Shown: piece by piece, positions 1 to 64,000 of the stretch | Layout of the letters: each line of letters starts with the position of its first letter | Numbering within the stretch: position 1 is the stretch's first letter | Source of the DNA: Gordonia shandongensis DSM 45094 | GTDB taxonomy: Bacteria > Actinomycetota > Actinomycetes > Mycobacteriales > Mycobacteriaceae | Direction: 5' to 3' | Assembly: GCF_000423025.1 (NCBI RefSeq) | Contig: NZ_AUHE01000004.1 | Coordinates: 1-64,000, forward strand | DNA: 64,000 nt | Notes under the pieces: model-generated | The model's database searches: none | Told to the model about the DNA's origin: nothing | Seen by the model: the letters and a program-made list of their open reading frames with translations, nothing else | Position numbers and translations under genes: made by a program

Positions 1-719
1 AGCATGATCTCGAGGTCGGCCCGCAATCCCGGGGTGAGCCGGGTGCGCAGTGTGCTCATCAACTGTCGGTCTTGCGGCATCAACGCCAGGCCGCGGAGGC
101 GGCGGCGGTCGCGGTCGTCGGTGAGCTGCCCATCGGGATCCAGATGCGCCAGCAGACGCACACCGGCGGTGCGGACCCCGGCGGGAGTCAGGGTGCGGGC
201 CACGGCCGCGAGCTGGGCTTCGGCACCCTCACGGACGTCGGTGGTGACGGCGGCGGGGATGCGAGTCAAAACGGCGTCGATCTCCAAGACGTGATCGACC
301 CCGATCGCCCCGTCGCCGACCGCTACGGCGGTGGCCGGGCACCGCGGTTCGAGGGTTTGGCCGAGCATGTTGGTGAATCGTCCGATCGCCGCGGCGGCGA
401 CCCGGCGTCGGCGGGCGGCACCGTCACCGACCCGCAGACCACCGGACAGATACGCGTGCAACGACAGGTAGCCGGCCGTGCGGTAGGCGCCTCGGTCGGA
501 GATCTCCACCAGGACGGCCGCATCGGCGGCGTCGAACCGGCGCCGTGCCTGCTCCAACGACTCCGCCGCCGCCAACAACTCACCTTCGGTGGACGCGGCC
601 AGCGGTAGTGCGGCCAGCTTCACCGCGACGGCGTTCGCGACGGCGGCCAGGGCGACCGGATCATCGGGCAGCAGGGCATCCAGATCGGGTGAGGCCGGCG
701 CGGCGATGATCGTCGTCAC
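1..719 (-). CDS. DUF222 (13E12-type) HNH endonuclease family protein, 3' end outside window
   Basis: The minus strand is open from a GTG at 717-719 to the window edge, giving the first ~239 residues. The start follows a purine-rich AGGGGGTGA stretch; a second in-frame GTG lies three codons upstream. The translation shows typical DUF222 features: an Ala-rich helical N-terminus, a VEISDRGAYRTAGY-like stretch, a GGLRVGDGAARRR segment and a LTPAGVR segment before the cut. Known family members are ~400-500 residues with a C-terminal HNH nuclease motif, which would lie outside the window. This family is multi-copy in mycobacteria and relatives. Function is not established; the nuclease role is inferred from the family only. 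Confidence 0.8.
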   Translation of the reverse strand, partial: MTTIIAAPASPDLDALLPDDPVALAAVANAVAVKLAALPLAASTEGELLAAAESLEQARRRFDAADAAVLVEISDRGAYRTAGYLSLHAYLSGGLRVGDGAARRRRVAAAAIGRFTNMLGQTLEPRCPATAVAVGDGAIGVDHVLEIDAVLTRIPAAVTTDVREGAEAQLAAVARTLTPAGVRTAGVRLLAHLDPDGQLTDDRDRRRLRGLALMPQDRQLMSTLRTRLTPGLRADLEIM

Positions 720-947
720 GACCCTCACCCCCTAGCGTGTTCCTGCAGCTCACCGCTGCTATCGAAGCTGTGACACGACACTAACAAGACCCTCCGACAA
801 AACCGCTCTCCCACGATCGCCCCTCCGCTCACCTACTCGATGAGGCGAGGGAATGCGGACGCACCTGCCCGCTGAACGGACCATTCGCCCCCGGAACGCA
901 GGCGCGTCGACCGCCACCGCTCCCCAGACCGACTAGAATCCGGCATT

Positions 948-1589
948 ATGCTGCCCGACAGCCGCGGCCCCTTCGAGCTGCGCGGACCACTGGAACTCCA
1001 CGTGGCGAACACCCCTGCCGCGTCGCCCGAACGCGCCGACGCCGCGCGGAATCGCCGCCTCCTCCTCGCGGCGGCCAAATCGTTGATCGATTCGCACGGT
1101 GCGGCCGCCGTCACGATGGAGGCCGTCGCGCGGGCGGCGGGCGTCGGAAAAGGCACCGTCTTCCGGCGTTTCGGCAATCGGACCGGGTTGATGCTCGCGC
1201 TGCTCGACCACTCCGAAGCCGATCTGCAGCAGGCTTTCCTCTCGGGCCCCGAACCGCTGGGACCGGGCGCTCCGCCGCTCGAACGGCTCATCGCCTACGG
1301 ACGGGCTCGACTGAAGATGACCGTCGATCACCTCGACATCCTGTTGGAGGCCGGCGCCGATCATCCCGACTATCTGGCCCACCCGGTGATGGCGATGTCG
1401 ACCCAGCACGTCCGACTGCTGCTCACCGATCTCGGGTTCACCGGCCGCCTCGACGTGGTCGCACACGCACTCCAAGCCCCGCTCAACGCTCTCGCGGTCC
1501 GACACCTGATCGACATGCTCGGCATGACGCCCGCGCAGATCGCCGACGACTGGGAGACCCTCGTTCGGCGCCTCGTCACGCACCCCTGA
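948..1589 (+). CDS. TetR/AcrR family transcriptional regulator
   Basis: A 213-residue protein. The N-terminal DNA-binding domain spans about residues 34-80 (NRRLLLAAAKSLIDSHGAAA, then VARAAGVGKGTVFRRFGNR), the classical TetR helix-turn-helix with the G-KGTVFRRF recognition helix. The C-terminal part is helical and should bind a ligand and form the dimer; no ligand can be read from it. The ATG at 948 has only a weak ribosome-binding site, and a GTG at 1002 is an alternative start that would drop an unconserved leader. It stands alone: the upstream 228 bases hold nothing recognisable, and the downstream neighbour eccB is convergent. Its target is unknown. Confidence 0.85.
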   Translation: MLPDSRGPFELRGPLELHVANTPAASPERADAARNRRLLLAAAKSLIDSHGAAAVTMEAVARAAGVGKGTVFRRFGNRTGLMLALLDHSEADLQQAFLSGPEPLGPGAPPLERLIAYGRARLKMTVDHLDILLEAGADHPDYLAHPVMAMSTQHVRLLLTDLGFTGRLDVVAHALQAPLNALAVRHLIDMLGMTPAQIADDWETLVRRLVTHP

Positions 1590-1625
1590 GCGTCGCGCCC
1601 CACAACCCCGCCCCCACGCCGACCG

Positions 1626-3014
1626 TCAGCGGGCCGTGTCGGCGGCGACGGCTGCCGCCTCCCGGCTGAGTTCGGGGCCCGACGGCAACAGCGTCACCAC
1701 CGACCACGGAGCCCGCTCGGTGGCGGACAGTCCCAGCATCTCCCCGATGCCGTCGCCGATCCGATAGCGGACGCCGGTGTCGGCGATGTAGAACGACGTC
1801 GCCGACCGGGGACTGCGCGGGTCGGTCCCCGTCACGCGCACGTGCTCCCCCGACCCGGGCCGCAGGTACACGCCGTCGAGTGCGGGGCCCCGGCCGTCGG
1901 CGGACGCCATCCGGACCGGCCGGGCACCGTCGCCGAGCGGGAGCGCCGTCCCGGCCCACAGTGACGAGGTCGCATAGGCGTCGGAGGCGCCGCGGCTCCA
2001 CGACCGGCACAGGACGTCCGCATGCTCGTCGACCAGTGCGGGCGTCCGTGCCGGGAAGTGGTCGACGGCCAGATCGTCGCGGACCGGCACCGTGGCGAGT
2101 GCCCCGGGCGAGACACGCCGAACCTGTGCCGACGCGGTCGGATCGGCGAGCCGGATCGCGTCGGCCACCGGTCGCGGCACGGGTTGGACGGCCCCGTCGA
2201 GGATCACGTGGTACGACTCCCGGCCACCGACCGACGTCGTCGTGAGCACCGATCCGACCGCGGCGCCGAGAGGGCCCGGCGCACCCCGCGCGGCGATCGC
2301 AGGGACAGTCAGGGCGGGTTCGGGAGGGAAGGCGTTGATCAGTCCGGCGCTCACGGTCCGCACCGGTGCGTCACGCAATCCGAGGGCCTCGAGCACCGCG
2401 GTGTCGGACGGGTCGACCCGCGCCCGCACGGGAACGGCGGTCCCGTCCGGGCCCGGGCGCTCGTACAGCAGCCAGTGCACACCGTCGTGTTCCACGAGGG
2501 CCCCGCCGCCGCTCCGCATGCCGGAGGTCCGCAGTCGACCCGCGATCACGACGGTCTCGCCGCCGGCGTCGCACACCGTCCACCGGGATCCGCCGACGCC
2601 GGAACCCACCGCCGTCGGTGCGCCGCGCAGACCGACGGCCGGCCCGCGTGCAAAAGCACGCAGCGAGTCGTCGGACACGTGTCGGGGTTCGGCGGGCTCC
2701 CCGAGCAGGAGCCGTGCCGAGACGATGCCGTTCACCGGGTGCATCACGTCGTCGATCCGCACATACATCGCACCGTCGTCGGCGACCACCACGGCGGCGT
2801 CCCCGACCGTCGGAGCGGGCCGGATGATGCCGTAGACGCCGGCGCCCGCGAGCGCGAGGACCGCGAGCACCAGGCCCGCCGCGAGCGACCGCGCGTGCGT
2901 CCGCATCGGATCGTGCATCATTCGGACGTCGCGCCGGACCAGGGCGTGCCCGGCACGGTGTATCCCGAAGCGGTGGCCGCTGACCTGTGCGCGCGTGGTG
3001 ATGTGACGAGACAT
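1626..3014 (-). CDS. eccB: Type VII secretion system core protein EccB
   Basis: A 462-residue EccB. The start is set by the family N-terminus (MSRHITTRAQVSGHRFGIHR) and a G-rich ribosome-binding site just before the ATG. EccB proteins have a short cytosolic N-tail, one membrane helix (here about residues 43-63) and a large periplasmic domain; the order HALVRRDVRM, helix, then repeats with VN-GIVSARLLLGEP-type motifs matches. EccB is part of the EccB/C/D/E inner-membrane complex of ESX systems. It is divergent from eccE with 109 bp between the chosen starts. No eccC, eccD, mycP, esx or PE/PPE gene is nearby, so the rest of the machine must be encoded elsewhere. Confidence 0.9.
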   Translation of the reverse strand: MSRHITTRAQVSGHRFGIHRAGHALVRRDVRMMHDPMRTHARSLAAGLVLAVLALAGAGVYGIIRPAPTVGDAAVVVADDGAMYVRIDDVMHPVNGIVSARLLLGEPAEPRHVSDDSLRAFARGPAVGLRGAPTAVGSGVGGSRWTVCDAGGETVVIAGRLRTSGMRSGGGALVEHDGVHWLLYERPGPDGTAVPVRARVDPSDTAVLEALGLRDAPVRTVSAGLINAFPPEPALTVPAIAARGAPGPLGAAVGSVLTTTSVGGRESYHVILDGAVQPVPRPVADAIRLADPTASAQVRRVSPGALATVPVRDDLAVDHFPARTPALVDEHADVLCRSWSRGASDAYATSSLWAGTALPLGDGARPVRMASADGRGPALDGVYLRPGSGEHVRVTGTDPRSPRSATSFYIADTGVRYRIGDGIGEMLGLSATERAPWSVVTLLPSGPELSREAAAVAADTAR

Positions 3015-3123
3015 CCGATCCCCCCGATCGTTTCCCCGCAAGGAGGGTAACCGGGCGTTAGCCTGATCTCGGATGGATTCGGCGAACCCCGCGAATCCGC
3101 CGTGCCTCGGGGGGAGCACTCTG

Positions 3124-4503
3124 GTGACAGCACTGTTCGCACGCCGCGGTGCCGCCGCGGCCGTCCACGATGCGTTCGACGTGCCCTGCGACGACGGCTA
3201 TGCCGGACTCCGCCGAGCGGGCGACGAGCTGCTCGGGGTCCTCGCCGTCGATCCCGGTCCGGCGGTTCCCGTGGTGCACGCCGTTCACCACGCGGGAGGC
3301 GGTGTCGGCGGGGCCGGACCCCGCGGGGCCGAGATCCTGCCCGCCGTGGCCCGTGCTCTCGGGATGCGTGACGCCGCCCCCGTCGGCGTCGACATCGTCA
3401 GCCAGGTGATGACGGCGGCGCCGCACGGCCCGGCGGCCCACGCCTACCGGCGTCTGCTCGGCGGCCTGCCGATCGCCGCGCACCGCAGTGTCCACCTCGT
3501 GATGCGTTTTCGGCCCGCGGCGCATCCGGCTGCCGTCGCGGCCCGCGGCGGCTCGGGGGTCGGCGCACTGCGGACCGCGATCTGGTGTCTGCGCCGGCTG
3601 GCGGCGTGTCTGGCGGAGGTCGGGGTGGCGGCGAGGCCGTTGACCGCCGCCGAGGTCACCGCTCTGACGGCCGGGCTCACCGAGGGTCGCGCTCCCGGCG
3701 ATCCCGCACTCGTCACCCGGGTTCCGCTGGTCGAGGCCCCGGAGACGCTGCGGGCCCTGCTGGCGGCCCCGACGTTGTCCGCCGCATCCTCGACGACCGT
3801 CACGATCCGTGTGGGACGTCGCGTCGACGGGATCGGTCTGCAGACGGTGGTCCGCGATCGCCTCGTCGCGCCCGTCGCACCGCGCCCGGGTTTCGTCGAT
3901 GTGGACGGCGATCCGCGAGCCCTCGCGGCGATCGGGCTGCCGGTCGCCGTGCCGGCGGGGCGCGTCGATCCCGATCTCCCGTGGCAGACGGGTGCGGCGG
4001 CGGCCGCGATCATCGGGTCGGTGCGGATTCCGACGGGCGGTGACGGGCAGGTCGTCGGCGCCGCCGTCGACGGCTCACCGGTGACCCTCCGGCTGGCGGG
4101 GCCGAGTCTCGCGCGGTCGGAGGTTCTCGGCGGTCGACGACTCGCGGGCCAGGTCCTCGTCCGTCTGGCGGGGCTGGGTGTGACGACGTGCGTCCGCACG
4201 GTGTGCCCCGCGGACTGGGAGCCGGCGGCCGCGCGGCTGGGTCCGACCGTGCGCGTCGGCGGGCACACGTCCGGTGTTCAGGCGATCGTCGACGCCGCCG
4301 ATCCGCCGGTCGTCGCGGATCCGGGTGTCACCGTCGTCCGGGCGAGCGACGCTGCGGGAGGTCCGTCGGTCGGCGCGCACCCGGTCCTCATCGCGTCCCG
4401 CGACGACCCGGACACGGTGACGGCGACCGCGGGCGGCGCGAGCGTGACGGTCCGGCTGGTGTCGACGCCCGAGGAACGCGGTCTGCTCGGTGAGATCGAT
4501 TGA
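3124..4503 (+). CDS. eccE: Type VII secretion protein EccE (lacking N-terminal membrane helices)
   Basis: A 459-residue protein from GTG 3124, chosen because a GGGGGAG Shine-Dalgarno lies about 7 nt upstream; an ATG at 3073 would add 17 residues. The middle matches the EccE domain: AHRSVHLVMRF, an ARGGSGVGALRTA-like segment, a helix of cationic residues (WCLRRLAACLAEVG) and a RPLTAAEVTAL motif. EccE is a peripheral component of the ESX membrane complex. Members usually begin with two membrane helices; here the N-terminus contains no convincing hydrophobic span, so membrane association would have to go through partners. It is divergent from eccB and convergent with manA. Confidence 0.75.
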   Translation: MTALFARRGAAAAVHDAFDVPCDDGYAGLRRAGDELLGVLAVDPGPAVPVVHAVHHAGGGVGGAGPRGAEILPAVARALGMRDAAPVGVDIVSQVMTAAPHGPAAHAYRRLLGGLPIAAHRSVHLVMRFRPAAHPAAVAARGGSGVGALRTAIWCLRRLAACLAEVGVAARPLTAAEVTALTAGLTEGRAPGDPALVTRVPLVEAPETLRALLAAPTLSAASSTTVTIRVGRRVDGIGLQTVVRDRLVAPVAPRPGFVDVDGDPRALAAIGLPVAVPAGRVDPDLPWQTGAAAAAIIGSVRIPTGGDGQVVGAAVDGSPVTLRLAGPSLARSEVLGGRRLAGQVLVRLAGLGVTTCVRTVCPADWEPAAARLGPTVRVGGHTSGVQAIVDAADPPVVADPGVTVVRASDAAGGPSVGAHPVLIASRDDPDTVTATAGGASVTVRLVSTPEERGLLGEID

Positions 4504-4525
4504 CCGGTGCCCGCCCCCGTCGGCG

Positions 4526-5764
4526 TCAGCCGTCGCGGCGAAGACCGGGAACCAGGGCGCGAAAGAACGTGGTCGCCGAGGACAGTGCCCGAACGGTCAC
4601 GTCGGGGTCGCTGTCGGCCAACCACACCGCATCGCCGGGCCCGGCCTCCACGGTCTCGCCGCCGGTCGTCTCGACGACGATCCGACCGGACATGACCGCC
4701 AGCACCTGCGGGCCGGGCATGTCGAATCCGATCGACGACGCCGGACCGTCGACGTCGAGTTCCACGTACGACAGGCGGAACTCCGCCGCGGGCGTCAGGT
4801 AGATCCGCTCGGCGCCCTCGCTGCGGACCCGCGCGACGAGCTCGTCCATCGGCGCGGGGTGGAAGTCGAGGACCCGCAACAGTTCGGGGACGTCGATGTG
4901 CTTCGGCGTCAATCCGCCGCGGAGGACGTTGTCGGAGTTCGCCATCAGTTCGACGGCCGTTCCGTGCAGGTAGGCGTGCAGGTTGCCCGCCGCCAGGTAC
5001 ATGCCCTCCCCCGGCTGGAGTCGGACGCGGTTGAGCAGGAGCGAGGCGAGCACCCCCGGGTCTCCCGGGTACGCCTCACCGAGTTCCAGCAGTGAACGCA
5101 GTTCGAGTGTGAAGCGGTCCTCGCCCCGCTCCAACGCGCGGATCGCACCGGTGAGGACCTCGGGGACCAGGGTGCCGATGACCGCGTCCGGCAGGGTGAG
5201 CCACGTGGTGAAGATTGCGCGCAGCCCCGACTCGTCGGGCTGTTCGGCGAGCATCCCGAGGTACGGGGCCAGGGCCGGCGCGTCGATCCGGTGGAGCAGC
5301 TCCACCGTCACCCGCGGATCGCGGAACCCGGCGAGGGCGTCGAACTCGGTGACGGCGACGACCAGTTCCGGTTTGTGCGACGGGTCCCGGTAGTTCCGTT
5401 CGGGGGCGTCCATCGTCAACCCCGCCGCGTTCTCGCGTTCGAACCCGTCGATGGCCTGTTCGAGACTCGGGTGGGCCTGGAGGGACAGTGGTTCCTGGGC
5501 CGCGAGGATCTTCAGCAGGAAGGGCAGGCGCGGGCCGAATGTCTCGCGGCAGTTCGCGCCGAGTTGTCCGTCCGGATCCCCCTCGATCACGGTCAACAGG
5601 TCGTCGGTGTCACTGCCGCGGATCGTGGCGGGCGACGCCGGATGGGCGCCGAACCACAGTTCGGCCTCGGGGTGCGGGGACGGGCTCGGCGCGCCGCGCA
5701 ACTCGGCGAGTGCGGTCCGCGACCCCCACGCGTACGGCCGCACCACTCCAGCCAGCAGCTTCAT
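4526..5764 (-). CDS. manA: Mannose-6-phosphate isomerase, class I
   Basis: A 412-residue type I phosphomannose isomerase that interconverts fructose-6-phosphate and mannose-6-phosphate, feeding GDP-mannose for phosphatidylinositol mannosides, lipoarabinomannan and mannosylated proteins. Zinc-site and active-site motifs are visible: AELWFGAHP at 34-42, SLQAHP at 94-99, DPSHKPEL at 127-134 (H130, E133), and the signature GEGMYLAAGNLHAYLHG followed by NVLRGGLTPKH. The start codon overlaps the stop of the upstream TobH-like gene by one base (TGATG), so the two are translationally coupled. Length is normal for the family. Confidence 0.95.
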   Translation of the reverse strand: MKLLAGVVRPYAWGSRTALAELRGAPSPSPHPEAELWFGAHPASPATIRGSDTDDLLTVIEGDPDGQLGANCRETFGPRLPFLLKILAAQEPLSLQAHPSLEQAIDGFERENAAGLTMDAPERNYRDPSHKPELVVAVTEFDALAGFRDPRVTVELLHRIDAPALAPYLGMLAEQPDESGLRAIFTTWLTLPDAVIGTLVPEVLTGAIRALERGEDRFTLELRSLLELGEAYPGDPGVLASLLLNRVRLQPGEGMYLAAGNLHAYLHGTAVELMANSDNVLRGGLTPKHIDVPELLRVLDFHPAPMDELVARVRSEGAERIYLTPAAEFRLSYVELDVDGPASSIGFDMPGPQVLAVMSGRIVVETTGGETVEAGPGDAVWLADSDPDVTVRALSSATTFFRALVPGLRRDG

Positions 5765-6882
5765 CAGGCCGTCTCTCCCATCAATCGGACGAACACCGCG
5801 GCGAGTTCGGCACGCACCGCGAGCACCAGGTAGGTGGTGAGGTCGGCCGGCCGGTCCGCGAACGGATCGGCCCCCGCACCGGTCGGCGGTGTCGGCCCGA
5901 CGGACTCCTCGTCGCCCGACGCCCGGCCGGCGAGAACGTCGATGTCGCCGAACGGCGCCACCCGCCGCTCCACCTGGTCGCGCCGTGAGTCGGCGGTGAT
6001 GAGCACGCCGCGGACGCCGGCGTCGCGGGGCGGGTCGAAGTCGGGGTCGTGGAAGATGTCGTCGACGGGCGAGGCCGTCGGTCCGTCCGCGATGCGGGCG
6101 ATGAGCGCGGTCTCGTCGGCGGCCTGCGCCACGGCGCCGGCGACGGAGAAGGCGGTCGCGGCGGCATGGGCGGCCACGACCGCGGCTCCGGCGGTGTCAC
6201 CCGCCCACGCCACGCGGCGGTCTGCCGTCCGCAGTGCGAGCAGCTTGGCCTCGTTGCGGAAGCTCTCCCGGCCGGGATGGTCGGCCGCCGCCTCCGCGTC
6301 GAGGCGGTCGGCGATGTCGGCGAGCCCCGGCGGCGCCGGTTGCAGTCGGACGTCGGGCATCGCCGTGCACATCGCGATGAGTGCGGCGACGTAACCGCAG
6401 AACGCGAACCGCGGGTCGACCGGCAGTCGCGGCGACAGGTCGGCGACCGGCGCGCCACCGACGGCTTCGCGGACGGGGCCCTCCACCGGGACGGCGACCA
6501 CCAGTTCGGCGCGGCGGCGCAACGCACGGGACGCCGCGTCCGACAGCGCCGGGTCGCCGGCGTCGTCGCCGACGACCGCCACCACGTCGAGCGGACCGAT
6601 CCACCCGGGCAGCTGCGGGACGACGCTCATGGGCACGTCGATGCGCGGGCCGAGGACGGCGACCACGAGGTCGGCGGCGCGGCGGGCGACGGCGGCGCGA
6701 CCGGTCACGATCACCACAGCGCGGGGTCGGAGTTCGGCGAGCCTGCCGAGGACGCCCTCGGACTGCGCCTGCGACACCGCACGGACTTGTGCGCCGGCCA
6801 TCGCCGCGGACCGCAGGAGTCCGTCGCGGTCGGCAGCGATCAGTCCCTCGACATCGTCGAGGTCAGTGGTCAACGCAGACAT
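5764..6882 (-). CDS. TobH-like SIS-domain protein (putative phosphosugar isomerase)
   Basis: A 372-residue protein always found beside manA in this order. It has alternating hydrophobic strands and Gly-rich turns of a double sugar-isomerase (SIS) fold, for example RPRAVVIVTGRAAVARRAAD and DVVAVVGDDAGD, and a C-terminal DIDVLAGR-type region. The family is called TobH and resembles the phosphoglucose/phosphomannose isomerase group, but the catalytic activity of actinobacterial members is not settled. It is coupled to manA by a one-base stop-start overlap. In mycobacteria a phosphomannomutase gene lies just upstream; here DUF3499 follows after only 58 bp. Confidence 0.8.
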   Translation of the reverse strand: MSALTTDLDDVEGLIAADRDGLLRSAAMAGAQVRAVSQAQSEGVLGRLAELRPRAVVIVTGRAAVARRAADLVVAVLGPRIDVPMSVVPQLPGWIGPLDVVAVVGDDAGDPALSDAASRALRRRAELVVAVPVEGPVREAVGGAPVADLSPRLPVDPRFAFCGYVAALIAMCTAMPDVRLQPAPPGLADIADRLDAEAAADHPGRESFRNEAKLLALRTADRRVAWAGDTAGAAVVAAHAAATAFSVAGAVAQAADETALIARIADGPTASPVDDIFHDPDFDPPRDAGVRGVLITADSRRDQVERRVAPFGDIDVLAGRASGDEESVGPTPPTGAGADPFADRPADLTTYLVLAVRAELAAVFVRLMGETA

Positions 6883-6940
6883 GCTTCACAGCCTAGTTCG
6901 CGGGGCGCCGAATATCGGCACCGCAGGGCCGCCGACGAAC

Positions 6941-7372
6941 TCAGTCGACCGGATCCGGCAGCACCCGCAGGTGGCCGCGCCGTCCGGGCCGGGGGGTGAC
7001 GGGCGCCGACGGCGCCGGGGGGCCGGATCGCGGGGCGCGATGCCGTCCGCGGGGGACCTCGTCGTAGTCGGCGTGGGCGAGGAATCCGGCCCGGGCCGGC
7101 GATGTGCCGCCGACCTCGCGGACCGCGTCGACCAGGGCCGTGAGCTCCTGATCCTCGGCCGGCTGGGTCAGTCGACGCTCACTGCGCAGCAGCTCCCACC
7201 CGACCGGGACCGTGGTGCGGTCGGCGTGCTCGGAGCACAGGTCCCACGAGTGCGGCTCGTCGGCGGCCGACAGCGGGCCGATGACCGCCGTCGACTCGGC
7301 ATAGACGAATGTCAGGGTCGCGACGGCGATACGCGAACAGCCGGTTCTGCAGCACTGACGGGGGACACTCAC
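6941..7372 (-). CDS. DUF3499 family protein, probable metal-binding
   Basis: A 143-residue protein starting at GTG 7372. The N-terminus carries paired cysteines (PRQCCRTGCSR, C7, C8, C12) and a later Cys-Ser-Glu-His (WDLCSEHAD), which together look like a small zinc site. The middle contains a LTFVYAESTAVIGPL strand pair and the C-terminal third is Pro/Arg/Gly-rich and probably disordered. This is the conserved actinobacterial gene between the manA cluster and whiB2; function is unknown. It is divergent from the zincin-like gene at 7544, and a 15-bp tandem repeat array occupies the space between them. Confidence 0.85.
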   Translation of the reverse strand: MSVPRQCCRTGCSRIAVATLTFVYAESTAVIGPLSAADEPHSWDLCSEHADRTTVPVGWELLRSERRLTQPAEDQELTALVDAVREVGGTSPARAGFLAHADYDEVPRGRHRAPRSGPPAPSAPVTPRPGRRGHLRVLPDPVD

Positions 7373-7445
7373 GCCCGTCAGCCTAGCCGGTCCGACGGCA
7401 CTCCGGACAAATCGACACGCAGAAGGCGGACACCCGCCGACAGTC

Positions 7446-7505
7446 GAGTCGAGTCATGGCGAGTCGAGTCATGGCGAGTCGAGTCATGGCGAGTCGAGTC
7501 GTGGC
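7446..7505. repeat. Tandem repeat, 15-bp unit, four copies
   Basis: Unit GAGTCGAGTCATGGC is repeated at 7446-7460, 7461-7475 and 7476-7490 with a fourth copy (7491-7505) carrying one change. It sits in the spacer between the divergent DUF3499 gene (start 7372) and the zincin-like gene (start 7544), so it probably lies inside one or both promoters or leaders. It is non-coding. Confidence 0.95.
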
Positions 7506-7543
7506 CGGGTCGTGACATGGCCGGTTCATGACATAGTCGGGTC

Positions 7544-8053
7544 ATGACCTTCCGACTCGCCCCCATGCGGTCCGGCCGCGAGCTCCTCGCCCCTCCGGCG
7601 CGGCGGGTCCGCGATCGCCGCGGTCGCGGAACCCGGGGTCCGCTGATGCCGATGTCGATGCCGGGTCGACGGACTCGGCGCGATCACTTCGACGCGGCGG
7701 CGGTGGATGCTTTCGCGGAGATCGATGCGCGGTGGCACGACCATCTCGTCGATCTGGATGTGGCCGTCGACGACATTCCGCGGATGCTGCCGCGCGGGAC
7801 CGACCCCGTGCAGTGGCCCGACGAGGTGACCGCCGACGACCAGGTGCCGCTGGCGCGACTGCTGCCCGCGGGAATCGACGTGGCGGGCAACCCGATTCGC
7901 GCACAGATCATCCTGTTCCGGCGGCCGCTGGAACTGCGCTCCCATGATGACGAGGAGTTGCCGGAGATTCTGCGGGAAGTGCTCATCGAGCAGGTCGCGA
8001 CGTATCTCGGGGTGGACGAGGAGACTGTGGAGGGCGGACCGGAGACCGGCTGA
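7544..8053 (+). CDS. Metallopeptidase (zincin) family protein with degenerate active site
   Basis: A 169-residue homologue of the small zincin-like family found next to whiB2 in mycobacteria. The conserved core runs from RRDHFDAAAVDAFAEI through IILFRRPLELRS to EVLIEQVATYLGVDEETV. In canonical members the last helix carries HExxHxxG; here the same place reads LIEQVATYLG, so both histidines and the catalytic position are lost and a peptidase activity is unlikely. The ~40-residue basic N-terminus is not conserved, so the start could lie further in, for example at one of the Met codons in MPMSMPGRR (about residues 31-35). Confidence 0.75.
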   Translation: MTFRLAPMRSGRELLAPPARRVRDRRGRGTRGPLMPMSMPGRRTRRDHFDAAAVDAFAEIDARWHDHLVDLDVAVDDIPRMLPRGTDPVQWPDEVTADDQVPLARLLPAGIDVAGNPIRAQIILFRRPLELRSHDDEELPEILREVLIEQVATYLGVDEETVEGGPETG

Positions 8054-8180
8054 GGGCGGATCGCCCGATGATCGCGAACCCGGTGATCGTCGACCCGGTC
8101 GCCGTATGCCCCGTCAAAGACGGCCCCGCCGATGACTGCCCTGTCGTTGCATGCGCAGTCACCGCATACTGCGGGTCTCG

Positions 8181-8507
8181 TCAGATGATGCCGCGCTTGA
8201 GGCGCCGGCGTTCACGCTCGGACAGTCCGCCCCAGATGCCGAAGCGTTCGTCGTTGTGCAGCGCGTACTCGAGGCATTCGGCCTTGACTTCGCAGCTCTG
8301 ACAGATTCGCTTGGCCTCGCGCGTCGATCCGCCCTTCTCGGGGAAGAAGGCTTCCGGATCCGTCTGTGCGCACAGTGCACGGTCTTGCCACTGTTCTTCT
8401 TCGATGGCATCGAACAGCTCGTCCCATTCGTCCGGGACGGCCGAGAGATGTCGGTTGGTGAACGCCTGCCCGAACGGGTCAGCACCATTGCCGGCATCGA
8501 GAGTCAT
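8181..8507 (-). CDS. whiB2: WhiB2-type iron-sulfur transcription factor (WhmD)
   Basis: A 108-residue WhiB protein. The ATG at 8507 is preceded by AGGGAGGTG with 4-nt spacing, so the longer reading to 8546 is rejected. Four cysteines ligate the 4Fe-4S cluster: C46, C69, C72 and C78 (LCAQ, ICQSC, AECLEYAL), followed by the GIWGG turn at 90-94 and a basic tail (ERERRRLKRG) that contacts DNA. WhiB2/WhmD is the WhiB-family regulator associated with septation and cell division in mycobacteria. The location between the zincin gene and fbiA matches the mycobacterial arrangement. A long 5' leader (see 8508-8837) suggests regulation before translation. Confidence 0.95.
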   Translation of the reverse strand: MTLDAGNGADPFGQAFTNRHLSAVPDEWDELFDAIEEEQWQDRALCAQTDPEAFFPEKGGSTREAKRICQSCEVKAECLEYALHNDERFGIWGGLSERERRRLKRGII

Positions 8508-8837
8508 CTGGCACCTCCCTGCTCTCAGACTCGTTTCACCCCGCAACCGGACGTTTGTCCGGCCGGTGCCAGGATCGATCCCCCCGCGCGATGGTCATCG
8601 GTGGTGTGCAGCGGTTGCCGTTCACCGGTGATGGTCATCGGGAAGTTCAAAATGACACTGCTGTGATTAGACACGCTCGAAGGCTGATCGGTCAAGCGGA
8701 AGCCGAAGATTCATTCCTACCACCGGGCTCGGACATTTCCGTGTCAGACATCGAAACGACAGCATGTTGCGGCGTGTCGCGCACGCGTGGACGCCGCGCG
8801 AACGCCCGTTCCGGCCGCCGCACTACAGTGGGTCGGT
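8508..8837. other. 330-bp divergent intergenic region between whiB2 and fbiA
   Basis: No gene is supported here. It holds a perfect hairpin CCGGAC-GTTT-GTCCGG at 8547-8562 in the whiB2 leader, and a 12-bp direct repeat GATGGTCATCGG at 8590-8601 and 8630-8641, exactly 40 bp apart. An AT-richer patch around 8645-8665 may hold a promoter. The direct repeats could be a regulator's paired site for whiB2, but no known consensus was recognised. Confidence 0.6.
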
Positions 8838-9878
8838 GTGAAGGTGACGGTACTCGTAGGCGGCGTCGGCGGCGCCCGTTTTCTCCTCGGCGCACGCGAA
8901 CTGTTCGGTCGGACGCCGTTCCCCGCCCTGTCGGAGGATCCTGGTCTTCCCGACGGCCCCAACAGCCCGGACAGTCCAGAGGCCCCTCATTCGGTGACGG
9001 CGATCGTCAACGTCGGCGACGACTCCTACATGCACGGAGTCCGCATCTGTCCGGATCTGGACACCTGCATGTACACGCTGGGCGGCGGCATCGACCCCGA
9101 CCGCGGGTGGGGGCACCGCAACGAGACGTGGAACGCCATGGAGGAGTTGGCCGCGTACGGCGCCGACCCCGACTGGTTCGGCCTCGGGGACCGCGACCTG
9201 GCCACCCACCTCATCCGCACGCACATGCTCGAGGCCGGGTTCGGCCTCTCGGATGTCACCGAGGCGCTGTGCCGACGATGGGATCCGGGTGTACGGCTCC
9301 TTCCGGCCAGCGATCAACGCCACGAGACGCACGTGGTGATCGACAAACCGGGCGAGGCCGACGGCGCCCGCGTCGCCATCCACTTCCAGGAGTGGTGGGT
9401 GCGCTATCGGGCGCAGGTCCCCACCCATGGCTTCGCCCAGGTCGGTCGCGACACGGTGACGCCCGCCCCCGGCGTCCTCGAAGCGATCGCCGACGCCGAC
9501 ATCGTCCTGCTCGCTCCCAGCAACCCGGTGGTGAGCATCGGGGCGATCACCTCGGTCCCCGGAATCCGGGGCGCCCTGCGGACCACGTCGGCCCCCGTCG
9601 TCGGCGTGAGCCCGGTGATCGCGGACAAGCCGCTGCGCGGCATGGCCGACGCCTGCCTGTCGGTGATCGGCGTCGAGACCTCGGCGCAGGGCATCGCCGA
9701 ACACTACGGCGCGCGCAGCGGCAACGGCCTCCTCGACGGCTGGCTGATCGCTGACGGCGATCGGGCCGACGTCGACGGGATGACGGTCGGCACCGCCCCG
9801 CTGCTGATGAGCGACGCCGCGGCGACGGCCGACATGATCCGCGCGGCGTGTGCGCTCGTCGGGGTGCAGACGCCGTGA
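8838..9878 (+). CDS. fbiA: 2-phospho-L-lactate transferase (phosphoenolpyruvyl transferase) of F420 synthesis
   Basis: A 346-residue CofD/FbiA. It joins the activated lactate/PEP nucleotide to FO, making (dehydro-)F420-0. The N-terminus [18 protein letters not shown] contains the GG-GGAR loop that begins every family member, which is why GTG 8838 is chosen over ATG 8787. Further motifs include [11 protein letters not shown], the strictly conserved [17 protein letters not shown] stretch and [12 protein letters not shown] near residue 225. The stop overlaps the fbiB start by GTGA. Its position downstream of whiB2 is as in Mycobacterium. Confidence 0.95.
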
Positions 9879-11251
9879 CCGATGACGCCGCGGCACCGGA
9901 CGCCGCGACCGGCCGCGACCACCGCGCCTCCGCCGGACTCGAGATCCTGCCCGTGACCGGTCTCGGCGAGTTCGGCCCGCACAGCGACGTGGCCGCCGAG
10001 ATCGCCGCCGCCGCCCCGTGGCTCGCCGACGACGACATCGTGGTCGTCACCAGCAAGGTCTTCTCCAAGACCGAGGGCCGCATGGTCGCGGCCCCCACCG
10101 ATCCCGACGAGCGGGACGCCTTCCGCCGGACGCTGATCGACGAGGAGACCGTCCGCATCGTGGCGCGCCGCAACCGCACGCTGATCACCGCGAACCGCAA
10201 CGGTCTCGTGCAGGCGGCGGCCGGGGTGGACGGATCGAACGTCCGCACCGACCAGATCGCGCTGCTGCCCGTCGACCCCGATGCGAGCGCCGCCCGACTC
10301 CGTGCGGCGTTCGCCGCCGATCACGGTCTGTCGGTGGCCGTCATCGTCACCGACACCATGGGCCGAGCGTGGCGGACCGGACAGACCGATGTGGCCATCG
10401 GCGCGGCCGGCATCGCCGTCAGCCACGGGTACGACGGCGTCGACGACGCCTACGGCAACACGCTCATGGTGACCGACATCGCGGTGGCCGACGAGATCGC
10501 CGCGGCCGCCGACCTGGTGAAGGGCAAACTCGACGGCGTCCCGGTGGCCGTGGTGCGCGGGATGACCCCGCGCGATGACGGCACCACCGCCCGCGATCTG
10601 GTCCGCGACCTCGACGACGACATGTTCCGACTGGGCGTCGAGGAGGCGCTCGACCAGGGGCGCCGGGAGGCGGTGCTCACCCGCCGCTCGGTGCGCCGCT
10701 TCGCCGACGGCCCCGTCGCGGACGCCGTGATGCACGCGGCGTTCGCCGACGCGCTGACCGCGCCCGCCCCGCATCACACCCACCCGATCCGCTTCCTGTG
10801 GATTCGCGATCCCGCGCGGCGTCGGCGTCTCCTCGACGCGATGGGTGCGGCGTGGCGCGATGATCTGGCCGCCGACGCCAAGACCTCCGCGTCCATCGAG
10901 CGACGGGTGGCGCGCGGGCAGATCCTCTACGACGCCCCCGAACTGGTGGTCCCCGTCCTCACCGGCGACGGGATGCACGAGTACCCCGATGAGCGTCGCA
11001 ACGACTGCGAGCTCACGATGTTCACCGTCGCCGGCGGTGCGGCCGTCTCCGGTCTCCTGGTGGCCCTGTCGGTGCGGGGCGTGGGCAGTTGCTGGGTCGG
11101 CTCGACGATCTTCGCCGCCGACGTGGTCCGCGCCGAACTCGACTTGCCCGACCACTGGCGTCCGCTGGGGGCGGTCGCCGTCGGGCATCCCGCCGAACCG
11201 GCGGGCCTGCGGCCGCCGGCCGACACCGCCGGCCTCGTGGTGGAACTGTGA
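9875..11251 (+). CDS. fbiB: Bifunctional F420:L-glutamate ligase / FMN-dependent dehydro-F420 reductase
   Basis: A 458-residue two-domain FbiB. Residues ~1-245 are the CofE-like glutamate ligase ([53 protein letters not shown]), which adds the poly-glutamate tail to F420-0. After [17 protein letters not shown] comes a nitroreductase-fold domain (~255-458) that binds FMN and reduces dehydro-F420-0. The start is GTG 9875, overlapping the fbiA stop by four bases, which implies translational coupling. The downstream Nudix gene is coupled in the same way. Confidence 0.95.
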
Positions 11252-11847
11252 CCGACGGACACCGACAGACCCTGCATCGCGCCGCGGTCGACGCACTGGC
11301 CTCGTGGTCGGCGCCCGATCCCGCACAGGATTCCCTCCGCCACGCCTACCTGGCGTTCCTCGCCGCCGCCGACGACGCGTGCGAGCGGGCGTGCGTCCCC
11401 GGGCACGTGACGGCGTCGGTGATCGTCTTCGACGCCGATCGGACGCACGTCCTGCTGACCCTGCACCCGCGCGTGGGCAAGTGGATCCAGCTCGGCGGGC
11501 ACTGCGAGCCCGAGGACCGTTCGCTGGCCGAGGCCGCCCGACGGGAGGGCCTCGAGGAGTCGGGACTGGTCTCGTTGACGCTGTCGGCGGCACCCGTGCA
11601 CCTGCACGCGCATCCGATCACCTGTTCACTCGGCGTACCCACCCGCCACCTGGACGTCCGGTTCGCCGCGGTCGCCGATCCCACGGCCGACGGATCCCTG
11701 CCGCGAGCCGTCATCAGCGACGAGTCGACCGATCTGGCGTGGTGGCCGATCGACGCCCTGCCGGCCGAGGTCGATGCCGAGTCGATCCCGACTCTCATCG
11801 ACGCGGGTCTCGACGCGATGCGGAACCGCGCCGGTCACGGTAGGTAG
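11248..11847 (+). CDS. NUDIX hydrolase
   Basis: A 199-residue Nudix protein from GTG 11248, overlapping the fbiB stop by GTGA. The Nudix box begins at [19 protein letters not shown] and continues LEESGL; the loop is one residue longer than in MutT, a variant seen in the QLGGHCEP subgroup. Upstream, a [21 protein letters not shown] segment forms the first strands. The substrate cannot be told from sequence; coupling to fbiAB suggests a link with F420 synthesis or housekeeping of its nucleotide intermediates, but that is inference. Its 3' end overlaps the convergent membrane-protein gene by 13 bp and forms one border of the tandem duplication. Confidence 0.88.
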
Positions 11848-12203
11848 TACGGCCCGATGTTCTCCTCGGCGCGGTGCGTCATCCGCACCCGGTAGCGCTC
11901 CCGTTCGGCGTCCGCCACTCGCCGGGTGCGCTCCGGGTCGTCCAGGTCGAGCGCCAGCTCGTCGGCGGTGTGGTGCTCGTCGACGGTGTCGTGCTCGTCG
12001 TCGGGAGCTTGCGGGGCCCGGCGCACCGCGAGTCCGATCATCACGAGCAGTGCGGTGAACCACACGATCAGCGCGACGACGATGAACCATGTTCGTGCCG
12101 TACCGGCCTCGTTCGACGCGACGGCCGCGATCGGCACCACCGGCGAGATGATCGCCATCATCATGGCGATGCGACGACTGGTGCGAACCCCCGGAATCCC
12201 CAT
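11835..12203 (-). CDS. Small membrane protein, duplicated copy A
   Basis: A 122-residue protein with two hydrophobic segments, about residues 12-30 (IAMMMAIISPVVPIAAVA) and 39-61 (WFIVVALIVWFTALLVMIGL), then an acidic linker (PDDEHDTVDEHHTADE) and a charged tail ending [13 protein letters not shown]. Only the middle differs from copy B at 12354-12698: the first 18 residues and the C-terminal ~50 are almost identical. The variable part is the second half of the first helix and the loop, and copy A carries an extra TVDEHHTA-like acidic insert. No family was recognised. It lies last in the putative nitrite/NO operon. Confidence 0.7.
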   Translation of the reverse strand: MGIPGVRTSRRIAMMMAIISPVVPIAAVASNEAGTARTWFIVVALIVWFTALLVMIGLAVRRAPQAPDDEHDTVDEHHTADELALDLDDPERTRRVADAERERYRVRMTHRAEENIGPYYLP

Positions 12204-12270
12204 GAATCCAGTAAACCACCGGAGCCGCCCTGCTCGGCCGGGTTACGCAGGCCGACCGGGCGTCGGATCG

Positions 12271-12344
12271 TGCGCTCACCGCGCCGAGACGGCGATGACT
12301 CCGTGCGCGCCCCGCTCGGCGTCCGCCGTCGCGTGGGTGACGAA
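12271..12344 (-). pseudogene. Duplicated 3' remnant of the multicopper oxidase gene
   Basis: These bases repeat the last ~25 codons of the multicopper oxidase gene, ending with the same stop context as at 12771, with one change near the middle. It has no start and joins directly to a copy of the Nudix 3' end (CCGCGTCGGTCACGG), so it is a by-product of the tandem duplication, not a gene. Confidence 0.85.
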
Positions 12345-12839
12345 CCGCGTCGGTCACGGTAGGTAGTACGGCCCGATGTTCTCCTCGGCGCGGTGCGTCA
12401 TCCGCAGCCGGTAGCGCTCCCGTTCGGCGTCCGCCACTCGCCGGGTGCGCTCCGGATCGTCCAGGTCGAGCGCCAGCTCGTCGGCGGTGTGGTGCTCGTC
12501 ATCGGGGGCTTCCGGGGCCCGCCGCAACGCGAGTCCGACCATCACGAGCAGGGCGCTGTACCAGACGATCAGCGCGGTGACCGTGAGCCATCTGACCCAC
12601 GTACTGTCGCTGTCCCACGGTGCGATCGGCCCCACCATCGAGAGAATCGCCATCATCATGGCGATGCGACGACTGGTGCGAACCCCCGGAATCCCCATGA
12701 ATCCAGTAAACCACCGGAGCCGCCCTGCTCGGCCCGGTTACGCAGGCCGACCGGGCGTCGGACCGTGCGCTCACCGCGCCGAGACGGCGATGACTCCGTG
12801 CGCGCCCCGCTCGGCGTCCGCCATCGCGTGGGTGACGAA
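12343..12839. repeat. Tandem duplication, copy 2
   Basis: Second unit of the duplication starting at 11824. It begins with a Nudix-3'-end sequence that is out of place here and ends at 12839, where the multicopper oxidase reading continues unbroken. The copy is shorter by a net 24 bp because of a deletion in the membrane-protein gene. Confidence 0.9.
12354..12698 (-). CDS. Small membrane protein, duplicated copy B
   Basis: A 114-residue paralogue of copy A with the same start (MGIPGVRTSRRIAMMMAI) and the same end ([13 protein letters not shown]). Two membrane helices are predicted, about residues 10-28 and 38-60. The segment between them (MVGPIAPWDSDSTWVRWL) is unlike copy A, showing that the copies have diverged specifically in the loop and helix. 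It follows the multicopper oxidase by 72 bp on the same strand and probably shares its transcript. Function unknown. Confidence 0.7.
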   Translation of the reverse strand: MGIPGVRTSRRIAMMMAILSMVGPIAPWDSDSTWVRWLTVTALIVWYSALLVMVGLALRRAPEAPDDEHHTADELALDLDDPERTRRVADAERERYRLRMTHRAEENIGPYYLP

Positions 12840-15419
12840 GGGATATCGTCCGGGTTCGTCGAACGTCAACTCCACGAACCCGCCCTGGGCCGGTGCGAGA
12901 TCCAGGACCTGGCTGCCCCCGGCCTGATCGTTGCCCGGCACCAGCAGATAGGCGCCCTCGGCCCACACGGTGTCGAACTGACCGCCGATCACGTGGAAGG
13001 CACTGCCCCGGTTCGGCCCGGCGGCGACCACCCAGATCCGCACCCGCTGCCCCACCGTCGCCCGCAGCGGCGCGTGGTCGTACTGGTTCGCATATCCGTT
13101 GAACACCACCAGGTCGGGGCGGTCCTCGGCGACCTTCGCCGGATCGGCCGTCCCGTCGGGGCCGCCGAGGAACACCTCCGACTGGGTCAGGACGTACTCG
13201 CGGTCCACGGTCGGCAGGTCCGGCGGGTCGATGACGACAGCGCCGAACATCCCGTTGGCCATGTGCACCGACATCGGCATCGTGGAGCAGTGGTAGAGCC
13301 ACGCACCGCTGCGCGTCGCGGTGAACCGATAGCGCAGCGACTCCCCCGGCGCGATCGTCCGCATGGGACGGTCCGGGGCGAGCGCGCCCGCGTGGAAGTC
13401 GACCGAGTGCCCCATCGACGCCGAGTTGACGAGGGTGATCTCGAAGACGTCGCCCACCCGGCCGCGCAGCGTGGGTCCGGGCGCTCCCCCGCGATACCGT
13501 CCGTCGGGGCCCACCGAGCCGTACGGCCACTGGGTCACCGTGACCCCGGGCGCCACCGGTCGCTGCACGTCGCGCACGTCGAGGGTGAGCCGGTGGACGC
13601 GCTCGTCGGGCGCCGGGGGCAACGACGGATCTCGCGCCGTGAAGCCGGGGCCCGGGTCCGCCGACAGGTCGACGGGCGTCGGTCCGCCGGCCCGATCGTC
13701 CGGGCCGTCGTCGGGCGTCGCGGACGCGGGCGGTCCGCCGGTCACCTCGATGTCGAGGACCATGCCCATCTGCCGATGCCCGGGCAGCGAGCACCAGCCC
13801 TGGGTGTCGGCGCCCATCACTCCGGCATCGAGGCGGGCGCTCTCGCCGGGACTGAGTCGCGGTGTGGCGGACCCCGTCGGCAGCACCAGGTCGTGCGTCT
13901 GGTCGCCGGTGTTCCTCAACTCGATCACCAGCCGGTTCCCGGCGGGGACCTCGATGCGCCCTGGTACGAAGCGCATCCCGGAGATCCCGACCTGGACGCG
14001 CGTGGTCTGCCCCGTGGCGGTGACCCGGGCGGGCCGATCGTCGCCGAACCCGATCGACGCCGGGTCGATCGCGACCCCGACCGCGGCCACCGCGACGACC
14101 GCGGCGACGCCCGCCGACATCGCGCCCAGCACTCGCGGCGTCGGCCGATCGGTGGGTCGCGGTCGGGGGCCGTCCGTCGCCGCGGGCCGCATGCCCTTCA
14201 CCGCGGCCCACACCACGAGGGGGACGAAGCCGCCGAGACAGAGCACCGCGATCGCGGCGCCGAGCGTGTGCGGCAGGCCCTCCCCCGGCAGCGCCCACAG
14301 CAGCAGCCCGGCGTTGGCCGCCCCCACGCGCGCGGGGCCGGCGAGGTCGAGGACGCGCATCGCCTGCTGGGTGGCGGCCGGCTTCCTGCCGAGGACCACC
14401 GGGATGAGATAGCTGAGGGCGCCGATCAGGACCTGGGCCAGGAATCCGCCGAGCAACGCCGTGGTGAGCGTGTCGAGACGCGCATGTGCGACCGTCCAGT
14501 CGTCGGCGGTGGCGTAGGCGACGGCGCCGACGACGAGGGCGCACTGAAGCCAGGCGACACCCGCGAGCACGGACAGGCCGGCGAAGCTCGTCGGCTTCTT
14601 GCGGCGAACCTCGTCGGCGTGCGACCACGCGGTCCGCGCCACCCCGACCGCGTAGGCCGCCATGCCGAGTGCCGCGACCATCAGGACTCCGATGAGGGCG
14701 CCGGTGACGACGAGGGCCACCGCGCCGATCAGCAGGGGCAGGGCACTCGTCGCGGCCGCCTCGACGCCCGCCGCCATGCGGGTCCGCAGGATCGTCGGCC
14801 ACAACGTGACCAGGGTGCCGATGACGGTGAGCCCGATCCAGCCGAACACGTTGAGCGTCGCGTGCGCCACGGCGAGACGGTCGGGCCAGTCGCCGTGCAG
14901 GCCGCCGCGTGCGACGATCACGCCGATACCGATCCCGACGAGCAGCAGACCGCCCGCGGCGACGTAGTAGTGGACCATCTTTCCGAAGCGGGCCCCGACG
15001 GCGGTCCGCACGCGGTGCGCCAGGTCGACGCTGTGCCACGCGATCATGGCGAAGGCCAGAGACGCTCCCGCGGTCACCGCATACCAGGGGCCGCCGCCGA
15101 CGTCGCCGGAGGCCGCCGTGAACACCCCGTATCCGACGACCACGGCCACCGCGCCCGCATTGAAGCCGATCAGCCGGATCGCGTGCACCGCACGCCGGTC
15201 GGTGTGCGACAGGCGCAGGACCGATTCGGCGAAGTACCAGCTCCAGACGAGGATCGCGTTGCTGGCGGCGCCCAGCCCCAGCAGGTGGATCATCAGCCAG
15301 TGCGATGCCGTCACCGCATCGCTCGCGACGGCCACCGCGACGAGCGCGATCAGCCACGCCAGAACCGCGACGCCGGCCCGCACGTTCCACGCCCGCAGGG
15401 TGATCGGTTCGCGCGTCAT
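12771..15419 (-). CDS. Membrane domain - cupredoxin - NirK-type copper nitrite reductase fusion
   Basis: An 882-residue fusion. Residues ~1-440 form about 12 membrane helices with conserved histidines (HWLMIHLLGLG, FGKMVHYYVAAGG, HATLNVFGWIG), resembling NnrS/heme-copper-like membrane proteins. Residues ~470-570 are a single cupredoxin (HDLVLPTG, then WCSLPGHRQMGM with Cys, His and Met ligands). The C-terminal ~290 residues match two-domain NirK: GHSVDFHAG (type-2 site with the catalytic Asp), YHCSTMPMSVHMANGM (type-1 Cys/His/Met), FHVIGGQFD (catalytic His) and THAMADAERGAHG. Known NirK reduces nitrite to NO. ATG 15419 overlaps the NnrS-like stop (ATGA). Nitrite reduction at the outer face of the membrane is inferred. 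Confidence 0.85.
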   Translation of the reverse strand: MTREPITLRAWNVRAGVAVLAWLIALVAVAVASDAVTASHWLMIHLLGLGAASNAILVWSWYFAESVLRLSHTDRRAVHAIRLIGFNAGAVAVVVGYGVFTAASGDVGGGPWYAVTAGASLAFAMIAWHSVDLAHRVRTAVGARFGKMVHYYVAAGGLLLVGIGIGVIVARGGLHGDWPDRLAVAHATLNVFGWIGLTVIGTLVTLWPTILRTRMAAGVEAAATSALPLLIGAVALVVTGALIGVLMVAALGMAAYAVGVARTAWSHADEVRRKKPTSFAGLSVLAGVAWLQCALVVGAVAYATADDWTVAHARLDTLTTALLGGFLAQVLIGALSYLIPVVLGRKPAATQQAMRVLDLAGPARVGAANAGLLLWALPGEGLPHTLGAAIAVLCLGGFVPLVVWAAVKGMRPAATDGPRPRPTDRPTPRVLGAMSAGVAAVVAVAAVGVAIDPASIGFGDDRPARVTATGQTTRVQVGISGMRFVPGRIEVPAGNRLVIELRNTGDQTHDLVLPTGSATPRLSPGESARLDAGVMGADTQGWCSLPGHRQMGMVLDIEVTGGPPASATPDDGPDDRAGGPTPVDLSADPGPGFTARDPSLPPAPDERVHRLTLDVRDVQRPVAPGVTVTQWPYGSVGPDGRYRGGAPGPTLRGRVGDVFEITLVNSASMGHSVDFHAGALAPDRPMRTIAPGESLRYRFTATRSGAWLYHCSTMPMSVHMANGMFGAVVIDPPDLPTVDREYVLTQSEVFLGGPDGTADPAKVAEDRPDLVVFNGYANQYDHAPLRATVGQRVRIWVVAAGPNRGSAFHVIGGQFDTVWAEGAYLLVPGNDQAGGSQVLDLAPAQGGFVELTFDEPGRYPFVTHAMADAERGAHGVIAVSAR

Positions 15420-16552
15420 CGCGTCTCTCCTCCGGTCGGGGCGTGTCGTCCCGCGGCATCCGGGTCCCGTGTCGCCCCCGACCGCGCGGTGAGGACCGAC
15501 ACGACGGCGATGATCGCGAAGCCGAGGACGGCGATGATGTTCACGACCCCGCCGGCCTGGACCGCCCACCGCACATCGGCGCCGTCACCGACCACGACGC
15601 GCAGCGCCAGGGATGCGTGGAGCGCGACGGCCGGGGCGTACATGATCGGCCGGTACGGCAGCGGACGCCGGAGGACCGCCGGAAGGATGATCGGAGCGTG
15701 CGCGAAGATCATCGAGATGACGAAACCGAGGAACACCGCGTGTGACGATGCGTCGTAGCCGGGGCCCGAGCGCACGGGTCCGCCGACGAGCCACACGCCG
15801 CCGGCCACCAGGAGCCACGCGTATCCGCCGAGCAGACAGTAGGCGCTGAAGCGGGGCAGCCCGCTCGACCGGACGGTTCGGCGGGCGATGTCGTGTCGCA
15901 CCAGCCAGGCCGTCGCCGCGATCAGCGACGCCCCCAGCAGTCGGTAGCCGATCACGGGCCACAGCAGCGACGCCGGGACGGCGAGGAAGACCGCGGCGCT
16001 CGCCGCGAGCGCCGCCGTCTCCACGCTCGGATTCACGAACGCCACGCGGGCCAGCTCGAGCCGCTCGCCGGCGATGGTCAGGATGAGGAAGCCGGCGAGC
16101 CACGGCAGCAGCCACGGGATCGAGATCCCGGAGGCGTAGAGGACGCCGCCGCCGAACGCGAGAACGGCGCCACCGGCCTGCACCAGGACCGCCGGCGCCC
16201 CGTTACGCGACCACAGGGGGATGTAGAGGGCCGTGAGCAGTGCCGATCCGGCTGCGATCACGCCGCCGCCGATCGTGTGGGAGTCGAGCACCACGAGCAG
16301 GATGCCGCCGACCCCGAGAGCGCCGGGTGCCGCGAACCCCCAGCGCCGGCCGAGCGCGACCGCGCGTTCGAGGGCGACGAGGGTGCCGACGAAGGAGTAC
16401 ACCATCAGCGGGCCGTGGACGTCGGCGAGGCGACCCAGGTCGACCGGCGCCGGGAGGCCGAGGAGCATCAGGGCGGCGTCGAGTCCCGCGAGGAGGGCCA
16501 GGCCGCCGGGCACGAGGAGCGCCAGGCGCAGGGCGGGCCGTTCGGTGATCAC
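15416..16552 (-). CDS. NnrS-like multi-pass membrane protein
   Basis: A 378-residue protein that is almost entirely hydrophobic, with 11-12 predicted helices. Motifs VHGPLMVYSFVGTLVALERA (residues ~43-62) and SHAVFLGFVISMIFAHAPII carry conserved His residues in the NnrS-like pattern (HG-L and HA-FLGF-SMIF-HA). NnrS is a haem- and copper-containing membrane protein linked to NO stress in denitrifiers. The gene begins at GTG 16552, 13 bp after the regulator stop, and its TGA overlaps the NirK-fusion ATG, so the two membrane proteins are made together. Heme or copper content cannot be proven from sequence. Confidence 0.75.
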   Translation of the reverse strand: MITERPALRLALLVPGGLALLAGLDAALMLLGLPAPVDLGRLADVHGPLMVYSFVGTLVALERAVALGRRWGFAAPGALGVGGILLVVLDSHTIGGGVIAAGSALLTALYIPLWSRNGAPAVLVQAGGAVLAFGGGVLYASGISIPWLLPWLAGFLILTIAGERLELARVAFVNPSVETAALAASAAVFLAVPASLLWPVIGYRLLGASLIAATAWLVRHDIARRTVRSSGLPRFSAYCLLGGYAWLLVAGGVWLVGGPVRSGPGYDASSHAVFLGFVISMIFAHAPIILPAVLRRPLPYRPIMYAPAVALHASLALRVVVGDGADVRWAVQAGGVVNIIAVLGFAIIAVVSVLTARSGATRDPDAAGRHAPTGGETR

Positions 16553-16565
16553 TTGCGGTCCGCGG

Positions 16566-17231
16566 TCAGGGACGCTCGAGTCGGAGCGTGCACGAGCCCC
16601 GACGGGCGAACGGTTCGAGGGCGGGGCTGGTCACGGTGTCGCCCGCGGCATCGAGTGTGCCGCGGATCAGGCCGAGGTGGATCTGGCACGTCACCTCGGG
16701 GTAGCGGCGGGCGGCGTCGAGCAGCGGACACCGGCGCAGTGCGATGCTCCGATCGGCGTTCTCGACGGGCGCGAACCCGAATGCCTCCAGTTCCTGCAGC
16801 ACTCCCGGTCCCTGCCCGCCGCAGCAGTGGGATTCGGCGATCTCGCGCCCCCAGGCACGACCGAGTTCGAGGGCGTCGGCCGGCGGGTCGGCGGAGGTCC
16901 GCTGCAGGTGACCGGCCAGTGCGACCGCGAGCCCCCGGTAGGCCTCGACCCGCGGATCGACCGCGTCGCTGACGGCTCGGTATCGACGCGCCGGTCGACC
17001 CCGCCCCGCCGGTCGGTCGGTCGTGGACTCCGCGAGTCCCGCGTCGACCAGCGCGTCGAGGTGCTCCCGCGCCGTGTTGGTGTGCAGGCCGCGCCGTTCG
17101 GCGACCTCCGCGACGCGCAACCCGCCCTCGGCGGCGCGCAGCGCATCGAGCACCGCGGCCTGTCGGGCACTGATCGCGGTCTGCGGCGGCGCCACGGGTT
17201 CGGGACCCCAACGATTACTCACGGATCTCAC
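16566..17231 (-). CDS. HTH transcriptional regulator with cysteine cluster (SufR/ArsR-like)
   Basis: A 221-residue regulator. A winged helix-turn-helix lies at about residues 22-85 (VLDALRAAEGGLRVAEVAER, then HTNTAREHLDALVDAG and a GRGRPARRY wing). The C-terminal half has Cys136-Cys137, Cys168 (RRCPLL), Cys182 (VTCQIHLGLI) and Cys214 (GSC), a layout like the Fe-S-binding SufR group. It heads the putative operon with the NnrS-like and NirK-fusion genes, so a role as an NO or redox sensor controlling them is a reasonable inference. Cluster binding is not shown by sequence alone. ArsR-type metal sensing is the main alternative. Confidence 0.75.
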   Translation of the reverse strand: MRSVSNRWGPEPVAPPQTAISARQAAVLDALRAAEGGLRVAEVAERRGLHTNTAREHLDALVDAGLAESTTDRPAGRGRPARRYRAVSDAVDPRVEAYRGLAVALAGHLQRTSADPPADALELGRAWGREIAESHCCGGQGPGVLQELEAFGFAPVENADRSIALRRCPLLDAARRYPEVTCQIHLGLIRGTLDAAGDTVTSPALEPFARRGSCTLRLERP

Positions 17232-17303
17232 CGTATTTAATTTCGGCGCGAATGAGTAGTACCGACGTCACACGACGGCGCAATCCCCAGGTGACAGCCC
17301 CGT

Positions 17304-17350
17304 CCTCACCCGACTGGGCCGCCCTCACCCGACTGGGCCGCCCTCAGCCG
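17304..17350. repeat. Short tandem repeat, 19-bp unit, 2.5 copies
   Basis: The unit CCTCACCCGACTGGGCCGC occurs at 17304-17322 and 17323-17341, with a third, partial copy running into the 3' end of glgC. It lies in the 112-bp gap between the HTH gene start and the glgC stop. Its period is not a multiple of three. Confidence 0.85.
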
Positions 17351-18561
17351 ACCGCCGTGTTCTTCCCGACGGTGACCACACCGCCCGGACTGACCACGAA
17401 CCGTTCCCGATCGTGGTCCAGGTCGACACCGATCTGCCCGTCATCGCCCACCCGGACGTTCTTGTCGAGGATCGCATTGCGGACCACCGCATTCCGCCCG
17501 ACCCGCACCCCGGGCATGAGGACACTGCCCTGGACCACCGCCCCCTCGTCGACGATCACGTTGTTCGAGAGCACCGATCCGTGCACCGTCGCGCCGGAGA
17601 CGACGGTGCCCGCACCCACCACCGAATCGTGGGCCGCACCGCCGCGCACGAACTTCGCCGGCGGGAGATGACTGGTCTCGCCACGGATCGGCCACCGTCG
17701 GTTGTAGAGGTTGAACACCGGATTCTCCGACACCAGATCCATGTGCGCGTCGTAGAACGAGTCGAGGGTGCCGACGTCACGCCAGTACCCGCGGTCCCGC
17801 TCTGTCTGCCCCGGCACCACGTTGTCGTTGAAGTCGTACACGTACGCCTCACCGCGGGCCACGAACGCCGGAATGATGTCGCCGCCCATGTCGTGATCCG
17901 AATCGGAGTCGGCCGCGTCACGTTTGAGCATGTCCACCAGCGCCTCCGCGGTGAACACGTAGTTGCCCATCGAGGCGAACGTGACGTCCGGATCGTCGGG
18001 GGTCCCCGGCGGATCCGCCGGCTTCTCGAGGAACTCGGTGATCCGACCGGCGTCGTCGGAGTCGATGCACCCGAACGCGAAGGCCTCGCTGCGCGGCACG
18101 CGGATGCCCGCGACCGTCGCCGCCGCCCCCGAGGCGATGTGCGCGGCCACCATCTGCGCCGGATCCATCCGATAGACGTGATCGGCGCCGAACACGACGA
18201 TGTAGTCGGGCATCTCGTCGTAGATCAGGTTCATCGACTGGTAGATCGCGTCGGCACTGCCGGTGTACCAGCGCGGACCGAGTCGCTGCTGCGCCGGGAC
18301 CGGGGTGATGAACTCGCCGTGGAACCCCGACGACCACCAGGTCTGGGAGATGTGACGGTCGAGCGAATGCGACTTGTACTGGGTCAGCACGCAGATCCGC
18401 TCGTATCCGCCGTTGACGAGGTTCGACAGGACGAAGTCGATCAGCCGGTACGAGCCGCCGAACGGGACCGCCGGCTTGGCGCGATCCATCGTCAGCGGAT
18501 AGAGCCGCTTTCCCTCACCGCCGGCGAGGACGATTCCGAGGACGTGCGGTTGCGATCTCAC
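17344..18561 (-). CDS. glgC: Glucose-1-phosphate adenylyltransferase
   Basis: A 405-residue ADP-glucose pyrophosphorylase. The N-terminal nucleotide-binding loop [16 protein letters not shown] is followed by [11 protein letters not shown] and [14 protein letters not shown], then the Glc-1-P region around [11 protein letters not shown]; the C-terminal ~130 residues are a left-handed beta-helix with hexapeptide-like repeats ([19 protein letters not shown]). Product ADP-glucose feeds glycogen and methylglucose lipopolysaccharide synthesis, fitting the presence of gpgS nearby. In mycobacteria glgA stands next to glgC; here it does not, and the RlmA-like gene lies 40 bp upstream on the same strand. 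Confidence 0.96.
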
Positions 18562-18601
18562 GTGTCAAACATATCCGGCCGGGACGCGACGGGCATCCCG
18601 G

Positions 18602-19411
18602 TCACGAGCGACGAGCCACCGTCACGGTCACATCGAGGGTCGCAGTCACCGGCCCGGTGTCGCTGAGCTGCGCCGCCGCCGACCGCAGCTCGGCCGGATC
18701 CCGGTGGAACGCCGCCGGCCCCATGGCGGCGATGTCGACGAGCGCATCGGTGTCGCACCGGATCTCGGCCCGCACGCGACGGATGCGGGGCGCGGCGAAG
18801 TCGGCGGCGAACTCGTCGGCCAGCCGGTCGGCCTTGTGGGCACCGACCGTCAGCATGCCCATCGGCTCGACGATCTCGGCGAGATGGCCGGGCTCCGGCG
18901 TCACGACGATCCACGTCCCGCCCGGCGCCAGGACACGCGCGGTCTCGACAGCATTCCGCGGCGCGAACACCGACAGGACGGCGGCGGCGGCACCGTCACG
19001 GACCGGGAGTCCCGCCCACAGATCGGCGACCGCTGCGACCGCGCGCGGGTGGATGCGCGCGGCGCTGCGCGCACAGTACTTGGACAGATCGACGCCGAGC
19101 CCCGCGGTGTCGGGTCCCGCGGCGTCGAGCGCAGCCGCCAGATAATGGCCCGGACCACCACCGGCGTCGACGATCACACCCCGGCGGCCGACGGCCTCCG
19201 CCGCACACTCGGCGACGGCGTCGACGATCGGCGCATACAGACCGCCGCCGACGACGCGATGACGGGCCGCGACCATCGCCGCGGTGTCGGACCGGTGCGC
19301 CGAACCGCGACCGGTGAGCAGGGAGACATAGCCCTGCCGAGCCAGATCGAACGCGTGCCCCGCATCGCAGCGGAGTGCACCGCCGTCGACGCGCAGGGAA
19401 CCCGCGCACAC
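18602..19411 (-). CDS. RlmA-like 23S rRNA (guanine-N1) methyltransferase
   Basis: A SAM-dependent methyltransferase of at least 269 residues. The N-terminal zinc ribbon uses CP-C (upstream of the given start), then CDAGHAFDLARQGYVSLL, typical of RlmA/TlrB that methylate G745/G748 of 23S rRNA. The SAM motif is GVIVDAGGGPGHYLAAAL, with VLSVFAPRN (SVFAPR motif) later. The start is a problem: GTG 19411 would remove the first zinc-binding Cys, while no ATG/GTG/TTG is in frame further up. A CTG at 19466-19468, overlapping the DUF3117 stop as CTGA, would give 288 residues and the full Cys set. The exact base methylated is inferred from the family. Confidence 0.75.
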   Translation of the reverse strand: MCAGSLRVDGGALRCDAGHAFDLARQGYVSLLTGRGSAHRSDTAAMVAARHRVVGGGLYAPIVDAVAECAAEAVGRRGVIVDAGGGPGHYLAAALDAAGPDTAGLGVDLSKYCARSAARIHPRAVAAVADLWAGLPVRDGAAAAVLSVFAPRNAVETARVLAPGGTWIVVTPEPGHLAEIVEPMGMLTVGAHKADRLADEFAADFAAPRIRRVRAEIRCDTDALVDIAAMGPAAFHRDPAELRSAAAQLSDTGPVTATLDVTVTVARRS

Positions 19412-19464
19412 CGGACAGACGACGAAGCCGGCGGCGGTGAGCCACCGACCGCCGGCCGAGTCCG

Positions 19465-19632
19465 TCAGGCCGTGACCTCGCGCAACGCTTCGCCCAGCGC
19501 CGAGGCCTCCTCATCGTTCAGTTCGACGACGAGGCGACCGCCGCCGTCGATCGGGATGCGGACGACGATCCCACGCCCCTCCTTGACCGCTTCCATCGGT
19601 CCATCCCCCATACGTGGCTTCATCGCCGCCAT
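19465..19632 (-). CDS. DUF3117 family small protein
   Basis: A 55-residue protein, the usual length for this actinobacterial family. The start MAAMKPRMGDGPMEAVKEG is invariant in the family and lies behind AGGGAG, so the extra six N-terminal residues up to 19650 are excluded. The rest alternates strands and a helix (IVVRIPIDGGGRLVVELN, then DEEASALGEALREV). Function is unknown; it sits between the DivIVA-like gene and the RlmA-like gene, close to glgC as in mycobacteria. Confidence 0.92.
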   Translation of the reverse strand: MAAMKPRMGDGPMEAVKEGRGIVVRIPIDGGGRLVVELNDEEASALGEALREVTA

Positions 19633-19759
19633 CTGTCGTGCTCCCTTCACATGGATTCCACGAGGTGTCAGATCAATGATACGTGCATGATGTGCGACGA
19701 CCCACGTCAGGACCGCCCGGTGACATGGAACCTGATCGCGCCGGGCAGGCCCGGCGCCC

Positions 19760-20104
19760 CTACTCGGGTCGGACGATCGGGATCGGCCCGGTGTCGGCGG
19801 ACCCCGCGTCGATGTCCTCGCGCGCCTGCAGATCGTGGACGACGGCGCGCAGCTCGTCGATCTCCCGGGCGAGTTTCTCCAGCGTCCAGTCCACCTCGGA
19901 CGCCCGATAGCCCCGGAAGGTCTGCGCGAAGATCACCGAACGGACGTCGTCGCCGGTGATCCCGGCACGCGGGAGTCGGGTGAGCGTCGTCCCGCGGTCG
20001 AGCGGCGGCAGCTCCTCACCGCGACCGAAGGCGAACCACACCACCAAGAACAGGACGGCGACCATCCCGGCCACGCCCATCACATACAGACCGATCGTCA
20101 CCAC
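19760..20104 (-). CDS. DivIVA-domain small membrane protein
   Basis: About 114 residues from GTG 20104 (GTG 20101 is equally possible; the ribosome-binding site is weak). One N-terminal membrane helix (TIGLYVMGVAGMVAVLFLVV) is followed by a short linker and a DivIVA-like motif FAQTFRGYRASEVDWTLEKL with the coiled-coil ARE-IDELRAVVHDLQ. DivIVA domains recognise curved membrane or pair as coiled coils. The family member next to gpgS in mycobacteria is uncharacterised. A membrane-anchored scaffold role is inferred from the layout only. Confidence 0.8.
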   Translation of the reverse strand: MVTIGLYVMGVAGMVAVLFLVVWFAFGRGEELPPLDRGTTLTRLPRAGITGDDVRSVIFAQTFRGYRASEVDWTLEKLAREIDELRAVVHDLQAREDIDAGSADTGPIPIVRPE

Positions 20105-20139
20105 GTGTTCAGCGTAGCGGTGACCGCGCCGCCGGGCCG

Positions 20140-21060
20140 TCAGCGCACCGAACGATCCAGACTCCGAATCGGCGGACGGTCGCCGACCTGCAGCGGCATC
20201 GTGCGCGACGAGAAGCCGCCGTCGGCGTCGGCGCGGAACTGCGTGAGACCGACACCGGAGTCCTCGACACCGCAGCGACGCAGCAGGACCGCGGTGATCT
20301 GCCTGCTCATCACCGCCAACTCCTCGAGCGAACGGTTCCGGTGAGTCCGCACACCGAGGTTCACCTGACCGATTCCGGCCAGACCGTAGCGGTCGTAGGT
20401 GTCGATCAGCAGTCCGACCTCCACCCCGTAGCCGGGGGCGAAGGGCACCGACGAGAGGAGTTCGCGCGTCCCCGCGTACTCGCCGCCGAGCGGTTGGCAC
20501 ACACCGCCCAGCTCGGGCTTCAACGCCGTCAGCAACGGACGAGCGAGGAGTTCGGTGACCCGCCCGCCGCCGCTGGCCTGCTGCCGGTCGCCGGTCCGCA
20601 GCGGCCTGCGGTAATACCCCTTCACCAGGTGGATCGCCGGATCGACCAGAAGCGGCCCGAGCATCCGCGGCACGAACATCGGATCGGGATCGATGAGGTC
20701 GGAGTCGACGAACGCGATGAGATCGCCGGTGGTGGCCGCGATCGACCGCCACAGCGCCTCCCCCTTGCCCGGTGCGGGATCGATCCCGGGGATCGCCTCC
20801 TCGCGAGTGACCACGCGCGCTCCGGCCGCGACGGCCCGCGCCGCGGTCCGATCGCCACTCCCCGAGTCGAGGACGATGAGCTCGTCGACGAGCGACCCGA
20901 CCAGCGGGGTGATCGTCTCCACGACCGCGGCGACGGTCGCCTCCTCGTCGAGCGCGGGCAACACGACCGACACGGTCCGGCCCCGTTTGGCGGCGATCAA
21001 CTCGTCGACGCTCCACGTCGGGTGATCCCAGGTGCGCGGCGTGTCGCGCCCGGCCGTCAC
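20140..21060 (-). CDS. gpgS: Glucosyl-3-phosphoglycerate synthase
   Basis: A 306-residue GT81 glycosyltransferase that transfers glucose from a nucleotide-glucose donor to 3-phosphoglycerate, the first step of methylglucose lipopolysaccharide synthesis. Motifs: TVSVVLPALDEEATV at the start, the nucleotide-binding DSGSGDRTAARAV, PGKGEALWRS, and the metal-binding FVDSDLIDPDP. GTG 21060 overlaps the folP2 stop by GTGA, so folP2 and gpgS are translationally coupled as in mycobacteria. Confidence 0.95.
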   Translation of the reverse strand: MTAGRDTPRTWDHPTWSVDELIAAKRGRTVSVVLPALDEEATVAAVVETITPLVGSLVDELIVLDSGSGDRTAARAVAAGARVVTREEAIPGIDPAPGKGEALWRSIAATTGDLIAFVDSDLIDPDPMFVPRMLGPLLVDPAIHLVKGYYRRPLRTGDRQQASGGGRVTELLARPLLTALKPELGGVCQPLGGEYAGTRELLSSVPFAPGYGVEVGLLIDTYDRYGLAGIGQVNLGVRTHRNRSLEELAVMSRQITAVLLRRCGVEDSGVGLTQFRADADGGFSSRTMPLQVGDRPPIRSLDRSVR

Positions 21061-21938
21061 GCCAACCCCCGGACGGTCCGCGCCGGCGGGCGCGTCCCGG
21101 CGATCGAGGCGACCATGTCGACCACGCGGCGGGTGTCGGCCACCTCGTGGACTCGGAACATGCGGGCGCCGGCCGCCGCCGCGAGGGCGGTCGCCGCGAG
21201 CGTTCCGGCCACCCGGTCGTCGAGGCCGGCGTCGAGCGTCTCGCCGATGAAGTCCTTGTTGCTCAACGCCATCAACACCGGCCACCCGGTGTCGACGAGA
21301 CGGTCGAGACCACGCAGCAGCGCCAGCCCGTGATGTGTGTTCTTCCCGAAATCGTGTGTCGGGTCGATGAGGATCCCGTCGGCGCGGACCCCCGCGTCGC
21401 GGGCCCGCTCCGCGGCCGCGGTGACCTCAGCGACCACATCGCCCACCACGTCGTCGTAGGCCACCCGATGCGGACGGGTCCGCACCCGCGCGCCACCGGT
21501 GTGCGAGCAGACCAGTCCCGCACCGGCATCGACGGCCACCCGCACCAGTCCCGGATCGACCCCCGCCCACGTGTCGTTGATGAGGTCGGCTCCCGCGGCG
21601 CACGCGGCGGCGGCGACCTCCGAACGCCAGGTGTCGACACTGATGAGCACATCGGGATGCGTCCGGCGGATCCAGGCGATCAGCGGCACCACCCGCTGCG
21701 TCTCGGCCTCCGCGTCCACATCCCGTCCCGGTCCGGCCTTCACGCCGCCGACGTCGACCATGTCGGCGCCCTGGGCGATCACCTCGTCGATCCGACGTTT
21801 CGCCGCATCGTCGGAGAACGTCGCACCGCGGTCGTAGAACGAGTCGGGAGTGCGGTTCACGATCGCCATGACCAGGGCGCGGTCGTCGGGAACGGGTCGG
21901 CCGCAGAGGGTCGAGGCCGGACGGACGGGACTCACCAC
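21057..21938 (-). CDS. folP2: Dihydropteroate synthase homologue FolP2
   Basis: A 293-residue TIM-barrel of the DHPS family. Pterin-site motifs are present: MAIVNRTPDSFYDRG, ADMVDVGGVKAGPG, VLISVDTWRSEV, LINDTW, LIDPTHDFGKNT and LMALSNKDFIGE. The DHPS signature motif reads GGVKAGPG rather than the GGESTRPG of FolP1, the usual distinction of FolP2. The mycobacterial FolP2 is reported not to have DHPS activity, so folate synthesis should depend on a FolP1 elsewhere. The link with gpgS and fadD6 is conserved. Confidence 0.9.
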   Translation of the reverse strand: MVSPVRPASTLCGRPVPDDRALVMAIVNRTPDSFYDRGATFSDDAAKRRIDEVIAQGADMVDVGGVKAGPGRDVDAEAETQRVVPLIAWIRRTHPDVLISVDTWRSEVAAAACAAGADLINDTWAGVDPGLVRVAVDAGAGLVCSHTGGARVRTRPHRVAYDDVVGDVVAEVTAAAERARDAGVRADGILIDPTHDFGKNTHHGLALLRGLDRLVDTGWPVLMALSNKDFIGETLDAGLDDRVAGTLAATALAAAAGARMFRVHEVADTRRVVDMVASIAGTRPPARTVRGLA

Positions 21939-21965
21939 CTCAGCCTACGGTGCGCCGGGCAGCGG

Positions 21966-23738
21966 TCAGCGCGGGGCCTTCGCCGCGGCGACGTCGTCGG
22001 TGTAGCCCTCGTAATACGGCACATAGCCGTCGGATCGACCCGAGAGCACCCACACGGTGTCGTCACCGGTCTGCGAGTACCCCTCGTCGCGCAGCTCGAC
22101 CTTGCGGTTCTTGAACGTCGAGGTGGTCTCGATCTCCGGCACGAACCGGAGGAACAGCGGCACCGCATACGCGGGCAGTCGGCCGTACAGGTGATCGGCC
22201 ATCGCCTTGGGGTCCGGGTCGGCGCCGTCGACCAGCTTCACAGCGACCATGCCGGCGCGGCCGTCGGCACCGGGCACCTCGACGCCGTATGCGACCGACT
22301 GCTCCACGCCGTCGGCGCCGTCGACGGCGCCCTCCACCTGGGTGGTCGCGACGTTCTCGCCCTTCCACCGGAAGGTGTCGCCGAGACGGTCGACGAAGGC
22401 GATGTGCGAGAACCCCAACTCGCGGACCAGATCCCCGGAGTTGAAGTACGCGTCGCCCTTCTTGAAGGCGTCGCGGATGATCTTCTTCTCGGTCTCGTCG
22501 ACATCGGTGTAGCCGTCCACGGGCACCCGCTCGCTGATCTCCGCGATCAACAGCCCGGGCCGCCCCTTGCGGACCTTCCGCAGCCGCCCGGAGGCGTCGC
22601 GGCGCGCGGTGCCGTCGTCGTTGTACTCGACGACCTTGAACGGCAGCGGACAGAAGCCCGCGGTCCGCTTCACGTCGAAGACGTTGACGAACGCCAGGTT
22701 GAGCTCGCTGGCTCCGTAGAACTCGACCACGCGGTCGATGCCGAAGCGCTCGGTGAACTCGTCCCAGATCTCCGGACGCATGCCGTTGCCGACCATCACG
22801 CGAACCGAGTGACCGCGGTCGGCGGGTTTCGCCGGCTGCGCGAGCAGGTAGCGGCACAGTTCGCCGATGTAGCAGAACGCGGTGGCCCGGTTGAGGATGA
22901 CGTCGTCCCAGAACCGGGAGGCCGAGAACTGTTTGCCGATGGCGATGCACGCCCCGCCGGCGAGGACCGCGCCGAGCGAGACCGAGAGCGCATTGTTGTG
23001 GTACAGCGGCAGCGAGACGTACATGGTGTCCGACGGACGCAGTCGCACGGCCAGACCGCCGATGCCGTCGTAGTTCGCGAGCCACCGGTTGTGGCTCATC
23101 ACGCTGGCCTTGGGCAGACCGGTGGTCCCCGAGGTGAAGATGTAGAACGCCGTCGTCGACGCCGGGATGGTCGCGGTGACGGCCGGATCGGCCTCGGACT
23201 TGTCGCGGGCGGCGTCGTCGAGGGCCGCGTAGTCCAGGACGTGCTCGGGCAGGTGCTCGGCGCCGATCGACTCGAAGGCCTCCGCGCACTCGGGGTCGTG
23301 CACCAGGACGGTGCCGTCGAGCAGCGTCATGCTGTGGTCGATGACCTCGCCGCGCTGGTTGTAGTTGAGCATGCCGGCGACGGCGCCGAGCTTGAGTGCC
23401 GCGAGGATCACCATGAGGTTGGTGGGGCTGTTCTTGGCGAGGATGCCGACCACGTCGCCCACCGCGACGCCACGCTCGGCGAGGACGGCGGCATACCGGT
23501 TCACCTGGCGATTCGCCTCACCGTACGTGGTGGTCTCACCCTGCCAGCGGATGAAGGGGCGGTCGGGGTGCGCGGCGGCGAGTTTCGCGAAGACCAGGCC
23601 GATGGAACGGGTGGCGTCCGGCGACCGGAAGATCATGCCCGGTGCGTGACGGGCCATGGACGGGAGGTCCGGCACCATCTTGATCGCACCCCGCACCATG
23701 TCGGTGATTCCGACCTTCGCCGGTGCATTCGTACTCAT
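21966..23738 (-). CDS. fadD6: Long-chain acyl-CoA synthetase FadD6
   Basis: A 590-residue ANL-superfamily ligase that activates fatty acids with ATP and CoA. The AMP-binding loop FTSGTTGLPKASVMSH, the A5 region EFYGASELN, the A8-like DRLGDTFRWKGENVAT and the C-terminal FKNRKVELR with the catalytic Lys are all visible. MSTNAPAK at 23738 fits a GAGGCAGG ribosome-binding site better than the Met at 23750. It follows the two LOG-protein genes on the same strand, as in mycobacteria. Very-long-chain specificity is inferred from the FadD6 group. Confidence 0.93.
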   Translation of the reverse strand: MSTNAPAKVGITDMVRGAIKMVPDLPSMARHAPGMIFRSPDATRSIGLVFAKLAAAHPDRPFIRWQGETTTYGEANRQVNRYAAVLAERGVAVGDVVGILAKNSPTNLMVILAALKLGAVAGMLNYNQRGEVIDHSMTLLDGTVLVHDPECAEAFESIGAEHLPEHVLDYAALDDAARDKSEADPAVTATIPASTTAFYIFTSGTTGLPKASVMSHNRWLANYDGIGGLAVRLRPSDTMYVSLPLYHNNALSVSLGAVLAGGACIAIGKQFSASRFWDDVILNRATAFCYIGELCRYLLAQPAKPADRGHSVRVMVGNGMRPEIWDEFTERFGIDRVVEFYGASELNLAFVNVFDVKRTAGFCPLPFKVVEYNDDGTARRDASGRLRKVRKGRPGLLIAEISERVPVDGYTDVDETEKKIIRDAFKKGDAYFNSGDLVRELGFSHIAFVDRLGDTFRWKGENVATTQVEGAVDGADGVEQSVAYGVEVPGADGRAGMVAVKLVDGADPDPKAMADHLYGRLPAYAVPLFLRFVPEIETTSTFKNRKVELRDEGYSQTGDDTVWVLSGRSDGYVPYYEGYTDDVAAAKAPR

Positions 23739-23780
23739 CGCCTGCCTCACTTCCCCGTAGCTCGCGTGAACGCCGTTACC

Positions 23781-24353
23781 TTACCGGCCGGTCAGGTATT
23801 GGATCGCGGCACCCACGGTGTCACATACTTCCAGTTTCGCAAGCGCCCCGGAAGCGACGAACCCCTTCGCCCGGAGATCGTCGAGCCAACCGAGCAGCGG
23901 ATCGTAGAAACCACGGTGGTTGAGCAGCACGATCGGCTTGTCGTGAACGCCGAGATAGGCACCGGTCCACGTCTCGAAGAGCTCCTCGAAGGTGCCGATC
24001 CCGCCCGGCAGGGTCAAAAAGCCGTCGGAGAGCTCGTCCATCTGGCGTTTACGCTCCCGCATCGTGTCGGTGACGATCAGCTCGTCGGCCCCCAGATCGG
24101 CGACCTCCTTGGCCATGAGGTGCTCCGGGATGATGCCGACCGTGCGCCCGCCCGCGTCGCGCGCCCCGCGGGCGAGGTGCCCCATCATCGAGATGTCGCC
24201 GCCGCCGGACACCAGCGTGGCGTCGGCACCGGCGACGGCCGCCCCCACCTCGGCGGCCAGCCGCAGGTACTCGTCGTCGACGGGCCCGGACGCGCAGTAC
24301 ACGCAGATCGCGCGCCGCGCTCCCGCTCCGCCCGCCGCGGCCGCCCCGGTCAC
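23781..24353 (-). CDS. LOG-family (TIGR00730) protein, second copy
   Basis: A 190-residue Rossmann-like protein. It has the SGGGDISMMGHLARGA loop and the LOG motif PGGIGTFEELFE at about residues 114-125, which in LOG phosphoribohydrolases of plants and bacteria binds nucleoside monophosphates and cleaves the base (cytokinin activation). The start GTG 24353 overlaps the upstream LOG gene by GTGA. Whether it makes cytokinin-like bases here is unknown; the alternative is general nucleotide hydrolysis. Confidence 0.9.
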   Translation of the reverse strand: MTGAAAAGGAGARRAICVYCASGPVDDEYLRLAAEVGAAVAGADATLVSGGGDISMMGHLARGARDAGGRTVGIIPEHLMAKEVADLGADELIVTDTMRERKRQMDELSDGFLTLPGGIGTFEELFETWTGAYLGVHDKPIVLLNHRGFYDPLLGWLDDLRAKGFVASGALAKLEVCDTVGAAIQYLTGR

Positions 24354-25171
24354 CGGCGGGCCGATGCGCAGATCGCGGCGACGGCCTCGGCCGGGGTGTC
24401 GACCACCTGCAGCAGATCCACGTCACCCGCGGAGATCTTGCCCTCGGCCTCGAGCGCGGATCGGATCCACGCGACCAGCGGACCCCAGAAATCACGCCCC
24501 ACCAGCACGATCGGGAACTGCAGGACCTTCTTGGTCTGCACCAGGGTGAGCGCTTCGAAGAGCTCGTCGAGTGTGCCGAACCCGCCCGGCAGACAGACGA
24601 ACGCCTGCGCGTACTTCACGAACATGGTCTTGCGGACGAAGAAGTACCGGAAGTTCATGCTGAGCGTGACCCACGGATTGCTGTGCTGCTCGAAGGGCAG
24701 CTCGATGTTGAGGCCGATCGACCGCGCGCCCGCCTCGTAGGCCCCGCGGTTGGCGGCCTCCATCGCGCCGGGACCGCCGCCGGTGATGACGGCGAACCCC
24801 TCCTCGCCGAGCAGGCGACCGAGTTCGCGCGACTGCTCGTACTCCGGCGACCCGGCCTCGACGCGGGCCGACCCGAACACGGTCACCGCCTCGGCGACGT
24901 CCTCGAGGGCGTCGAACCCGGAGACGAACTCCGCCTGGATGCGCTGGACGCGCCAGGAGTCCCGGATCATCCGCTGTTCGGCCCGGTTCGGGTCCCGCGG
25001 GTCGACCCACTGCAGGAGCTTGCGGTCGGACGGGATCACCTCCTCGTCGGCGGCGACCCGGACCTGCATCGGCCCGACGTGCCGGACGCACGCGTCACTC
25101 GGGTCGGGAACGGCCGGGGCGCGCGCACCGCCGGTCGTGTCGTGATCGTCGGCCCGCGGTGTCTCGCTCAT
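24350..25171 (-). CDS. LOG-family (TIGR00730) protein, first copy
   Basis: A 273-residue LOG homologue with a ~60-residue acidic N-terminal extension before VTVFGSARVEAGSPEY. The phosphate loop GGGPGAMEAANRGAYEAG and the catalytic motif PGGFGTLDELFE are both intact. It is coupled to the shorter LOG gene by GTGA. The pair could form a hetero-oligomer, since LOG enzymes are dimeric or hexameric, but that is inference. Confidence 0.9.
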   Translation of the reverse strand: MSETPRADDHDTTGGARAPAVPDPSDACVRHVGPMQVRVAADEEVIPSDRKLLQWVDPRDPNRAEQRMIRDSWRVQRIQAEFVSGFDALEDVAEAVTVFGSARVEAGSPEYEQSRELGRLLGEEGFAVITGGGPGAMEAANRGAYEAGARSIGLNIELPFEQHSNPWVTLSMNFRYFFVRKTMFVKYAQAFVCLPGGFGTLDELFEALTLVQTKKVLQFPIVLVGRDFWGPLVAWIRSALEAEGKISAGDVDLLQVVDTPAEAVAAICASARR

Positions 25172-25266
25172 GCGGCGACACTAGCAATCACCGCGCCCGC
25201 CGCGCGCGGTGATCCCGGGCCCCTACCCCCTGAGTCACTGGGCGCCTGACTCCCTGGGCGCCTGCC

Positions 25267-25734
25267 TCACCGGGCATCTGACTCGAGGACCGGTACGACC
25301 TCGAAGACCGGGAAGCGCGGCGCCGCCGCACGGAGCTCGGCGTCGCCGGAGTCGGCGCTCAGATCGCCGACGAAGGCCGCGACCTGTCCGCGCCAGCGAC
25401 GCAGGTACTCCCGCAGCAGCGGAGCCTTGACGGCGTCGTCGCACTCGACGAGGCGGACGCGTTCGGTCGTGCGCGCCCGCCGCAGCTCGGCGTCGGGGCG
25501 GACTCGAACGTTGTGCACCCATTGCGTCTCGCCGCGGGGCGCGACGAGGTAGCTCCTGCCGTCCATGTCGAGCACGTTGACCGGTCGCGCGGTGACCCTG
25601 CCGCTCACCCGCCCGGCCACCGGCAGCTCATGGCAGTAGCGCGGCGCCATCCCCAGTCGAGCAGCACCGCCGACCAGGGTGTTCGACAGCGCCAGGAGGC
25701 GACCGCCCCGGTGGACGTCGGCGGCGTTCGGCAT
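25267..25734 (-). CDS. Deazaflavin (F420)-dependent nitroreductase-family oxidoreductase
   Basis: A 155-residue protein of the DDN-like (DUF385) split beta-barrel family. Conserved strands VAGRVSGRVTARPVNVLDMDG and YLVAPRGETQWVHNVRVRP match the F420-binding region, with the signature GE--W--N-----. Members reduce diverse substrates with F420H2. The gene is divergent from the TetR regulator at 25895; two palindromic operators lie between them. With fbiA, fbiB and fbiC in the window it is a plausible local F420 consumer. The substrate is unknown. Confidence 0.85.
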   Translation of the reverse strand: MPNAADVHRGGRLLALSNTLVGGAARLGMAPRYCHELPVAGRVSGRVTARPVNVLDMDGRSYLVAPRGETQWVHNVRVRPDAELRRARTTERVRLVECDDAVKAPLLREYLRRWRGQVAAFVGDLSADSGDAELRAAAPRFPVFEVVPVLESDAR

Positions 25735-25784
25735 CGCGGAACCCTTTCGTCGATCTCCGGCGCGTACGGTTTCGCACGCATTAC

Positions 25785-25799
25785 GAGAACACTGTTCTC
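25785..25799. promoter_or_regulatory. Probable TetR operator 1 (perfect 15-bp palindrome)
   Basis: GAGAACACTGTTCTC is a perfect inverted repeat (seven-base arms around one central base). It lies between the F420 oxidoreductase gene and the divergent TetR gene, and a near-identical site starts 51 bp downstream. The pairing and position are what a divergently encoded TetR repressor's site would show. Confidence 0.8.
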
Positions 25800-25835
25800 A
25801 TATCTGTGAGAGTAGTTCACCCGCCGACGATTGAC

Positions 25836-25850
25836 AAGAACACCGTTCTC
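25836..25850. promoter_or_regulatory. Probable TetR operator 2
   Basis: AAGAACACCGTTCTC differs from operator 1 at two positions and keeps the GAAC--GTTC core. The two sites are 51 bp apart, close to five helical turns, so bound dimers would face the same side of the DNA. This site is the one nearer to the TetR gene start at 25895. Confidence 0.75.
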
Positions 25851-25894
25851 GAATCAGTGGAGTTCGGCCCGAGTCCGTGGGATCATGACCGGCG

Positions 25895-26593
25895 ATGAGC
25901 GAACGGGAGGCCCTCGGGCCACGGGCCAGGAACCGCGCGGCGATCGAGGCCGCGCTGCGCGACGTCGGCCGCAGGCACCTCGCCGAGCACGGCGCCGCCG
26001 CGCTGTCGCTGCGTGCGGTGGCGCGCGACATCGGGATCGCCCCGTCGGCGCTGTACCGATACGTCCGCAGCCGCGACGACCTGCTGACGCTGCTCATCGT
26101 CGACGCCTACGACGACCTCGCCGACGCTCTCGACGCGGCCACGACACCGGCCGACCCCCCGCGCACCGCGTTCGTCGCCTTCGCGACCGCCCTGCGCGCA
26201 TGGGCCCGGAGCAATGCCGGCGAGTACGCGTTGATCTACGGCTCCCCCGTCCCCGGCTATCACGCACCGGGCGACGTGACCCGACGCTCGGGCACCCGCC
26301 CCCTGGCGCTGCTGGCGTCGCTGGCCGTGCGCGTCGACGCCGTTCCCGAGGTGCCCGGCACCAGTGGGAGCACACAGCGGGCGGCCGCGGCGGCGCTCGC
26401 TCCGGCGGCCGCCGATCCCGCTGTGCCTCGCGGCGCCGACCCGGCGTCGATCGCCCGCACGATCGCGGTCTGGAATCTCCTCCTCGGATCGATCGCCTCG
26501 GAGTTGTTCGAGCAGCTCGGCCCCGTCACCGACGACCCGGACGCCGTCTACGCGGGCATCACGGACCTCGCGGCCGCACTCCTGTTCGGCTGA
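25895..26593 (+). CDS. TetR/AcrR family regulator divergent to the F420 oxidoreductase
   Basis: A 232-residue regulator. The helix-turn-helix occupies about residues 13-60 (RNRAAIEAALRDVGRRHLAE, then AARDIGIAPSALYRYVRSRD-like). The C-terminal region (AFVAFATALRAWARSNAGEY, YALIYGSPVPGYHAP) resembles the WHG/TetR_C-type ligand domain. The ATG is only 45 bp from operator 2, so it very likely represses itself and the divergent oxidoreductase. Ligand unknown. Confidence 0.9.
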   Translation: MSEREALGPRARNRAAIEAALRDVGRRHLAEHGAAALSLRAVARDIGIAPSALYRYVRSRDDLLTLLIVDAYDDLADALDAATTPADPPRTAFVAFATALRAWARSNAGEYALIYGSPVPGYHAPGDVTRRSGTRPLALLASLAVRVDAVPEVPGTSGSTQRAAAAALAPAAADPAVPRGADPASIARTIAVWNLLLGSIASELFEQLGPVTDDPDAVYAGITDLAAALLFG

Positions 26594-26655
26594 CTCCCGC
26601 GGCACCCGCGCACAGCCGCGGTCGGTTGAACGGCCGCGGACGTTCCCCGGTGACG

Positions 26656-26700
26656 CGGGAACGGGCGGGGCGGGAACGGGCGGGGCGGGGAGCGGGCGGG
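26656..26700. repeat. G-rich tandem repeat, 15-bp period, about three copies
   Basis: CGGGAACGGGCGGGG is at 26656-26670 and 26671-26685, with an imperfect third unit to 26700, immediately before the dapE stop. It lies in the non-coding gap between the convergent TetR and dapE genes. The plus strand is runs of four or three Gs spaced by short loops, so a G-quadruplex is possible in single-stranded DNA or RNA. Confidence 0.85.
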
Positions 26701-26705
26701 ACGGG

Positions 26706-27809
26706 TCAGGTGGTGAGGTAGCGGCGCAGGATCTCGGTGACCTCCGCGATCTGCTCCACCGGGACGCGCTCGTCGGCGCGGTGCGCCAGGCTCGGATCGC
26801 CGGGACCGAGGTTGACCGCCGGGATCCCGAGCGCCGAGAAGCGGGAGACGTCGGTCCACCCGTACTTGGCGCGAAACCGGCCCGACGCCGCCGCCACCAG
26901 CTTCGCGGCCGCCGGATGCGCGAGTCCGGGAAGCGCACCGGCCGCCGAGTCGGTCACCTCGGCGCGCACCGTGCCGTCCGCGAGGTCGTCGGCGAACACC
27001 TCGCGGACGTGCGCGAGGGCCTGCTCGGGACTGCGATCGGGCGCGAACCGGAAGTTCACGTCCACCCAGGCCTCGTCGGGGACGACGTTGCCCGCCACCC
27101 CGCCGTGCACGGCGACGGCCGACAGTCCCTCCCGGTACTCGCAGCCGTCGATCGTCACCCGCCTCGGCCGGTACCCCCCGAGCGTCGTCAGCAGACGACC
27201 CAGCTTGTGGATCGCGTTGTCGCCCATCCATGCCCGCGCCGAATGGGCGCGCACGCCGCTCGCGGAGAACCGCACCCGCAGCGTCCCCTGACATCCGGCC
27301 TCGATCTGTCCGGCCGTCGGCTCACCGAGCACGGCGACGTCGCCCTCGAGCCACTCCGGCAGGTCGCGTTCGATCGTGCCCAGACCGTTGAACTCCGCGG
27401 CGATCTCCTCGCAGTCGTAGAAGATCAGGGTGAGGTCGACCGCCGTGTCCGGCAGCGTGGCCGCCAGATGCAGGAAGACGGCGTCGCCGGACTTCATGTC
27501 GACGGTCCCGCACCCGTGCAGAACGTCCCCCTCGTCATCGGTGACGCTGCGGCGCGACGGCACGTTGTCGGCGATCGGGACGGTGTCGAGGTGGCCGGCC
27601 AGGATGACCCGATTCGCTTTGCCGCGCCGGGTCCTGGCGAGCACGCAGTTACCGTGGCGGATCACCTCGAAGCCGGTCGCCTGGCGGCGCAGCGCCTCCT
27701 CGACGGCGTCGGCGATGAGCGTCTCGTCACGGCTCACGCTGGGGATGTCGACGAGGGCGGCGGTCAACTCGACGGGATCGGCGGTCAGGTCCAGGCGCAC
27801 GGTGCTCAC
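26706..27809 (-). CDS. dapE: Succinyl-diaminopimelate desuccinylase
   Basis: A 367-residue M20 metalloenzyme that hydrolyses N-succinyl-LL-DAP, giving LL-DAP for lysine and peptidoglycan. Metal-ligand motifs: [40 protein letters not shown], and the late [15 protein letters not shown] with a final His in the RADERVPV region. Start GTG 27809 gives the standard N-terminus ([15 protein letters not shown]). It is divergent from dapD with an 84-bp shared regulatory gap. The reading frame stays open far upstream of the start, but antisense to dapD, so it is not used. Confidence 0.95.
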
Positions 27810-27893
27810 GACCCCACAGCGTAGGCGACCGCCCCGGCGACCGCGGCGGCGGCGATCGCGGGCGTTCGCGCCGCGGTCGATAGACTCGGCCGC

Positions 27894-28859
27894 GTGACTA
27901 CTCAAGGTGCTGTTGCCATCGGAATCGCCACCCTCGCCCCGGGCGACGACTCGGACGTCGTTCTGGACACGTGGTACCCCTCCCCCGAACTGACCGCGGA
28001 TCCGGGGGCCACCGGATCCACCGAGCTGACCGGCGACGAGATCCCCGCCGATCTGCGACCCCTCGTGGGCGACGACGACGCACGCGGCGTCCGGACCGCG
28101 GCGATCCGCACGGCGATCGCCGACCTGTCGGTCGCCCCCGTCGACGCGCACGACGTGTACCTGCGCCTGCACCTGCTCTCGCACTGCCTGATCGCCCCGC
28201 ACGGCGCGAACCTCGACGGTCAGTTCGGGCTCCTGCAGAACGTGGTGTGGACCAACTTCGGTCCGTGCGCCGTCGACGGCTTCGAGGCCACGCGCGCCCG
28301 CCTCCGCGCCCGCGGCCAGGTGACGGTGCACTCGATCGACAAGTTCCCGCGGATGGTCGACTACGTGACGCCGAAGGGCGTCCGCATCGGTGACGCCGAC
28401 CGCGTGCGCCTCGGAGCGCACCTGGCGCCCGGGACCACCGTCATGCACGAGGGCTTCGTCAACTTCAACGCAGGCACCCTCGGCAGTTCCATGGTGGAGG
28501 GCCGGATCTCGGCGGGCGTCGTCATCGGCGACGGCTCGGACATCGGCGGCGGCGCGTCCACGATGGGCACGCTCTCCGGCGGCGGCAAGGAGATCATCTC
28601 GATCGGTGAGCGCTGCCTGCTCGGCGCGAACGCCGGCTGCGGGATCCCGCTGGGCGACGACTGCGTCATCGAGGCCGGACTGTACGTGACGGCGGGCACC
28701 AAGGTGACCGGTCCCGATGGGGCGACGGTCAAGGCCCGCGAGCTGGCGGGCCGGTCGAACCTGCTGTTCCGTCGCAACAGCACCACCGGCGCTGTGGAGG
28801 TGCGGCCCAAGGAGGGCGACGGCATCGAGCTCAACGCCGCGTTGCACGCCAACGACTGA
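27894..28859 (+). CDS. dapD: Tetrahydrodipicolinate N-succinyltransferase
   Basis: A 321-residue enzyme of the actinobacterial DapD type, trimeric with a left-handed beta-helix. The N-terminal helical domain leads to hexapeptide-like repeats ([20 protein letters not shown], then [40 protein letters not shown]). It makes N-succinyl-2-amino-6-ketopimelate from tetrahydrodipicolinate and succinyl-CoA. DapE and DapC are encoded on either side, so three steps of the succinylase branch are together. A strong hairpin follows the gene. Confidence 0.97.
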
Positions 28860-28872
28860 CGGTCTCGCCGCA

Positions 28873-28915
28873 CACGCACGCGGGCCCCGTCACGGCGACG
28901 GGGCCCGCGTGCGTG
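28873..28915. terminator. Bidirectional terminator hairpin between dapD and dapC
   Basis: Nineteen-base arms pair without mismatch: 28873-28891 with 28897-28915, around a five-base loop (ACGGC). It begins 13 bases after the dapD stop and ends at the dapC stop, so it serves both convergent genes. There is no U-run, as is usual in high-GC actinobacteria. Confidence 0.85.
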
Positions 28916-28916
28916 G

Positions 28917-30035
28917 TCAGGCGAGTCGGGCGACGGCGGCCGCGACGCGTTCGTCGGTCCCCGTCAGCGCCATCCGCACGTGCCGGGCGCCGGCGGGGCC
29001 GTAGAAGTCGCCGGGCGCCACGAGGATGCCGCGGTCGGCGAACCAGTCGAGCGTCTCGCGGGCGTCGCGGTCGCATGTGGCCCACAGGTACAGACCGGCC
29101 TCGGAGTGGTCGATGCGGAATCCCGCACGCCGCAGTGCCGCCGACAGTGCGCCGCGACGAGCCCGGTACCGCTCGCGCTGGGCGTTCACGTGGTCGTCGT
29201 CGGTCAGGGCCGCGACCGTCGCCCCCTGGATCGGGAACGGCACGATCATGCCCGCGTGCTTGCGGACGGCGAGGAGTTCGGCGATCAGCGCGCGGTCGCC
29301 GGCGAGCATGCCGGCCCGGTAGGACGCGAGGTTGGACACCTTCGACAGCGAATGCACGGCGATCAACCCGGTGTGGTCGCCGCCGCACACGTCGGGATGC
29401 AGGATCGAGTGCGCCGTGCCCTCCCAGACGAGACCGAGATAGCACTCGTCGGAGACCACCACGGTCCCGCGTTCCCGTGCCCACTGGACGATCGTGCGGA
29501 GCTGTTTTGCCGACTGGACGCGCCCGGTCGGATTCGACGGGCTGTTGAGATACAGCAGGGCCGGTGCGGTGTCGCCCATCTGGTCGACGGTGTCCGCGCG
29601 GAGCACCCGTGCGCCCGCCAACAGCGCCCCGACCTCGTATGTCGGGTAGGCGACCTCCGGGATCACCACGAGATCACCGGTCGGGACGCCGAGCTGCGAG
29701 GGCAGTCCCGCGATGGCCTCCTTGGTGCCGACCACCGGGAGGATGGACCCCGCGTCGAGTCCGGTGACGCCGAAGCGTCGGTGCAGTGCGCCGACGGCCG
29801 CCTCGCGCAGCGCATCCGTGCCGACGGTCGTCGGGTAGCCGGGGAACTCCGACGCCGCGTCGAGGGCGGCGCGGATCACCGGGTCCACCGGGTCCACGGG
29901 GGTGCCCACCGAGAGGTCGACGATCCCGTCGGGATGCTCTCCGGCACGTCGCCGAGCCGCCGCGATGGTGTCCCACGGGAAGTCGGGGAGGCCGGCGCTG
30001 ACCGGCCGGAGGCGACGTGTCGGCGAAGCGGTCAC
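28917..30035 (-). CDS. dapC: Succinyldiaminopimelate transaminase
   Basis: A 372-residue fold-type I PLP aminotransferase that converts N-succinyl-2-amino-6-ketopimelate to N-succinyl-LL-DAP. The PLP-lysine region reads AVHSLSKVSNLASYRAGML; further motifs are LYLNSPSNPTGRVQ and VVSDECYLGLVWEG. It follows fdxC by only 7 bp on the same strand, the same order as in mycobacteria, so the two are likely cotranscribed. Confidence 0.95.
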   Translation of the reverse strand: MTASPTRRLRPVSAGLPDFPWDTIAAARRRAGEHPDGIVDLSVGTPVDPVDPVIRAALDAASEFPGYPTTVGTDALREAAVGALHRRFGVTGLDAGSILPVVGTKEAIAGLPSQLGVPTGDLVVIPEVAYPTYEVGALLAGARVLRADTVDQMGDTAPALLYLNSPSNPTGRVQSAKQLRTIVQWARERGTVVVSDECYLGLVWEGTAHSILHPDVCGGDHTGLIAVHSLSKVSNLASYRAGMLAGDRALIAELLAVRKHAGMIVPFPIQGATVAALTDDDHVNAQRERYRARRGALSAALRRAGFRIDHSEAGLYLWATCDRDARETLDWFADRGILVAPGDFYGPAGARHVRMALTGTDERVAAAVARLA

Positions 30036-30042
30036 GGAAAGA

Positions 30043-30369
30043 TCAGTCCTCGTCGTTCATCGGGGGGAGGTTCTTGATGAACTCGGGGTCGTGCGAGGCC
30101 TTCCCGACCTTGCTCGCGCCGCCCGGCGAGCCGAGCGTGTCGAAGAAGTCGACGTTGGCCCCCACGTAGGGCTCCCATTCATCGGGGACGTCGTCCTCGT
30201 AGAAGATGGCCTCCACCGGGCAGACGGGCTCGCAGGCACCGCAGTCGACGCATTCGTCGGGCTGGATGTAGAGCATGCGATCGCCCTCGTAGATGCAGTC
30301 CACCGGGCACTCCTCGACGCAGGCGCGGTCGAGGACGTCCACACAGGGCTCAGCGATGATGTAGGTCAC
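30043..30369 (-). CDS. fdxC: 7Fe ferredoxin FdxC
   Basis: A 108-residue ferredoxin with seven cluster cysteines. The N-terminal part (EPCVDVLDRACVEECPVDCI) gives the 3Fe-4S ligands, and CVDCGACEPVCPVEAI the 4Fe-4S site. The start GTG 30369 follows AAGGAGAACG, giving the typical TYIIAEPC start; the longer reading to 30456 is rejected. It is the ferredoxin next to dapC in mycobacteria and could donate electrons to P450s or other reductases. Confidence 0.95.
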   Translation of the reverse strand: MTYIIAEPCVDVLDRACVEECPVDCIYEGDRMLYIQPDECVDCGACEPVCPVEAIFYEDDVPDEWEPYVGANVDFFDTLGSPGGASKVGKASHDPEFIKNLPPMNDED

Positions 30370-30521
30370 TACGCGTTCTCCTTCACTGCACGACTGCCAC
30401 TCCGCGCCCAGGGCTGATGAACACAGAGGATTCGCGCCGACATCAAGAGTATCCACTACCGATGACCGGTTCCGATCGGCACCCCGCCCGGAACCCCGTC
30501 AACTGCAGTGATTTTCGCTCA

Positions 30522-30547
30522 CGGTGACGACAAACCGATCGTCACCG
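30522..30547 (-). terminator. Hairpin downstream of fbiC
   Basis: CGGTGACGA pairs with TCGTCACCG around an eight-base loop; it starts 24 nt past the fbiC stop. It could act as a factor-independent terminator for fbiC or as a stabilising 3' end; no U-run follows. The 200-bp gap to fdxC holds no other clear element. Confidence 0.5.
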
Positions 30548-30570
30548 CGTCCGGCCGTTCCCGGGGAGCG

Positions 30571-33165
30571 TCAGCGGACGGCCAGCAGCGGCGCATCCAC
30601 CGTCCCGTACTCGGTGGTCCGCTGGCGCGGCGTGCGGTCGATGCCCGACACGATCTCGTGCAGTTCGGCGACGGTCTTGGCCGAGCCGTGCATGCTGCCG
30701 GCCATCCGCGAGATGGTCTCCTCCATGAGCGTGCCGCCCAGATCGTCGGCGCCGCCGCGCAGCATCACCCGCGTCCCCTCGACGCCGAGCTTCACCCAAC
30801 TCGTCTGCACGTGGTCGATCCGGCCGTGCAACATGATCCGGGCCAGCGCGTGCACGGCGCGGTTCTCGCGACGCGTCGGTCCGGGTCGCGCCGCACCGGC
30901 GAGGTACAGCGGTGAGGACTGGTGGACGAAGGGCAGCGGAACGAACTCGGTGAAGCCGCCGGTGCGATCCTGGATGTCGCGCAGGATGTTCAGGTGGCCC
31001 ACCCAGTGCCGCGGCGCGTCGACGTGGCCGTACATCATCGTCGAACTCGACGGGATGCCGACCTCGTGCGCCGTGGTGACGACCTCGATCCACGATGCGG
31101 TGGGCAGTTTGCCCTTGGTGAGGATCCAGCGGACCTCGTCGTCGAGGATCTCGGCGGCGGTGCCGGGGATCGACCCCAGCCCCGCCTCCTTGAGCGCGAC
31201 GAGCCAGTCGCGGATGGACTCGCCGCCGCGGGAGGCGCCGTTGACGATCTCCATGGGGCTGAACGCGTGGACGTGCATCGCCGGTATCCGCTCGATGATC
31301 GCGCGCACCAGGTCCGCGTAACCGCTGACGGGCAGTTCGGGGTCGATGCCGCCCTGCATGCAGATCTCGGTGGCGCCGGCGACATGCGCCTCCCACGCGC
31401 GGTCGGCGACTTCGGCCGTCGACAGCGTGAAGGCGTCGGCGTCGCCCTTGCGCTGCGCGAAGGCGCAGAAGCGGCAGCCGGTGTAACAGATGTTGGTGAA
31501 GTTGATGTTCCGGTTGACCACGTAGGTGACGTCGTCGCCCACCACGTCGGCGCGGATCGCGTCGGCGAGGGCGGCCACGGCGTCGAGTCCGGGGCCGTCG
31601 GCCTCCGCGAGCGCCAGGTACTCGGCGTCCGACAGCCCCGCGGGGTCGCTCTCGGCGTGCCGGAGGGCCGCGGCCACATCGGCCTCCAGCCGTTCGGGGG
31701 CGCTCGTCCCGGACGCCGCCGACAGATCGTGCACCTGCTCGCGGATCGTGTCCCAGTCGCCGAACGCGTTGGCCATGTCGCTGCGGGTGTCGGTGTTGCG
31801 GCCGTCGACGTCGATGGCCGCGTTGAGGTCGATGCGCCCCGACGAGTCCCAGTCGTCGTCGGGCTCCTGCCACGGGATGCCGCTGGGCGTGACGTCGGCC
31901 GCCAGCCCCGTCGCCGGGTCGGCGAGCGCCGCCACGTGACGGGCGATCCGCGGATCGATCCAGGGGTTGCCGGCGAGCACGTATTTGGGCTGCGCGGCGA
32001 TCCGTTCGGTGAGCGTGTAGCCGGTGCCCGCGGTGATCTCGGCGAGCGTGTCGAGGTTGGGCCAGGGTCGCTCGGGATTGACGTGGTCGGGGGTCAGGGG
32101 TGAGACGCCGCCCCAGTCGTCGACGCCGGCCGCCACCAGTGCCCGGCACTCCTGCGCGGAGACCAGGTTCGGCGGCGCCTGGATTCGCATCGCCGGCCCC
32201 AGCACGAGGCGGGCGACGGCGACGGCAGCGAAGAACTCGGCCATCTCCGCGTCGGGAGTCCCGCGCATCGCGGTGTCGGGCTTGGCTCGGAAGTTCTGGA
32301 CGATGACCTCCTGCACGTGGCCGAAGGCCTTGTGCACCTTGCGGATCGCGAAGATCGACTCGGCTCGCTCGGTGAGGTTCTCGCCGATCCCGACGAGGAT
32401 GCCCGTGGTGAACGGGACCGACAGGCGGCCCGCGTCGGTGAGCACCCGCAGCCGCACCTCGGGGTCCTTGTCGGGGCTGCCGTAGTGGCACTCCCCCTTG
32501 TCGGTGAACAGCCGCCGGGCCGTGGTCTCGAGCATCATGCCCATCGACGGCGCGACCGGCTTGAGCCGGTTGATCTCCTCCCAGCTCATGACGCCCGGGT
32601 TGAGGTGCGGGAGCAGTCCGGTCTCCTCGAGGACGCGGATCGCGGCCGCGCGGACGTAGTCGATGGTGGAGTCGTATCCGCGGGCGTCGAGCCACTCGGC
32701 GGCCTCCGGCCACCGGTCCTCGGGGCGGTCGCCGAGCGTGAACAACGCCTCCTTGCAGCCCATCTCGGCGCCGCGGCGCGCGATGTCGACGATCTCGTCG
32801 ATCTCCAGGTACGCGCCGAGCCCCTCGCGGGCGAGCTTGCCGGGGACGGTGACGAACGTGCAGTAGTGACAGCGATCGCGGCAGAGCCGGGTGACCGGGA
32901 TGAACACCTTGCGCGAGTAGGTGATGCGGCCGGCGCGTCCGTCGGCCTCCAGTCCCGCGTCGCGGACCCGCGCGGCGGCCGCGCACAGTCGGTCGAGATC
33001 GTCTCCGCGGGCCGCGAGGAGAACCGCGGCCTCGTCGACGTTGAGCACCGAGCCGTCATCGGCACGCCGCAACGCCCGGCGCATCGCCGACGCGGACGGC
33101 GTCGATGCGTCACGGGGCGGGGTCGCGCCGCCAGAAGTGGTCGTCACCGTTCCGATGGTAACCAC
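30571..33165 (-). CDS. fbiC: FO synthase, bifunctional CofG/CofH
   Basis: An 864-residue double radical-SAM enzyme making FO (7,8-didemethyl-8-hydroxy-5-deazariboflavin) from tyrosine and the riboflavin precursor 5-amino-6-(ribitylamino)uracil. The N-terminal half is CofG, with its cluster motif CRDRCHYC at residues 95-102. The C-terminal half is CofH, with CYTGCRFC around residue 560. The link is at about residues 410-470. A GTG at 33147 is an alternative start that loses six residues. This is the committed step of F420 synthesis; fbiA and fbiB are ~20 kb away. Confidence 0.96.
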
Positions 33166-33198
33166 GATCGCCCGCCGTCGGCCGGGTGGTGCGCCGCG

Positions 33199-33558
33199 TC
33201 AGGAACCGGTGGGGTCGTTGAACCGCATCGTCGAGACGTAGACCGCGGGCGCGGCCAGCCCGCATCCGAGCAGGAGCAGCAGGCGCCAGTCCGGCACGAG
33301 CGTGCCGTTCCCGAAGATGGGGAGGACGGCCAGCATCGTCACGAAGGTCCACGCCACGATCGGCCCGTACTGCCAGGCGGACGCGGTGTACGAGCCGGCG
33401 AGACGCAGCAGCGCGACGTTGACGACGCCCGCGACGAGTGCGGAGATCGGAAACGGCACCCCACCGACGGTCGCCAGCACGAATGCGGTGGTCAGAATGC
33501 CGGTGAGGAAACCGGCGACGGTGAGGACGGCCAGTTCGAGCCGTTCGCCGACGGTCAT
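33199..33558 (-). CDS. Conserved small membrane protein (next to mshB)
   Basis: A 119-residue protein with four predicted membrane helices (AVLTVAGFLTGILTTAFVLA, SALVAGVVNVALLRLAG, PIVAWTFVTMLAVLP and LLLLLGCGLAAPAVY). Its ATG overlaps the mshB stop (ATGA), so it is coupled to mycothiol synthesis genes in the order mshB then this gene. The same neighbour occurs in mycobacteria. Function is unknown. Confidence 0.88.
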   Translation of the reverse strand: MTVGERLELAVLTVAGFLTGILTTAFVLATVGGVPFPISALVAGVVNVALLRLAGSYTASAWQYGPIVAWTFVTMLAVLPIFGNGTLVPDWRLLLLLGCGLAAPAVYVSTMRFNDPTGS

Positions 33559-34520
33559 CGGCTCGCTCCGGGATCGACTCCGGCGAACAGATCGGTCTCC
33601 CGCTCGCCCGCCCGAGCACCGGCGTCGGACCGGATGAAGTGCTCGGTGGGCACGATCGGCTGCACCACGCCGTTGCTCAACGCGTACTCGGTCTGTGACG
33701 GTGCGACGGTGACCTGGGTGGCGTGCGCGGCCAGCGCGCGGACCTTGCGGTGCACGACGTCGCCGACGTCGACGGACGCCGTGACGAGTTCGTCGGAGAC
33801 GCTCGGCAGCTCGCCCGGTTCGGGCAGGCGCATCCCCTGCGGGACCGATTCGATCCGAGCCAGTCCGGCCTGCAGCTCACGGTCCGCGGTGACCGACTCG
33901 TACACCTTGATCTCCCGGCCGAGCCGGGCCGTCGCGATCGGGATCGCCGCCTCGCCGATCTCATGGACGCGCTTATGGTCGGGGTGACCGTAGGTGCCCG
34001 CACTGTCGTAGGTGACGACCACCTGGGGCGCGAAGTCGATCAGCTCCGAGACCAGGGCGGCGATCAGTTCGTCGCGGTCGGCGCGGACCAGGGCGCGGGG
34101 GTGCTGCGCCGACGGCGCGCCGGCCATCCCCGAGTCGCGCCAGCGGCCCGCACCGCCGAGGAACCTCGGCGCGGGGCCGGCGTGCGCCGGCGGAGCGAGC
34201 GCCGCGAGTGCGGCGCGGAGCTCACCGATGCGAAATCCGCCGAGCTGATCGGCACCGGCGTGCGGTGCGGCGGTCGGGTCGGCCGCCAGCAGCGCCCACT
34301 CGTCGCCGATCACCTCGCCCTCCTCACCGAGGGTGAAGGTCAGGACGCGGACGTCGACGCCGCGGTCGAGGTAGGCGGCGATGGTGCCGCCGGTCATGAT
34401 CGTCTCGTCATCGGGGTGGGCGTGCAGCAACAGCATCCGCAGCGGGGCGCCATCGGTCATCTCACTGCCCGTCATCCCACTGCCCGTCATCCCACTGCCC
34501 GTCATCCCACTGCCCGTCAT
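33555..34520 (-). CDS. mshB: N-acetyl-1-D-myo-inositol-2-amino-2-deoxy-alpha-D-glucopyranoside deacetylase
   Basis: A zinc deacetylase of the LmbE fold (321 residues if started at 34520) that makes GlcN-Ins for mycothiol. Zinc ligands are in LLLHAHPDDET and in the GHPDHKR motif. The N-terminus is odd: in-frame ATG codons at 34520, 34505, 34490, 34475 and 34460 are spaced by an MTGSG tandem repeat. The 34520 ATG overlaps the lpqW stop (ATGA), which supports coupling; the last ATG (34460) gives the shortest family-like N-terminus (MTDGAPLRMLLL). Confidence 0.93.
   Translation of the reverse strand: MTGSGMTGSGMTGSGMTGSEMTDGAPLRMLLLHAHPDDETIMTGGTIAAYLDRGVDVRVLTFTLGEEGEVIGDEWALLAADPTAAPHAGADQLGGFRIGELRAALAALAPPAHAGPAPRFLGGAGRWRDSGMAGAPSAQHPRALVRADRDELIAALVSELIDFAPQVVVTYDSAGTYGHPDHKRVHEIGEAAIPIATARLGREIKVYESVTADRELQAGLARIESVPQGMRLPEPGELPSVSDELVTASVDVGDVVHRKVRALAAHATQVTVAPSQTEYALSNGVVQPIVPTEHFIRSDAGARAGERETDLFAGVDPGASR
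34458..34517. repeat. 15-bp tandem repeat spanning the mshB start codons, four units
   Basis: Unit CATCCCACTGCCCGT (plus strand) is repeated at 34458, 34473, 34488 and 34503, followed by another CAT at 34518. Translated on the minus strand it gives MTGSG or MTGSE units, each with an in-frame ATG. The array overlaps the lpqW stop at one end and the shortest mshB start at the other. Confidence 0.95.
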
Positions 34521-36403
34521 CGCAGCACCCAGCGGTCCGCGCCGGCGAACACGGTCAGCAACGGCGGTCCCGTCAACGTCACACCGTCGATCCGGTCGGT
34601 CACCGCGGCGAACATCGTGTCCTGGTAGACGGGGAGATACACGGCCTGCTCGGCGAGCAGTGGCTCGGCCGCGTCCAGCGACGGGGACGGGTCGTCGCTC
34701 GTGAGCGCCGAGTCCGCCAGTTCGATCAGACGCGGATCGCACAGACCCGAGATGTTTCCGGTGTAGCTGTCGTCGGCCGACACCCGCGTCTGCGGTCTCT
34801 TCGAGACGCTGGTGGTCGGCGTGGACGTCGGCAGGACCGTCTCGTCCGACGGCTTCTCGTCGCCCGGTTCCACCGTGTGGGCACCGGCCTCGGTTCCGCG
34901 CGGCGGCGCCTGGCACGCCACCTGTGAGGCCAGCCGGGTCGCCGGGCTGCCGCCCACCCCCGTCCATCCGACGACGAGGTCGACACGTCCCGCGGTCAGC
35001 GCCTGACCGTACAGCTCGGTGTTCGACATGCCGACGACGCTGGCGCGGACACCGTTCGACCGCAGTTGATCGACCATCGTCTCCGCGGCCGACATGGTCC
35101 GCTGGTCGGTGTTCGTGGCACCGATGCGCACCACGAGATCTCCGTCGCCGTTACGGATCGGCGCGACGTCGAAGGGGACGCCGGGAACGTCGGCGGGCGT
35201 CGGAGTGCTGGACGACGGCGGAGTGCTCGACTCCGACGGAGCGCCCGGCTCCGGACGCGGCGTCGCCTCCCCCGGGCGGTAGCCGGCGGCCGCCAGCAGC
35301 TCGAACACCTGGTCCCGGGAGGGACGAGCACGGTCGACGGCCGTGAAGTCCCGATCCGACGGCGCATACACGGTGTTCGCGAACGGCGTCACCACGTTGT
35401 CGCCGGCGGCGGCCGCGGTGATGAGCCGACCGTCGAGCATCCCGAGGATCGCGCGCCGGACGAGAACCGACTTCATGGTGTCCGACCTGGTGTTGACGTT
35501 GACGCCCATCACGCGGGACGTCGCCAGGCGCGAGGTGACCACTCCCGGCACGGCGCCGAGTTCGGCCGCCGGCGCCGCCCCGATGGGCAGGGCCGCGAAC
35601 GTCGAATCGCCGTTGCGGATCGTCTGCGTCATCTGCTGCGGTGTCCCGGCCTTGCGGAGGACCACCTGATCGATCTCCGGCGGCGTCCGCCAGTACCGGT
35701 CGTTGCGGATCAGCCGCACCTCGTCGCGGGCGCGGTCGATCGAGTAGATCTGGAACGGTCCGGCCGTGACCGGCTTGCCGTTGTCCATCCCCGTCTGGAA
35801 GCCGGTGGGTTCCGAGCGCAGGGTGTGGCTCGGGAGCAGGTGGGTGAACAGCTCCCGCCAGTCGGGGTACTGCTCGTCGAACGTCACCGTGACGATCTTG
35901 CCGCCGCCGGAGGTCCGCACGTCGCTGATCGCGCGGTAGCCGGCCGGGCCGATCACGTTCGGCTGACGGGACATCTGCTCCCACAGATAGTGGAAGTCGT
36001 CACCGGTGACCGGCAGCCCGTCCGACCACTGCGCATCGTCGACGATGTGGTACTTCACCTCGAACGGATCGGTGGACGACACCTCGGCCGACGAGAGCAG
36101 CGCGTCGTTCATCCGCCACTGCACGCCCTCGGGCGTCGTCGTCGGCACGAAGGCGCTCGGCAGCGTCATCGTGCCGATGGCGCTGGTGACGGTGCCCTGG
36201 TCGGCCCCCAGATGCGGATTGAATCCCGCGCCGATGGAGTCGGTCGCGATGGTGACCGTCCGCTCATCGGGGTATTCGTTGGGCGTGTGCGTCGGGAGGG
36301 TCTCCCGGACGGGCGGCGGCGGGTCCGCCATGCACGCGGTGGCCGTCGCCCCGACCACCCCCGCGACCACGATCGCCCGGATGCGGGCCCGCATGGTCCT
36401 CAT
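34517..36403 (-). CDS. lpqW: LpqW, substrate-binding-type lipoprotein
   Basis: A 628-residue lipoprotein. AAGGAGATCC directly precedes ATG 36403, so the longer reading is rejected. The signal peptide (RARIRAIVVAGVVGATATAC) ends at a lipobox with Cys25. The body is an SBP_bac_5 (oligopeptide-binding) fold, with VTIATDSIGAGFNPHLGADQ early and YLPVYQDTMFAAVTDRI late, interrupted by a Ser/Thr/Pro-rich linker (SESSTPPSSSTPTPAD). In mycobacteria LpqW steers phosphatidylinositol mannoside and lipoarabinomannan synthesis. No transporter genes accompany it. Confidence 0.9.
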   Translation of the reverse strand: MRTMRARIRAIVVAGVVGATATACMADPPPPVRETLPTHTPNEYPDERTVTIATDSIGAGFNPHLGADQGTVTSAIGTMTLPSAFVPTTTPEGVQWRMNDALLSSAEVSSTDPFEVKYHIVDDAQWSDGLPVTGDDFHYLWEQMSRQPNVIGPAGYRAISDVRTSGGGKIVTVTFDEQYPDWRELFTHLLPSHTLRSEPTGFQTGMDNGKPVTAGPFQIYSIDRARDEVRLIRNDRYWRTPPEIDQVVLRKAGTPQQMTQTIRNGDSTFAALPIGAAPAAELGAVPGVVTSRLATSRVMGVNVNTRSDTMKSVLVRRAILGMLDGRLITAAAAGDNVVTPFANTVYAPSDRDFTAVDRARPSRDQVFELLAAAGYRPGEATPRPEPGAPSESSTPPSSSTPTPADVPGVPFDVAPIRNGDGDLVVRIGATNTDQRTMSAAETMVDQLRSNGVRASVVGMSNTELYGQALTAGRVDLVVGWTGVGGSPATRLASQVACQAPPRGTEAGAHTVEPGDEKPSDETVLPTSTPTTSVSKRPQTRVSADDSYTGNISGLCDPRLIELADSALTSDDPSPSLDAAEPLLAEQAVYLPVYQDTMFAAVTDRIDGVTLTGPPLLTVFAGADRWVLR

Positions 36404-36608
36404 CGGATCTCCTTCAGTGCACTCGGTTCGGTCCGACCGTCCGCTCACGTCGCGAGTGTCCACCGGCTCGGGACGCCCGTCGGGACCGGTCCCGCTCCGG
36501 GACCGGTGCGGGAGTGTTCCGTACTAACCTACGGTGTCGGCCCCCGACGATCCACAGCCGCGCACGGGTCGCCGTGCGCGCGGGTGTCGGTTCACCGACC
36601 GTCGGCCG

Positions 36609-38516
<1,908 letters not shown>

Positions 38517-38567
38517 TAAGGTCTCTTTCGTCTCTGGGGAATTGACGGTCGCAATTCGTTCCGGTGT

Positions 38568-38608
38568 CTGGGACCCGGGCGTGCACTCGCGCGGGGCGCC
38601 CGGCCCAG
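38568..38608. other. Stem-loop in the typA 5' leader
   Basis: CCGGGCG (38575-38581) pairs with CGCCCGG (38597-38603), extended outside by CTGG and CCAG with small bulges. It lies 52 bp upstream of the typA start. It could affect transcript stability or translation, or be a terminator for an upstream transcript; no known riboswitch consensus was recognised. Confidence 0.5.
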
Positions 38609-38666
38609 ATCAACCCGTCCAGAGTAAGGCAACGACGGTGTCTGCGCGATCCGACACCACGCGATC

Positions 38667-38685
38667 TGTGGTTAGCCTGAGCTAA
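38667..38685 (+). promoter_or_regulatory. IdeR/DtxR-like box before the Cys-rich small gene
   Basis: TGTGGTTAGCCTGAGCTAA matches the remembered DtxR/IdeR consensus (TTAGGTTAGSCTAACCTAA) at 15 of 19 positions, with a perfect left half. The core is also an inverted repeat, GTTAGC-CTGA-GCTAAC. It overlaps a possible -10 element (TAACAA, 38683-38688), about 24 bp before the small gene's GTG start. Confidence 0.5.
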
Positions 38686-38708
38686 CAATCCTGGTGTACC
38701 GTCGACCC

Positions 38709-38885
38709 GTGGGAAAGACCGAACCGGCGAAGGTCGCACGACTGCGACCCAAGAAGAAGTGCTGCCAGAAGAGCACGCGCTGCCTGCGGTGCCCGGTCGT
38801 CATCCACCGGATGAAGAAGATCGACTGCGATGGCATGACCGAGAAGCAGGCGAGGAAGGCCCTCAAGAAGGCTCGTGCGGCCTGA
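38709..38885 (+). CDS. Small Cys-rich, Lys-rich protein of actinobacteria
   Basis: A 58-residue protein from GTG 38709; a 63-residue reading from 38694 is possible. Residues group into a basic KVARLRPKKKCC motif, then CLRCPVVIH and a later IDCDGM, giving five cysteines, and a Lys/Arg tail (KQARKALKKARA). The CC-x5-C-x2-C pattern suggests a zinc or iron site. I recall similar unannotated proteins in mycobacteria; no function is known. The 3' end overlaps the convergent mutT gene by 23 bp. Confidence 0.75.
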   Translation: MGKTEPAKVARLRPKKKCCQKSTRCLRCPVVIHRMKKIDCDGMTEKQARKALKKARAA

Positions 38886-39288
38886 CCTGCAACTCCTCGG
38901 CCAATTCCTGCACCCACGGCAGATCGTTCGGGACGATCTCGCCCCGCTTCGCCATCGTGATCAGCTCCTCGGCGCCCACCCAGCGGAGTTCCCGGTGCTC
39001 GAGAGCCCGGGGCGTGCCGCGCACCACGCGAGCACGCATCGCGATCAGCGTGAGGCCGCTGCGCGGCCGAACCACATCGGCCAGCGGAGCGCCGACCGAC
39101 ACCCAGACGTCTAATTCCTCACACAGTTCGCGACGGAGCGCGTCGCGGGGGTTCTCGGCGGCTTCGACCTTGCCGCCGGGCAGTTCCCACAGGCCCGCGA
39201 GCTCCGGCGGCGCGGTGCGCTGCGCCAGCAGCACACGGCCGCCGTCGAGGACCGCGCCCGCCACCACGAGCGTTCCGCCGTCGGTCAC
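38863..39288 (-). CDS. mutT2: Nucleoside triphosphate pyrophosphohydrolase MutT2-like
   Basis: A 141-residue MutT-type Nudix enzyme. The box is complete: GGKVEAAENPRDALRRELCE then ELDV; the RELCEEL core is catalytic. Members hydrolyse oxidised or modified dNTPs, limiting mutation. GTG 39288 overlaps the stop of the ABC ATPase gene (GTGA), so it is the last gene in the thiamine-transporter transcript, possibly by coupling. Confidence 0.9.
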   Translation of the reverse strand: MTDGGTLVVAGAVLDGGRVLLAQRTAPPELAGLWELPGGKVEAAENPRDALRRELCEELDVWVSVGAPLADVVRPRSGLTLIAMRARVVRGTPRALEHRELRWVGAEELITMAKRGEIVPNDLPWVQELAEELQVRPHEPS

Positions 39289-40421
39289 GACCCCACCACC
39301 GCGAGCGCACCCGGATCGAGCCGGAGCCGCACCGAGTGCCCCGGGGCGACGGCGACGGCGCTCACGGCATCGAACTCTGCTGCCCCGGACTCTCCTGTCT
39401 CAAACTCTGCTGCACCGGACTCTCCTGCACCGGCCCCCTGAGCGCCGATCCGCACGCGCAGTCGCCACCCCGACACCAGGGCCGCCGAATGCACAACGGT
39501 CGCACGGGGGCCCACACCGGCGGGGAGCCCCGCCGCGGACGCGCCGTCGGCGGCGGGCCACGCGACGATCGACTCCGGTCGCAGAGCCACGCGGACCGGA
39601 CCGTCGACGAGATCGTCGAACACCCCGCCGGAGACCCCCTGCGCTCCGCGGAGCACATCGCCCAGCGGCGTCCGCAGCGTCGCACCCGCGACCGACCCGT
39701 CGACGAAGGCCCGCGCGCCGAGGAAACGCGCCGTCTCCTCATCGGCCGGTCGATGCCACAGTCGAGAGGTCTCATCGGACTGCACGATGCGACCCGCACT
39801 CATCACGCTCACCGTGTCGGCCATCAGCGCCGCCTCCCGGTGATCGTGCGTCACGAGCACCGTCGGCGTGCCGCTGCGACGCACGATCGTCCCGATCGCC
39901 TCGGCGAGGGACTCGCGCAGTTGCGCGTCGAGGGCCGCGAGCGGTTCGTCGAGCAGCAGGAGCCGCGGCCTCGGTGCGAGCGCGCGGGCCAGCGCCACCC
40001 GCTGCGCCTGCCCACCGGACAGCGCGGCGACCGACCGGTCGCCGAATCCCGACAACTGCACCAGCTCCAGCATCTCGTCGACCCGCGCACCGATCACCGT
40101 GCGGCCGACACCCCGGCGTCGCAGCCCGTACGCGACGTTCTGAGCGACCGTCCGCCCGGGGAACAGCTGTCCGTCCTGAAAGACCACGCCGAAGTCGCGG
40201 CGATGCGCGGCAGTCGACGACACGTCGTGCCCGGCCCACGACACACTGCCCGACGCGAGCGGTTCGAATCCGGCGATCGCCCGCAGCAGAGTCGTCTTCC
40301 CGCAACCCGACGGCCCCAGCAGCGCGGTGACCATCGACTCGTCGGTGCCGACGCGCCAGTCGACACCGTCGAGCGCGGTGAATCGGCCGTAGCGGACAGA
40401 GACGTCCCGGACCGTCAGCAT
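39285..40421 (-). CDS. thiQ: ABC transporter ATP-binding protein, thiamine type (ThiQ-like)
   Basis: A 378-residue ATPase. Walker A is GPSGCGKTT (residues 36-44), the signature LSGGQAQRVALARAL, Walker B LLLLDEPLAALD, and the H-loop VLVTHDHRE; a C-terminal TOBE-like regulatory domain follows (SVRLRLDPGALA). A 10-residue tandem repeat (GESGAAEFET, GESGAAEFDA) lies near the end. The start at ATG 40421 overlaps the permease stop. The partners are ThiP- and ThiB-like, so thiamine or a related compound is the inferred cargo. Confidence 0.88.
   Translation of the reverse strand: MLTVRDVSVRYGRFTALDGVDWRVGTDESMVTALLGPSGCGKTTLLRAIAGFEPLASGSVSWAGHDVSSTAAHRRDFGVVFQDGQLFPGRTVAQNVAYGLRRRGVGRTVIGARVDEMLELVQLSGFGDRSVAALSGGQAQRVALARALAPRPRLLLLDEPLAALDAQLRESLAEAIGTIVRRSGTPTVLVTHDHREAALMADTVSVMSAGRIVQSDETSRLWHRPADEETARFLGARAFVDGSVAGATLRTPLGDVLRGAQGVSGGVFDDLVDGPVRVALRPESIVAWPAADGASAAGLPAGVGPRATVVHSAALVSGWRLRVRIGAQGAGAGESGAAEFETGESGAAEFDAVSAVAVAPGHSVRLRLDPGALAVVGS
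39372..39431. repeat. 30-bp (2 x 15) tandem repeat inside thiQ
   Basis: Two 30-bp units encode GESGAAEFET and GESGAAEFDA in the C-terminal part of the ABC ATPase. Each unit is made of two related 15-bp halves. Confidence 0.85.
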
Positions 40422-42094
40422 GCGGGCGCCTGTCGCGTCGAGGACCGCGGCCGCGTCCCGGTGACCGCGATCAGCTCGATCACCGCGATGACCACCGCGC
40501 CGACCAGGACGAGGACGGTGGACGCCGCCATGGCGGTGGCCAGTTCGTCGGTGCCGGGCCTGCCCATCAGCGTGCCGATCAGCACCGGCAGCGTGGTCGT
40601 GTCGGGGCGCGCGAGAAATGTCGTCGCACCGAACTCGCCGATCGCCATCACGAACGCGAATCCAGCCGCGGCGCACAGAGTCCGCGCCGTCATCCGCAGG
40701 TCCACCGACACGATGACGCGCAGCGGGCCCGCGCCGAGGGCGGCCGCCGCATCCCGCAGCCGCGGCGGGACCTGCCCCAGCGCCGGGATCATCACCCCGG
40801 CCACCACCGGAATCGCGATCAGCGCCTGCACGGCGGGAATCACCAGGGGCGACCCGGTGACCTCCGCGGGCAGAGCGCTGACCACCAGCAGATAGCCGAA
40901 TCCGAGGGTCACCGCACTGACTCCGAGGGGCAGTGCCGCGAACACCGCCGCCACCCGCGCCGTGCGGCCGCCGCCGCGGGTCACCGACAGCGCCAGCAGC
41001 AGACCGATCACCAGTGCCACGACCATCGCGGCGAGAGCGCTGGTCACCGAGTAGACGAGCGAGTCGAGGGCCGACATCCCGCCGGACGGGGTGGCGAGCG
41101 ACCGGTAGCCCGCCGTCGTCCATCCCCCTCCGTCGGGCCGAACCGAGCGCACGCCGAGCGACAGCAGCGGCACCAGCAGCCACAGGACCGTCCAGGCGAT
41201 GACCACCGCGACCACGATCCGGATGCGGCCCGCCGGTCGACGCCGGTGCGCGCCGTCGGCCCGCAGCGGCGTCGACCCCGCCCCGGACACGCCGGCTCCC
41301 CGGCTCACCGCGCGAGCGAGGACGAGGGCGCACACCACGACCACGATCTGGAGGGCGGAGAGGACCACCACCTCGGGGATCCGGAACGAACCGAACCCCT
41401 GGTAGTAGATCTCCGTCTCCAGGGTGCGGGCCCGGGAGGCCCCGAGGATCAGAACCACCCCGAAGCTGGTGGAGCAGAACATGAACACGAGCGCGGCCGC
41501 CGCTGCCGTCGCCGGCAGGATCCGCGGCAGGACGACGTCGCGGAACGCTCGGAACCGGCCCGCGCCCAGGCTTCGCGCGGCCTCGAGGGTCCGCGGGTCC
41601 ACGCGCTCCCACGCCGCACTCACCACCCGGACCACGACCGCCACGTTGAGGAATACGTGGGCCAGCAGGATCGCCGGCCAGCCGTCGTCGATGCCGAGAC
41701 CGGCCAACGGCCCGGTGAGCAGCGCGTGGAAGGCCACACCCACGACCACCGTCGGCAGGACGAACGGCAGCGTCACCAGCACGCGCAACACCCCGGTTCC
41801 CGGCAGGTCGACCGTCGCGACGAGCCACACGATCGGCGCGGCGACGACGACGGTGAGCGCCGCCGATGCCGCGGCCTGGGCCACGGTGACGCCGAGCAGC
41901 TGCCAGGCGTCGGTCCGGCGGAGCAGTTCGCCGACCGACGCGCCGCCGCGGACCCCGGGGGTCCCCGGCTCGAGGGAGCGTTTCACCAGGGCGGCGACCG
42001 GCCAGACGAACAGCACGGCGACGAAGATCGCGGGGACGAGGGCGGCGGCGCGCATCGCCCAGGACACGCGGACGTCGTGCGACTGCGCCGTCAC
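40415..42094 (-). CDS. thiP: ABC transporter permease, thiamine type (ThiP-like)
   Basis: A 559-residue permease with two homologous halves of six helices. Each half has the EAA loop: EAARSLGAGRFRAFRDVVLP and DAAAALGAGPLRVIVSVDLR. Fused-dimer permeases of this length are typical of ThiP and iron Fbp types. The GTG start at 42094 is one base after the ThiB stop; the stop overlaps the ThiQ start by 7 bp, so thiB-thiP-thiQ are a coupled operon. Confidence 0.9.
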   Translation of the reverse strand: MTAQSHDVRVSWAMRAAALVPAIFVAVLFVWPVAALVKRSLEPGTPGVRGGASVGELLRRTDAWQLLGVTVAQAAASAALTVVVAAPIVWLVATVDLPGTGVLRVLVTLPFVLPTVVVGVAFHALLTGPLAGLGIDDGWPAILLAHVFLNVAVVVRVVSAAWERVDPRTLEAARSLGAGRFRAFRDVVLPRILPATAAAAALVFMFCSTSFGVVLILGASRARTLETEIYYQGFGSFRIPEVVVLSALQIVVVVCALVLARAVSRGAGVSGAGSTPLRADGAHRRRPAGRIRIVVAVVIAWTVLWLLVPLLSLGVRSVRPDGGGWTTAGYRSLATPSGGMSALDSLVYSVTSALAAMVVALVIGLLLALSVTRGGGRTARVAAVFAALPLGVSAVTLGFGYLLVVSALPAEVTGSPLVIPAVQALIAIPVVAGVMIPALGQVPPRLRDAAAALGAGPLRVIVSVDLRMTARTLCAAAGFAFVMAIGEFGATTFLARPDTTTLPVLIGTLMGRPGTDELATAMAASTVLVLVGAVVIAVIELIAVTGTRPRSSTRQAPAC

Positions 42095-42095
42095 G

Positions 42096-43148
42096 TCAGC
42101 GCTTCATCGCGGTGCGCCACTCGTCGAGCCACTTCTCGCGGTTGGCGTCGATGTAGTCGGGCGCCATCCGGACGGTCCAGCCGGGCGTCGGGGCGCGGTG
42201 CTGCCATGCGGCGGGCAGCCGGATGTCCTTCTGGACCGGGTAGACGTACATGGAGGTCGGCAGTGCCGACTGCACCTCGGGGCTCAGCATGAAGTCGACG
42301 AGCTTCTTGGCGCCCTCGGTGTTCGCGGCGCCTCGGAGCACGCCGATGTATTCGATCTGGGCGAAACACGAGTCCAACAGTGCGGAGGTTCCCGGCGTCG
42401 CCGCCGGGCTCGACGCGTACGACACCGCGATCGGCCGGTCGCCGTGACCGGCTCCCGCGCTGAACTCCTGGTTGTAGGCCACCTGCCAGCCGCCGACGAC
42501 CTTGGCGCCGTTGTCGATGATCTGGTGCCAGAACGGCTCGGCCCGTTCCCCGTACCGGCCGATGGTCGCCAAGAGGAAGCCCATGCCGGGTGACGACGTC
42601 GACGGGTCGAGCAGCACGGCCTGATCGCGGTAACGGGGGTCGGCGAGGTCATCGATCGAGGTGGGCGCCGGCAGCTCGTGTCGGTCGTACCAGGCGTCGT
42701 CGATGTTGAGGCAGACGTCGCCGCGGTCGACGGCCGTCAGCAGGTCGCTGACCTCCCCCTTGTCCTTGACCGCGTACTCCTGCGCGCCGTCGGCGGCGGC
42801 CGGCGACACATAGGGTTCGAGTGCTCCGGCTTCGATCGGCCGGGCTGCGAAGGTGTTGTCGATGCCGAAGACGGCGTCGCCCTTGGGCGATCCGGGGGTC
42901 AGCGAGACCTGCGCCGAGAGCGACCCGCCGTCTCCGGCCTTCACGACGTTCAGGGTCATCCCCGTCGTCGACTCGAAGGAGTCGATCACGGCGTCCGGGA
43001 GGTCGAAGGACTCGTGGGTCAGCAGCGTCACCTCCGGCCGGGAGTCCTCGCTCGACGGCGCGCAGGCGGCGAGGCCGGCGGCCAGGACGGCGGCGGCGGT
43101 CACCGCGGTCAGCGCACGTCGGGGTGCGCTCGTCTCGGAGAAACGCAT
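42096..43148 (-). CDS. thiB: Thiamine-binding lipoprotein of ABC transporter (ThiB-like)
   Basis: A 350-residue lipoprotein; ATG 43148 follows GGAG at 7-nt spacing. The signal peptide ends in VLAAGLAAC with the lipid Cys. The region DPSTSSPGMGFLL, GGWQVAYNQEFSAG, VSYASSPAATPG corresponds to ThiB (DPRTSTPGLG, GWSEAYG, LSYTTSPA in E. coli, from memory). The protein would capture thiamine or its phosphates and pass it to ThiP/ThiQ. An iron (Fbp)-type binding protein is the main alternative but lacks these segments. Confidence 0.85.
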   Translation of the reverse strand: MRFSETSAPRRALTAVTAAAVLAAGLAACAPSSEDSRPEVTLLTHESFDLPDAVIDSFESTTGMTLNVVKAGDGGSLSAQVSLTPGSPKGDAVFGIDNTFAARPIEAGALEPYVSPAAADGAQEYAVKDKGEVSDLLTAVDRGDVCLNIDDAWYDRHELPAPTSIDDLADPRYRDQAVLLDPSTSSPGMGFLLATIGRYGERAEPFWHQIIDNGAKVVGGWQVAYNQEFSAGAGHGDRPIAVSYASSPAATPGTSALLDSCFAQIEYIGVLRGAANTEGAKKLVDFMLSPEVQSALPTSMYVYPVQKDIRLPAAWQHRAPTPGWTVRMAPDYIDANREKWLDEWRTAMKR

Positions 43149-43450
43149 TCTCAAACTCCACTCGTCGGGACATCTGCGCGCCGGCCCCGCAGTCGAGTCG
43201 GCCGCAGTCGATTCGGCCGCAGTCGATTCGGCGCCGGACGTTCTGGGTGCTGAATCTACCCAGGCGGACCGGATCGATGCATGTCGAGGCCGCCGCGAAT
43301 CCCGCAGTGGGGCATCGGAACCTGAGAATGCCGATCTCACCGGTCGCGCCCATCACTTAAGTAACAATTGCCACACAGGCCTCAGTAGTTTCATCTCGGT
43401 ATGGTTACACTCGCTCCATCACCCCTGTCCGACGACCGAAGGATGTCCCC
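43149..43450. other. 302-bp divergent gap between thiB and the secreted-protein gene
   Basis: It holds the three-copy 15-bp repeat at 43191-43235 and an AT-rich patch around 43352-43385 (ACTTAAGTAACAATTG) likely to contain promoters. I looked for a TPP riboswitch (CTGAGA and GAACCTGAT blocks) on the thiB leader strand and saw none. No other gene is supported. Confidence 0.6.
43191..43235. repeat. Tandem repeat, 15-bp unit, three copies
   Basis: Units AGTCGAGTCGGCCGC, AGTCGATTCGGCCGC and AGTCGATTCGGCGCC lie upstream of thiB, 43 bp before its start on the transcribed strand. They would be in the 5' leader or promoter of the thiBPQ operon. Confidence 0.9.
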
Positions 43451-44341
43451 GTGCGACTCGCTCGCTCCCGTCGTGCCGCAGCCGCCGTAGCCGCGGCCGC
43501 GCTCCTGGCTCCAGCCTTCATCTCTCCGGCGACGGCGCACGCCGCGCCGGCGGACAGCGGCGACCAGTCGCAGGACCTGCCGATCCCCGATGCCGAGGAC
43601 GCCCCCGAGGTGGAACCCCGGGTGCTCGAATCCCTCGGCGCACTGACCCCGGCCCTGATCGGCTCGGTCGCCACCCGCGATGACGACGGCAAGGTGAACG
43701 ACGACCTCATCAAGCAGGTGCGCGCACTCGCGGACAACCCGGCCGTCCCCGCCGAGGCCGAGAAGGTCTGGAACTCGCTGCTCGACTTCATCGGCGAACC
43801 CGGCGCCGAGCGCGCCGCGCGGACGCACGCCGCCGACGACGCGGCCCTGGCCGCCCGCACCGATCCGGGCAAGCGCGATGCGGCGAAGAAGAAGGACGGA
43901 CCGTCGATCCCGAGCGGCCCCGGCAAGCCGCGGATCCAGCAGTTCCTGTACCCGACCCTCGGCTTCGGCTGCATGGCCGGCGGCGGGAACTCGGTCGGCA
44001 TGGCCCTGGCGACCGCCGGACCGCAGAAGGCCCCCGCCCCCGGACCCAAGCGCGGACAGGCCGGGTACGTCTACACGAGCCTGGGCACCGGTGCCGCCAA
44101 GAACAGCGGGCAGAAGCTCTGGGTGTCGTGGCTCAACATCGACAACGGGCGCACGGGCCAGACGGCGCTCAAGCCGAACCCCAAGATCAACGCCACCAAG
44201 GGCCCCGGGACGTTCACGGCCATCGCGAACACCGGCCGCGGCCGCATCGTCTCGACGATCTACGGCACCGTCACCACCAAGAGCAAGGGCCGCACGGTCT
44301 CGTGCACCATCGCACCGACGGTGGGCACCGCGATCATCTGA
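43451..44341 (+). CDS. Secreted actinobacterial protein (paralogue 1)
   Basis: A 296-residue protein with a Sec signal peptide (RRAAAAVAAAALLAPAFISP, cleavage near AHA-AP). An acidic, helical N-terminal half (EDAPEVEPRVLESLGAL) is followed by a Lys-rich linker (DAAKKKDGP) and a beta-rich C-terminal domain (IQQFLYPTLGFGCMAGGG, WVSWLNIDNGRTG, IVSTIYGTVTTKSKGR, VSCTIAPTVG). AAGGA before GTG 43451 supports the start. The C-terminal domain recurs in the next gene. I recall similar proteins in Gordonia/Rhodococcus but no function. Confidence 0.8.
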   Translation: MRLARSRRAAAAVAAAALLAPAFISPATAHAAPADSGDQSQDLPIPDAEDAPEVEPRVLESLGALTPALIGSVATRDDDGKVNDDLIKQVRALADNPAVPAEAEKVWNSLLDFIGEPGAERAARTHAADDAALAARTDPGKRDAAKKKDGPSIPSGPGKPRIQQFLYPTLGFGCMAGGGNSVGMALATAGPQKAPAPGPKRGQAGYVYTSLGTGAAKNSGQKLWVSWLNIDNGRTGQTALKPNPKINATKGPGTFTAIANTGRGRIVSTIYGTVTTKSKGRTVSCTIAPTVGTAII

Positions 44342-44365
44342 GCACCGCGCACCGGCGACGCCGTC

Positions 44366-44398
44366 GACGAGCCCCGGAGGACACCTCCGGGGCTCGTC
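44366..44398 (+). terminator. Strong hairpin terminator after secreted-protein gene 1
   Basis: Fourteen-base arms GACGAGCCCCGGAG and CTCCGGGGCTCGTC pair perfectly around a five-base loop, 24 bases after the stop at 44341. It should terminate the transcript and separate the two paralogous secreted genes. Confidence 0.85.
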
Positions 44399-44604
44399 TG
44401 CGTGTGGACCCCCTCCCACACGCGGAACACGGGCCGGTCGCGACGAGGTAACGAGTCGGCCTCGCTCCTTGAGTATCGGGGGTCAGAGTTCCCATTATTA
44501 ACATGAGAAACATCCGTCACATCAGTCACAGCAGTGGTGTGGCTGCGTCCACGACCGGACGTCCGACGTTTTCAGCCCCTGCTCTCGACCGCCGGAGGGA
44601 CCCC

Positions 44605-45678
44605 GTGCTCACTGCCATCACGCGATCAACCGCATCCCGATCGATCCGCGTCGGCGCCCTCGCCGTCGCCGTCGCCACCAGCGCGGTCCTCACCGCCCCC
44701 GCGATCGCCCACGCCGAACCCGCCGCGCCGGACGCCGGCCCCGCGGCCCCGGACGCCGGACCCGACGCCACCAGCATCACCCAGATCCCCGGCGACGCCG
44801 AACTGGCCGAGTTCGTCCGCACCCTCAAGCGCAGCGGCGGCGCCGAATCCGCCATCGAAGCCCTGACGGCGATCCTCTCGTCCGACGGACAGCTCGACCC
44901 GACCAGCTACCTCGGCGACTCGACGCTGCTCGACGGTCTCGGCCTCGACGGCGCCACACTCGACCGCCTCGGAATCACCGCGCCCGACCCCGAAACTCCC
45001 GACACCCAGACTCCCGACCCCCAGACTCCTGACACTCAGACTCCCGAGGAACCGGGCGACACACCGGCACCCGACGGCACTGCACCCGACGCCCTCGGCG
45101 CCACCGATGTCTCGGCGCCGCTGCGCGGGAAGGCTCCGGCCGCCGCCGGCGATGTCCTCTCGGTCCTGCAGAAGGCCACCGGCTCCCAACTGCTCAGTCC
45201 GGCGCTCGCCCCGCTGTGCGTCGATCCGTCCGCCGACAATCCGCTCGGCCTGGCCGTGGCACCCGCCGTCGCCGTTCCGGGCCCCTGGCCGACGGCAAAG
45301 GCCGGCGGCACCGACCTGATCGATGTGATCGGCGCACTGATCCCGGGTTCGTCACCGAACCTGCTGCGGGCGATCGAGGACGATCAGACCGCATACGCGC
45401 TGGTCCCGCCCAATGATCCCGACTCCGACGCCTTCCGCGTCGCCTGGTTCAACACCTCGACGCTCGCCGGCGGGATCGAGGATCTCAAACCCCTCTCCGA
45501 GGTGTCGGGCGCCGAACCGATCAAGGCGCTGCTGACCGCCACGGACCAGTTCCACGGCATCCGGCTCGCGAAGGTCAAGACCGGTGAGGGCACCGTCCTC
45601 TCGGCGGTCTTCGGCACCACGACCAAGGCGGGGCGCACCTGCTTCTTCCTCCCCGCACTCGGCGCCGTCGAGAACTGA
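44605..45678 (+). CDS. Secreted actinobacterial protein (paralogue 2) with TPDxQ linker
   Basis: A 357-residue protein from GTG 44605, chosen for the GGAGGGA ribosome-binding site and because the signal peptide (IRVGALAVAVATSAVLTAPA) then starts near residue 12. The middle carries a 5-residue repeat TPDTQ/TPDPQ, a Pro-rich spacer. The C-terminal domain (DAFRVAWFNTSTLAGGIEDL, TVLSAVFGTTTKAGRTCFFL) matches paralogue 1 (STIYGTVTTKSKGRTVSCTI). Two Cys are likely disulfide-linked. Function unknown; the tandem arrangement suggests duplication. Confidence 0.75.
   Translation: MLTAITRSTASRSIRVGALAVAVATSAVLTAPAIAHAEPAAPDAGPAAPDAGPDATSITQIPGDAELAEFVRTLKRSGGAESAIEALTAILSSDGQLDPTSYLGDSTLLDGLGLDGATLDRLGITAPDPETPDTQTPDPQTPDTQTPEEPGDTPAPDGTAPDALGATDVSAPLRGKAPAAAGDVLSVLQKATGSQLLSPALAPLCVDPSADNPLGLAVAPAVAVPGPWPTAKAGGTDLIDVIGALIPGSSPNLLRAIEDDQTAYALVPPNDPDSDAFRVAWFNTSTLAGGIEDLKPLSEVSGAEPIKALLTATDQFHGIRLAKVKTGEGTVLSAVFGTTTKAGRTCFFLPALGAVEN
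44995..45054. repeat. 15-bp tandem repeat inside secreted paralogue 2
   Basis: Units ACTCCCGACACCCAG, ACTCCCGACCCCCAG, ACTCCTGACACTCAG and a partial ACTCCCGAG are in frame and encode TPDTQ-TPDPQ-TPDTQ-TPE. The copies differ mostly at third codon positions, so the protein sequence is being kept. Confidence 0.9.
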
Positions 45679-45749
45679 CCGCCCCGGTCACCCGCCCCAC
45701 CGCCTGTGAAACCGCACCGCTCGTCGACCCCACTCCTCGAAGGACGCCC

Positions 45750-46904
45750 ATGATCACCCCACGTCGGCGGTTCGTCCGCCATCTCGCCAGCGCCGCTGCC
45801 GTCACGGTGGTCGCCGCCGGTGGCGTCACCGCCGCCGTGGCCGTGGCCGATCCCGCTCAGGAGCCGACGCAGCGCGGCGGCCAGACCGCGGGATCGGTCT
45901 ACGCCAACCGTCCGCTCACGGGACCGTCCCTGCTGCCCGCCGCGTCCGAGGGACAGCAGTTCAGCTACTGGTCGCAGGGCGCCGACGAGCGGATGCACCT
46001 GTCGACGGCCGTCCTCCTCGAGCCGCGCGGCACCGCACCCCGCACCGGGTGGCCGGTGGTCGTGTGGGCGCACGGCTCAGACGGCTGGAACGCCGACTGC
46101 GCACCGTCGCAGCAGCGGGGGCGGGCCGACCGCGGCACGATCACGCGGCTGCTCAATCGCGGCTACGCCGTGATCTCCCCCGACTACGCCGCGGTCGGCG
46201 CGCCCGGCGCCCCGCAGTACTCCGATGTCGGCGCCACCGCGCACAACATCGTCGATGCGGTGCGCGCGAGCTCCGACATCGGACCCGCCCTGTCGGACCG
46301 CTGGGCGGTGCTCGGCCAGTCGCAGGGCGCCGCCGCAGCCGTCGAACTGGCCCGCAAGGCCGTGTCGTGGCAGACCGGTTCCCTCGACTTCCGTGGCGCC
46401 GCCGCGATGAGCGTGCCGGCCGGTTACGACGACGTGGTGACCGGGTTGAGTCCGTCCTCCCCGTCGGTCCCCGACCCGGTGATGGCCGATGTCCTCTACA
46501 CCCTCGCCTCACAGGACCGCGAGGCGCTCGAGCCGATCCTGTCGCGCCGCGGCGCGGCGTTGGTCGACAAGGCCCGGACACTGTGCTCCGAGGCGTTGAT
46601 CAAGGAGATCGGCGGCACCACGCTCGCCGGTCTGGTGACGCGTCCGCTGTCCTCGCAGCGCAGCCTGGCGGCGTCGCTGCGCACCTCGCTGGCGATCCCG
46701 ACTCGCGGATTCAACCGTCCGATCCTGCTCAGCCAGCGTCTCACCGACGACACCGTGGTGGTTCCGACGACCCTGCAGTACATCACCGAGGCGCAGGTCA
46801 CCGACGCCAAGGCGACGATGAGCACCTATCTGACGCCCGACTCGGCGGCGGCGCAGAAGCAGGAGCGCGCGGCCGTCGAGAAGTTCCTCGACACCTTGTT
46901 CTGA
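45750..46904 (+). CDS. Secreted alpha/beta hydrolase (lipase/esterase-like)
   Basis: A 384-residue protein with an arginine-rich N-terminus (TPRRRFVRHLASAAAV), which could be a Tat signal, and a hydrophobic stretch. The nucleophile elbow is GQSQG in AVLGQSQGAAAAVEL; the oxyanion-hole motif is VVWAHGSDGWN. The C-terminal region has a likely catalytic Asp/His pair that I cannot assign with certainty. The family resembles fungal-type secretory lipases and actinobacterial lipases. Substrate is unknown. It follows paralogue 2 by 71 bp, with no terminator seen. Confidence 0.85.
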   Translation: MITPRRRFVRHLASAAAVTVVAAGGVTAAVAVADPAQEPTQRGGQTAGSVYANRPLTGPSLLPAASEGQQFSYWSQGADERMHLSTAVLLEPRGTAPRTGWPVVVWAHGSDGWNADCAPSQQRGRADRGTITRLLNRGYAVISPDYAAVGAPGAPQYSDVGATAHNIVDAVRASSDIGPALSDRWAVLGQSQGAAAAVELARKAVSWQTGSLDFRGAAAMSVPAGYDDVVTGLSPSSPSVPDPVMADVLYTLASQDREALEPILSRRGAALVDKARTLCSEALIKEIGGTTLAGLVTRPLSSQRSLAASLRTSLAIPTRGFNRPILLSQRLTDDTVVVPTTLQYITEAQVTDAKATMSTYLTPDSAAAQKQERAAVEKFLDTLF

Positions 46905-46965
46905 TCCCGACCGCTGATCCCCGACCCGCCGATCCCGACCCGCTGGGCCGGCGGCCTTCCGGGTG

Positions 46966-48384
46966 TCAGCCCATCTCCTCCAGTTCGCGGCCCGTCGTCT
47001 CGGGGACGCGCGCTCGCACGTACGCGAACGACGCCGCCGCGCACACGGCGAAGAACACGTAGACCGGGGCCGGCCCCACGGCTCCCGACACCGCCGGGAA
47101 CAGCAGGGAGATGATGAAATTGGAGATCCAGTTGACGGCCGTGCACACGCCGAGCGCGATCCCCCGGTAGCGGTTGGGGAACATCTCACCGAGCATCACC
47201 CACATCACCGGCCCCCAGCTGGCGGCGAAGAACACGACGAACAGGTTGGCGCCGACGAGGGCGAGCACACCCCATCCGCTCGGCAGTCGGGAGACGGTCT
47301 CGCCGTCGGCGTCGATCGCCTCGTACACCTGGGTGAAGGCGACGGCCGCCATGACGAGGCCGACGAACATGCCGATCGATCCCCACAGGAGCAGCGTCCG
47401 ACGGCCCACCTTGTCGACGAAACCGATCGCGACGAAGGTCATCAGCACGTTGATGACGGCGGTGATCACCGAGGTGGTGAACGACGCCGACTCGGAGAAG
47501 CCCACCGACTGCCACAGTGTGGTCGAGTAGTAGAAGATCGCGTTGATCCCGACGAACTGTTGGAACACCGCGAGCCAGATCCCGATCCATACGAGGGGCT
47601 GCAGCCCCAGGCTGGGGCCGGCGATGTCGCTCAGTGACGACCGCGCCTCGCGGCGCACGGTCAGCCGGATCTCCTCCACCCGCGCATCCGGATCCGTCTC
47701 GCCGGTGACCCCGGCCAGCACGCGTCGCGCCTCCCGGTCGTCGCCGCGCGCCACCAGATAGCGCGGCGACTCCGGGATCGACAGGGCCAGTACGCCGTAC
47801 ACCACGGCCGGGATGACTCCGACGAGGAACATCCACCGCCAGGCTTCGAGGCCGATCCACAGGGTCGACGCCGCCGCACCGGCCCGATCGGCGAGAACGG
47901 CGTCCGAGAGCAGCGCCGCGAAGATGCCCAGGGTGATCGCCAGCTGCTGCATCGACCCCAGTGCCCCGCGAAACCGGGCGGGCGCCACCTCCGCGATGTA
48001 CGCCGGTGCGATCACCGACGCGATGCCGATGCCGAGTCCGCCCAGCACGCGCCAGACCATCAGGTCGTAGACCGTCTGCGTGAGGCCCGCGCCCAGCGAG
48101 GAGACGATGAAGAGAGCCGACCCGAGCAGCATCACGCGGGTGCGGCCCCAGACGTCGGCCAGGCGCCCGGCGAACCAGGCGCCCGCGGCGCAGCCGAGGA
48201 GGGCGATGGCCACCGCGAATCCGGTCACCAGGTCGCTGAGCGCGAAGTCGTCGCGGATCGCGTCGACCGCGCCGTTGACGACGGAACTGTCGAAACCGAA
48301 CAGGAAGCCGCCGACCGCGGCGGCCCCGGAGACGCCGAGCACCCGGATGAGCGGGACGTCCCGCCCTCCGGTCGCCTCGGTCAT
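46966..48384 (-). CDS. MFS sugar porter
   Basis: A 472-residue transporter of the major facilitator sugar-porter family, 12 helices. Signature motifs: GRLADVWGRTRVM, VIAPAYIAEVAPARFRG, LSIPESPRYLVARG, VFQQFVGINAIFYYS and the C-terminal RVPETTGREL. ATG 48384 overlaps the upstream secreted-protein gene's stop (ATGA). The substrate is likely a hexose or pentose, by the QQFxGIN motif; galactose/xylose/glucose cannot be told apart. Confidence 0.93.
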   Translation of the reverse strand: MTEATGGRDVPLIRVLGVSGAAAVGGFLFGFDSSVVNGAVDAIRDDFALSDLVTGFAVAIALLGCAAGAWFAGRLADVWGRTRVMLLGSALFIVSSLGAGLTQTVYDLMVWRVLGGLGIGIASVIAPAYIAEVAPARFRGALGSMQQLAITLGIFAALLSDAVLADRAGAAASTLWIGLEAWRWMFLVGVIPAVVYGVLALSIPESPRYLVARGDDREARRVLAGVTGETDPDARVEEIRLTVRREARSSLSDIAGPSLGLQPLVWIGIWLAVFQQFVGINAIFYYSTTLWQSVGFSESASFTTSVITAVINVLMTFVAIGFVDKVGRRTLLLWGSIGMFVGLVMAAVAFTQVYEAIDADGETVSRLPSGWGVLALVGANLFVVFFAASWGPVMWVMLGEMFPNRYRGIALGVCTAVNWISNFIISLLFPAVSGAVGPAPVYVFFAVCAAASFAYVRARVPETTGRELEEMG

Positions 48385-48890
48385 GCCCGTGCCGAACCGC
48401 GGCAGGTCGAGTACTGCGGATTCACCATCGGAACGAATGCCATCGCACCGATCTTCTGGGTGACGGTGAAGGTCACGTGGCCGCGGCCCGGGTGGATCAC
48501 GGCCTCCCAGTCGATCCGCGTCGAGCGGCTCGGCACGCGGACGACGCCGCGTCGCCCGGTGTCGCGGTTCCGCCAACGGACCGTCGTCAGCGTGGTGAAC
48601 TCGGGGCTCATCATGATGCTGTGCACGGAGTTCGACGCTTTGAGAGCGATCGCCGGCCCGGGCAGCCCGTCGGACGGGTGCGCGATGTCGGTGAACACGT
48701 CCACCGGGATCCGCAGCCTGCCCATCGGCCACGGGTTGGGACTGTCGCACCGCAGCGTCCCCACGTAACGTTCGCCCGACGGCGGGGCCGCCGAAGCGGT
48801 CGGTGCCGTCACCGCCGCCGCGCCGCTCGCCGCCGTCAGAACCCCCGCGACCAGGGTTCCCGCCTTCACCCACCACGTCTTGGTACCCAT
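48381..48890 (-). CDS. Secreted protein of unknown function, 169 residues
   Basis: ATG 48890 begins MGTKTWWVKAGTLVAGVLTA, a signal peptide with cleavage near ASAAP; an upstream ATG at 48926 would add 12 residues. The mature part has two Cys (LRCDSPN near the start and YSTCRGSARA at the end), probably a disulfide, and a VDVFTDIAHPSDG segment. No family was recognised. It is coupled to the sugar porter. Confidence 0.6.
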   Translation of the reverse strand: MGTKTWWVKAGTLVAGVLTAASGAAAVTAPTASAAPPSGERYVGTLRCDSPNPWPMGRLRIPVDVFTDIAHPSDGLPGPAIALKASNSVHSIMMSPEFTTLTTVRWRNRDTGRRGVVRVPSRSTRIDWEAVIHPGRGHVTFTVTQKIGAMAFVPMVNPQYSTCRGSARA

Positions 48891-48924
48891 GCTGCCGAGT
48901 CTGCCAGCCGATAGCATCGAACCC

Positions 48925-49488
48925 ATGGTGAAACTCCAGATTGCTCAGGATCCGGTGGCCGACGACCTCCTCTCTACCGATCCCTTCGCCCTCATCACTG
49001 GGATGCTTCTCGACCAACAGTTCCCGATGGAGCGCGCGTTCGCCGGACCCGCCCGGATCAAGGAGCGCTTCGGGTCCCTCGATCCGGTCGCGATCGCCGA
49101 CGCCGACCCCGAGGCGTTCGCCGATCTGTGCGCCACCCCGCCCGCGGTCCACCGGTACGGGCGGTCGATGGCCGGACGCATCCAGGCGCTGGCTCGGGTG
49201 ATCGTCGACGAGTACGACGCCGACACCGCCGCGCTGTGGACGACGGCGACGACCGGTCGGGAGTTGTTCGCCCGGGTGCACGCCCTGCCGGGGTTCGGGC
49301 GGCAGAAGGCCGAGATCTTCGTGGCACTGCTGGCCAAACAGCTCGACGTGAAGCCTCGCGGCTGGACCACCGTGGTCGGCGACTACGGCCGGAAGGGCTA
49401 CCGATCGGTCGCCGACGTCACCGATCCGGACTCGCTGCAGCGCGTCCGAGAGTTCAAGAAGGCCGCGAAGGCCGCTGCCCGTGGATGA
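48925..49488 (+). CDS. HhH-GPD base-excision repair family protein (TIGR03252-like)
   Basis: A 187-residue protein from ATG 48925 (MVKLQIAQDPVADDLLSTD). It contains the HhH element PGFGRQKAEIFVALLAKQL, with LDQQFPMERAF early, the layout of the uncharacterised actinobacterial HhH-GPD group. DNA glycosylase activity is inferred from the fold; the catalytic Asp is not certain, as the GPD loop is weak. It is divergent from the secreted-protein gene with only 34 bp between starts. Confidence 0.85.
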   Translation: MVKLQIAQDPVADDLLSTDPFALITGMLLDQQFPMERAFAGPARIKERFGSLDPVAIADADPEAFADLCATPPAVHRYGRSMAGRIQALARVIVDEYDADTAALWTTATTGRELFARVHALPGFGRQKAEIFVALLAKQLDVKPRGWTTVVGDYGRKGYRSVADVTDPDSLQRVREFKKAAKAAARG

Positions 49489-49509
49489 CGACCGCTACAC
49501 TCGGCACTC

Positions 49510-50430
49510 ATGAACGATCCCATGATCGAGGTCCGCACCGCGGTCAAGCTGCCGCTGCGGATCGGCTTCGCGACCGCAGGCATCGCGCTCTCCACGATGG
49601 AGTCCGTGCTCAACGTCGCCCGGCTCACCGCCGAGAGCGTGGAGTCCGAGGTCAACTCGATGGTCGGGATCCACGAGGACAGCGAGATCGCGACGGTCCG
49701 CGCGCCGCTGGCGATCCTCAGCCAGGTGGCCGACCTGCTGAGCCCCGATCGGCCGTTCGGACGGATCCTGGCGAACGGCGGTCCGCTCGACCGACTCATC
49801 CAGCCCGGCGGGGTGATCGACCGGCTGACGGCGCCGGACGGACTGCTCGAGAAGCTCACCGAGCGCGGTGGACTGCTCGATCAGATGACCGATGAGAAGG
49901 GCATCCTCATGCGGCTGGCCGCCAAGGACGGGCCGCTGGACCGTCTGACCCGCGAGGGCGGCGTCGTCGACCAGTTCACGTCCAACGAGGGCATCCTGGA
50001 GCGCCTCACCTCCGAGGGCGGCATCGTCGACAAGCTCACCGCGCCCGACGGGGTCCTCGACAAGCTCTCGCAGCCCGACGGCGTCCTCGACCGTGCGGCG
50101 AGTGACGAGGGTCTGCTCGATCAGCTCCTCGGCACCGACGGCGCCCTGGAGAAGCTGATCGCGCCGGGCGGCCCGCTCGACAAGTTCACCGAATTGTCCG
50201 AGACCCTCGCGTCCCTGCCGCCCAACCTGGCGGCCATGCAGGAGACGGTCGACCACCTCAACGAGGTCGTCGAACTGCTCAACGCCTCGGTCGCGCCGAT
50301 CGGCGGACTGGCCGACCGGCTGCCCAAACGCTTCACGCGGACCGGTGGCGGCCAGCAGATCCCCCTGCGGCCGCAGCTCGCCGCCGACTCCGACGACGTC
50401 ACCGGGTCGCGCTACCCCGGCCGGGACTGA
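49510..50430 (+). CDS. Decapeptide-repeat protein of unknown function
   Basis: A 306-residue protein. Residues ~1-80 form an amphipathic, partly hydrophobic region (AVKLPLRIGFATAGIAL). From residue 91 to about 228 there are 14 consecutive 10-residue units of consensus G-[LVIP]-[LVI]-[DE]-[KRQ]-[LF]-T-x-x-[DEG], for example GVIDRLTAPD, GLLEKLTERG, GVLDKLSQPD. Period is exact, without a gap. The C-terminus (residues ~229-285) is a coiled-coil-like helix (METVDHLNEVVELL), then a basic Arg/Gln tail. No known domain was recognised. The repeat could form a solenoid or a long amphipathic helix at a membrane. Confidence 0.8.
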   Translation: MNDPMIEVRTAVKLPLRIGFATAGIALSTMESVLNVARLTAESVESEVNSMVGIHEDSEIATVRAPLAILSQVADLLSPDRPFGRILANGGPLDRLIQPGGVIDRLTAPDGLLEKLTERGGLLDQMTDEKGILMRLAAKDGPLDRLTREGGVVDQFTSNEGILERLTSEGGIVDKLTAPDGVLDKLSQPDGVLDRAASDEGLLDQLLGTDGALEKLIAPGGPLDKFTELSETLASLPPNLAAMQETVDHLNEVVELLNASVAPIGGLADRLPKRFTRTGGGQQIPLRPQLAADSDDVTGSRYPGRD

Positions 50431-50450
50431 CCGGACCGGGACCCGACTCC

Positions 50451-50508
50451 CCGCACGTCTATTTCGCTGTGCGACGCAGCCGCACGTCTATTTCGCTGTG
50501 CGACGCAG
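50451..50508. repeat. 29-bp direct repeat containing the aldehyde dehydrogenase stop
   Basis: Two identical 29-bp units, 50451-50479 and 50480-50508, each contain the last codons and stop of the aldehyde dehydrogenase (RLRRTAK-stop on the minus strand). The second unit is used by the gene; the first lies downstream of the stop. Confidence 0.95.
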
Positions 50509-51861
50509 CCGCACGTTGGCGAACTCGCCGAGACCCCACTGTCCCAGCTCGCGCCCGTAGCCGGACTGTTTGACGCCGCCGAACGGCAGACCGGGCAGCG
50601 ATGTGCCGTGCTCGTTGATCATCGCCATGCCGACGTCGAGCCGGTCGGCCACCCGCTGCGCACGCTCGACGTCGCTGCTCCACACCGATCCGGACAGACC
50701 GTAGTCGACGTCGTTGGCCAGCGCGACGGCCTCCTCCTCGGTCGAGAACGGGTACACGACGGCGACGGGACCGAAGATCTCCTCGCGGTACGCGTCCATG
50801 TCGGGGGTGATCCCGGTGAGAACGGTCGGCTCCACGAACGCCCCCGGCCCCTCGATGCGGCGTCCTCCCACGTGGACGGTGGCGCCCGCGGCGACGGCCG
50901 CCTCGATCTGGGCCACGACGCCGTCGCGCGCCGTCACCGACGACAGGGGCCCCACCTTGGTGTCGGGGTCGGCCGGATCACCGACGGTCAGGTTCGCGAC
51001 GGCGTCGGTGAGCTTCGTGACGAAGTCGTCGTACAGATCCTCGTGGACGATGAACCGCTTCGGCGCATTGCATGCCTGTCCGCAGTTCATGGTCCGCATG
51101 GCGGCGGCACTCGCCGCGAGGGACCCGACGTCGGCGGCGTCGAGGACGATGAAGGGATCCGAGCCGCCGAGCTCGAGGACCGACTTCTTCAGGTTGGCCG
51201 CGGCTACCTGGGCCACCGCGGCGCCCGCGCGGCTGCTCCCGGTCAGGGAGACCCCCTGGATCCGGCGGTCGGCGATCATCGTCGCGATCTGGTCGTTGCT
51301 CGCGAAGATGTTGATGTATGCATCGGCCGGGACGCCGGCGTCGTGGGCGATCTGCTCCATGATCTCCGAGGAGGCCGCGCAGATCGGCGCGTGCTTGAGG
51401 ACGATCGAGTTGCCGAGCATTAGGTTCGGCGCGACGAATCGAGCCACCTGGTAGTAGGGGAAGTTCCACGGCATGATCCCGAGGATCGTGCCGATCGGAG
51501 AGCGGGTGACGATCGATTCGGCGGCGCCCTGCGGGTCGAGTTCCTGGGTTTCGAGCAGCGCTGGACCGTTGTCGGCGTACCAGTCGTAGATCATCGCGGT
51601 GAGGGCCAGCTCCCCCAGCGCCTGGCGGGTCGGCTTTCCCATCTCGCGGGTGATGACGGCGGCCAGTTCGTCCGCACGCTCGCGGTAGGCCGCCGCCGTG
51701 GCGCGCAAGACCTGCGCCCGCCGGTCCACGGGCGTCTCGCGCCACGCGAGGTACCCGGTGTGGGCGCGCCCGAGAACGGGGTCGATCTGCTCGTCGGCGA
51801 TGGTCGCGAATTCGCGTTCGACCTCACCGGTGGTGGGGTTCGCGGTCACATAGACGGTCAT
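50488..51861 (-). CDS. Aldehyde dehydrogenase, NAD(P)+-dependent succinate-semialdehyde type
   Basis: A 457-residue ALDH. The cofactor-binding and catalytic motifs are PWNFPYYQVARF, VSLTGSSRAGAAVAQ, LELGGSDPFIVL (catalytic Glu in LELGGS) and NCGQACNAPKR with the catalytic Cys. The short N-terminus and the GTSLPGLPFGGVKQSGYGREL end match the GabD/SSADH subgroup of ~457-residue enzymes. Succinate semialdehyde is the likely substrate, but other aldehydes are possible. The 3' end is repeated just after the stop. Confidence 0.88.
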   Translation of the reverse strand: MTVYVTANPTTGEVEREFATIADEQIDPVLGRAHTGYLAWRETPVDRRAQVLRATAAAYRERADELAAVITREMGKPTRQALGELALTAMIYDWYADNGPALLETQELDPQGAAESIVTRSPIGTILGIMPWNFPYYQVARFVAPNLMLGNSIVLKHAPICAASSEIMEQIAHDAGVPADAYINIFASNDQIATMIADRRIQGVSLTGSSRAGAAVAQVAAANLKKSVLELGGSDPFIVLDAADVGSLAASAAAMRTMNCGQACNAPKRFIVHEDLYDDFVTKLTDAVANLTVGDPADPDTKVGPLSSVTARDGVVAQIEAAVAAGATVHVGGRRIEGPGAFVEPTVLTGITPDMDAYREEIFGPVAVVYPFSTEEEAVALANDVDYGLSGSVWSSDVERAQRVADRLDVGMAMINEHGTSLPGLPFGGVKQSGYGRELGQWGLGEFANVRLRRTAK

Positions 51862-51878
51862 GGCGACGACCCTACGCG

Positions 51879-53291
51879 TCACCCGCGCGGTGGCGGCGGG
51901 GTTGCGCGAACGCGACGGCGGGGTTGCGCGAACGCGAGGGCGAGGGCGAGGGCGTGAACGTAGTCGTCGACGACCGACGCCGCCGCCCCGCGCGCGCAGA
52001 CCGAGACGGTGACGACGTCGCCGATCCCGTGGACCCCGTGGGTCAGATCGTGGGCGCTCGACAGCGCCGGGAACCCGGCCGTGAACGCCACCGGCGCGCC
52101 CTCGAGGGTCAGATCGGCCGGACCGCGGTCGACCGACGAGACCACGGTCGCCCCGGAGACCGTGCTCGGGGCGGGCGCCTGCGCGGCGAGCCGGGCCGCG
52201 GCCGCTGCCAGCACGGGCGGTGTGCGGGCCTCCGCTCGGCGGGCCGTCCGACGGGCCGCGGTCCCGTCCCGGCGCCGTGCCGCGGCCAGCTCGTCCCGGA
52301 TCGTCGCGGCGCGCTCGCGGCGATCGTCGACGTCTGCGCGGAGGTCGACGCCGACGGTGTGGAAGTTGTTGCGCTGCCGACCCTCCGCGGGGCGGGCGAC
52401 GGTCACTTCGGCCAGGACGCGCCCGTCGTCGGCGGCTCCGCCGAACGTCGGCAGCACCTCGGCCAGGACGGCGAGGACCGCGGTCGTCACCGACGGTCCG
52501 TGCTCGCGGAGTGCGTCGGCGGACAGGTGCAGGGTCCGCAGTCGCACGGGTCCCGCGCCGTCGCCGCTGCCGTTGAGGACGGTTCGCCGGATCGGTCCCG
52601 GCGCCGGTCCGGGCGCCGGTTCCGGGTCCGGCCGGGCGGCACGGCGCCAGGCCGCCACTCCCCACGCGGTCGCCGCGACCATCCGGGGCCCGATCCGGAG
52701 GGCGCCCCAGACGGCCGCTCCGGCGTCGGCGAGCCGTCCGCCGGGGCCCGGCTGCGGCGCCGGCCCGGCGGGGTCGTCCGGCCCGAGCAGCGCGCGGGCG
52801 ATCGCCGAGACGCGACGGCCGTCGCCGAGTGCGTGTGCGATCTGCAGGACGACGATCCGCGCGGGGCCGTCGACCTCCGGCACGCCGTCGAGCGGTCCGA
52901 ACAGATGGAGTCGCCACGGGACGGACTCGTCGCGGTCGTTGTCGACGATCAGCTCACCGAGCATCGTGAGGCACTCCGCCCAGGTCGATGCCTCGTGGAT
53001 GCGGAACCGGTCGTCGCCGGGCACCGATCGCACCCAGCGGGGTCCGCCGAGGTCGGCGGCGACGGCGGCGATCCCGACGCCCAGGTCGCCGACGGCCGCC
53101 GCGCGCTCCCGCAGGGTCGCGGGGCGTCCGCCAGATCCGACGCGGCCAGATCCGACGCGGCCAGATCCGACGCGGCCAGATCCGACGCGGCCAGATCCGA
53201 CATGAGGAAATGCATACACGAGGAACTGGTCGGTGGACGCGTACCGCGCGCGGTAGTGCATCGCCGCGTCGGCGGCTGCGAGTTCCGACAC
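51879..53291 (-). CDS. Wax-ester-synthase/DGAT-like acyltransferase homologue
   Basis: A 470-residue protein of the WES/DGAT-type condensation fold. The catalytic motif reads IAHALGDGRR, the HHxxxDG pattern with the first His replaced by Ala but the second, catalytic His kept. Residues ~30-55 are a (VGSGR) repeat. The C-terminal part has NNFHTVGVDL and STVSGATVVSSV, then FTAGFPALSSAHDL, as in the family. Acyl-CoA-dependent ester formation is possible, but shorter helices and the Ala suggest another acceptor or loss of activity. Confidence 0.75.
   Translation of the reverse strand: MSELAAADAAMHYRARYASTDQFLVYAFPHVGSGRVGSGRVGSGRVGSGRVGSGGRPATLRERAAAVGDLGVGIAAVAADLGGPRWVRSVPGDDRFRIHEASTWAECLTMLGELIVDNDRDESVPWRLHLFGPLDGVPEVDGPARIVVLQIAHALGDGRRVSAIARALLGPDDPAGPAPQPGPGGRLADAGAAVWGALRIGPRMVAATAWGVAAWRRAARPDPEPAPGPAPGPIRRTVLNGSGDGAGPVRLRTLHLSADALREHGPSVTTAVLAVLAEVLPTFGGAADDGRVLAEVTVARPAEGRQRNNFHTVGVDLRADVDDRRERAATIRDELAAARRRDGTAARRTARRAEARTPPVLAAAAARLAAQAPAPSTVSGATVVSSVDRGPADLTLEGAPVAFTAGFPALSSAHDLTHGVHGIGDVVTVSVCARGAAASVVDDYVHALALALAFAQPRRRVRATPPPPRG
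53131..53205. repeat. 15-bp tandem repeat, five units, in the acyltransferase N-terminus
   Basis: CCAGATCCGACGCGG is repeated at 53131, 53146, 53161 and 53176, and a fifth unit at 53191 diverges in its last bases. On the minus strand it encodes VGSGR units in the reading frame of the acyltransferase-like gene. Confidence 0.95.
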
Positions 53292-53345
53292 CGAAGTCCC
53301 TCCCCGCCCACCTCCTTGCCATCACTCAATGGCATCGTGGGCGTC

Positions 53346-55745
53346 ATGCGAACTGTGAACACTGCAGCAGACCTCGACCCCGCCACTCCGGTCATCGTAG
53401 GCGTCGGCCAGGCCTCCGAACGCATCGGCGAGCCCGGGTATGAGGGGCTCGGCGAGGCCGATCTGGCCGCCCGCGCCGTGACGGCGGCGCTCCGCGACGC
53501 GCTCCCCGGCCCCGGCGGCGTCGATCCCGCGGAGCTTGCGCAGCGCGTCGATACCGTCGCGGCCGTCCGCTCGTTCGAGAAGTCGAGTCCCGCGTCGTAC
53601 TCGCCGTTCGGGCGACCCGACAACATGCCGCGCGCCGTGGCCTCGCGCACCGGCATGGATCCCCGCCGGGCCGTCGAGGAGGTGACCGGCGGCCAGAGCC
53701 CGCAGCATCTGATCACCGAGTTCTGCGGCGAGATCGCCGCCGGTCGCTGCGAGGTCGCCGTCCTGTTCGGCGCCGAGGTGATGTCGACCGTGCGACGCGC
53801 TCAGCGCGCCGGCGAACAGCTCGACTTCACCGAGCACTCCGACGGGGCCCTCGAGGATCGCGGATACGGGATCGCGGGACTGACGTCCATCGAGGAGGTC
53901 CGCCACGGCGTCGTCATCCCGATCTCGCAGTATTCGGTCGCCGAGAACGCGCGCCGACACCGCCTCGGCCTGTCGGCCCGCGACTATGCGCTGTCGATGG
54001 GCGAGTGGTTCGCGCCGATGACGACGGTCGCCGCCGCCAATCCGCATTCGGCAGCACCGCACGAGTGGACCGCCGAGGAGCTCGCGACCGTCGGCGAGCA
54101 GAATCGGCGGGTCTCGGTGCCCTACCCTCGACGGCTCGTCGCGCGGGATCAGGTGAACCAGGCCGCCGCCGTCGTCCTCACCTCGGTCGGTGCGGCACGG
54201 GCCGCGGGCATCCCCGCCGAGCGGTGGGTGTTCCTGCACGGCCACGCCGACACCCGGGAGAAGCCGCTGCTGGCGCGACCCGATCTCGCGGACGGTCCGG
54301 CTTCGGTGGCCGCGGTCCGCGAGGCCCTCGCGATGGCCGACGCGGGCATCGACGACATCGCCTGCTTCGACGTCTACTCGTGCTTCCCGATCGCGGTGTC
54401 CCACGTGTGCGACGACCTCGGCCTGGCTCCCGACGATCCGCGCGGGCTCACCGCGACCGGTGGACTTCCGTACTTCGGCGGCCCGGGCAACAACTATTCG
54501 ATGCACGGGGTCGCCGAGATCGTGGAGCGGGTGCGTCGCGCCCCCGGCACCCGCGGTCTGGTCGCCGCGAACGGCGGCATCATGAGCAAGTACTCGGTCG
54601 GCGTCTACTCCACCTCCCCCGCTCCGTGGCGGCACTCGACGTCCGACGACGTCCAGCGGGCACTCGACGCGGTCGCCGACGTGCCCGTCACCCGCTACCC
54701 GGAGGGGCCCGCGACGATCGAGTCGTTCGTGGTCATCGACCCGGACGGCGCCGCTCCCGGCGCCACGGTGGTCGGCCGGCTGCCGGACGGCAGCCGCTTC
54801 CTGGCGGCCGTCGCCCCCGACGACGCCGACCTCCTCGAGTTGTTGACCGGTGACGCCGATCCCATCGGCACGCCCGTGTACGCCCGGTCGACGGCGCAGC
54901 GCAATCTGGTGACCCGGACGCGCGCGGAGATGGATCGGCGCCTTCCCCGCCTCGAGCCCCGGCTGGCCGAGTCCTACGAGCATCTCGAGGTGCGACGGGA
55001 CGGGCACCTGTTGGAGGTCACGATCAACCGGCCCGAGTCGCGCAACGCGCTGAGCCCGCTGACGAACGCCGAACTCGACTCCGTGTTCGACGCCTATTTC
55101 GCCGATCCCGACCTGTGGGTGGCGATCCTCACGGGCGCCGGGGACCGCGCGTTCTCGTCGGGGAACGATCTGTCGGCGTCGGCGACTGCGGGCACCCTCG
55201 AGGTCCCGGCGAACGGTTTCGCCGGGATCACCTCCCGCCGGTCGATGCCCAAACCGGTCATCGCGGCGGTGAACGGCTACGCATTGGGCGGCGGATTGGA
55301 GGCCGCGCTGGCATGCCATGTCGTGGTCGCCGACGAGACGGCGTCGTTCGGTCTGCCGGAGGTCCGCGTGGGGCTCGCGGCCGCCGCGGGCGGGCTGGTG
55401 CGGCTGCCGCGGAGGATCCCGTCCGCGGTGGCGCACGACATGATCCTCACCGGACGCAGGCTCGACGCCCAGGAGGCGGCGGCTCACGGGCTGGTCTCCC
55501 GGATCGCGCCGGCCGGCGGGGTCCTCGACACGGCGCGGGCGGTGGCGCAGGAGATCGTGGCGGGTTCGCCGGTGGCCGTCCGGGCCTCTCTGGCCGCGAT
55601 GGCCGACGCCGACGGCGAACCGGACACGGCCGCCGCGGTGGCGGCGAGCATGTCGGTGCTCGACGCCGTGCTGGTCAGTCAGGACACCCGGGAGGGGATC
55701 GCCGCGTTCCTGGAGAAGCGGCCGCCGCGGTGGACGGGGCGCTGA
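53346..55745 (+). CDS. Thiolase-like acetyltransferase fused to enoyl-CoA hydratase
   Basis: A 799-residue fusion from ATG 53346. Residues ~1-520 are a thiolase-fold acetyl-CoA acetyltransferase-like protein: TPVIVGVGQASERIG, MPRAVASRTGMDP, DVYSCFPIAVSHVCDDLG, GGLPYFGGPGNNYSMHG and NGGIMSKYSVG. Residues ~543-799 form a crotonase: VTINRPESRNALSP, GDRAFSSGNDLS and VNGYALGGGLEAALACH (oxyanion turn), with E/D candidates in LPEVRVGL. Both domains are full length, joined by an ~18-residue linker. Fatty acid or branched-chain breakdown is inferred. Confidence 0.85.
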   Translation: MRTVNTAADLDPATPVIVGVGQASERIGEPGYEGLGEADLAARAVTAALRDALPGPGGVDPAELAQRVDTVAAVRSFEKSSPASYSPFGRPDNMPRAVASRTGMDPRRAVEEVTGGQSPQHLITEFCGEIAAGRCEVAVLFGAEVMSTVRRAQRAGEQLDFTEHSDGALEDRGYGIAGLTSIEEVRHGVVIPISQYSVAENARRHRLGLSARDYALSMGEWFAPMTTVAAANPHSAAPHEWTAEELATVGEQNRRVSVPYPRRLVARDQVNQAAAVVLTSVGAARAAGIPAERWVFLHGHADTREKPLLARPDLADGPASVAAVREALAMADAGIDDIACFDVYSCFPIAVSHVCDDLGLAPDDPRGLTATGGLPYFGGPGNNYSMHGVAEIVERVRRAPGTRGLVAANGGIMSKYSVGVYSTSPAPWRHSTSDDVQRALDAVADVPVTRYPEGPATIESFVVIDPDGAAPGATVVGRLPDGSRFLAAVAPDDADLLELLTGDADPIGTPVYARSTAQRNLVTRTRAEMDRRLPRLEPRLAESYEHLEVRRDGHLLEVTINRPESRNALSPLTNAELDSVFDAYFADPDLWVAILTGAGDRAFSSGNDLSASATAGTLEVPANGFAGITSRRSMPKPVIAAVNGYALGGGLEAALACHVVVADETASFGLPEVRVGLAAAAGGLVRLPRRIPSAVAHDMILTGRRLDAQEAAAHGLVSRIAPAGGVLDTARAVAQEIVAGSPVAVRASLAAMADADGEPDTAAAVAASMSVLDAVLVSQDTREGIAAFLEKRPPRWTGR

Positions 55746-55854
55746 CCGCCGCCCACCCTGCACCTCCCCTCACGGCACTCCTCACGGCAGACAGCCCTGT
55801 CTGGAGAACCTCTTTCACCAGGGAGTTCGCCAGTGAATGGCGCTCCCCTTGAAT

Positions 55855-55872
55855 TACTTGGACATCCAAGTA
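55855..55872. promoter_or_regulatory. MarR-type operator palindrome in the mmsA promoter
   Basis: TACTTGG-ACAT-CCAAGTA is a perfect inverted repeat. It lies between a possible -35 (TTGAAT, 55849-55854) and -10 (TATATC, 55871-55876) with 16-bp spacing, 47 bp before the mmsA ATG. Position and shape fit a repressor site; the MarR gene at the end of the operon is the natural candidate. Confidence 0.75.
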
Positions 55873-55918
55873 TATCGTGGTTTCCGTCACGGATTCGATT
55901 CCTCTGGAAGGACGCCAC

Positions 55919-57445
55919 ATGACCGCATCGCGGACCATCGACCACTACTTGAACGGCCGGCACGTCGCCGCACGCGGAGCGACCGCCGACGTCTACGACC
56001 CCAGCACCGGCACCGTGCAGGCGACCGTCCCGCTCGCCACCGCTACCGAGGTCGACGAGGCCGTCGAGATCGCGAAGGCCGCCCAGCCCGCATGGGCCGC
56101 GATGAACCCGCAGCGCCGTGCACGCATCATCATGAAGTTCATCGACCTCGTCCACCAGAACATGGACGAGCTGGCCGCACTCCTGTCCAGCGAGCACGGC
56201 AAGACCCTCCCCGACGCCCAGGGCGATGTGCTCCGCGGACTCGACGTCATGGAGTTCGCCGTCGGCATCCCGCATCTGCTCAAGGGCGAGTACACCGAGG
56301 GTGCGGGCACCGGCATCGACGTGTACTCGATGCGTCAGCCGCTGGGCGTGGTCGCGGGCATCACCCCGTTCAACTTCCCCGCCATGATCCCGCTGTGGAA
56401 GGCAGGACCCGCGTTGGCCTGCGGAAACGCCTTCATCCTCAAGCCCTCCGAACGCGACCCGTCCGTCCCGGTCCGCCTCGCGGAGCTGTTCACCGAAGCC
56501 GGCCTCCCCGACGGCGTCTTCCAGGTGGTCCACGGCGACAAGACCGCCGTCGACGCCCTGCTGGAGAACGACGACGTCAAGGCCGTCGGCTTCGTCGGCA
56601 GCTCCGACATCGCGCAGTACATCTACGAGAACGCCGCGCGGAACGGCAAACGCAGCCAGGCCTTCGGCGGCGCCAAGAACCACATGATCATCGCCCCGGA
56701 CGCCGACCTCGACCAGGCCGTCGACGCCCTCATCGGCGCCGGCTACGGATCGGCGGGCGAACGCTGCATGGCGATCTCCGTGGCCGTCCCGATCGGCGAG
56801 GCGACCGCCGACGCGCTGCGCGAGAAGCTCGTCGAGCGCATCGCCTCGCTCCGCGTCGGTCACAGCCACGACCCCGAGGCCGACTACGGCCCGCTGATCA
56901 CCGCCGCCGCCCGCGACCGCGTCATCGACTACATCGGTCAGGGCGTCGCCGCCGGCGCCGAACTGGTCGTCGACGGCCGTGAGCGGGGTGCCGACGACGT
57001 GCAGTTCGACGGCGCCGACCTCGCCGGCGGCTACTACCTCGGCCCGACCCTCTTCGACCACGTCACCAAGGACATGTCGATCTACACCGACGAGATCTTC
57101 GGCCCGGTCCTGACGATCGTGCGGGCACACGACTACGAGGAGGCCCTGGCCCTGCCGAACGAGCACGAATACGGCAACGGCGTGGCCATCTTCACCCGCG
57201 ACGGCGACACCGCGCGCGACTTCACCTCGCGCGTCGAGGTCGGCATGGTCGGCGTCAACGTGCCGATCCCGGTCCCGGTCGCCTACCACACCTTCGGCGG
57301 CTGGAAGCGGTCCGGGTTCGGCGACCTCAACCAGCACGGGCCGGCGTCGATCATGTTCTACACCAAGACGAAGACCGTCACCTCCCGGTGGCCGTCGGGC
57401 ATCAAGGAGGGCGCCGAGTTCGCGATGCCGACCACCCACAGCTGA
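55919..57445 (+). CDS. mmsA: CoA-acylating methylmalonate-semialdehyde dehydrogenase
   Basis: A 508-residue ALDH-family enzyme that converts (methyl)malonate semialdehyde to propionyl- or acetyl-CoA. Motifs: GITPFNFPAMIPLWK, KPSERDPS, GFVGSSDIAQYIY, FGGAKNHMII (in place of the usual Glu-containing motif, diagnostic for the CoA-acylating group), and catalytic Cys in GYGSAGERCMAIS. GGAAGGACGCC precedes ATG 55919. It leads the mmsA-fadE-mmsB operon (last steps of valine degradation), as in mycobacteria. Confidence 0.96.
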   Translation: MTASRTIDHYLNGRHVAARGATADVYDPSTGTVQATVPLATATEVDEAVEIAKAAQPAWAAMNPQRRARIIMKFIDLVHQNMDELAALLSSEHGKTLPDAQGDVLRGLDVMEFAVGIPHLLKGEYTEGAGTGIDVYSMRQPLGVVAGITPFNFPAMIPLWKAGPALACGNAFILKPSERDPSVPVRLAELFTEAGLPDGVFQVVHGDKTAVDALLENDDVKAVGFVGSSDIAQYIYENAARNGKRSQAFGGAKNHMIIAPDADLDQAVDALIGAGYGSAGERCMAISVAVPIGEATADALREKLVERIASLRVGHSHDPEADYGPLITAAARDRVIDYIGQGVAAGAELVVDGRERGADDVQFDGADLAGGYYLGPTLFDHVTKDMSIYTDEIFGPVLTIVRAHDYEEALALPNEHEYGNGVAIFTRDGDTARDFTSRVEVGMVGVNVPIPVPVAYHTFGGWKRSGFGDLNQHGPASIMFYTKTKTVTSRWPSGIKEGAEFAMPTTHS

Positions 57446-57490
57446 CCCGTACGACCGCCGACCAGCAGCGACCGCCGACCAGGAGAGCAC

Positions 57491-58669
57491 ATGCCGTATC
57501 CGACGCTGGATGACGACGACCGGATCGTCGTCGAGGCCGCCCGGGACTTCGCCCGCAAGCGGCTCGCCCCCCACTCCCTCGAGTGGGATGCCCGCAAGCA
57601 CTTCCCCGTCGACGAGATGCGCGAGGCCGCATCGCTCGGCATGGCGGGCATCTACACCAGCGAGGACGTCGGCGGCTCCGGGCTGCGCCGGATCGACGCC
57701 GTCAGGATCTTCGAGGAACTGGCCCGCGCCGACCCCGTCACCGCGGCGTTCCTGTCGATCCACAACATGTGCACGTGGATGGTCGACACCTACGGCACCA
57801 CCGAGCAGCGGAAGCGCCACGTGCCGGCGATGGCGTCCATGGAGCATCTGGCGAGCTACTGCCTCACCGAACCCGGGGCCGGCTCCGACGCCGCCGCACT
57901 GGCCACATCGGCCCGTCGCGACGGAGGCGACTACGTCCTGCGGGGCAGCAAGCAGTTCATCTCCGGCGGCGGCGTCTCGGACGTCTACGTGGTGATGGCC
58001 CGCACCGGCGACTCCGGGCCGCGGGGCATCTCCACGTTCGTCGTCGAGAAGGACGCCGACGGTCTGTCGTTCGGTCCGGCCGAAGCCAAGATGGGCTGGC
58101 ACAACCAGCCGACCGCCCAGGTGGTCTTCGACGACGTCCGGGTGCCCGCCGACGCCATGCTCGGCGGCCCGGAGGGCGAGGGCACCGGCTTCGGCATCGC
58201 GATGAACGGCCTCAACGGCGGCCGCATCAACATCGCGGCGTGCTCGCTCGGCGGCGCCCAGGAGGCCTACGACCGGGCACTGGTGTACTGCACCGAACGC
58301 GAGGCGTTCGGCAGACCGCTGATCGAGGAGCCGACGATCTCGGCCACCCTCGCGGAGATGGCGACGGCGCTGGAGGCGTCCCGCCTGATGCTCTGGCGCG
58401 CCGCCGACGCCCTCGACGCCGGCGACCCCGACAAGGTGGAACTGTGCGCCATGGCCAAGCGGTTCGTCACCGAGAACTGCTACACCGTCGCCGATCAGGC
58501 ACTGCAGCTGCACGGCGGTTACGGGTACCTGCACGAGACGGGGATCGAGAAGATCGTGCGCGATCTGCGCGTGAACCGCATCCTCGAGGGAACGAACGAG
58601 ATCATGCGGATGGTGATCGGCCGCGCCGAGGCGCAGCGCGCCGCCGCACTACAGAAAGGCTCACGATGA
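57491..58669 (+). CDS. Acyl-CoA dehydrogenase, isobutyryl-CoA type (FadE9-like)
   Basis: A 392-residue flavin acyl-CoA dehydrogenase. Motifs: LASYCLTEPGAGSDAAALAT, GSKQFISGGGVSDVYVVMAR, then the C-terminal QLHGGYGYLHETGIEKIVRD and RILEGTNEIMRMVIGRA. The neighbours mmsA and mmsB point to isobutyryl-CoA as substrate (valine pathway). It is 45 bp after mmsA; its stop overlaps the mmsB start (ATGA). Confidence 0.93.
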   Translation: MPYPTLDDDDRIVVEAARDFARKRLAPHSLEWDARKHFPVDEMREAASLGMAGIYTSEDVGGSGLRRIDAVRIFEELARADPVTAAFLSIHNMCTWMVDTYGTTEQRKRHVPAMASMEHLASYCLTEPGAGSDAAALATSARRDGGDYVLRGSKQFISGGGVSDVYVVMARTGDSGPRGISTFVVEKDADGLSFGPAEAKMGWHNQPTAQVVFDDVRVPADAMLGGPEGEGTGFGIAMNGLNGGRINIAACSLGGAQEAYDRALVYCTEREAFGRPLIEEPTISATLAEMATALEASRLMLWRAADALDAGDPDKVELCAMAKRFVTENCYTVADQALQLHGGYGYLHETGIEKIVRDLRVNRILEGTNEIMRMVIGRAEAQRAAALQKGSR

Positions 58670-59535
58670 GCACCATCGCATTCATCGGATTGGGAAACAT
58701 GGGCGGACCGATGGCCGCCAACCTCATCGCCGGCGGCCACTCGGTGGTCGGCTTCGACCCGTCGGCCGACGCCCTGGCGGCCGCCGTCGAACACGGGGTG
58801 TCCGCGGCCGAGTCCGCGGAGTCGGCGACCGCGGGGGCCGACGTCGTCATCACCATGCTGCCCAGCGGCGCCATCGTCCGCTCGGTGTACGAGTCGGTCC
58901 TCCCCCATGCCGCGACGGGCACGCTGTTCATCGACAGTTCGACGATCTCGGTCGACGATGCGCGCGCCGTCCACGCTCTCGCCGTCGACGCCGGGATGCT
59001 GCAGATCGACGCCCCGGTGTCCGGCGGCGTCAAGGGCGCCACCGCCGGCACCCTGGCCTTCATGGTCGGCGGTGACGAGAAGTCGCTGGCGGCGGCCCAG
59101 CCCGTGCTCTCCCCCATGGCCGGCAAGGTCGTGCCGTGCGGCGGCGCGGGGAACGGTCAGGCCGCCAAGGTCTGCAACAACATGATCCTCGCGGTGCAGC
59201 AGATCGCCGTCGGCGAGGCCTTCGCCCTCGCCGAGAAGCTCGGCCTGTCCGATCAGGCCCTCTACGACGTCGTCACCGGCGCCACCGGCAACTGTTGGGC
59301 GCTCGAGGTGAACTGCCCGGTCCCGGGACCGGTCGACACCGCGCCCTCGGCCAACGACTTCCGCCCCGGCTTCTCGACCGCGCTGATGGACAAGGACCTC
59401 CACCTGGCGATGGACGCCGTGGCGGCCACGGCGGCGAAGACCCCGCTGGGCGCGCACGCCGCCGAGATGTACGAACAGTTCGCGGCCGAGAACGGCGCCC
59501 GCGACTTCAGTGCGATAATCGAGACTCTGCGGTAA
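58666..59535 (+). CDS. mmsB: 3-hydroxyisobutyrate dehydrogenase
   Basis: A 289-residue beta-hydroxyacid dehydrogenase. The NAD-binding start IAFIGLGNMGGPMAANLIAG and the substrate-binding DAPVSGGVKGATAGTLAFMV are textbook for the family; GNGQAAKVCNNMIL contains the catalytic Lys. It oxidises 3-hydroxyisobutyrate to methylmalonate semialdehyde, the substrate of MmsA. ATG 58666 overlaps fadE, so the protein is coupled. Confidence 0.95.
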   Translation: MSTIAFIGLGNMGGPMAANLIAGGHSVVGFDPSADALAAAVEHGVSAAESAESATAGADVVITMLPSGAIVRSVYESVLPHAATGTLFIDSSTISVDDARAVHALAVDAGMLQIDAPVSGGVKGATAGTLAFMVGGDEKSLAAAQPVLSPMAGKVVPCGGAGNGQAAKVCNNMILAVQQIAVGEAFALAEKLGLSDQALYDVVTGATGNCWALEVNCPVPGPVDTAPSANDFRPGFSTALMDKDLHLAMDAVAATAAKTPLGAHAAEMYEQFAAENGARDFSAIIETLR

Positions 59536-59555
59536 CCGTCAACGAGGAGTCGAGT

Positions 59556-60068
59556 GTGGCCAGGGTCGATCAGACGCCGGACGACCATGATCCGATCGCC
59601 CTGGCCCGACGCAATTGGGAGGACGCCGGCTGGGGCGGCGCCGTCGCCGACGGCATGGAGGCCGTCACCTCGGTGATGCGCGCCCACCAGATCATGCTGG
59701 CCCGCGTGGAGCAGGAGCTCAAACCCTTCGGACTGTCGTTCTCCCGGTTCGAGCTCCTGCGCCTGCTGGCCTTCACCCGCCACGGCGCCCTCCCGATCTC
59801 CAAGGCCAGCGACCGACTCCAGGTCCACGTCTCATCGGCGACCCACGCGGTGGGCCGCCTCGTCGATGCGGGCCTGGTGCGGCGTGAACCGCACCCCACC
59901 GACGGTCGGACCACCCTCGTCGCCATCACCGAGGAGGGGCGCGAACTCGTCGAGAAGGCGACGGTCGCGATCAACGTGGTGTTCGCCGACCTCGGGCTCG
60001 CCCGCGACGAATCGCGGGCGCTGGTCTCGGCGATCCGCAGTCTCCGCCGCGACCACGGCGATTTCTGA
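59556..60068 (+). CDS. MarR family regulator of the valine operon
   Basis: A 170-residue protein from GTG 59556, behind GAGGAG. The winged HTH is at about residues 70-125 (LPISKASDRLQVHVSSATHA, AVGRLVDAGLVRREPHPTDG, RTTLVAITEEG), with a helical N- and C-terminal dimer region. It follows mmsB by 20 bp in the same transcript, so feedback on the palindrome at 55855-55872 is likely. Ligand is unknown; a pathway CoA ester or keto acid is possible. Confidence 0.9.
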   Translation: MARVDQTPDDHDPIALARRNWEDAGWGGAVADGMEAVTSVMRAHQIMLARVEQELKPFGLSFSRFELLRLLAFTRHGALPISKASDRLQVHVSSATHAVGRLVDAGLVRREPHPTDGRTTLVAITEEGRELVEKATVAINVVFADLGLARDESRALVSAIRSLRRDHGDF

Positions 60069-60098
60069 GAGGTCCCGTCACGCGGGTAAACTCGTCTA

Positions 60099-60116
60099 CC
60101 GTGGCCCTGACCACGG
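60099..60116 (+). other. Hairpin at the start of the gdx leader
   Basis: CCGTGG and CCACGG pair around CCCTGA, four bases before the riboswitch. It may end MarR transcription or fold with the riboswitch. Confidence 0.5.
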
Positions 60117-60119
60117 GCC

Positions 60120-60161
60120 CCGGACGAGCCCGCCGTACCCGGATCGCGACAAGACGGTGGC
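60120..60161 (+). promoter_or_regulatory. Guanidine-III (ykkC-III) riboswitch
   Basis: Blocks of the motif are in order: CCGGACGAG, then GCCGTACCCGG, then GACAAGACGG. This follows the Thermobifida fusca guanidine-III aptamer as I remember it (CCGGACGAGG, CGCCGUACCCGG, GGACAAGACGGCGC). It lies 16 bases before an ATG with a GAAGGGA ribosome-binding site, so ligand-bound folding could free or hide that site. The downstream gene is a Gdx-type exporter, the usual partner. Fine base-pairing was not computed. Confidence 0.85.
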
Positions 60162-60176
60162 CCGAAGGGAACCGTC

Positions 60177-60491
60177 ATGCAGTGGATCGTCCTGGTCGTA
60201 TCCGGCCTTCTCGAGGCCGTCTGGGCCACCGCGCTCGGACGCTCGGAGGGGTTGCACCGTCTCACCCCGACCATCGTCTTCTTCGTCGCACTTTTCCTGA
60301 GCATGGCCGGACTCGCCTATGCCATGCGGGATCTGCCGACGGGCAGCTCGTACGCCGTCTGGGTGGGGATCGGCGCCACGGGCGCCGTCGCCTACGGGAT
60401 GGCCACCGGCGCCGAGGCGGCGGGTCTGGCGAAGATCCTCTGCGTCATCGCCATCGTCGGCGGCGTCATCGGTCTCAAACTCGTCAGCTGA
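60177..60491 (+). CDS. gdx: Guanidinium exporter Gdx (SMR family)
   Basis: A 104-residue four-helix SMR protein. The essential Glu13 is in GLLEAVWATALGRSEG, and the SugE/Gdx-type SSYAVWVGIGATGAVAYGM lies in helix 3. Gdx transporters expel guanidinium in exchange for protons, working as antiparallel dimers. The upstream guanidine-III aptamer strongly supports guanidinium over quaternary-ammonium drugs. Only 15 bp separate it from the convergent response-regulator gene. Confidence 0.9.
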   Translation: MQWIVLVVSGLLEAVWATALGRSEGLHRLTPTIVFFVALFLSMAGLAYAMRDLPTGSSYAVWVGIGATGAVAYGMATGAEAAGLAKILCVIAIVGGVIGLKLVS

Positions 60492-60507
60492 CCGCGTCCC
60501 GGCGGCG

Positions 60508-61164
60508 TCAGGTGACCGATCGGGGTTCGGGCAGGCCGGCGCGGGCGGCGACGACCGCGGCCTGCACCCGCGACTGAACCTCGAGTTTCACCAGGACGCG
60601 CGACACGTGCGTCTTCACGGTGGCCTCCCCGATGTGCAGTCGCCGAGCGATCTGGGCGTTCGACCACCCGGCTCCGAGGCCCGCGAGCACCTCTGCCTCC
60701 CGTTCGGTGAGGACGCTCAGGTCGGGGCCCGACTCGCGGCGCCGTCCGCGCATCGCTCCCACGACGACGCCGATGACGGCCGGGTCCAGGACGGCGTCGC
60801 CGCCGGCGACACGGCGCACCCCGGCCACCAGTTCGGCTCCCGACGCCGATTTGAGCAGGAAGCCGTCGGCTCCCGCGGCGAGGGCGCCGAGCACGTACTC
60901 GTCGACGTCGAACGTCGTCAAGACCAGAACGCGCGCCGACGTCTCGGCCAGCACCCGATCGGTGGCGGCCAGACCGTCGATCCCCGGCATCCGGACGTCC
61001 ATCACCACCACGTCGGGCCGCAGGCGACGGGCCGCGTCGATCGCTGCGGCACCGTCGGCCGCCTCCCCCACCACGGTGATCGCCCCGGAGGCCTCGAGGA
61101 CCATGCGCAGTCCCTCGCGGACGGCCGCGTGATCGTCGGCCAGCAGCACGCGGATCCGGGTCAC
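60508..61164 (-). CDS. Response regulator, NarL/LuxR family
   Basis: A 218-residue regulator. The receiver domain has IRVLLADDHAAVREGL and the phosphoacceptor Asp in VVVMDVRMPGIDG; the LuxR HTH is LSVLTEREAEVLAGL to IARRLHIGEATVKTHVSRVL. GTG 61164 overlaps the kinase stop by GTGA. Together with the kinase it is a two-component system; target genes and signal are not evident. Confidence 0.93.
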   Translation of the reverse strand: MTRIRVLLADDHAAVREGLRMVLEASGAITVVGEAADGAAAIDAARRLRPDVVVMDVRMPGIDGLAATDRVLAETSARVLVLTTFDVDEYVLGALAAGADGFLLKSASGAELVAGVRRVAGGDAVLDPAVIGVVVGAMRGRRRESGPDLSVLTEREAEVLAGLGAGWSNAQIARRLHIGEATVKTHVSRVLVKLEVQSRVQAAVVAARAGLPEPRSVT

Positions 61165-62384
61165 GAGGCCTCCCACCGGTACCCCGACCCGGAGCCCGCC
61201 GACTCGGGCCCCACCGACTCGGGCCCCACCGACTCGGTCCCCGCCGACCCGGTCCCCGCGGGGATCCGCGCGACCACGATCCACCGGTCGCCTGCCGCCC
61301 CGGCGCTCAGGGTCCCGCCGAGGCTCTGGGCCCGGACGGCCATGTTCGCGACCCCCTGCCGTCTCCCACCGTCCGCACCCACACCGTCCGCGCCCACGGC
61401 GTCCCCGCTTGCGCCGTCGGCACGCCGGTTGCACACCGTCAGGACCGCGTCGTCGCCGTCGCGGACCACGTCCACCGTCACGTCCCGACCGGGCGCATGG
61501 GACGCGGCGTTCGCGAGGGCCTCGCTCGCGATGCGGGTGAGGACGGCCTCGACACGACTCGGGAAGATGTCGGCCCGTCCGGTGATCGTGACCTCACCGC
61601 CCACCGCCTCGGCCGCCGCGATCAGCGGCTGCAGTGACACCCACCGCGCCGTCCTCACCTCGTCGTCGTCGGCGGCGAGCAGATCGATCATGTCGCGCAG
61701 TTCGGTGAGGGCGGCCAGACTGTTGGCCCGCATCGACGCGATCGCCTCACCGGGGTCGGGCAGGTCGCGGGCGGCTTCGGCGAGGATGGCGATCGCCGAG
61801 ACGTGGCCGGCGACGGTGTCGTGGAGTTCCCGCGAGAGTCGACGACGCTCCTCGGCGAGCGCCGTCGCGCGGGCGGCGTCCGCCGCCACCCGTTCCGCCG
61901 CCGCCGCACGACGGCTGGCGACCACCGCCCACGCGTACCCGATCGGTGAGACGAGGAACGCCGCGAGCGCCAACCCCACGATCACCCCGGCCCGGGCGTC
62001 GTACAGGAGCCCGACGACCCCGGCGGCGCCGAGCGACACCCCCGTCCCGGTGCCCGTGACGATCCGCCGCAGCCACGGCCGTTCCGCGGTGGCCGCGGCG
62101 AACACGATGTCGGACATCGCGATCCACAGCGGCAGCGACCCTCCGGACGGCGCGTCGACGACCAGCAGGACGGCCATCGCCGCGAACGCCGAGGCGGGAT
62201 ACCGCAGCGCCGCCAGCTGCAGGGTGAAAGCGACCAGCAGGAGCAGGACCGTCACCGGCGCCGAATACCCGCCCAGCGCCGGGACCAGGGTGAACACCCC
62301 GCACGCCCAGAGCAGCACCCCGACCCCCACCGTGACGAGTGCGGCGTAGGGCATGTCGGGCCGCGAGCGCTGGATCCAGATCAT
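61161..62384 (-). CDS. Sensor histidine kinase (HisKA_3 type)
   Basis: A 407-residue kinase with about five or six N-terminal membrane helices (no large extracellular domain). The H-box is SRELHDTVAGHVSAIAI with the phospho-His; the ATPase domain has ASEALANAASHAPG (N-box) and RQGVANMAVRAQSLGG. The last ~30 residues are a 5-residue repeat (VGPES). The start at ATG 62384 is the best choice; GTG 62387 and ATG 62354 are alternatives. Membrane helices may sense the envelope; the inducer is unknown. Confidence 0.88.
   Translation of the reverse strand: MIWIQRSRPDMPYAALVTVGVGVLLWACGVFTLVPALGGYSAPVTVLLLLVAFTLQLAALRYPASAFAAMAVLLVVDAPSGGSLPLWIAMSDIVFAAATAERPWLRRIVTGTGTGVSLGAAGVVGLLYDARAGVIVGLALAAFLVSPIGYAWAVVASRRAAAAERVAADAARATALAEERRRLSRELHDTVAGHVSAIAILAEAARDLPDPGEAIASMRANSLAALTELRDMIDLLAADDDEVRTARWVSLQPLIAAAEAVGGEVTITGRADIFPSRVEAVLTRIASEALANAASHAPGRDVTVDVVRDGDDAVLTVCNRRADGASGDAVGADGVGADGGRRQGVANMAVRAQSLGGTLSAGAAGDRWIVVARIPAGTGSAGTESVGPESVGPESAGSGSGYRWEAS
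61186..61260. repeat. 15-bp tandem repeat, five units, at the kinase C-terminus
   Basis: Units such as GACTCGGGCCCCACC at 61201, 61216, 61231 and 61246, and a diverged one at 61186, are in frame and encode VGPES/VGTES/AGTGS-type pentapeptides at the C-terminus of the sensor kinase. Confidence 0.9.
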
Positions 62385-62492
62385 CACCTCGACTACAGCA
62401 CATCCCTCGGGTTCCCGGGTCCCCCGGAAGGATGACCGCGCAGCGACCGGTCGGCGGATCCGCCACCGACGGATCCCGCCGACACTGAAGGC

Positions 62493-63050
62493 ATGACCGA
62501 GCCCGATGGCATGACCGAGCTGACCGATCCCGTCCTCCTCACGATCGTCGCCTGCGAGATCGGGTTCTGGGTTCTCGTCCTCGGCGGCCTGCTCCTCCGC
62601 TACCTCGCGCGACTGTCCCGCACGTCGATGGTGGTCCTCGCACTGGTCCCCGTCCTCGACGTCGTGCTGCTGGCCGTCGTCGCGATCGATCTCGCCCGCG
62701 GCGGCGAGGTCGCCTTCGCACACCGGATCGCACCGATCTATCTCGGCGCCACCGTGATGTTCGGTCACCGGATGATCGCGTGGGCCGACGTCCGGTTCGC
62801 CCACCGATTCGCCGACGGACCCCCGCCCACACCGATCCCGAAGAAGGGGCCCGTCCGTCGGCGCCACGAGTGGCGGGAGTTCGCCCGCTGGCTGGGGGCG
62901 GCGGGCATCTCCGCGGCGATCACCGCACTGCTGGGGTTCACCGTCGCCGACGACGCCCAGCGCGAAGTCATGTTCGGCAGCTTCCAGATGCTCGGCGTCG
63001 TGACCGTCATCTGGTTCGTCACCGGCCCGGTGTGGACCCTCGGCGAGTGA
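62493..63050 (+). CDS. Membrane protein of unknown function
   Basis: A 185-residue protein with four predicted helices (LLTIVACEIGFWVLVLGGLL, MVVLALVPVLDVVLLAVVAI, then AAGISAAITALLGFTV and MLGVVTVIWFVTGPVWTLG). A WADVRFAHRF-type loop carries conserved charged residues, and a Pro-rich, basic cytosolic stretch lies between (PPPTPIPKKGPVRRRHEW). It is divergent from the kinase, 108 bp away. I recall similar actinobacterial membrane proteins, but no function. Confidence 0.7.
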   Translation: MTEPDGMTELTDPVLLTIVACEIGFWVLVLGGLLLRYLARLSRTSMVVLALVPVLDVVLLAVVAIDLARGGEVAFAHRIAPIYLGATVMFGHRMIAWADVRFAHRFADGPPPTPIPKKGPVRRRHEWREFARWLGAAGISAAITALLGFTVADDAQREVMFGSFQMLGVVTVIWFVTGPVWTLGE

Positions 63051-63065
63051 CCGACCGGCCCGCCG

Positions 63066-63836
<771 letters not shown>

Positions 63837-63868
63837 GGTGCCGATAGTAGGCGTCGCACCGGTCTGCG

Positions 63869-64000
63869 TCAGTCGGTCCGACCGGGCCGCGTCAACCGGA
63901 GCGTCAGGAGCGGATACGGGCGCCCGTCGCCGTCGACGTCCGAACGGCCCACCTGTTCGAATCCCCTGGCCGCGTAGAACTCGACGGCCTGCGGGTTCTG
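63869..64000 (-). CDS. GNAT-family N-acetyltransferase, C-terminal fragment
   Basis: The last 43 codons of a gene that starts outside the window. Translation reads NPQAVEFYAARGFEQVGRSD then GRPYPLLTLRL, the classical GNAT motif B (N--A--FY---GF) and its last strands. The stop is at 63869-63871. Substrate cannot be told. Confidence 0.75.
   Translation of the reverse strand, partial: QNPQAVEFYAARGFEQVGRSDVDGDGRPYPLLTLRLTRPGRTD

Follow-up and report, generated by a model that had tools for sequence, protein, structure and literature searches.

The 64,000 nucleotides analysed here (Gordonia shandongensis DSM 45094, contig NZ_AUHE01000004.1, positions 1 to 64,000; hereafter the window) contain on their forward strand a guanidine-III riboswitch, as judged by sequence, at 60098–60163, followed by gdx, a gene for a predicted guanidinium exporter of the SMR family. 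In the reading favoured here, with a probability of roughly 0.9, the RNA is an ON switch that acts on the translation of a Gdx guanidinium/proton antiporter. RNA and gene are identified by sequence, and their co-occurrence and the recurrence of an alternative pairing were observed; guanidine binding, gene activation by switching, and transport are predicted. The features discussed below are the following.

60087–60092, +, -10-like box TAAACT, 33 nt 5' of the aptamer core (from TANNNT statistics)
60098–60163, +, guanidine-III (ykkC-III) aptamer (full RF01763 match)
60103–60119, +, 5' hairpin of the family (P0), GGCCC/GGGCC, adjoining the core (Rfam alignment)
60120–60123, +, P1 5' strand CCGG, partner 60139–60142 (Thermobifida fusca numbering 1–4/21–24, PMC5696562)
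60124–60127, +, conserved ACGA core (alignment to the published structure numbering, PMC5696562)
60130–60136, +, P2 5' strand CCGCCGU, partner 60154–60160
60153–60176, +, proposed OFF hairpin GACGGU-gg-CCC-GAA-GGG-a-ACCGUC (MFE leader fold and recurrence in relatives)
60164–60170, +, Shine-Dalgarno GAAGGGA, 6 nt 5' of AUG 60177 (anti-SD duplex)
60177–60491, +, gdx, predicted SMR-family guanidinium exporter, 104 aa, stop codon included (PF00893, Gdx-Clo and SugE matches)

Identity and extent of the aptamer

The initial annotation had proposed a guanidine-III riboswitch from three conserved ykkC-III blocks and had named an Infernal search with the Rfam model as the check. When all Rfam families were run against the whole window, guanidine-III was the single match at gathering thresholds, covering 60098–60163 on the forward strand over the full length of the model (1–67) with 52.3 bits against a gathering cut-off of 36 (E 5.8e-8), and at E <= 0.001 no second guanidine-III match was found in the 3.33 Mb genome. 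The three blocks are present in the order described, as CCGGACGA (60120–60127), CCGUACCCGG (60133–60142) and GACAAGACGG (60148–60157). The interval originally given, 60120–60161, holds the pseudoknot core but is not the whole aptamer, whose 5' edge lies at 60098 and which includes the 5' hairpin.

For comparison, 138 distinct riboswitch sites were obtained, among the matches listed, from 197 records; 21 records had no site, 18 of them MarR loci. The sites come from the best-scoring loci and hence lean toward good matches, and the leaders, being mutually related, are not independent. A Gdx-like open reading frame was recognised by pattern at 131 of these 138 sites and not at the remaining seven, and L009 is probably a gdx gene that the pattern overlooked. 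Of the 131 leaders, 130 entered the -10 count, 130 the folding set (L106 was dropped for an N) and 126 the pair counts (four more lacked anchors). The window is counted inside all of these sets, and "listed" below refers to sites and leaders among the matches listed.

All four P1 pairs are formed in the window, and P1 is nearly invariant over the 126 listed leaders. Aligned to the T. fusca structure (PMC5696562), C60125, G60126 and G60135 correspond to the ligand-contacting C6, G7 and G17, so that all three are intact. In P2, seven of seven pairs are possible, one of them G-U. The P2 pairs 16-37, 14-39 and 12-41 are formed in 126, 124 and 115 of the 126 listed leaders, window included; they survive two-sided changes, and each count exceeds those in all 500 shuffles. 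Pair 13-40 is formed in only 64 of the 126 listed leaders.

Some variation was seen within the class. In the window, the triple helix has a third strand (within 60128–60160) that lacks one base relative to T. fusca, a length shared by 45 of the 138 listed sites, and pair 14-39 is G-U in the window, as it is in 20 of the 126 listed leaders. The aptamer of Gordonia effusa (L101:4904-4991) is longer by about 25 bases, which lie between P1 and the GACAAG block, and is still scored at 46.6 bits by Rfam.

A possible OFF hairpin at the start codon

The canonical ribosome-binding site claimed earlier was recovered as GAAGGGA at 60164–60170, 6 nt 5' of the AUG, and its duplex with a generic anti-SD tail (not drawn from this genome) amounts to -9.5 kcal/mol. 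The minimum free energy fold of the leader contains a hairpin at 60153–60176 that takes up both ACGGU 60154–60158, which is needed by P2, and the GGG of the Shine-Dalgarno sequence, and whose 3' end adjoins the AUG. Its energy is -11.8 kcal/mol, and 7 of 200 dinucleotide shuffles were as stable; leaving out G60153 and shuffling the downstream part alone, 62 of 1000 shuffles reached it. The leader as a whole is not unusually stable (z -0.47).

Related leaders carry such a strand far more often than expected by chance. A full 5/5 complement to the P2 3' strand (G-U allowed) within 8 nt of the start was found in 47 of the 130 listed leaders, compared with a mean of 6.5 and a maximum of 15 in 500 shuffles, and in 40 of these 47 it ends exactly at the start codon. 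When the abutting place alone was tested, 41 of the listed leaders, 36 of them distinct, had the complement. A full five-pair strand at the start is absent from 83 of the 130 listed leaders. The motif YYGUC stands directly 5' of the start in 43 of the 130 listed leaders versus 8 of 738 other Shine-Dalgarno-led starts that were chosen mechanically in the same records. A sixth pair is possible in 30 of the 41 listed leaders with an abutting complement (2000 shuffles: mean 23.8, with one reaching 30).

Leaders with a diverged shared strand give a mixed picture. Where the P2 3' strand reads GACUG, an OFF strand CAGU[CU] occurs in three of five listed leaders, as against 2 of 114 standard listed leaders that match GACUG. 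Taking all 16 listed leaders with non-standard shared strands, at least one of which is a misparse (L069), five match their own strand and six the standard one.

Folding was compared in the same set. The segment that begins with the shared strand and runs to the start was more than one standard deviation more stable than its shuffles in 70 of the 130 listed leaders and more than one standard deviation less stable in 7. In a crude nested model of Shine-Dalgarno accessibility, which cannot hold a pseudoknot, forcing P2 lowered the cost of opening the Shine-Dalgarno sequence in 91 of the 130 listed leaders (by at least 1 kcal in 75) and raised it by at least 1 kcal in 20. For the window, the effect of forcing P2 was weak (from 4.59 to 3.82 kcal/mol).

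Taken as a model, the hairpin at 60153–60176 is likely the OFF state of the leader; strands of this kind are above chance in relatives and are not found in most of them. We consider it somewhat probable that a single strand-exchange platform is common to many actinobacterial guanidine-III leaders, in which a copy of the P2 5' strand (YYGUC) placed before the start competes for GACGG. If so, the nearly invariant GACGG would have two alternative partners, one in the pseudoknot with bound ligand and one in a hairpin enclosing the Shine-Dalgarno sequence. A common OFF strand would offer a simple and testable account of how the guanidine-III class might control translation. No published description of the hairpin was found in the titles and abstract openings of the papers listed, and the primary validation paper of the class (Sherlock and Breaker 2017) may already draw it.

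Proposed mechanism

The transcript would begin at the base of the 5' hairpin. Without guanidine, folding and comparison suggest that GACGGU 60153–60158 would pair with ACCGUC 60171–60176 directly 5' of the AUG and CCC with the GGG of the Shine-Dalgarno sequence, and ribosomes would be kept out. Once guanidinium is held by C60125, G60126 and G60135, the pseudoknot would form and P2 would capture ACGGU 60154–60158; the OFF hairpin would then be left without its outer stem, gdx would be translated, and the Gdx exporter would reduce guanidine, which is toxic. A translational ON switch is also the published view of guanidine-III (PMC5696562, PMC12186494).

The 5' hairpin, a putative promoter and other modes of control

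A hairpin at 60099–60116 had been noticed in the initial annotation and suggested to separate the riboswitch from marR read-through. The hairpin was confirmed (-9.0 kcal/mol, matched in stability by 2 of 200 shuffles). It overlaps P0 at 60103–60119 (-8.7 kcal/mol; 4 of 200 shuffles as stable), however; the two are mutually exclusive, and the P0 register is the family's own hairpin. A role as terminator or insulator was rejected, because no terminator-like site was found in 59900–60600 and the hairpin lies inside the Rfam family model. The core is directly preceded by a stem of five or more base pairs in 85 of the 126 listed leaders (100 shuffles: mean 21.2, maximum 30). Six base pairs in the P0 register are possible in four leaders whose Gdx proteins are about 78–83% identical to that of the window (L138, L139, L141 and L144), and just two in L082, whose Gdx is 71% identical.

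Upstream of this hairpin lies the box TAAACT (60087–60092). In 60 of the 130 listed leaders, a TANNNT motif begins between positions -40 and -25 relative to the core (200 shuffles: mean 10.2, maximum 18); a control interval lying 30 nt further upstream had one in 4 of the 130 listed leaders. Because a strict sigma-70 (E. coli-type) scan found no promoter, the promoter at TAAACT is a putative one, proposed from the TANNNT statistics. From the sequence, transcription would likely start at about 60098–60101, at the base of the 5' hairpin.

Such a start would also suit a different output of the same riboswitch, in which the folded aptamer near the 5' end mainly stabilises the mRNA by blocking RNase E scanning and the release of the Shine-Dalgarno sequence is secondary. 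A review describes guanidine-III as shielding mRNA from RNase E besides freeing the Shine-Dalgarno sequence (PMC12186494), and the predicted transcript begins at a hairpin that adjoins the aptamer. We regard mRNA stability as an unlikely main output, however, for on its own it leaves unexplained an OFF strand that abuts the start codon far more commonly than by chance.

Transcriptional control through a guanidine-switched terminator, whether the hairpin before the core or one further downstream, is very improbable: a G+C-rich hairpin does sit 5' of the core, yet it belongs to the family model, the stretch scanned for terminators was empty, and only 13 nt lie between the end of the aptamer match and the AUG.

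Neighbouring genes and co-occurrence in relatives

Upstream, the same strand encodes methylmalonate-semialdehyde dehydrogenase and 3-hydroxyisobutyrate dehydrogenase, both above cut-off, as well as a MarR regulator and a protein resembling acyl-CoA dehydrogenases for which no model exceeded its cut-off. Convergent to gdx, at 60508–62867, the reverse strand encodes a NarL-like response regulator as well as a sensor histidine kinase with a weak MadS match; both score below their model cut-offs.

With marR ending 29 nt 5' of the aptamer on the same strand, the two genes could be thought to form a unit in which MarR controls gdx. In 12 of 59 Gordonia genomes, window included, a close MarR homologue lies no further than 1 kb from gdx, upstream on the same strand in five and convergent in seven, and eight of the nine genomes without gdx retain a MarR that is 64–70% identical (both counts taken by eye from tables). 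Since MarR changes orientation relative to gdx between genomes and survives where gdx is absent, a MarR partnership is rejected as highly unlikely, and MarR is most probably a bystander.

RNA and exporter, on the other hand, are retained or lost together in Gordonia, as one unit. Counting a match of an SMR protein to gdx at E <= 0.001 as presence of the gene, both were found in 50 of 59 Gordonia genomes, the own genome included, and the other nine have neither. Across the family, guanidine-III RNA was found in 262 of 401 genomes. Looking from the gene, 78 of the best 80 gdx loci in named records have the RNA, 77 by pattern and L101 by Rfam after the pattern had missed it; in the two others (L049 and L073) no RNA was found by pattern or Rfam.

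Other arrangements were also observed. Two loci of the same genus (G340:C23:10464-11167 and G325:C1:3675229-3675932) have a guanidine-III RNA followed by two adjacent SMR genes, each 48–51% identical to the gdx of the window, which by sequence suggests a paired, possibly heterodimeric, exporter. At six loci (L004, L011, L025, L026, L030 and L031), the open reading frame after the riboswitch has a common start that is not that of Gdx; the one in L011 matches agmatinase/ureohydrolase models below their cut-offs. In the genome of Gordonia shandongensis itself, the agmatinase model TIGR01230 had no match, and the urea carboxylase model TIGR02712 gave partial matches below cut-off, as it matched in all 14 control genomes, of which one passes. 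By these two models, no route for guanidine breakdown was identified there.

The gdx gene and its product

The product of gdx belongs to the SMR family (PF00893, 66.1 bits, cut-off 23.7, E 4.3e-18). The initial annotation had called it Gdx-type, and this is borne out: the best match of known structure is Gdx-Clo (6wk5), aligned gaplessly with E 2.4e-19, compared with E 8e-6 at best for EmrE, and the Gdx residues E13, W16, S42, Y59 and W62 and the GIG motif (G64-I65-G66) are kept, although some of these are common to EmrE. The top-scoring NCBIfam model is the SugE equivalog NF008512 with 100.8 bits; the cut-off is 126, and the NF008512 name is therefore not assignable by the NCBIfam test. By its sequence, the protein is closer to Gdx than to Qac/EmrE, and guanidinium/proton antiport is predicted. 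Guanidinium as the cargo, as read from the RNA in the initial annotation, is likewise a prediction, because Gdx proteins also transport some guanidinyl compounds with hydrophobic substituents (PMC9574504).

The least probable explanation is a Qac-type multidrug exporter preceded by a relic RNA: NCBIfam does list quaternary-ammonium SMR models for the protein, all below cut-off as SugE is, but the large difference in E between Gdx-Clo and EmrE, the joint retention or loss of RNA and gene in 59 genomes and the intact ligand-contacting bases speak against it. With Gdx as the preferred reading, the SMR gene gains a well-founded functional name in place of the generic multidrug or QAC pump label it would otherwise carry.

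Comparison with known systems

Earlier publications describe the guanidine-III class, the ligand and the association with SMR genes (PMC2864571, PMC12186494, PMC5696562, PMC7266159). The RNA of the window shares with RF01763 the full-length match, the P1 and P2 pairs, the ligand-contacting bases and an SMR gene next to it in an actinobacterium, and differs in the shorter third strand and the G-U at 14-39 mentioned above.

With the T. fusca guanidine-III RNA (PMC5696562) it has in common the core sequence and pairing and a ribosome binding site soon after the aptamer. The Shine-Dalgarno sequence follows P2 after 3 nt in the window versus 16 nt in T. fusca, and whereas the T. fusca paper speaks of a tendency to form secondary structure there, a specific OFF strand is proposed next to the AUG in the window.

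The exporter resembles Gdx-Clo (PDB 6WK5 and others) gaplessly over residues 1–103, including the central Glu, Trp, Ser and Tyr and the GXG motif. Identity is 39%, however, and the KEP that follows TM3 in Gdx-Clo is GAE in the protein of the window; KEP is absent from all eight aligned relatives.

Within the genus, a ykkC-III RNA of the same class was reported in 2024 from Gordonia polyisoprenivorans 135 (PMC11117675), which is another species, in a passage that gives no mechanism. The class is thus already known in Gordonia, and the riboswitch of the window is a clear but ordinary member of the guanidine-III family.
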